DNA from: Cyclostephanos tholiformis
Taxonomy: Eukaryota > Bacillariophyta > Thalassiosirophyceae > Thalassiosirales > Thalassiosiraceae
DNA length: 34,408 nucleotides
Direction of reading: 5' to 3'
Assembly (NCBI GenBank): GCA_036939975.1
Contig: JALLPB010000052.1
Coordinates: 1-34,408 of the forward strand
Shown: positions 1 to 34,408 of the stretch, piece after piece
Position numbering within the stretch: position 1 is the first letter of the stretch
How the letters are laid out: every line of letters starts with the position of its first letter
The notes under the pieces: model-generated
What the model was told of the DNA's origin: nothing
Database searches by the model: none
What the model saw: the letters and a program-made list of their open reading frames with translations, nothing else
Position numbers and translations under genes: made by a program

Positions 1-55
<55 letters not shown>
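1..55. repeat. (GT)n microsatellite
   Basis: The window opens with an uninterrupted run of about 27 GT dinucleotides that ends where the sequence turns to GCTTGATC. It starts at the first base, so its true length is unknown. Such runs vary in length and cause assembly breaks. Confidence 0.98.
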
Positions 56-57
<2 letters not shown>

Positions 58-63
58 TGATCG

Positions 64-1230
64 TTGGCAGGTGGGGCCCCACCCAACATAACTGATCCCC
101 CCCTGTGTCCTCACACCCACTCCCCACCATTGGTCACCATGTTGCCGAGAGCAACGAGGAGGACAATGACAAAGACCACAAGGACCAAGGACAAGAACAA
201 GGACAAGGACAAGGGGGTCGGAAAGGAAGAGGAGAAAAAAATGACCCCCAAGGAAGTCACCACAAGCAAAGCCCTGGCTCTGAAGATATCATGTTTGATG
301 TGCATAGATCAAAAATTATTTCTCATTTGGGGAGCATGAGAGCAGTTGAATTGGCGGAAATACAAGGAATTCCACCAGACAACATCCATAAATAAACAAG
401 TATTAACAATTGTCTTATCAAGAATTTGGAGGATGAGGGATGTCAATTTTTTTGAATACAAAAAATGGATGGATGTTTATGTCTGATGAGGATAAGCACC
501 AGAAATATTCAAAGATGTTGCAAAGGCTAAATAGACCTACCTCAACACACCAGAGGGTGAGGCCTACAGAGTTGGGGGTGAAGAAAAATATGAAAAATTG
601 GAACAATGTTGAAACCCGAGTGCTTCTTGAGTTTGTTGATAGATATGACAAGGATGATATCCATGGGATATTCTTGTAGAAGAAGGACGGAGAAAATTTT
701 ATGCCGTGGAAATTATTGGGAAGAGAAGGATAGTGAGCTTTTTTTATTCTTTACTTACATCATCATGAACAGTTGACTAATCTTTCTGTTCTGCACCTTA
801 GCTTTGTTTTGTAATTTAAGCAATAATACACAATCTTCTGATGAAATCCTATCTGAGTTTCAGTTGGATAACCTCTTCAGGCAAGATGGTCTTACCAAGG
901 TGATTACAAAATGTCAGGAAAGAAAATTTAATGGGATACACTTCTCTCCTGTTCCACCCAACAAGTTTGCTACCTTCAATTGAGATTGGTATGAGGAGTT
1001 CTACAGGAATATGATTCAAGATCTTGGGAGGAAGAATAGTCTTGGGGAGGAAGAATAGTCGACAATCAACAAGTTAAATGGTCAAAAATGCATCATGCCA
1101 GACCAAATTGCAAAACAGCTTCACAATTACAACAAAGATAAGGGGAGAGCACCGGTTCCACAAATCCTGGCCTCTGACAATGAAGTTTGGTGAGATCTGG
1201 TACTGACTGTGTGTACCTATGCAACAATAT
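64..1230 (+). pseudogene. Degenerate coding remnants, family not recognised
   Basis: No intact gene is visible, but several stretches look like decayed coding sequence on the plus strand. Positions 105-395 encode a Lys/Asp/Gln-rich low-complexity peptide. Positions 440-679 encode 79 residues, many charged. Between about 837 and 1230 one frame reads protein-like segments such as DNLFRQDGLTKVITK, NGIHFSPVPPNKFATFN and GQKCIMPDQIAKQLHNY, interrupted by in-frame stops (for example just after KFATFN and again before INKLNG). The frame differs from that of 440-679, so at least one frameshift or intron lies between. This fits an old transposon-derived or duplicated gene fossil. I do not recognise the parent family. 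An intron-containing live gene is possible but unlikely given the stops. Confidence 0.4.
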
Positions 1231-1590
1231 CACTTTGGCAGTGAAGTCACATTCCTTTCACTAAGGGCAGCAACCGACGGACTGGAGCTATGCCTCGGCA
1301 TGCGCGTTTGAAGATTCCCATAATCAGACAGCAGCTTTTGATAGTGGTCAAATGGTCTTTACAGTGCGGGGAAGTTGAGGTAGGGCGCATTCTTTAGTAC
1401 CTTCATAGAATCAGCCAACGCCCCTGTAAAATGGATTGGTTTGAGCGAATACCTCTAGATGCTATAAATCTGGTCAGCTATTAATCATTGATTGTCAATT
1501 TGCGATACCACGCGTGGAATCAGCTATTATTTACTGAAAATAGAAAGGAAAATGCGCCATTGTATCCACCGACAATAATATTCCATTGCT

Positions 1591-4545
1591 TTATATTATT
1601 GAGGCATTCTCAAGCTTCTGCTTACTACCTTTTTGTTGATTCTGTTGATCTGCATCATATAGATTTCGGAGGTACCCGTTTTTGGACAGCAATTCGCTGG
1701 GTGTTCCGAATTCAACCATTCTACCAGCATCTAAAACAAGAATTTTATCATAACCGAGAACAGTATCCAACCTGTGCGCAACGGTTATCACTGTGACTCC
1801 CTTCTGGACGAATTCTCTGAAGATGGTTTCTTGTACCTGTGAATCTGTTTTGGTGTCAACCGAGCTTGTTGCTTCGTCAAGGACGAGTATGTTTTTGCGT
1901 TTCACCAATGCTCGAGCCAGGCATATTAGCTGTCTCTGCCCTAGCGAGAGATTCCTGCCTCCCTCAGAAATCATTGTTTCTAAGCCAGACTCCGAGTATC
2001 GAAACTGCTGTGCAAGCTCTGTGCTCGCTGCTTCGAGAGCACTCCACGCAGCTTCTGGTGTTGCTCGACCTGATGGATCCAAGTTGTATGATAACGTGCC
2101 GGCAAATAGAGTGGGAGATTGAGGTATGATAGAAAGCGAGTCGCGCAATCCTTGCAAACTTAGAGATCGAATATCTACTCCATCAATAGTAATACTGCCT
2201 TCACCTTCGACATCAACAAGACGGAACAAAGTGAGAAGTAGAGAACTTTTGCCGCTCCCCGTTCTTCCTACAACGCCAAGAGTCGTGCCAGCAGGTATAT
2301 CTAGAGACACACCTCGAAGCACAAGAGGAGAGTCTGGATTGTATCTCATGGATACATCTTTGAATTGGATATGACCTACTGGCCAGCCTGATTTTAAGAG
2401 AGCGGTCTCAGTTTCGGGAGTCAGCATCACAATTGAGTTGTTTAATTCGTTAAGTCTCGCTTCTTCTCCCACCACAGAGAACTCCTTCGGCACTAGAGGT
2501 TTGGTTGCTATTGTTAGACCGTTACCAACTTCCGATTCCAGATTGGTAAGTTCAGACAGCCTCTCGACACTCAAGAATTGTGTTTCGGCATCTGTCAGAG
2601 TTCGAACGGCCCACTGTGACGATGGATCAAGAGCGAATATTATTAGTATTAGTCTAAGGTATGGTGAAACAAAGGATACAACAGTGAGAAACATTACCGT
2701 GAGGAGACCGGTGATACTGAGAGCTTGAGTTAGACCCCATCCTGCGGCGCCAGATTTTAGCTTCCCAGCGCGAGTAAGGAAAACGGATCCGATAGCCGCA
2801 GTGAATACTACAGCATTACCAAGGGTCTCAAGACGGACTGAAAGCCATCTGTCGAGAGCCTTGACTGAATAGAAAACAGAGATATTCTCATCAGTCAGGC
2901 TTCTGTGTTTATTTGACCACAAGCTTCGACCGAAAGGCACGGACCGAATCGTTTCAGCACCACGCAAAGCCTCTCGAAAATGAGTATAGATGGGGGATCT
3001 AGATTTTGATTCACATCTCTTTAAATCCCGCGCAGCCGGCCTGAATCTTCCCATAGCCTTAACATAAAATATCCCAACTGTTCCTATCGGAATAGCCAGC
3101 AAAGGTGATACTACTCCAGCTAAAGCCAATACAGAAAAGAATATCTGAAGCGTACAATATAAAACTGATGCAATGCCATCAGGAAGCGAACGGTCCACGA
3201 CGTCTAATTCCTTGCCAAATCTTGTGAGAAGCTGACCACTCGGTGTTGCAGAGAAGAATAACAGTGGCGCCTGGAAAACCGATTTGAGCATTTTTTGATG
3301 GATATCATTGGATGCCCTCACTCCAACCCTCATTGTTAGGTAGCTCCGATAGTACATAGATACTGAAACCATCACGGCTGCACTAATAAGCTGATTGAGA
3401 TATTTCGCATTAACTGCTGCGGCCATTGCACCCCCCTTCCCGGCATCGGTCCATCTCGCAATAATTAACTGCTGAAAGAATTGGCTGCCGTTCGAGATTA
3501 AGTAAGACGAAATTGCTCCCGCAATGAGAAGAGGACTCCTGACTGATTTTAAGTACGACATGTATGTCCTTAGACCAACAGCTCCCGTTGACATAGAATC
3601 GTCCGTCGACAGCTTACGTTTATTAGAAGGCAGTGCGAAACTGTCTTGTGATGGCTCAATTTCTTGTGGAACAACATGTTCTGCAAGTAGCGCGGGATCT
3701 TGCAGCAATGCATTCTTGCAGTCTGGATCTGCATGGCAATTCGATAGTGTACCATTGTACATGGATGAAGGAGAGTGAACCACTGGGTCGCCATGCAATA
3801 CGGTGGACCTAACCATGCTTTCATCATCTTCGTCACTTTCAGTGATTTCTTCCTTAGGATGCACAATTGTGTTCAGGTCGTGTCCACGTGAAATCAATTC
3901 ATCATACGTTCCGACATCAATAACTCGAGAGCACGAAGAAGATCCGAACGACCCCATGAGAATGACTTTATCACATCTTCTTGGCAGGTTCGGATCATTG
4001 GTAACAAAGACCGTGGCAGCCTTATCTCGTCTGAGCTTTTCACTAACACGCTCGAACACTATCGACGAAACTATCGCATCCAGCGCGCTCAACGGATCGT
4101 CGAGGATGTACACCCCGGCACTTTCCTCGTACAATGCGCAAGCGAGTGCGACTCTCGCTCGCTGGCCTCCCAATAGATTCGAACCGTCCTCCCCGACGTC
4201 CGTTTTGTGCGTCAACGTGCCCTTTGCCCCTTCGGGAGCCACGCCTCCTGCGCGCAATATGCCATGGATCCATGCACGATTACTCTCGCGTCCCCCCCAC
4301 CGTGTGGCGGCATTCGTTTATTTAACACCGCGCTAGGTACCGGATATAAGTCGCCAATTAATGCTTTGACGAGGGCGGACTTACCACTGCCGACATCCCC
4401 GACGACGGCCACGATCTTGCCCGGACCGACGGAGATGGATGTATCGCATAACGCGGGGACTCCTGCCTCCCACCAATCCTCCTCCCAATCCTTTGCCGCT
4501 CGTCGACCTGGCCCATAGGAAGTTACCATTCGTCATCTCTATGCT
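1591..4545 (-). pseudogene. 5'-truncated, frameshifted ABCC (MRP-type) ABC transporter
   Basis: The main frame (4257 down to 1591, 888 residues) holds the end of nucleotide-binding domain 1, with signature SNLLGGQRARVALA and Walker B VYILDDPLSALDA. A linker, a second transmembrane domain and a complete NBD2 follow, with Walker A VGRTGSGKSSLLL, signature LSLGQRQL and Walker B ILVLDEATSSVD. The start of NBD1 lies upstream in two other frames: SIEMTNGNFLWA near 4540, and Walker A VVGDVGSGKSALV plus the Q-loop segment YCAQEAWLPKG at about 4470-4220. Two frame changes and an apparent loss of roughly 30-40 residues between the Q-loop and the signature break NBD1. No first transmembrane domain is found upstream. 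Family members export conjugated organic anions across membranes; this copy lacks the full architecture (normally over 1200 residues). Sequencing errors could explain the frameshifts but not the missing first half. Confidence 0.8.
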
Positions 4546-5319
4546 CCCCCCTCTCACCCCTCCCCCTAACCGGAAAATGTATAGCATTGTTTGTATAAGA
4601 AAGACGACGACAGGGATCCCTCATTTTTTTTTCATATGCGCTGCCATCTACCCGGCTGAATCAATCTGCACCGAGTAGCACATTTTTTAATCAACATCCC
4701 ACGCCAGATCGGCCGAAGGTTCAATTGTCGCGCCCGAAAATCCCATACCACCATTGTTGTTATTGTAATCAAACCAGGATTCGCCCTTTTCCACTGGTGA
4801 TTGTAGTGTACACTAATGCGAAATTGAAGTTTTTGTTGTCAAGCAATAAATGCAGGAGCTGCGATGGACGGTCCCTGGGCCTGAGCAGATCCGAATTATC
4901 ACATGTCGTATCGAATTTCCCCCAACGTTATGGCTGAGCGAAGACAACCTTCGATCAAAAATCGATTTTCTCGTCATATCTTGGGCTTGGAACTGAGACC
5001 CAGATTAGTGCGTCTGAAGGAGAGGAATATTTCTTTATAAGTTGGAGCTGCTGCAAAACCTAAAATACTACTGATAGTTATGGTGTTGTCCTAAGAATCC
5101 CAATATTATGGCAACAGGTGACTAATAACCAGGACGCCAACCAGAAAAATATGGATATTTCGCTCGATTTTTACCTTTACCAACGAAAAGGAAAGGTGAG
5201 AACTGAACGACATATCCATTCTTACCCTTGTGGGTGCCCCATTTAATCCAATTCCCTCCCTTCACCCTCGGGATGAATGTAGTTTTCCCATCATTGCCTT
5301 CAACAATTAGTTTAGCAAT
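4546..5319. other. Intergenic, no gene seen
   Basis: On the minus strand this is where the missing first transmembrane domain of the ABCC relic should lie, but no long open frame or hydrophobic segment is present. The sequence becomes AT-rich. A short plus-strand frame at 4725-4937 has no recognisable feature. I see no RNA gene. Confidence 0.6.
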
Positions 5320-6399
5320 TTAGGAATAGTTATATCTTTGATATTTACCATCGAGTCTTGTCGTTGAAGGAAGAGGACCATTTGAAGTAGCCAGTCTTGT
5401 AGATGGGTACTCTTCATAGTCGAGGCCCTTGATACCCCCAGAGTCTGGGAGTTTTCCTGTTTCTGAGACATAGATTCCCCGATATGCAATTTTCAGTTCT
5501 GCCAATTTTCGGAGCTCTCTGGCGCGTGCATCACCCATTGTCTCACGTGCATCATCGAAAAGACGCTGTATCTCATCGGCATCAACATATGTAGAAAATC
5601 GATGGAGGAAAACAGTTTCAAATCTTGGATAGGCTACAAAGGAATCATCTTGTAATGCAGGGAAAACGTAACTTCCTCCGTATGTTTCTCTCATGTGCTT
5701 CCAATTGGGGTGCACCACCAGTGGTTTATACGAACCATCTGGCTGGATCTCGTAGGATACGTAGGTATTAGTTTCAAAATCAACACGACTTCGTTTCCCA
5801 CATTGATCCTTGTTCAGAAAGTGACCCGAGAAATGGGAAACATTTCCGAGCTTGCTTTCGAACCAAACAGCAATGAAGGCCTCCATTGCGTAGGTAGCGT
5901 ACTTACATCGGTCCTTACTAATTCCTTCCTTGACTTGAATGAGCTTGAACACATGTGTCGCTGGGAAAAGTGTTAGGAATTCATCAGGATAATTGGCCCT
6001 CATTCGTGTTCCAAAAGTCTGACTTGTTTCTCCCACATAAAACACCACGTAGAACTCCTCCTGGCGTAGACTCTTCAGATTTTCTCGTACTTTCTTGGCG
6101 AAGTCCCACACGGATCTCTCGATACCACTCAATTCATAGAGGTTATCGAGTAGATCTATCCAATCAACCTTCATTAGGCAGATGATCTTGAGGTAGCAAT
6201 TCCCACGTACCTCCTTGTAGGCAGCGTAGACTTCGTTACATTCGCAAAAAATATCTTCAACGAGTTCCTTTGTGACATCATTCCAATCCCTCACACGATC
6301 CAACTTTTCCAGAGTCTTGGGAGGAAAACTGGAAAGGATTCCTATGTAGTCCTTGGCACGGAGATTCTTGTGATTCGTAACATTGTCAAATCCTGGCAT
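5320..6399 (-). CDS. Hypothetical protein, possible GIY-YIG nuclease-like domain
   Basis: This is a 359-residue open frame with a clear ATG (MPGFDN) and a stop after YQRYNYS. Around residues 114-135 it reads FYVVFYVGETSQTFGTRMR, which resembles the second strand and catalytic Arg helix of GIY-YIG nucleases (Y-V/I-G-x-T, then R). A later Glu in YAMEAFIAVWFESKLG could be the metal-binding residue. The first GIY strand is not clear, so the match is tentative. No signal peptide or membrane span is visible. Just upstream of the ATG is an excellent splice acceptor (TTTTGCCCTGCAG, about 6418-6430), in frame with the ATG through codons NIQSRH. The ORF may therefore be the second exon of a gene that starts at 7040. 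Function is not established. Confidence 0.55.
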   Translation of the reverse strand: MPGFDNVTNHKNLRAKDYIGILSSFPPKTLEKLDRVRDWNDVTKELVEDIFCECNEVYAAYKEVRGNCYLKIICLMKVDWIDLLDNLYELSGIERSVWDFAKKVRENLKSLRQEEFYVVFYVGETSQTFGTRMRANYPDEFLTLFPATHVFKLIQVKEGISKDRCKYATYAMEAFIAVWFESKLGNVSHFSGHFLNKDQCGKRSRVDFETNTYVSYEIQPDGSYKPLVVHPNWKHMRETYGGSYVFPALQDDSFVAYPRFETVFLHRFSTYVDADEIQRLFDDARETMGDARARELRKLAELKIAYRGIYVSETGKLPDSGGIKGLDYEEYPSTRLATSNGPLPSTTRLDGKYQRYNYS

Positions 6400-6429
6400 G
6401 TGTCTTGATTGGATATTCTGCAGGGCAAA

Positions 6430-6501
6430 ATTACCAAATGGTAATGCAAGTTACCAAATGAATAACATTACCATTTGGTAATGCTATTACCATTTGGTAA
6501 T
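6430..6501. repeat. Cluster of 16-bp near-palindromes ATTACCA-WW-TGGTAAT
   Basis: Within 72 bases there are three full copies: ATTACCAAATGGTAAT at 6430-6445, and ATTACCATTTGGTAAT at 6467-6482 and 6486-6501. A half copy (GTTACCAAATGA) lies at 6450-6461. The full copies are reverse complements of each other, so the cluster can fold into several alternative hairpins. It sits exactly between the stop at 6507 and the ATG at 6399 of two minus-strand ORFs, possibly inside an intron. Confidence 0.9.
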
Positions 6502-6506
6502 GGGGG

Positions 6507-7040
6507 TTAGAAAATCCATGATTTAGAGTTATCGAAAAGGGTTTTCACATTACTTGCTAGCTCATGTAGAAATGTTAGGTTGTGACCACCGTGCTGAACA
6601 AGGCCGTCAAGCCAACACAACGAAGGATCCAGCTCCGCCCTTCCTGAAGATGGTGGGGAAGGGTCAACTTCTCCCTCCTCCGCCGAGCAGGTGGACAAGG
6701 ACAATGGCGACGGATCAGGCTTACCTCCCTCATTTCCATCATCAACATCCTCGCTTTTCTCGCTTGTGATGGAAAAAAAGGGTGAATACAGGCTGATCTC
6801 GGTTTGATCGTCCCCAGCGCAATTCTTCCCCTTTCGACGAAGGGGCATTTGACGAAACAGGCATAAATCCTCGTAGTCATGAAGGATGCCATACTTCGTC
6901 GCACAAAATTCTGGCGTATAGTATGATGATGCGGGCGAGGACGAGGACATCTTCTTCTCTCTTGTTGGCGATTCGGCAGAGGTGAGCTTTGCCTTTTTAT
7001 TTTTGTTAGACGTATCACTTGCTAACATGTTTGCTGACAT
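6507..7040 (-). CDS. Hypothetical Ser-rich protein or first exon of the downstream gene
   Basis: This is a 177-residue frame from ATG 7040 (MSANML). The N-terminus is Ser/Lys-rich and basic (KNKKAKLTSAES), the middle acidic and Pro/Ser-rich, and the end more ordered (HNLTFLHELASNVKTLFDN). I recognise no domain. It is in tandem with the ORF at 5320-6399. A weak phase-0 donor (AAT|GTGAAA near 6549) could join to the acceptor at 6430, skip the stop and make one protein of about 525 residues with the possible GIY-YIG-like region. That join is inference. The AT-rich 280 bases upstream would be the promoter and also receive the 3' end of the CHD gene. Confidence 0.45.
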   Translation of the reverse strand: MSANMLASDTSNKNKKAKLTSAESPTREKKMSSSSPASSYYTPEFCATKYGILHDYEDLCLFRQMPLRRKGKNCAGDDQTEISLYSPFFSITSEKSEDVDDGNEGGKPDPSPLSLSTCSAEEGEVDPSPPSSGRAELDPSLCWLDGLVQHGGHNLTFLHELASNVKTLFDNSKSWIF

Positions 7041-7319
7041 CTCTATTCTTAGCGCGACGAAATAAAATGGTGGATGTTAGAAACCTACGCAGGAAAAAAG
7101 GGTTGGGTGTGGATACCGCGTTACTCAACTGAAAAAGCAGATATCACCCATCGATTTATGACGAGGCAAAGAAAAGCAACAATCAACCTTTAAAATCAAG
7201 AGGTGAGTTTAAAATTTGGTTTTTAAATTACACGTCGAACACAACGTGGCCATCCGCAGCACGCGTTCGGCGGAGGAATACCAATGCCACTGCCCAAATC
7301 ATAGAGCTTCCAGTGATAT

Positions 7320-10300
7320 TCAGTCGTTCAATTTCCTTTCGTAGTCGGAAAGCAAGCATCTCGTTCCCGAGGCTCTCATATCGGCGAGGAAGCCTGCGGC
7401 GGTAACATTCTCATACATCGGCCAGCCGCCCTGGTCAAACATAGGAACATTGTCATACTGGACATCGGTACCCATCGTCAGGTGGGAGCACAACAACGCC
7501 AGCCGATGCTCCACTACGTGAAACGTTGGAAATTGTTTCGAGTGCATCTCCACCCAGGCCTTTACCTCTTCCTTCGATAATTGGCCCAAAAAGCATTTAG
7601 GGAGTGATGATTCCCCGTCAGCTGTGTCTCCTACAAAATATTTTCGAACATGCTGTTCGATGAACCATTGTTGCAAAGGGAGCACAGTCATTACAGACTT
7701 CAGACCATACAAGGCGGCATGGACAAGAAGGCCCAAATCGTGAATTTTCGGACTCCACCTGAGACAAATACATTTCATTAGTCAAGTGATGTCTTATTTC
7801 ACAACGCCTCGATGGAACAAGAGACAAAAATGGATAAAACTCACCAAATCGGAATTCCAATCGCCTGACCCCGCCAGATTGGACCGCAAAGAAATTCCTT
7901 CAATATCTTGAGAGGGACGCCTCCACCAACAACAAACCGTATAGACTTCATAAGTCTGGTCCGGCGGAGAATGGCATATGCATGCGCCATCGCTTCCTCG
8001 GAATGATTCTCCAATGGAATGAAAGGATCTGGAAGCGGGGACAGATTTTCGTAGACAGGACGTCCAAGATAAACATCAGTTTTGCCTCGGCCACTAGCAA
8101 AGTTCGTCTGTACTTCGGCTAGTACCAGGCAAAGTTTGAGGCAATGAGGGAGCAAAACCAAACGAAGATATTGATCTAAAGATTCTTCCTCGTTTGCCCA
8201 CACCACCCCGGCTCGTTCGAACAGGGGCCGGAATGCATCTCTGGTCGAGAAGAATTGGCATTTATCCGTTATCGTTGGCGACGAAGAGCAAGAGATTGGA
8301 TTGGTTGACGAGAGTGTGGGATCAAGATTGAGTTCCAGCAATATCTCTGAACTTATGTTGGCGAATTTGTCATTCTCTGGCGAGGAGGGATATCCATCCT
8401 GAAGAATGGCAACGCAAAGAGACGCACGTAGAGTCGGGTTGTCCTTGATATACTGCCAAGACGGATTATTCTCAGGAAAATGTCTTTCTTCTGGTTGAAT
8501 CATCCCCTCCTTGGGTACACCAGTGCTTGTTACTGATTCGGGCTGGAACCCTTGCAAATTTTCATTCGCAGCAGAAGTAGAGAGAGGATCTTGTTGATCT
8601 TGATTAATGCTATCTCTCATGACAACTTCTGAGTTAATATTTAGAAGGCAATCAATAGACGAGTCCTCGGCCTGAAGGATAGCCCCGAGAGCGAATCTCG
8701 TGACAATGAGAGGCACGCAAGGACCCCTTTGATATCGAGATGAGTCTGCTCCAACAGAAATACCCGCTAGCTCTTGTGACGCGGCACCCAGAAAGTAGTC
8801 CGACGTATCATCTTGGGGCTTTTTGTCCGCCCCAGAGAGACTTCCCGAAAAAAAAAACTGGGTGCGCCTGAATGCCGGCGGTGCCTTCATCGAATGCAAA
8901 AATACTTTGTTCGTCGACATAATTTTCTCGATAGAACTTTCTTCTTGTCCAGGAAAATCTCTCGTCGTAGCTTCTTGCTTGTGGCCATAGTTTTGCTCCA
9001 GTTGAGAGGAGTTGGATTCAATATTTTGAACAATCTGAACGAGCAAGTAATCAAGATGCTTCGAATCTGGCAAAGGCAATGAGTAAGTTGGTGATGAATT
9101 CTCTGTGCGTTTTAAAGAAGAAGTGGCAAATGAGTCGCGGAAGGCTTTTAATGAGGCATCCTTGAGCCGATTCAAAGAAACAAAATCATCATCGTCCATT
9201 TCCTGCGCTCTTGCAAGATACTTCGACTTGACGTCATTCTCTCCAGCATTCTTGGACGCTGCAAACACGGCTGCGACAGCAGCGTGTGTTTGCTCCTGAA
9301 ACTTGCGTTTCATGGTGACAAGAGCAGTGTCAAAGACACTTTTTGCTGCATCTGCTGCCATTTCAAAGTGGAAGTAGGATTCAGCCTCGGTGGTGTTATA
9401 CATCACATAAGATTTGATCTTTGCGGAAAAAGGGAGGTCTTCGTCAAGCCTCATTGCTTCGTAACTCCCAAGACCATGAAAAAAAGTGCCCATTAGAAGG
9501 CCCAAATCACAACTCCTATCCCACCAGGGTGGACATGACAGTTTGTAAGATTCCAATGCTACATTCAAGTTGATACTCAGCGCATACATGAGCTCTTCTG
9601 TGGTGATATAGCGTGCCTTAAGATCAATATCCAAAGTGGAATAGTCATTTGTTAGACATCCACGTTTTCCCATAGCTTCGCAACCAATTTCATTGATAGC
9701 TCTATCCAATGCTTCTTCGATGATGCTGTTGAGTCTTGATAAAAAAGAGATACGATGAAGAGAACGAATTGCTACACCTTGTCGCAGGTCGAACATAAAT
9801 GATGGTTCTGCTAGTGTAAGTGGCATTCTCACAAATGTATCGTGAGATTTCACACGCATATGCATACATAGTGATGTGAGAATAGCTTTGGAGATCCATT
9901 CAAAATCTTTACCCACACCAACCAACGGACTAAGCACTTTATGAAGACTTTCTCTCACGATCTGATCAATGTCTGAAACTAAAGCCTCGCCACAATCGAC
10001 TTTTACCAATAGGGTGTAAGCAGCCTGCAAACCCAATTGATAAATATACGAACGGGCAAACACTTCAACGTCTTGTATTGGAAGACTAGTAAAGTTCGAC
10101 TCATACCGCACTTTACAAAATCTGCCAAAACCAAATCGTAGTATTGCGTTCACAATTCTACTGCGCTGTGATGTATCCCAGGCTTGTTTTACTCTCTCAA
10201 AAACAGGGTCTTCGTGCTCCGCTCTCTTCAAAGCCCTCTTACGGTCTGTCTTTCTATCATTGTAAACAACTTTAACTTCCTTCACTCTCCTTTTGACTTC

Positions 10301-13300
10301 TTTTGACCTGTGGTCCTTTTGTCCTTTCACCTGAAGGAGTTTCTTCTCCTTTAACTTTTCTTTAAGTTCAACGGCCTCCTTTCTTTTCTTCTCCTTTGCA
10401 TCACGCTCAGCCTCCTTCATAAGTATCTTCTCAAGTCTCTTCCGCTCCTTTTCCTCTTTTTCTTCCTGTTTCTGCAGAGCAATCATTTCCAGTCTCTTCT
10501 GCTCTGCATCAGCCTCATCTTTAAGCGGGTCGAACGCCTGGACCTGCTTCCGGGATCTTTTACTTCCCCCGTCAATAATGAGTGCCATGTTTGGATCCAG
10601 ATCTTCAGGTGGCGCTTCAAAACCAATCGCCTTGGACCAGAAATCAGGATCATCCAGATCAACGTCCTTTCCGTCACCCTCTCCGGCAACGAAGCTTGCT
10701 TTACTAAAGCTCCCAAGGCCGCTACTAAGTGATGACGTGACAGTGTCTCCGTATGTGACTTTTCTTGAACTTTGTTCCAGCAACTGATCAATATCAGTGT
10801 CCATGAATTTTTGAGCTTCTTTATCGTCGTCATCATTAAACACGTCATAAGCGCCCTTTTTCAGCAACTGATCAATCTCTTTCGCTTGCTCTTCTCTCTC
10901 AGCCTTAGATTTCTTTTTTGACGAACTTTCATCGGGGTTAGTGTTTTGCCGCTGATGTGCCAAGACAGCTCGATCTAGACCAAGCTTTAGACTCGCACTA
11001 TGGAACATATGCATTTCATACGTTTTCGCGGTAAGAAGACGGTAAACACGAACAGATCTTGTTTGACCGATTCGGTGTGCCCTCGCCATTGCCTGGAGAT
11101 CGTTTTGAGGATTCCAGTCAGAGTCAAAAATTATAACAGTATCAGCCGCAGTCAGGTTGAGCCCAAGGCCCCCAGCACGAGTTGATAGGAGCATTACGAA
11201 ACGTTTCAAAGATTCTCGTTTGAATCGGTCTACGGCTGCATTCCGTGCCGAAGCTGACGTAGAACCATCAAGTCGCTCGTAGCTGTAGTGGTTCAATTGG
11301 AGAAGCTCTTGCAAGAGATCAAGAACTTTCACCATTTGACTGAATATTAAAACCTTGTGTCCACCGCTTTGCAGCTTTGGGAGCAACTTTGATAACAGAA
11401 CAAACTTTCCTGACGATTTGACCAGTTGCTCCCCAGTAAGTTTCGCATAGTCAATATCTCGATAGATTTGCTCGTTCGGGGTTGGCGATCTTCGGGCATT
11501 CTCTGCGGCGTCATCAATGATACGATCTTCTGCACCACGAATTAAGAAGGGATGATTGCAACATTTTCGAAGCTCCATCATCACGTTCATGAGACTTGGA
11601 GCATTGCTCGGCTTGGTGCCTTTAAAAAGAAATCCGGTGTTTTTTTCGTAGATAGCTTTATAAAACTGTTTTTGAATAGGAGTTAGTGAGACTTCAAGGA
11701 TGGTCTCTTCCTTTGGTGGCAATGCCTTTTCGACATCTTCCTTAACACGTCTTAGTAAGTAGGGACGTAAGACGGTGTGGAGATTGGCGACTTGGTCCGC
11801 ATCTTGCAACTGGCCAAACTTATTTGTGAAATCATCCTTGGAACCAAATCCAGTAGGGTCACAAAAGTGCAACAGTGCCCACAATTCTTCCGTACTATTT
11901 TGGAGTGGGGTCCCTGTCAACAGCAAACACCAATCACGAGGCACTGAAGCCAAGTCTTCGAACAGCTTAGACTTGATATTCTTCAACCGATGGGCCTCGT
12001 CAACGATCAAAGCTTTCCAGTGAATCTTGGTAAGAATGTTGACATCTTTAAGAACAACTTCATAGGTCGTTATGAGGAGCTGGAATTTTGTGACATGCTT
12101 CCGCTTCAGAGTTTGAGCTATTACCTTTGAATGGTATTGCTCCGTGTAATAAAACTCATTCTTTACAAGAAAATTTCGAGCGTCAGCGCTGCCGTGATAC
12201 ACGACTGCATTCATATCAGGCGCCCATTCTTTCGTTTCAGACTCCCATTGGCTGACAAGTGACAGTGGAGCCACGATGAGGAAAGGACCCCTGACATTCC
12301 CTTTGGGCAATCTTTGAAGTTCGTGAAGAAAGCCTATCGATTGGATCGTCTTGCCGAGCCCCATCTCATCCGCTAAGATACAGGACCTTTGGTTGTACCA
12401 GTTCCAAAGCAACCAATTGACGCCCTCTAGTTGGTACGCCCGAAGCTTGAGAACTGATTCTTCGACTGAGTCAGAAGGAGCATCAACAACCACATCATCA
12501 TCCAGCTTGGCAATCTGCCGCTTTATTTTTGAGATGCCGAAAATGGGAGATTCATTTAGCTTCTTGAAGCTTCGTGGGTGAGGATGGCGCTCAAATGCCA
12601 TTTCCTCGGCATCCTCAAGAGAAGGAGCCTCCTGCCTCAACCAAAAGTCTTCGACCTCGTCAACAAAGTCCCTCTTGATATCAATCCAATACTCCCAAGT
12701 GGCATCAATTAGTTGAAGGCCTTTCCACCTTACAATGTACCGTACATTGTCTTCAGGATCCCACTCCTCAGAGTTCTCATCAAGGTCCTTGTCCGAAAAA
12801 AATTGCTTCACGTCGATTATTGAGTTACCTTTGTTATCCTCATGCGTTCCCGTCAGCCATTTCTCCTCTTCCTCATCTTCCTGTTCTCGCTTCTTCAGAG
12901 CCTCTCTTTCGGCACGGAGATTCAGGGCGCGTTGTCGAGCAAGAACGTTCATGTCCAGCTCGTTTTCATCACATCCAATTATTCTGTCTACCTCAAGGTA
13001 GACCGGTGAGAAATAATCTTCATCGTCAACTTCTTCATCGAGTATATTTGCTTCGGATGGTGATTTACTGTTGTCGATTGGATTGTGCGAGTGGTGAGTG
13101 TGTAAAGCAGGGCTTGCTTGGACCCTCCTACTTTCCTCCAGGACTTTTTTCCAATTATGACCCAAAGCCATAACCTGGCTTTGGGCAAACTTGGTCAACT
13201 TTCCACGAACCGCCCCTTGCTGTGCTGATTGGTCATATTTCTCAAGATCGCATTGACGTTCCCACGAACAATGAAGGTACGACCGACCACGCCACTTAAC

Positions 13301-14851
13301 GAGGAACACCTCTTCGCGTTCTGCAGCAGATTTGAGCGCCTTGAACTTAGGGTAAGATCCAGCAGTTATTGACCTTGCTAGTTCCTGATTGGCTGCAAAC
13401 TGTTTAATGTATGGACAGTGGCCAGGATTGATTCGCGATATTTCTCTTCTCTTGCGAAAATCATTCCCTGTGTCAACAATTGCTTTTTCTTTCAATTTCA
13501 TTGCATCGTCGAAGTCTAAGTGAAATTGCCTATTAGCAAACAAAAGTGGTTCACATGGATCTTCCCCATTAGTATTATCGGGCACACAAGTTTCAAGCTT
13601 CATCACTGGTCTTGTCTTGTACCCCAGAACTTTTTCAAGGACGAATACATGGAGAAAGGGCTCCCTTGAATACCAGAGACAATGCAGATGACCTGGCGGT
13701 GGAGACTCGATTTCATGAATGATGACCGGATGGTGTGTATCGCCATGATTTTCTTCTTCATTCGCCACGTCAGCTTCTGCATAATGCTCAGCGTCCCCAG
13801 TGGATTCCGCGTTCTTCTTCCTTTTTCTAGCGAGGTCTTTCTGTCTGCGCTTTTCCAGCCTTGCCTCCTCGTCGCTCGACAATAAGTCGTCCGAATCAGT
13901 GCCCTCGTCCATTTCTTCCGTGTAAACACTGCGATTTCGCTTGGCATTACGAGCAGAGACGACACGTGTGGTTTGTTCAGTAGAGGACTGCTTTACTTTT
14001 GATCGCGCTGCAGGTTTGTGTTTTCTATCAAGTCCTCTTGGTCGCGCATCAATTCTCTCTTCTACGTCATCTGTGTTAAGAGCCGGCGATTCAGTAAGAG
14101 AGAGCTGTACTCTTGATTGCGCCCAGCTATCTAGCAGCGCTGCAGGTTTCTTTTCACTGTCACTGGCATCTAGATTTGGGCTTTCTTTGGAAGATTTCTT
14201 ACTACAGATTTTAGATGGAGCCGGGGAACCGCAGCCATTCTTCGCGCAGAGCTTTGAATACTTTTTCTCAAACTGAGTCGAAAGCTTCTCAGCTAGCGTG
14301 TGATATTCACTACCGACAGGATTATACGCCATGCAATTTTTCCACACGAGACGAACATCTTCTGCTGCATCAAACACGGAATTGTAATGTCCCTTGTCAA
14401 TATTTTTCTTGACAAGGCCGAGGTCCATGGGCGTTTTTATCAGGCGAGGGTAGTCAAATATGCCAAGAGTCATCCAATCCACAGCGACTCGAAATGGCGC
14501 TAAGGAAAATAGGGTATTTAGATAGGACGAAAGGATTATAAGGTACAAGAATCTCCCAAAATATTGAGCTAGCAGAACGAGATAGCGTCCAAGCGAATAA
14601 GCAATTCTGAGAATGCATCTTTTCTCACCTGCATCTTCTCTGGCAAGGAAATAAGACAACAGCTTGGACATGGCATCCCATTCTGACGTCCCGGAATCTC
14701 CAGCACGGGCTTTCGTGGGTAGTAACTTTCGGTTAGAGCGTATCGGGGTAGAGACTGTTGAAACGAGTTGATTGCTATCCCGGCGTTTCCTGGGTATCTT
14801 TTGGGGGATGGTGAACCCATCGTCCATCAAATTGTTCTGATCATTTGACAT
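7320..14851 (-). CDS. CHD-type chromatin remodeller with N-terminal bromodomain
   Basis: Three exons (14851-14629, 14499-7845, 7758-7320) give 2438 residues. Introns are GT-AG: 129 nt (GCAG|GTGAGA to CCTTAG) and 86 nt (TTTG|GTGAGT to TCTCAG). Domains in order (rough residues): bromodomain about 57-160 (FDYPRLIKTPMDLG, YNPVGSEYHTLAEKL); a split first chromodomain about 334-510 (VFLVKWRGRSYLHCSWE); a second about 575-700 (YIVRWKGLQLIDATWEYW); Snf2 ATPase about 755-1245. ATPase motifs are DEMGLGKT, DEAHRLKN, LLTGTPLQNS, LLSTRAGGLGLNL and MARAHRIGQTRSVRVYR. A charged Lys/Glu coiled coil follows, then a SANT/SLIDE-like region and a long C-terminal part ending near HDLGLLVHAALYG. Such enzymes slide nucleosomes using ATP in the nucleus. 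The bromodomain suggests reading of acetyl-lysine, the chromodomains of methyl-lysine. All ATPase motifs look intact. Confidence 0.93.
14500..14628 (-). other. In-frame intron inside the CHD bromodomain
   Basis: The 129-nt segment has a consensus donor (GCAG|GTGAGA) and acceptor (TTTTCCTTAG|C) and no in-frame stop, so unspliced RNA would stay open. It would add 43 residues that are hydrophobic and unlike a bromodomain (RYLVLLAQYFGRFLYLIIL). Removing it restores the continuity REDAAPFRVAVDWMTLG, typical of a bromodomain N-terminus. Confidence 0.85.
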
Positions 14852-15368
14852 TATTCAAGAAAATCTAATTGAATAGCTTGGTTTCAGTGATTTCAGAAGG
14901 ATAAGCGGTTCAAGCTTCTGGAAGAGTACGATATCAAAGTGTGAACGGAAGGATATGAAACTTGTACTTTTGCAGCATGTAAATGAAAATAAGTATTTAA
15001 AATGGCAGAAAAAAACGCAGATGCCTTAGCACATAAAGCTGGTCTTCGAGCTTCGAGATCGAGAAAAATTTGGTGGTCCTAAAAGAACTCCGTGGATCCA
15101 CCAATAAATGAACTCTTAGGGGATCTCCCGGACGACCAGGCACATGGTACTCAAGTCGACAAGGAATGTCACTTCGAAGTGCCTCCACACAACACGCCCC
15201 TCCCCCCTCCCCCGTCAGAACCCATACGAATGTCATCGTCCTCTCCTCCACCTTTCACCAGCCGCAGCCCTGCCTAACGACAGGATGCCGAATGCAACCT
15301 GGCACGTCATCAACTACGGGACAAGTTCCGCCGCATGTATGGCGCACCGAGACGCAAGCGGAGGGGAC
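14852..15368. other. Intergenic region upstream of the CHD gene
   Basis: The part next to 14851 is AT-rich and should hold the CHD promoter. Beyond about 15070 the sequence is more GC-rich with C-rich tracts (CCCCTCCCCCCTCCCCC near 15198). Short frames occur on both strands, but none has a recognisable domain. It may contain the 3' exon of the doubtful minus-strand gene at 15369-15584. Confidence 0.5.
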
Positions 15369-15584
15369 TTACCAGCCGGCCCCGTCGAGTGGGACACTTA
15401 TGCCTATTGAGATTTGGAATATGGAGTGTGCGGAGAGGTATTGCCAGACAATATCGCCGCGACAAAAGGCAAATGTGATGTCCACCCTGGTAGTATTGTG
15501 TTGAGGAGGCGGAATCTGAAATGTTCTCTCTCTCTCGGCATAGGGTCCGACGAGGGCCAGACCTAAAACGACCATCGTCGTCAA
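15369..15584 (-). CDS. Doubtful small membrane or secreted protein (exon)
   Basis: A minus-strand frame reads TRWLTTMVVLGLALVGPYA, a convincing membrane or signal segment, then a mixed-polarity region (NTTRVDITFAFCRGDIVWQYL). It runs into a textbook donor (GGCTG|GTAAGTCCCC) at about 15374. Acceptors at about 15296 or downstream would add only a short tail. An upstream exon could start at 15774 (MLSFGGIVLAAADLWY) and join across 15650-15720. That start would overlap the start of the plus-strand gene at 15765, which argues against it. I recognise no family. It may be a shadow frame. Confidence 0.3.
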   Translation of the reverse strand: MTTMVVLGLALVGPYAERERTFQIPPPQHNTTRVDITFAFCRGDIVWQYLSAHSIFQISIGISVPLDGAGW

Positions 15585-15764
15585 CCATCGTGTGAATTTG
15601 TTGTCTCCAACCCATTTTGTGTGCTTGAAAAAAAATTACAAACACATGGCGGGAAGTGTGTACGTATCTCATGTACAAACAAATACCGTATCCAACCGGC
15701 GGTTGTGGTTGAAAATTATTATTTTTATACCACAAGTCAGCTGCCGCCAAAACAATTCCCCCGA

Positions 15765-16467
15765 ATGACAGCATCGCAAATCCTCGTCCGGCGTCATCGA
15801 AATAGAGATGGGAACGAGGACGCCCCAGCAGCATCGTCGTCATCCAACGGCAATGTAAACGATAGGGGCATCGATGAAGATGTACCTATGACGCAAAATA
15901 TCACCGTCGACAGTTCGAATGCCAACGACGACTCAAGTCCTTCCGCCACAGCCGGAAATGTTTCCTCAGATGAATCGCAAAATGAAGAGCAAGAGTTGGT
16001 GGTGCAAGTACCCAATAGCTGGCAGCAATCTTCCGGCGGCATTCCTCCGTCTTTTGTTCTCCCTCAAATGGCATGGGAAACGAACGAAGAGCAAACGGCC
16101 CTCCGACGAGAAGCAATTCACCGCGAGGTAAGATAATGTAGGTGAAAATCTGTTTCTTTTCCTTTTCGGAGGTGAGTCTGACATTAATCCTGACAAAATC
16201 AACGGTCATGCATCATACTTTCTGACCCAAAAGATAGAACGTGTGCAACGAGCCAATTTTGTACATTTTTTGGTGTTGTGCTTAGTTCCCACGGCATTAT
16301 TGATCATCGTCATCGCAGCGATCGTGAGCGAGGATGGAGGATGTGGAGATGGCGCTAGTGATGAATTCACGTCGTGCGAAATGGAACCACGGAGTTTTGC
16401 GAATGCATTTACGACTACGTGCATTTGTGATGCAATTAGGACAAAAGCGGGCGAGGCTACACCTTAA
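15765..16467 (+). CDS. Hypothetical single-pass membrane protein
   Basis: Two exons (15765-16127 and 16234-16467) encode 198 residues. The intron is 106 nt with donor GCGAG|GTAAGA and acceptor CCAAAAG|ATA, phase 0. The first 100 residues are Ser/Asn/Asp/Glu-rich and look disordered (PAASSSSNGNVNDRG). After the join the chain reads REAIHREIERVQRANF, a charged helix leading into one membrane span (FVHFLVLCLVPTALLIIVIA). A short Cys-containing tail follows (GGCGDGASDEFTSCEMEPR, then TTTCICDAI). The likely topology is a cytosolic disordered N-terminus with a short lumenal or outside tail that could form disulphides. I have no functional assignment. The ATG at 15765 was chosen because upstream codons of the open frame lack this composition. 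Confidence 0.7.
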
Positions 16468-16869
16468 GTTGAGCGGATGGGTAGGTGTTAAATTTTAAAT
16501 GATGAGGGGGGGGCAGAATCGCGGCGTAACTTCTGTTCGCTGGAATTATTTAAGGTTATACTTGATATATTGAGTAATTCCTTGACGCAATCGTTGGCGA
16601 AGGTTATGATTTGATTTCAGCAGTCAGGTTGAAGTGTTCATCACATATGTATAGGTCCTTCGCCTATTATTTTTTCATACAACTTTAATTATCAGTTGTT
16701 TTCTACAACAAATGGCGACGTCAATATTTAAGCAAACCGTTCTTTCTTCGCCACAAGTTGTGCATTTGACTAGTGTGCGTGTGCATCAGATCATGGGACA
16801 TATTAGTATTTTGTTTGCTGACTCGAACCACATGCTGATGGAGGGATTACTTTACTATTTCTCCCTGTT
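16468..16869. other. Convergent intergenic region, nothing specific
   Basis: This AT-rich stretch lies between two convergent genes and must hold both 3' ends. Apart from a G-run (GATGAGGGGGGGGCAG, about 16501) I see no gene, repeat or RNA structure. Confidence 0.6.
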
Positions 16870-18059
16870 TTAGAGATTTGGCAGATTCATGATAGTACAT
16901 CCATTTGTCATGGGATCCTCTCTTGCTTGATATCTTGTTGCCATTTCCACCTTAGGATGTGCGGCTTCCCATACACCACAGTAACCGATACGTCGCACAT
17001 TCACATAATTAAAAATATCCCTCAATATGCGATCTAAATCTATCAACGAGTCGCCGAGGTTGCCGAAAACTCCCATGCTATTCAATGCGCCTAAGGCACG
17101 AATCGACGTCTCACCGGCACTATCCTCGTCATTCAATATTTCCTTCCCGAGGATGGTGCTACCAAAAAACACGCCATCTTCGGGATCAAGCAACGATGCA
17201 CAGTTGCGAAAGGCATCGACCTTATCGTACAGATTCGAGCCATGGAGACAGTGAAATAGGAAATTCACACCCACCGACTGGAATTTCCCCTGTAGGGGGG
17301 TCAGTTGAGAGGTGTATCCTGCGTCTTCTCCTGGCGATGGTGGTTGCTCCGCGATATCCACCACCAGTTTCGATATTACCGGTCGAGCGACATTGCCATC
17401 CTCATCATGGTGGTCATTCATGATCCTTTCTTCGCAAACTCGCAGGCAGTTCTCATTAAGATCGATCAACGTGATTTCCCTTATTAGTGGAATGACCTTT
17501 GAGAGGTGTAGACCGGTGCCAACGGCGATTTCACAATGATTACGTGAAACATTGGCACGGTACAATGACGATACGTCTTCCTGTGTTATACGCCACAGGA
17601 AGGGCGAATTGAATCCCCACACTAGTGCATCGTCTGGGAAAAGAGGACGCGAATTGCTTTTGTTAATATGTTGCACTCCAATGGAATAATTTTCGTGGGC
17701 TGCATTTTTTCAAATTATCAACTACCCAACTCACACACGGCGAGTAATTCAGGATTGTAAACACCCTCGCTCTCGAACTTATCGCCGTACGATGCTATCG
17801 TTGATGACATGAAGGCTGCCATTTCACGAACTACCCCGTCGTGCACATCGGTGGACAATGTCGCCCTGTCCTCGTCCCTAGCCGCATTGACGAGCATTGA
17901 CGATAGATTCGTCGGCAGTGGAAGGGAGGGAATGCCATCGATGAGACGTTGTAGATCTCGGATGGAGGCGCGCCCGGTTGTATAATTGAGCGATGTGGTG
18001 GTAGTCGTCGTGAGCATCGGCCGCGCGAACCACGCGAGACGGAGAGTGGGCACGGTCAT
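16870..18059 (-). CDS. SAM-dependent class I methyltransferase
   Basis: Two exons (18059-17735 and 17699-16870) encode 384 residues. The join is a 35-nt intron with donor GTGT|GTGAGTTG and acceptor AAATGCAG|CCC. Splicing gives the smooth reading LLAVSHENYSIGVQHINK, while the unspliced frame stops after CELGS. The N-terminal ~35 residues are rich in Thr, Arg and hydrophobics with few acids, so an organelle transit peptide is possible. Motif I of the Rossmann fold is CEIAVGTGLHLS (about residue 164), followed by the acidic end of strand 2, ITLIDLNENCL. A later VNFLFHCLHG could be motif IV, and the fold continues to the C-terminus. The substrate cannot be told; small-molecule methylation is the usual role of this subgroup. 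Upstream it faces the transposon and, beyond it, the divergent FG-GAP gene. Confidence 0.8.
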
Positions 18060-18144
18060 GATATTTTTTTCGGAAATATGCTCTGGCAGCTGTTGGTGCG
18101 ACCCATGATGTCAGTTTTTTTGTATTTTTATATTACTACCCCTC

Positions 18145-18159
18145 TTAAAACAATTGAAA
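18145..18159. repeat. Left terminal motif of transposon
   Basis: TTAAAACAATTGAAA matches, in inverted orientation and with one base of length difference, the right-end motif at 21984-21999. It is a candidate part of the terminal inverted repeat. Confidence 0.6.
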
Positions 18160-18174
18160 CACTAGCTACTTAGC

Positions 18175-18244
18175 GGTTAGCTAAGGGTTAGATAAGGTTA
18201 GATAAGGCTAGATAAGGTTAGATAAGGGTTAGATAAGGGTTAGG
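18175..18244. repeat. Left subterminal array of G(G)TTAGATAAG units
   Basis: Six to seven tandem units of 10-11 bases: GGTTAGCTAAG, GGTTAGATAAG, GTTAGATAAG, GCTAGATAAG, GTTAGATAAG, GGTTAGATAAG, then GGTTAGG. The orientation is opposite to the right array. Arrays like this at transposon ends are usually transposase-binding sites; that role is inferred here. Confidence 0.85.
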
Positions 18245-18344
18245 AACTCTCTAGTGTAGAAAGCCTCGTAGACATGTACCAGTTCCATTTTTTGGCGGAG
18301 GAGGAGGAGAAGAGAGGAGAGAGAGGGAGTAAATCACAAAAACC

Positions 18345-20424
18345 ATGGACGAATCTGGTCCTCCTTCTTCCGCTCGTCGTTCTGGCTCTCGCCATGGGCG
18401 GCAGCCTCCCCCCCCACTCCCCCCTCAAAATTCCACACACAACCTAACGTCCTGTGCCGCCGGAGCTGCTGTTGGTGCCCGTCGCACCACGGGGGGGAAG
18501 ACCGTAAGCCTGCCCCCATCCACCACAGCTCGGGCTCGACGATCATCCGCCCTTGCCGCCAACCAAGCTCCTCCCACCACCGAGGTCACCCCCATCCCTG
18601 CTCCTCAGCGAAAATCCACACCCAATCCAATCCCCAGTGGAAATTGCGCCGCTATCCGCGCATCCATCGACACAGCGGCACTCGAGAATTCCGACGATGA
18701 CGATGTCATCGACGACGAGGGATATGACTACTTCAGCGACATGCCGAACCCTGACCCCGAAGACCGATCGCCACGAGACATCAGCAGCGAATTCATCTCG
18801 CTCTTCTGTACGTCCCGAAAATGCCAAGAGACCTACCCCAAGGCAAGGAAACTCAAGATTTTCTACGAGGCTCTCACCGTCGACAGGCGGTCAATTCTTG
18901 GCAACTCCCCTCCCCGCGAAGTGCGAGACAAGTTCGTCGCCTGGGCTCAAGCCGTCAAGCAGCGGTCTAAGTGGTCCCTTGACGGGATCGCTCAGTCCGT
19001 CTTCATCATCGCCCGGCACGTACACGACCACCAAGAGAAGATCCGCAAGAACGGGGGATGCGCGACGAACGATTCGAAGATCGTCGTGCTCGTACTCATG
19101 TACAGCTTCTTTTTAACCGAGATCAATCTTGCTGAAGCCGTCCGTCAATCGCAGAACCAGGCTGCCTTGAGCAATCTTCAGCAGGCGAAGCCAAAAGCGA
19201 TGAAACCGCTCCCGACCAACTTCGGGTATGATGCGAATAGGGTAAGTTTTTTGTTGTCGTGATTATTTTTTTGGCAAAAACACTCACACATCATCGTTTA
19301 CTGCCTCGTTATCGCTTAGGTCGCCAACTTCGACTGTCCCTCATGCGAATGCAAGGGTACGGTCATCGCTCTGATCAACGTCGATGACCTTCGTAGGGAC
19401 AAGGAGGCCTTCATCACCGAGTTTGATCGCAGGATGAAGGATTTCGAGAGCGGGTCCGCCAAGAAGCCTCGGCGCACCAAGTTTCCGCAGCAGCAGTACG
19501 CGTGCTGCTGCCCCACAATGCGGACCTATCGTGGGGACATCCTCTCGTCCACATGCAAGGATTGCATCAAGAACGGCGCGGCCATCCCCGACTGCCGGTC
19601 GTGCAAGTGTCAATGCCAGACCGGCATTTTTTACGAGAAGGATATTATCAAGATGGCCACCGACAAGCTCCGACAAGATGAGCTAAAGGCCCGCGAGCAT
19701 GTCCCCAACAAGGATGAGCGTGCCTTCAAGAACTTCTCCGAGATTCTGTCAAGCTCGGTTCGGGACGGCATCAAATGCCTGACGAAATCAAACTCAAGTC
19801 TTGACGAGAGAAATGTTCTCTCGGCAGCTGCTGCTCTCATGTCAAGGAAGCAGATGCCAAGCGAAGACGAGCTGCACTCTCTCCAGAAGAGTCAGCCTCT
19901 CACAACGAGACTGCAAGGCTCTGGTGCTGATGTTCGAAATGCCCTAGAAGCCGATCCAAGGAGGAAGGGGAAGCGTCACTATCGAAACGGTCTTGGGTAA
20001 GTATTTTTGTAATTATTTTAACATCACGACGTCTTTACTAACTATTCACTTTTGTTCTTTATTCTTTAAAAGTGTCGTTATCGATATTTCCAGTGATAAC
20101 GATGACGATAGCTACAACAACGAAGATTGCAAGTTGCCCGCAAGAAAGCCGTCACCCAAGAGGAGGGTTGCGGCCAAGGCGGCCGATTCCGGCGAAGACT
20201 TCAATGCCCGCACTGTGCACCAAGTTTCGGTGCACATGATCGATGGCTCGCCTGCATCCCAGAAGGCTGCTTTGGGTGTCCTCGAGAATTTGAGCAGCAG
20301 CTCAAACAACGTCTCGAAGACGTTAGTCAAGAGCGCCATCGACCGAGGAAATATCTCCGTTGGAATGTCCCAAGAGATCGCAAAGACTTTGCTTCGGGCG
20401 GAAAAGTTACGTTCTAGTGCATGA
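18345..20424 (+). CDS. Transposon companion gene, Cys-rich protein of unknown family
   Basis: Three exons (18345-19241, 19320-19996, 20073-20424) encode 641 residues. Introns are 78 and 76 nt with donors AATAGG|GTAAGT and CTTGG|GTAAGT, and acceptors GCTTAG and TTAAAAG. The first ~100 residues are Pro/Ser/Arg-rich, followed by an acidic patch (ENSDDDDVIDDEGYDYF). A folded region about 150-290 is charged and helical (KARKLKIFYEALTVD, FVAWAQAVKQRSKW). Exon 2 opens with CPSCEC and continues with CCCP, CKDC and CRSCKCQC, a likely zinc-binding cluster. The rest is helical, with an acidic patch (ISSDNDDD) and basic nuclear-type stretches (KPSPKRRVAAK). ATG 18345 has a good context (AAACCATGG). The gene lies wholly inside the transposon and faces its transposase with a 72-base gap. 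A DNA-binding or transposition-helper role is inference. Confidence 0.8.
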
Positions 20425-20463
20425 GTGCGAAGAATCCTCTTTCATTTTAATTACATAGTTGTT

Positions 20464-20469
20464 AATAAA
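20464..20469 (+). terminator. Candidate poly(A) signal AATAAA
   Basis: AATAAA lies 40 bases after the stop of the companion gene, in the AT-rich gap between the two convergent transposon genes. Confidence 0.45.
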
Positions 20470-20496
20470 TTAGTATTATCATATTACTAAACTATT

Positions 20497-21621
20497 CTAA
20501 TTCCATATATAACCACAATGTAAAAATGTTTCATCCATCGATTTAATATCGTTGTCGATAATTTCTTCGACGATTGTTTTCATCGTCTCGAGATCCTCAA
20601 CCTCGGACCAGCGTTTTATCAAATTTACACAGACTTGATTAATTGCATATTCCACCGGCCCGTCCTGCGGACGGTACGGTGGACGGCAAATGACGCGGTG
20701 CCCGCGCTCCCTCACGGCCTCGTATACCTCCGGCGCACGGTGCGAGTTTAGGTTGTCGTGGATGAGAATCCGGCGATGCTCCGGATTCTCATTCACGTTG
20801 TAAGTGTTGAGCACATGCTCCACGAACACACGATAGGCCTCAGCAGAGGTCCCGGGTTCGGTGGTAACTCGTGCCCAAACGCGAGGATTACTCACCGAGC
20901 CGATATCGCCATCGCGAATATCTGGATCGCCCGTTTCCACTGCCAAGATGATTGTCAATTTAAACGTCCCCCGATCGTAATTCCCCGGCTTTCGAATCAT
21001 CAAACCGCGGGGAGACGAGCCGTACTTTCGATTGGCCGCATTCAGATGCAGGCCAAACTCATCCGCATCGATCAACTTTCGCCGCGGAGTCCCATGAATC
21101 CCAACCGGCCAAGGTCGTGTCCAGTAAAGACGACGACGGTCCAGATTTCTCTGGGTAAACGCTTGGTAGGCGACCGTCGACGTCACCTTCTGGGTGTAGC
21201 CCAGCTTCCTCAGGGCTCTTCCCACGTCCTGCTCTGAAAAAATCCTTGCATCATCGCTATGATTAGCGATGAAAGCAATGCACTCACAATAATTAGCTTG
21301 TGGCCAAATCAGTTTAAACATTACGAGCAACAGGAGGTATTGTCCCGATAGAGCGGACGATGGCTTATTCCCCGTCATCCGCAAGGGCACAATGCCATTG
21401 TTCATCCACCGCCAGACACTAGACTTCATTCCCTCAGGGGCAGGGTTCCCAGCACGATAAGCTTCCACGATCATCTGGCGAAAGGGAATGTCATATCCCC
21501 TCGAGCCGCCAACACTCGGATGTGGTAGAAAACGAGTATCCCTCAATACTCCATCTACCCTCGCAACCCCACTATTCCGACGCCATTTAGCGGCATCATC
21601 TTCCCTCTGGAAGGCATCCAT
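20497..21621 (-). CDS. DDE transposase, IS630/Tc1/mariner type (DD34E)
   Basis: A single intact 374-residue frame starts at ATG 21621 (MDAFQRED). It begins with helix-turn-helix-like DNA-binding segments (about 45-150: GYDIPFRQMIVEAYRAG and later EQDVGRALRKLGY). The DDE catalytic domain follows. The first Asp lies in KLIDADEFGLHL (about 185), the second in ILIHDNLNSHRAP (about 286), and the Glu in YRPQDGPVEYAINQV. Counting gives 34 residues between the second Asp and the Glu, the DD34E spacing of the Tc1 branch. The enzyme would cut the element ends and join them to a TA target. No stop or frameshift breaks it, and all three acidic residues are present. The purine-rich stretch 21622-21840 upstream would hold its promoter, next to the right repeat array. 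Confidence 0.9.
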   Translation of the reverse strand: MDAFQREDDAAKWRRNSGVARVDGVLRDTRFLPHPSVGGSRGYDIPFRQMIVEAYRAGNPAPEGMKSSVWRWMNNGIVPLRMTGNKPSSALSGQYLLLLVMFKLIWPQANYCECIAFIANHSDDARIFSEQDVGRALRKLGYTQKVTSTVAYQAFTQRNLDRRRLYWTRPWPVGIHGTPRRKLIDADEFGLHLNAANRKYGSSPRGLMIRKPGNYDRGTFKLTIILAVETGDPDIRDGDIGSVSNPRVWARVTTEPGTSAEAYRVFVEHVLNTYNVNENPEHRRILIHDNLNSHRAPEVYEAVRERGHRVICRPPYRPQDGPVEYAINQVCVNLIKRWSEVEDLETMKTIVEEIIDNDIKSMDETFLHCGYIWN

Positions 21622-21868
21622 CCGATCGATGACGTGCGATCAGAATGGGAAATCGGACCGCGAGACGATGTGCACGGTTGATAATTATTTCCCGCCCTCG
21701 CCTAGACCGGAGAGCTACGCGGAGGGGGGGGATGGTCGATGGGGTCGGGAGGGTGCGTTAGGTCGAAGGGCGTCGTCTCCGGACGATAGGTGGCGGCGGG
21801 GGAGGGCTTCGGGTTTGATGGCAGCGGTGGTGGCGGAAAAATCCAAGGTAAAAGTAATAGCTAGAACT

Positions 21869-21972
21869 GTTAGCTAGCCCTTATCTAACTGTTAGCTAAC
21901 TGTTAGCTAACCCTTAGCTTACCGTTAGCTAACCCTTAGCTCACCGTTAGATAACCCTTACCTAACCCTTAG
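21869..21972. repeat. Right subterminal array of CTTAKCTAAC units
   Basis: About nine units such as CCCTTATCTAAC, TGTTAGCTAAC and CCCTTAGCTAAC, in the reverse orientation to the left array, with a further isolated copy at 22018-22028 (TAGCTAACCCT). It is more degenerate and longer than the left array. Confidence 0.8.
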
Positions 21973-21983
21973 GTACCGGCCAA

Positions 21984-22062
21984 TTTCAATTGTTATTAAG
22001 ACCGTACGATAGTACCATAGCTAACCCTTGGTTACCACCTCTCTGACATCAATTGTTAATAA
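21984..22062. repeat. Right terminal motifs of transposon
   Basis: Two copies of the CAATTG-centred motif occur: TTTCAATTGTTATTAA (21984-21999) and TCAATTGTTAATAA (22049-22062). Both are inverted relative to the left copy at 18145-18159. The outer copy more likely marks the true end, which would lie at about 22077. Confidence 0.55.
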
Positions 22063-22077
22063 GTTCGGTGTATTGTA

Positions 22078-22352
22078 CCTCGAAAACAGAGATGAGGAGA
22101 AAATCCAAACACAGAACACAGAAGCCCCGACGACCGACGACCCACCACCCCGCCCCCACATCACACACCCCAGCCGATAAAATACTCATCCACTCCTGCA
22201 GGTGGGCTCGCAGGCGTTGCCTCTTGTTCTAATGAGAGTGACGACGATCACTTGCAACGACTCTGCTACTCTGCTGCAGTTGGAATCTCCACGCCCCGCC
22301 CGGCTACCACGCCACTGGGCACAGCTATCCACACTAACGCCGCACAAGCAGA
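22078..22352 (+). promoter_or_regulatory. 5' flank of the FG-GAP gene
   Basis: This stretch lies between the transposon right end and the ATG at 22353 and should hold the promoter and 5' leader. It is C-rich (CCCACCACCCCGCCCCCACATC near 22141). I see no clear TATA box. Confidence 0.35.
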
Positions 22353-25300
22353 ATGAAACAGGACGGAGGGGGAAGCGACGGCGACGGCAGCAGCGATCCT
22401 CCCAATGCCGACTTATCGCGCAGGGATAGTGGTGGATTTTTTTCGTGGAATCGATCGCATGGTATGCAGGTACAGGAGCAACGGCAACAGCAGCAACAAC
22501 AGCAGCAGCAAGTACCACACGGTCCGATTCAGCAAATGACGATGCCACACCAACAGCTGCAGCGGAATCACTCTCAGCCGTCCTATCCTACAGAAGAGAA
22601 GCACGAAGATGATCATCATGTCAGTCCAACGCCATTCCGCCCGATGCAACCGCGCGAATTTTCCCTTGGGGGTAATCTACAACGCTATAGAACTCTCAGC
22701 ATGAGCGGTGGACAACCGTTGCAGTTGCCCCTTACGCTGCCCGCCGACGTTGGGGGGAGTAGTGGCACGACGAGCGTGCTGGGTGGCCTAGTTGCAGCGA
22801 TTCATTCCAGGGTCAGTAAGATGGGAAGCCCTGGCACTGGCCATGACAACGTTGACAGCGGCAATGCAGAAAAAGCGCATCCACACCACGATGTAGACCT
22901 GCATGGTGGTGATCGTGATCGAAAGCGCAATCCTGCTGCTACTTCCGAAAATAGACTGGTAGAGACCAACATTGAACCTCCCCGACCTGCTCTCGCTAGA
23001 CAATTGTCTTCTGTGAGTTCTCGGAGGAGCAGCATCGAAAGCAAAAGCATTGTACCGATCGTGGAAGAAGATAATTCGGCAGACGATAGCAGTCCGTCGA
23101 GTTCGAGATTTTTCCAGAACAACATGCGCGAGGATTATGTTGACGCTTCTGGTGAAGAGAGTGAGGAGAAGGCTGTATCTTTTTTGCAACGTTTGCAGCA
23201 GCAGCAGCAATCGAAACAATATTCTCAGGCATCATTTTCACTTGAATCGCTTGGTAGTATCAACCTTTTACCATCTCCTCAAACGCCCGATAATATCATA
23301 GCTGACGTGGCTGCGTCATCGGATAGCTTAATCGTGTTTGAAAATGTGGAGGAGGAGGAAGTAGCCGAAAAAAGTGGAAAAGAGGTTGCTGTTGGGCCTG
23401 CACGATTGTCGTCTTTTAACTTATCTAAAAAAAGGCCCGCAGAGGTATTAACCACAATATGCGAAGACATTACATCACCGAGTCGAAGAGAAATCACAAC
23501 AACAACGCCCATTTCCATATCAACCATTTCACCGAACGAAGCTAAACCCTCTGCTGCCACTGACACCGCCACTGCGAGATTCGGTCGATTGCTCCAAGAA
23601 TGTCGCGATCTTGCCGAAACCTGTGATGAAGCAGGTTCAGAGACGCCGAGCTTGCCGAGTAGCGGAATGAATTCGTTGCTGCAAATGAAGACAGCCGCGG
23701 CCAAAGCAGCCGCTTCAAATCTCCCAGTGTCGTTCTTGCAACGTGAAATAGACACGTCGAATGATGATACGATGAAAATGATGCGGGAGTCGCAGCTAAC
23801 CATGGATCCAGCATTATTCTTCTCGACTGGTGGAAATGGTGACTCATACTGTGGTTCGATGAACTTTCAGCCGTCAGCCTTAGGGCGAAAACTTTCAAAT
23901 GTTAAGCCATCGACCAATTCATCTTCTTTTGAAAGGCTTGAGGTTTTAACGAAAGTGGAAACATCAAATGTTGATAAATCCTCAGAAAGGAGACCCACTT
24001 CACAAAGAACACTCCATAGTAGAAGTCTTATGTCCGATCTATCGCTCGGGGTTGATTTGATGTATGGGGATAACATAGATGAGGAGACATCGGCGATGCG
24101 ATTGCAAGAAGATGATGAAACTGCATCGTCCGAATCTGCCGAATATAAGCTATCTGATTTGGAAAAGTTTAAGTCAGTTCCTTCAGTTTCAGATTTGAGT
24201 GAGCACCCGGAGAAGATGATACAAATTGAGGTGGAACACAAGAAGGAGAAAGTTGTGACAGAGGAATCGCATCCTGCGATACTTGTTAATGAGATGAATG
24301 AAGCGAATACACACGGTAGACCTTTTAGATCGCAGGAAATGGTGTCTCCTAGAACGTATTCCTGGTTAAAGTATACAACTAATAGTGACAATGAAGATTC
24401 TCTTGGAAAGAAGTCAACGCCCGAAAAATCTATGGAAACGATGGGTGTTCCGAAAACGAAAAAGTCGCCACTTGAAAACGATGAACTTATATTTCCAGAA
24501 AATAGTATCGAAAATGCTTCAAACCATTCAACAGAATTCAGTGAGGTCGGCGGCGATGGTTTATTAGTGGGATTCGGACGTAGACCGAAGGCAGTGCATA
24601 TTGAGGACAGCAGTATTAGCAGTAGTGATTCGTCTTCGTCGTCGGGCAGCGGCGATAGTAGTAGCTATGGAAGCGGAAGCTCTCGCAGCGGCAGCTCTGG
24701 CAGTGAAAGCTCCGGCAGTGAAATATCCTCTGGCGAAAGCTCGACTAGCAGCGAAGATAGTTCGAGCTTCCCGGCCCTTGCCCGTCACGGACTGCACATT
24801 ACACAACGAAGAGACAGCGACGTGGTTAGTGAGCTGAGCTTTGGAGGTGCTAGTGCATTGATGGCTTTGCAGGCTATGAAAAGTCCCGTGTCTCGAAATG
24901 GTACTCCTACTAGCGAAGACGGGACCCAGGATGAGAGTGGCATCTCCGCTCCATCGCTCTCCAGCATGGGGACTTCTATAAAGTCGTCGCCAGAGAATCA
25001 AAATCAGAAAATCAACGCCGGCGATACAAAAGAGACTCAGCGTAGTATCAAATATCGGCCGAGGCTACCGCCTCCTGAGCAGACCAGATTAGCAATGAAC
25101 AGGGATCGGTCGAGACGAGCTAGCAGTGGTAGCAGGGATCCTACACGATCTAGCAACATGGATCCGTTCTTGGAAAAGCTTGATGAGTTGTCTGAATCCA
25201 ATGCATCGTTCCTCGACGACGTTTCGTCCATACTTGAACCCAACAAAGCTGTTCAAACCTTTTTGTCGAAGCCTGCTTCGAGCGATTGTAGTTCCAACTT

Positions 25301-28300
25301 TAGCAGCCAATGTGGACACGAATTCGAGGAGGAAACTGTTCAAAAGTTTCTTGTCTCAAGTGATTGTGCCTCCTCAAGAACTTCGCAGAAGTCTCATGAT
25401 TCTTTTCTTAAGTCCTCCATAACATCTGACCCATCAAAAGTAAAATACTCCACTTTCAAATATATGTCATCGTCTTTTCCAGCACAGCCTTTTGCAAGCA
25501 CGGATCAAGTCAAAAACGCAAATTCTTTAAAAAGTAACAATGCGAAGCATTCTCCGCACTCAAAAAGCTTGAGCACCTTGTCACGCGAACAAAAAAATAG
25601 TAATGCCAGTATCGGTAGTGGCAGTATCTACAGTGACATAGTTGCAAGGGCAATTGCTTTGAAATCGTCTGGTGTTAGCAATACGTCAGTATTCAGTGGA
25701 TCATCCATCTCTACATCGACTTCATTGAGTCATCATCGAAAGCAACAGAGTTTGACATTAGGCGGTGGTGGGCAGCACGCTGGAATCAAGACCACCGAGA
25801 GTTTTCGCAGTATTCATAAAGAGGGAGCCAACTCTATCGCCTTGATTGCTCAAACATCGACAGCTGTCCTTGCCAACGAGGATATCACTACTGTCGATAG
25901 TAAGCACCAGAGCATGCAGCAGGGCAGCGGCGAGTCACCATTGGAAAACATTAATCACAACATGAATGATGATTTATCATCGATGTCTTCGGTTGTGTCA
26001 AGAGCTAGAAATCCGTCCAGAGATATCCCAATTATTGCTAGTCCGACAAGAAGTGTTGTTAACATTGGTGCTAGCTCAACAATATCGTCGGCGCAGAATC
26101 CACCGGAAGAAAATGTCGAAAAAATGACGCAACACCGTTTAATGTCAGAAAGTGTTGAAGTCAGTGGTGAGGCTGATAAAGGGAGTAAGCACGAAATGAG
26201 TGGATCACAAACCGAAAATGCTCTCTTGTCAGTGGATGATGTGAAAAAGAAAACGTCGATGATGGGTCCTAATGCTGTTAGTCGATTGTCGATGAAAAGT
26301 GGAGATGATATCAGTTTTGCATATGAAGACTTTCCTACTAACAGGAGGAGTACTTCCTTTCGAACGCTTCCAACAAATTTGGAAATCGATTCAAAGAAAC
26401 CCTGGAAAACTGCGCCGAGAGAGACTTCAGTGGGTAAATCATCGAATTGTGACAGTCAGAGTTCTCGCGGGTTGAAACTCGAAGAAGACACAGAATTTCA
26501 ACAACCACTGGTGGAGAGTGGCAGTGATGGATCAGTAGAGCTATTCGAATCTAGTTTGAAAAAAATGGGGTTGTATGAAGAATTGTCCGTGTCTGACAAA
26601 GATGAAGACTGTCATTCGACGGCCAGTTATCGCAAGTTGAAACTCGAACAAGACACGGAATACCAGCAACCACTGGTTGCTAGTGGCAGTGATGAATCAG
26701 TAGAACTGTTTAAATCAAGCTTGAAAAGAATGGGTTTGTACGAAGAATTATCCACATCTGACAAAGATGAAGTCTGTCATTCGACGGTAAATGAACACCC
26801 AGAAGTTCTCATATCATCACAACATGATACAGTAAGCGCGAATACCGATGAGTATGGCAATTACAGTGAAAAAAACACCAGATCGTCACTTAAGGACGTT
26901 GCAACTGCTGCCCAAGAAATGGCAGACCTTCTCCGGAGCAGCATTATCTCGAGACAGCTAACGATGAACGATAATTCAAGCTCTCATTCTTCTGAAAGGA
27001 GTGAGACGAGCCTAATCAAAGAGTTGAAGTCTTTTCAAAAGAGTTATGAGATGACGAAGAGGAGTGATTCGCATTGTGCAGGTGGAAAAGAAAATATGAG
27101 CGACGATGGAGATAATTCTCATAGGAGCGCTTCTGAGCTTCGGTCTTCTCTTGGCTCTGATAATCACGAATTTGAACATGAATTGTCAGGAATAAAAAGG
27201 TCAGTCAATGACATTTTCCTCATCAAAAGCCCTGATGAAGAGTCCCTGCAGAGCGAGAATAACATCAACGCCATGTTGAAAACGTTCAAAAAAAGAGGCT
27301 CAGCTATTTATGGGGATTCAACTGTTGATTATACACCAGACCAAATATTTCAACAAGACACGATGATGGACAAGATCAGTATGTCGTCTAGTGCTTCGCC
27401 TTTATCTATCGAGCATGCCAATGATGAAGACATTGCTCGAAATAGCAATCATCTGGGCACTACACGAAAAAGTCTTTGTTGTCAAAGAGGAGTAAACTGT
27501 CAGAAATCGAGGCCATGTTGTACCAGTGTGATTGTCGTTGTTGTTGTTATCACGATAGTCATTGGGATCGCTGTGAATCAGTTAATGAAGAAAAACCCTA
27601 CCCAGCCATCCCAGCTCGAACCAAAGCCGCCCACTGAAGCCAAGTCTCCAACTTCATTGCCGACCCTTCAGCCTCCAAACTGGATGCAGGTCGCAGGCGA
27701 TCTGGTAGGCGAGTCATCTGGAGACGAAGCAGGATTCTCTGTGTCAGCTTCCAAAGATGGCAAGAGAGTTATCATCGGGGCGAGGAGAAATCAAAAAGAT
27801 GAAATGAAGAATCGCGGTGCAGCACGCATATATCAATTAGACGACGTAACTGGTTCGTACGTTCCCATTTGGGATATCTATGGAGAAGCAGCTGGAGATG
27901 TAAGTTTGGTTCATGAGCGTGTGTAAATTTTGCAGATTTTTTAATGAAAATTTTCTAACATCTACTCTCTATGAAGCAATGCGGGTTCTCTGTATCCATG
28001 TCACGGAATGGTAAAAGAATTGCCGTAGGCTCTATTGGAAGCGACAAAAATGGCAAAAACTCAGGCCAAGTACGAATATATGACGAGAATGAACTCACAA
28101 AAACATGGATATTAGTTTTTGAAATGCTTGGAGAGCAAGAAACCGCCCTATTCGGGACATCTGTTTCTCTCTCACAAGATGGATCAAATATTGCTATCGG
28201 TGCACCGTACCACAGCGAAGGTGGCGACATGACAAAGAGTGGTCGATCATATGTTTACAGAGAAGTTCAAGAATCTGAGTGGATACAAGTTGGACACCGA

Positions 28301-28924
28301 TTCTCTGGCACCTCCAGTAATGAATTATTTGGCTGGTCGGTGTCTTTTTCGCCCAACGCTCAGTTTGTAGCCGTGGGTGCCCCTAGACTGGAAGGCTCGT
28401 TAGAAAGCGGCTACGTAAAAGTATTCTCATTTGAAGGGAGCATTTGGCTGGAGCATGGGGAACCTATAAGTATGGGCGTTCCGGGGGACCGATTTGGATT
28501 ATCTGTTTCTCTTGCTGGGGATGATATGCTTCAGCGCGTTGCTATTGGAGCTCCGGGCGTGAGTTTTAATGGAGATGGCAGTGGGCTTGCCGCAATATAT
28601 GAGAGAAATGGCAAAGGATGGCATCGCTTTGGCGACGACTTGTTGGGTGATGGCGTGGATGATAAATTTGGATATTATGTTACCATGACGCCAAATGCTG
28701 ATCGTATATTAATTGGGGCGCCTAACAAGAAACTTGATAATGTGCACGTAGGTCAGGTCCGGGTGTTTGATGTGAACTCGGATGGATTTAAATCAGCGGG
28801 AGAAATGCATGGTCTAGTCACCGAGAATTTCGGAACTTCAGTTTCCATCTCATATAATGGCATGTTCGCTTTTGTGGGTGCATCGAACCACAATTTAGTT
28901 CGCGTCTACGCTGGCAAAAATTAG
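22353..28924 (+). CDS. Giant Ser-rich membrane protein with seven FG-GAP repeats
   Basis: Two exons (22353-27899 and 27977-28924) encode 2164 residues. The 77-nt intron (GGAGAT|GTAAGT to ATGAAG|CAA) is phase 0 and falls inside the propeller. About 1720 residues form a Ser/Asn/Glu-rich, apparently disordered region. It has polyglutamine near 45-55, a pure Ser/Gly block (about 760-800) and a tandem 55-residue duplication (about 1374-1480). A Cys-rich juxtamembrane stretch (KSLCCQRGVNCQKSRPCC) precedes one membrane span, TSVIVVVVVITIVIGIAV (about 1724-1745). After a Pro-rich stalk come seven repeats of the pattern G-x-x-FG-x-SVS-x-G-x-x-x-x-IGAP, such as ALFGTSVSLSQDGSNIAIGA. Seven fits a closed integrin-alpha-type beta-propeller. 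The likely topology is a cytosolic N-terminus and an outside propeller, without an N-terminal signal peptide. An adhesion or ligand-binding role is inferred from the propeller. Confidence 0.88.
26472..26790 (+). repeat. Tandem 165-bp in-frame duplication
   Basis: Two units with a period of exactly 165 bases (55 codons) start at 26472 and 26637. The first encodes LKLEEDTEFQQPLV and later KKMGLYEELSVSDKDED. The second encodes LKLEQDTEYQQPLV and KRMGLYEELSTSDKDEV. The divergence is modest and mostly conservative. Confidence 0.95.
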
Positions 28925-29005
28925 ACATGGAAAATATAATTCATTCTTATCATTATATTATGCTCGACTTTATTCAAGACTGCGCATACATCAATCAATG
29001 AAGGT

Positions 29006-31258
29006 TTACGCCTCTCCAATGTCGCCCTCCTCAGTCTTTCTCTCTTTGTCGTTTAATAGATTCGTAGAGAAATCACCACTGTCATCAAAGAGAGCGCTCA
29101 TGGCATCGTAATTAATCTTCCGCGAGATTTTCCTCGTTCTCACGACTTCCAACAGCGCCTCCTCCGTCGTCAGCTCGTTCGGGTCCCATCCATCCTTCCT
29201 CTTGCGCGAACGACTTGTTTTCAAATATCTCCTTCTTCCCTCCTCCTGAGCGAGTTCATCTTCATGATTTTCCCGGATGGCAGCCTCCGCCAGGAGGAGT
29301 TCGTTCTCCTTCTGCTGTTGCGTTTCGAGGTAATCTTTATTCTGAGCATTAAACACCGCCTCGCGCTCACGAACTTCGTGATCGGTTCGGAAGAGAAAGT
29401 CGACTTCGTCCGCGGCCTCGGCCGTGACCGCGGCCTTCCATTCCTCGAAGTTCAATACGTCCTCCGGCTTCTGCGTGGGCGGGGCCAATTCTTCCGCGGT
29501 GGCTTGGTTGGGAAGAACGACGGGACGATTATTCTTTCCTAAGGGATACGTGATTTCGCCATGTAGAGTGAAAATTCCGATCGGCCGAAAATGTTCTACG
29601 TTTTGCTCCATGCGCGTGAACGACACAGCGCCCTTCATTCCGACCTTGGCAGCCTCCTCGTCATATCCCCTCTTTACGGCCTCGGTCATCTCGGATTCAA
29701 GCGCGTTTTCGGTCATTTCGGCCTCAAGCTCTGAATACATCTCTGCGTATTCCTGGTCCCTCTCCGTAATTGTCTTCTTGGCATTCCTCCATTTGGAGGC
29801 CCACTTCCCCTTTAGATTGGGATTGTCCAACGCCCCACTTTTTATCAGTCCTACGTTCCTCTCCAGGACCGCTCTCGCCCTCGCCTCTCGTATCCTATTC
29901 GTTGTGAAAACCGGCGGGTCAACCTCCTCCTCGATCTCCCTGCCATGGTGGAACTCGTCGAGTGTCATATTCGAGCTAGGCGTCGCCTCAAACTCCTTAA
30001 CGCGAGTCATAACCGTCAATCCGCAAACCTTGAGCACCTTGGTGACATCGTGATGCTCCCGTTCGAATCCGTGCGCGCGAGACGCGATGAGAAGTGCCGC
30101 GGCGCATATCCCTGCCGGACGACGGCCAGCGACTATCCAATCTCGCTTCATTCGCGAGACCAGGCGTAGTGCCGTCATGGCAACTTGGTTGGCTGTTTTA
30201 GTTTTGAAATGAAAACTATGATTGATAAGTCAAGCTGTTGGGTGAATCCGTGCACTTGCCACTTGAATGCAAATTACTTCAATACGTCACCTTTTTCGTC
30301 TAAGTTAAGATGAGCAGCGAAGCGACTGTTTTGGGGAGAATGGGTGCGAAATAAAATGCGATGGGTAAGTTAGTCGATGTTAAGTATGATGCAAGGGCTC
30401 GCAGAGCCTTGGTGGATTTGGAAGAAGCACTTACTAGATGAAGAGGGCGGGGTCGATAATTTCCAACTTCAACCCCAGCAGCCTCCTGAACTTTAGGAAA
30501 CACGTCCCAAGAGTATAAACGTTGACCTGCAACGCGTCACTGAAGTCGATGAGCATGTGCTGGCTCTTCTCCTGTCTACACGAGGTGTAAAGACAGGCGG
30601 CGATGACGTGCGACCTCCGTCGTCCCTGCACGAAGTTTCTCTCCACCGCGACCGTGAAAAGCCGATGGGCCGAGTCGACGTAGTGAGGACCCAATCTCAT
30701 AAGTCCCGCAACCTCCTGAATTCGTCGTTTCCCGCTCGCGAGGGTGTTCTCCCTCGACTGACGGCTGAAGCCGTACTGTCCCCCCCCCCGTCCTCCACCG
30801 GATCCACCTGTGCCGAAGCCCCTGGCCGAATTCGCGCCAACGAACTGTCCCACCATCGAACTGCTGCCGCCGGCGCCCTCGACGAATTCGACCGTCGAGA
30901 CGATGGTATTCTCTTCGACGATGATTCCGCAGTCGGTGCAGACGGACGAACCGGATGGACCGAGGGCTTCGATGTTGGATGAGTTGCAGTTCGGGCAGCG
31001 GAACGACGACTGCGGCTGCGACGGCGCGTTCGCATGCGCGCGACCGTGGGCGTTCGAGTGGAGGGCGCCTCCTCCTCCTCCGCCTCGTCCGTCTTCGCCA
31101 GGTACGACGCCCACGATCTCCTCGCCCACGCCACCAACCGCGTACGCTCTCTTCAAGGCATGATCGTGATTTCCCTCATAGGGGGGGGTGGGGTCGTCGA
31201 CGTCGTCGCCCCCATCGTCCCAGAAGTTGTCGTCGAATCTGCTGCTCCAGTCGGTCAT
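29006..31258 (-). CDS. BRF1: TFIIIB subunit BRF1 (TFIIB-related factor)
   Basis: Three exons (31258-30435, 30325-30291, 30192-29006) encode 681 residues. The joins use GTAAGT/AACAG (109 nt) and GTGACG/AACAG (98 nt). They restore DPALFIYRFAAHLNLDEKANQVAMTALR without a break across a 35-nt middle exon. The N-terminus is acidic then Gly-rich, followed by the zinc ribbon CPNC...CTDC (about residues 90-112). Two cyclin-like repeats follow: FVQGRRRSHVIAACLYTSCR in the first, VAGRRPAGICAAALLIASRAH in the second. The C-terminal half is charged and carries a BRF1-specific segment, RKISRKINYDAMSALFDD. The protein joins TBP and BDP1 to recruit RNA polymerase III to tRNA and 5S genes in the nucleus. The longer open frame upstream begins at a GTG; the ATG at 31258 (MTDWSSRF) is the better start. 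Confidence 0.92.
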
Positions 31259-31519
31259 GATGATGTTGGCCACTTAGGTAGATATAATATTACCGTACGT
31301 ACGATATTACATATTTACCGTACATACACTCCATTCTCTTTTAACACTAGGTACCTACTACGTACCTAATACTACACACCATATTATCGCCAATCAATAT
31401 GTACAATATCATGCACACACATCTTTCACGTCGGAAATGACCGACCATGGACCTACTATTTCGCCAACTCGGAGACAATCCACCCGGGTTGATTGCTTTT
31501 TCCGAATAAAATAACTGAA
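31259..31519. promoter_or_regulatory. Divergent promoter region with short palindromes
   Basis: This 261-base gap separates the divergent BRF1 gene and the small plus-strand gene. It contains the perfect palindromes CGTACGTACG (31294-31303) and TAGGTACCTA (31348-31357), and repeats of TACCGTAC (31291 and 31316). Their role as binding sites is inferred from location only. Confidence 0.35.
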
Positions 31520-32026
31520 ATGATGCCGTTGACAAGTCCATGGTTGGCGTCAGCTGGTCTCAGTTGTAGGTTCGCTTCACGAATCCTAATATCAATGGGA
31601 ATACCTCTCACGCCAGTGACCTCATTACTTCTTGCAGTCGCGACTACTCTCATACACGAAGGGACGAACACGTGGATCGGCACGCAACGGCGAAGAGGAA
31701 CGACGAGAGTTATCAGTGGAATGAGGCTAACGTTCAAGAAGTCGATCCAATGGGCGAAGTGGGGGAGGAGGAGAAAGAAGGATCCGGACGGCGATGTTCA
31801 CGTCGTCGTTACGATGAATGCAGGGATGAAATACAAGGAGTTAGCCGAAAGGAGGCTAAACGCCGCAAGAGTAGCCTTTGAGGTAGCAGCGGTAGAGCTG
31901 AGAGCAGCTGAAAGAGGGATGAACGATGCAGAGAAGTACGTTAAAAGCCTTAGATCGCATTGCGATAAGGTAAACCACAAGCAGAATGAACTAAATGATG
32001 TTGTCCTTGTGGAGCATGCTAGTTGA
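31520..32026 (+). CDS. Small hypothetical protein with coiled coil
   Basis: The frame gives 168 residues from the first ATG (MMPLTSPWL). It is open further upstream but only through non-ATG codons. The N-terminal third has a hydrophobic segment (PLTPVTSLLLAVATTLI), followed by a basic patch (KWGRRRKKDPD). The C-terminal ~75 residues form a clear heptad-rich helix (KYKELAERRLNAARVAFEV, ELRAAERGMNDAEKYV). I recognise no family. It could be the last exon of a longer gene, but no convincing acceptor and upstream exon are visible in the 261-base gap. It is convergent with the Atg22-like gene, 156 bases apart. Confidence 0.5.
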   Translation: MMPLTSPWLASAGLSCRFASRILISMGIPLTPVTSLLLAVATTLIHEGTNTWIGTQRRRGTTRVISGMRLTFKKSIQWAKWGRRRKKDPDGDVHVVVTMNAGMKYKELAERRLNAARVAFEVAAVELRAAERGMNDAEKYVKSLRSHCDKVNHKQNELNDVVLVEHAS

Positions 32027-32182
32027 ACCGGGGGCAGGATGGGACAACGACATAGCAAAACTAATCCTAGAATGGTATTACATCTTTTACCGCGCTTGAA
32101 CTGCTCAAGTTGCGGCAAAAAGCTGGTGTAAAAGAATGTCGAGCTTCTCTCAGAATTGTGCCTGTTACAGCTGTGATGACAT

Positions 32183-34106
32183 TTACAATGGCAGCTCTCC
32201 AGGAGACTCGCGCTCGGACAAATCAGCCCTCACGGACAGGTTACTCCTGCCGGACTCGTGAAGTATCTCCTCCCAAGTTCCAGCAGCGAACTTCAACAAT
32301 GCAGCCGCGATTAAAATGAAAGAACCCATGAAAGTCATTCCCCACTTTGGATCAATTTCGTTTTCAACCAATGTGCTGAATATCAAAGGAGGTATCCAAG
32401 CCAGAATTGTGGAACAGTACACGCGAAAGCCAGCAATCTCAGCTTCTTGGCCTTTGGGAAGTATACATGAGAAGAAAAGGTTTTCTGTAGGATAGAACCA
32501 TCCAAGCAGTATTCCCATGAAAAAACCCCAAACCAGCGACAGGTATTTGCTCGGTGCATCGCCGAGGGTAAATGCGCCAATCACAACCGCGGTGAAGAGT
32601 GAAACCATTGATAGTTCCCACGAAGTGTTTGGGTTTACTAATTTCGATATCAGCGATGCAAGCTTCGCCCCGGGAATAGTTCCAATTAAGACAACTAAGA
32701 AGAATAGCAAAGTGTCCGTGGCGTTCAATCCTACTTCAGCTGACAAGTAAACCACTGAAGTGCTCGTCAGCGCAGCCACGCCCGCTTGGGCGAACATGGT
32801 GGCAAGTAAGTACCAACGAAGTCCCTTCTTATACTCACGATGAATCGATGAGGCTGTTCGGATGTTCTGTCGGATTCCGTAGGCGATTGTGCGGAAGCCA
32901 TGCATGCCCTCGGGAAGCTCTCGTGTGGCTTTTCGGGAGGGCATCCGTTGCCAGCCCAAGCCGAAAAAAATGCAGAGGATAGCGAAATTCATCGCCTGAC
33001 ACAGTCGCGCTGTCTGAACAGAATCGTCTGCGATACCTAACACGAAGGATAACACGCTCACCAGAACTAGGAATGATCCCTGCATACTAAATTGCTTCCC
33101 AGTGAAGCGGGATGTGTATTGCGCATGCTTCAATTGACCAACTTGTTCGCAAATTTCAGGAAGATATGCTATAGTTGTCAGGATAATGATAGTGAAACAA
33201 AAGCCAGCTATAGCCTGAAGAATCGCCATTGCAAACCAAGTCTTTTCTCCGATGGCAATTTGGACAGCTTGGATGACCGTGAATACTGCAGAGAAAAGTA
33301 CACCAACGAATCTTCTATAGGGGGTGAAGTCTAAAATCACTCCTATGACTGGCATAAGAAAAGCCCCTAGCACACCCGAAACTACTGGAATCCCTGAGAT
33401 TAGACTTACTGGATTTAATCCGTACACCTTACCATCGCACTCGTCAGCCTCCATCTCACAGCCCGCAGCCTCTGTTGCCAACTTTACCAATGCTACACTG
33501 ACCACGACTATGAAAAAGCATTGGTTGATTATGAAGTGTCGCTCTTAACAACAATTAATTCAAAACATATGACGTCGTACCATTGCCCATCACTGCCACC
33601 CCACGTCCTGTGGAATATTTTATAATTAGGCAAAATATGAGTTGTGTGAGAAACGGATATTTGAACAACGCTTAGCAATGACCGAAGTCAAATGTCAATA
33701 GGCCAAAAAACTGTGACTTACCCATTGCGAGCAGGGCGTAGCCTCTAGCCTCTAACATATTCCCATTATCCCCATAATGCCACATCGCACAGCAGCAATT
33801 TCTCGAAGGAGACAGCGGGGTTGAAATTTCCTGAGACATGACCGTGACAGTCGAGTCCTGGTCTTGCGTCGTCGTCGTCGCAGTCACCGTTTCAATGTCG
33901 AAGGAATCCATCTTCTCTTCCTCACTTTTTCTATTGTCGCCCCACCTATCTTCGCCGTTCCGATTGTCATCGCAGGTGCCCTCGGTTGGAGTCGTAGTCT
34001 CAACATTCAGGGAGTAGTTCGTCTTCTCTTCGTCGCCCGCAGCAGTCTTCGCCCCAGTAATTGTCGCTCCAGTTGTCCTCGAGTGCGGCATTGGCTCGTT
34101 ATTCAT
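32183..34106 (-). CDS. Atg22-like major facilitator transporter
   Basis: Two exons (34106-33722 and 33543-32183) encode 581 residues. The 178-nt intron has donor ATGG|GTAAGT and acceptor GTTAAG|AG. The join reads ARGYALLAMERHFIINQCFFIVVV and leads directly into the first membrane span. The first ~115 residues are soluble, Thr/Glu/Asp-rich and probably cytosolic. About ten to twelve hydrophobic spans follow (for example VLGAFLMPVIGVILDF, FCFTIIILTTIAYLPEI, YLSLVWGFFMGILLGWFY). Late in the chain, ENLFFSCILPKGQEAEIAGF resembles the Atg22 family segment that precedes the last spans. Atg22 in yeast exports amino acids from the vacuole. The substrate here is unknown, and a general MFS label is the safe alternative. 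The C-terminal tail is short and charged (ADLSERESPGELPL). Confidence 0.78.
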
Positions 34107-34408
34107 ACTACTAGTAGGGCAGGGCAGCTGTAAGCCGGAAGAGGGCGGTTTGGTCGTGCGGCGGCTGCAGCGGCTCCGAATTTAATATTTTTTCATTTTT
34201 GGGCGGTAGATAGTAGTATGCGCGTTGCAGGGGGTCGTGTCCACAACGGTTTTGACAAGAGATAATGTGGTGTTCTCCAATGAAGCCATCGAGCATTAAG
34301 CGTAGGAATAGTATTCGAATGAATAAAAAATGCTGTTTTCTCCACCATCCCTACTACCAGTCTTAACGTAAACTCTGGACACAAATAATTGTGTGCTAAG
34401 CTAGCTAA
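34107..34408. other. Upstream flank, no gene seen
   Basis: This should hold the promoter of the Atg22-like gene. Minus-strand frames of about 60 residues are present but show no domain or composition bias that supports coding. Confidence 0.5.

Follow-up and report, generated by a model that had tools for sequence, protein, structure and literature searches.

In textbooks, Tc1/mariner elements exemplify a transposase that acts by itself: classical members such as Tc1, Mos1 and Sleeping Beauty have a DDE transposase, inverted repeats and a TA target. To our knowledge they are single-gene elements, with tips different from those described below and no companion gene. Within the stretch of 34,408 nucleotides analysed here (the window), a transposase of this general type faces a cysteine-rich gene, which we call the companion. 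This raises the question of whether the companion is part of the transposon and, if so, what it may do there.

The host genome gave 17 matches to chlorophyll-binding antenna proteins, one of them closest to LHCI, VCPI and FCPII chains. To judge from these sequences, the host is an alga with chlorophyll a/c-type antennae, probably a diatom in view of the Attheya relative of the transposase described below.

The element and its two genes

An exact left tip and a degenerate right tip delimit an IS630-Tc1-mariner element of about 3.9 kb (table 1). The sequence-only reading of this locus had given a span of 18131..22077. Its right edge lay too far out and took in 22033-22072, a remnant outside the element made up of a second, separate pair of degenerate tips that have one CAATTG in common. 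The right tip of the window element has two mismatches, as a result of which the right-hand TA has been lost; the ends of two other copies (C170 and C1516) have TA on both sides. The inverted repeat arrays that the same reading had described at both sides were recovered as subterminal arrays of 10-11-bp TTAGCTAAGGG-like units, inverted relative to each other.

Table 1. Layout of the two-gene element, in window positions.
Feature	Position	Strand	Basis
Whole element, tips included	18134..22009	.	tip pattern; several other copies align from 18134, to about 22006
Left terminal tip, TACTAC-N11-CAATTGA, exact, TA at its start	18134..18157	+	tip pattern
Left subterminal array, 10-11-bp GGTTAGATAAG units	18175..18243	+	TRF
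Companion exon 1 (aa 1-299)	18345..19241	+	joined translation; matches in other copies
Companion exon 2, holds cysteine cluster	19320..19996	+	intron positions match other copies
Cysteine cluster CxxC..CxC..CxxC..CxxCxCxC	19335..19616	+	pattern match in window, C75, C170, C1393, C900
Companion exon 3, stop codon included	20073..20424	+	joined translation
DD34E transposase, 374 aa, stop codon included	20497..21621	-	intact frame, Pfam, D-to-E spacing
Right subterminal array, 11-bp AACCGTTAGCT units, inverted relative to left array	21865..21972	-	TRF
Degenerate right terminal tip with two mismatches, TCGTAC-N11-CAATTGA	21986..22009	-	family tip pattern; C1516 right end

The two genes are convergent, with their stop codons 72 bp apart. 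As had been read from the sequence, the transposase is intact and the three companion exons join to exactly 641 residues with no internal stop. Both companion introns (19242-19319 and 19997-20072) have GT-AG borders, and their positions agree with those of the introns in other copies, for example C75, C233 and C34.

Transposases of the window and of two distant copies, C170 and C900, matched Pfam DDE_3 above the cut-off. The window has a D-to-E spacing of 34. Among 95 proteins (the window's and its 94 relatives elsewhere, one of which is labelled Attheya sp., a diatom), 52 could be read for this spacing, and 44 of these have 34; counted by hand, it is 38 in C170 and 34 in C900. The window transposase showed weak sequence matches to SETMAR (E 7e-4) and Mos1 (E 0.05). 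These matches, the DDE transposase and the inverted repeats are what the element has in common with classical Tc1/mariner members. By its DDE_3-type transposase and terminal inverted repeats, the window element is placed in the IS630-Tc1-mariner superfamily.

Two-gene copies in three lineages

With pieces counted in, protein searches of the host's own 25-Mb genome gave 75 matches for the companion and 64 for the transposase. In lineage A, that of the window, both genes occur together in 13 further elements (C75, C233, C1336, C1173, C530, C34, C758, two in C494, C287, C588, C1213 and C182) and are convergent in all 13 after merging of loci. Their transposases range from 83% (C75) down to about 50% (C1213) identity to that of the window, and most copies of the element are broken.

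A companion accompanies 12 of the 14 non-window lineage-A loci whose transposase covers at least 100 codons (a count that leaves out C619); the remaining two are C390, cut by the contig start, and C280, which has 13 stops and no companion in 632 bp. Conversely, a transposase is present at 12 of the 15 non-window loci whose companion covers at least 100 codons, and the companion-only loci (C1267, C349 and C347) are all broken by stops. Three companion loci of this size outside the count (C687, C956 and C1105) had no transposase match in the genome search and carry stops in the pieces of each. The C687 piece is flanked by tips at 6905 and 8501, as would be expected of a deleted copy. Among the 75 companion matches, none was an intact stand-alone gene.

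Eleven more distant loci encode transposases 27-44% identical to that of the window, and at nine of them the transposase faces a convergent cysteine-rich ORF: five in lineage B (C170, C401, C1393, C151 and C1149) and four in lineage C (C900, C512, C1225 and C723). Companion frames of C900 matched those of the other three lineage C loci (tblastn, E 6e-75 to 7e-4), and the C170 companion is an intronless gene for 587 residues. The other two distant loci, C434 (which has stops) and C1434 (a fragment), showed no companion match in the 1.8 kb downstream of the transposase. As support, the sequence-only reading had asked for several copies in which both genes lie between the same ends, and this is what we found: convergent genes in all 13 further lineage-A loci that have both, the same gene layout in lineages B and C, and tips in common. 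Against it stand the two distant transposase loci that showed no companion, C434 and C1434, both broken or partial.

With a companion in the window and at 22 further loci, the element is not a classical single-gene Tc1/mariner. We could also ask whether the genes are chance neighbours, or two nested elements taken for one. Nested or abutting ends do occur here (at C75, C34 and 22033-22072), but gene order and orientation are the same in 23 loci, the window counted, and two internally deleted copies, C664 and C162, retain only the starts of both genes. We therefore consider such an arrangement hardly conceivable.

Lineages A, B and C have a common tip, with variation: TACTAC, eleven variable bases and CAATTG. 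C900 carries the same tip as the window family. Genome-wide, TACTAC-N9..11-CAATTGA occurs 141 times (77 + 64), compared with four (3 + 1) for the reversed control pattern, and the spacer is N11 in every tip among the matches listed except C454. In some places (C112, C154, C173, C259, C282, C305, C393, C509 and C680), facing tips about 170-290 bp apart form pairs that look like MITEs.

Divergence of transposase and companion

Companion dN/dS relative to the window was 0.14-0.37 in 13 of 14 finite comparisons and 0.86 for the short C792 fragment, with two further comparisons saturated; transposase values were 0.03-0.24 in 12 finite comparisons, with six saturated, and dS was near or beyond saturation for most pairs. 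For C75, whose companion has a stop and a frameshift, the values were 0.24 for the companion and 0.03 for the transposase. Wherever pN was available for both genes (11 copies), the companion had the higher value. Across 12 lineage-A copies, companion distances correlate with transposase distances (Mantel r 0.55, reached by 3 of 20000 permutations); the two genes diverge together in lineage A. Identity between the window and C75 is 96-100% over approximately the first 400 bp and 56-86% beyond, a drop which shows that the elements also recombine.

Linkage of the genes extends to other contigs. In six of 145 related proteins from these, the reading frame continues out of one gene into the other gene's antisense strand, running from companion into antisense transposase (P0100 and P0141) or from transposase into antisense companion (P0072, P0073, P0075 and P0078), which indicates that the two-gene arrangement exists there too. 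The B companion has at least 50 relatives among public proteins, four of which are 569-609 residues long and alignable over 98-100% of the query; no Pfam domain is annotated among the matches listed.

These data bear on the idea that the companion merely travels with the element as a passenger, having been acquired from the host in a single capture and having no function in transposition or its control. The broken companion-only loci and the transposase loci without a companion (C434 and C1434) would fit it. Against it, the companion has been kept in three lineages with such distant transposases, its dN/dS is low in all but one finite comparison, it co-diverges with the transposase, open full-length relatives exist in other contigs, and none of the 75 companion matches is an intact stand-alone copy. 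A passenger thus seems very improbable. Retention in many distantly related copies suggests, rather, that the companion probably helps the element to work.

Possible roles of the companion

The companions carry cysteines in the order CxxC, CxC, CxxC (or CxxxC) and CxxCxCxC, a pattern defined after inspection of the window, C75, C170, C1393 and C900 sequences, all of which match it, so that it is present in lineages A, B and C. C401 deviates at the first pair (CPVFEC), and C723 is without one cysteine of the pattern. Codon-shuffled window sequence, 6.9 Mb in all, gave no match to the pattern; elsewhere among the examined loci the pattern matched one unrelated poly-cysteine frame. When A and B companions are aligned directly, they are collinear along most of their length. 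The window companion beat all 200 shuffles against C170 and P0099, and did not against P0096 and P0097; the profile comparison was not significant (hhalign probability 0.4-5.8%). By these comparisons, A and B companions are not proven homologues.

No Pfam match was obtained for the companions of the window, C170, C1393 and the C900 fragment, no PDB sequence matched the companion, and Foldseek and VIA-align on predicted models gave no clear fold match. The models were weak, with pLDDT of 46 for window exon 2, a poor model, and 55 for the B companion. In the latter, AlphaFold predicted fairly confident helices at about residues 40-140, 160-180 and 345-410, and most cysteines have low confidence.

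The companion might add a second enzymatic activity at the ends, as a nuclease or as an aid to repair or replication, in the way of some Kolobok accessories. Kolobok lineages are likewise DDE transposons that each have their own extra protein (KolobokP; Kol0 with KolX), and nucleases or helicases are reported as accessories of KolobokP, E, H and D (PMC9587614). Ten ordered cysteines could, moreover, form a structural zinc core. However, the Pfam scans found no nuclease or helicase family, no fold match was clear, and the residues conserved in at least 90% of sequences in B alignment columns (K, G, C, Y, Q, N, I and W) make up no acidic active site. Kolobok also belongs to another superfamily, its named accessories being KolX and enzymes (PMC9587614). 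We regard an enzymatic role as unlikely.

We favour, with a probability of about 0.58, an old, presumably cut-and-paste, two-gene IS630-Tc1-mariner lineage whose companion is a nuclear, zinc-binding partner that aids or controls synapsis and excision. The transposase would cut at the TACTAC tips and insert at TA. The companion would bind either the transposase or element DNA, in the latter case at the tips or at the subterminal repeats, and would promote or control synapsis and excision; most likely both proteins would act on the same ends, with the companion binding DNA or transposase through a zinc core. Mobilization in trans would extend to short, internally deleted copies and to MITE-like pairs that bear these tips.

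Two complete lineage B elements suggest how the genes may be expressed. C170 (11627-15383) has inverted repeats of about 357 bp, 90% identical, and C1393 (1341-5079) has repeats of 279 bp, 85% identical, both starting with TACTAC. The C170 start codons lie inside the repeats, the companion ATG by 10 bp and the transposase ATG by 23 bp. Since an inverted repeat thus stands just upstream of each start codon, both genes may be under one shared promoter sequence, and the repeats would drive them in matched doses. C1393 is similar and less exact: a second repeat pair comes to within 16 bp of the transposase ATG, and it is ambiguous where the companion starts.

The same layout fits the main rival reading, that the companion is the element's regulator, which keeps transposition from running too high or opposes silencing by the host at the inverted-repeat promoters. 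Besides the matched repeats of C170, the 10-11-bp repeat arrays near each end of the window element resemble multiple putative binding sites, and the higher companion pN points the same way. On the other side, we found in the companion no domain that would separate DNA binding from catalysis. A purely regulatory role is possible and, in our view, clearly less probable than a partner in synapsis and excision.

Precedents and meaning

Two-gene DNA transposons are known from PIF/Harbinger, in which a second, DNA-binding protein is needed for transposition; its transposase family and second protein differ from those here. The present element has a DDE_3 transposase, and no Myb or other Pfam match was seen in the companions scanned.

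The closest precedent is the ciliate Tc1/mariner elements with extra ORFs. Paramecium Anchois, Sardine, Thon and Tennessee combine, as here, an IS630-Tc1 DDE transposase with further ORFs. According to PMC5405496 and PMC3464196, an ORF2 of unknown function is present in 13 of 13 elements of one study, and Anchois has two extra ORFs and, at 3.6 kb, about the size of the window element. These elements live in ciliates and several carry a tyrosine recombinase, whereas the present one is from an alga. According to PMC4724952 and PMC7325037, TBE (Oxytricha) and Tec (Euplotes) also are DD34E Tc1/mariner elements with extra ORFs, one of which, in TBE, has a zinc finger. They differ in having three ORFs, with a kinase domain in the TBE 57-kD protein and a site-specific recombinase in Tec. 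No Pfam match to a protein kinase (TBE) or tyrosine recombinase (Tec, Sardine) was obtained in the four companions scanned. No report of this element was found in the literature searched; extra ORFs are not unique to it.

More speculatively, two-component Tc1/mariner machinery may predate the lineage split, perhaps across stramenopiles and alveolates, with a zinc-cluster partner, possibly the counterpart of ciliate ORF2, required for transpososome assembly or control and with long inverted repeats as matched promoters; we think this broader proposal rather unlikely as a whole. A second protein kept across deep divergence would show that some Tc1/mariner members are two-component systems. The lineage would offer a tractable system outside the ciliates with which their unexplained extra ORFs could be compared, and it could explain the MITE-like pairs in this genome.

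Identity and ends of element copies

Pairwise comparison of window 18134-18600 with the lineage-A copy at C75 (L050), which carries both genes, gave 96-100% identity over the initial ~400 bases and 56-86% beyond; we read this unevenness as a putative mosaic element or gene conversion. At C75 and two other loci of this genome (C34, C347), ends of element copies sit inside, or adjoin, those of other copies, which suggests an insertion preference for TA inside related element ends. A short way beyond the window element's right end, two degenerate TACTAC-type tips share one CAATTG palindrome (22033-22072, ~40 bp). This fused pair is perhaps the minimal leftover of a further copy.

Other coding fragments and frames

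Further DDE_3 transposase fragments of this genome lie at C690, C1401, C515 and C17 (L003, L005, L006, L008), and a pattern search of these loci did not find the companion cysteine pattern nearby. A Pfam scan of two neighbouring window frames returned nothing above cut-off.

Facing tip pairs

Searching the genome for the tip pattern revealed element-type tips in facing pairs, spaced ~170-290 bp and scattered genome-wide.

Open frames and example facing tip pairs
Feature	Location	Strand	Remark
Open frame, 376 aa	window 5320-6450	-	neighbours 189-aa frame
Open frame, 189 aa	window 6507-7076	-	neighbours 376-aa frame
Facing tip pair	C112:10595-10764		
Facing tip pair	C282:10127-10417		
Facing tip pair	C509:14750-15020		
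Facing tip pair	C680:4367-4650		

These pairs resemble MITE families, candidates for mobilisation by the element.
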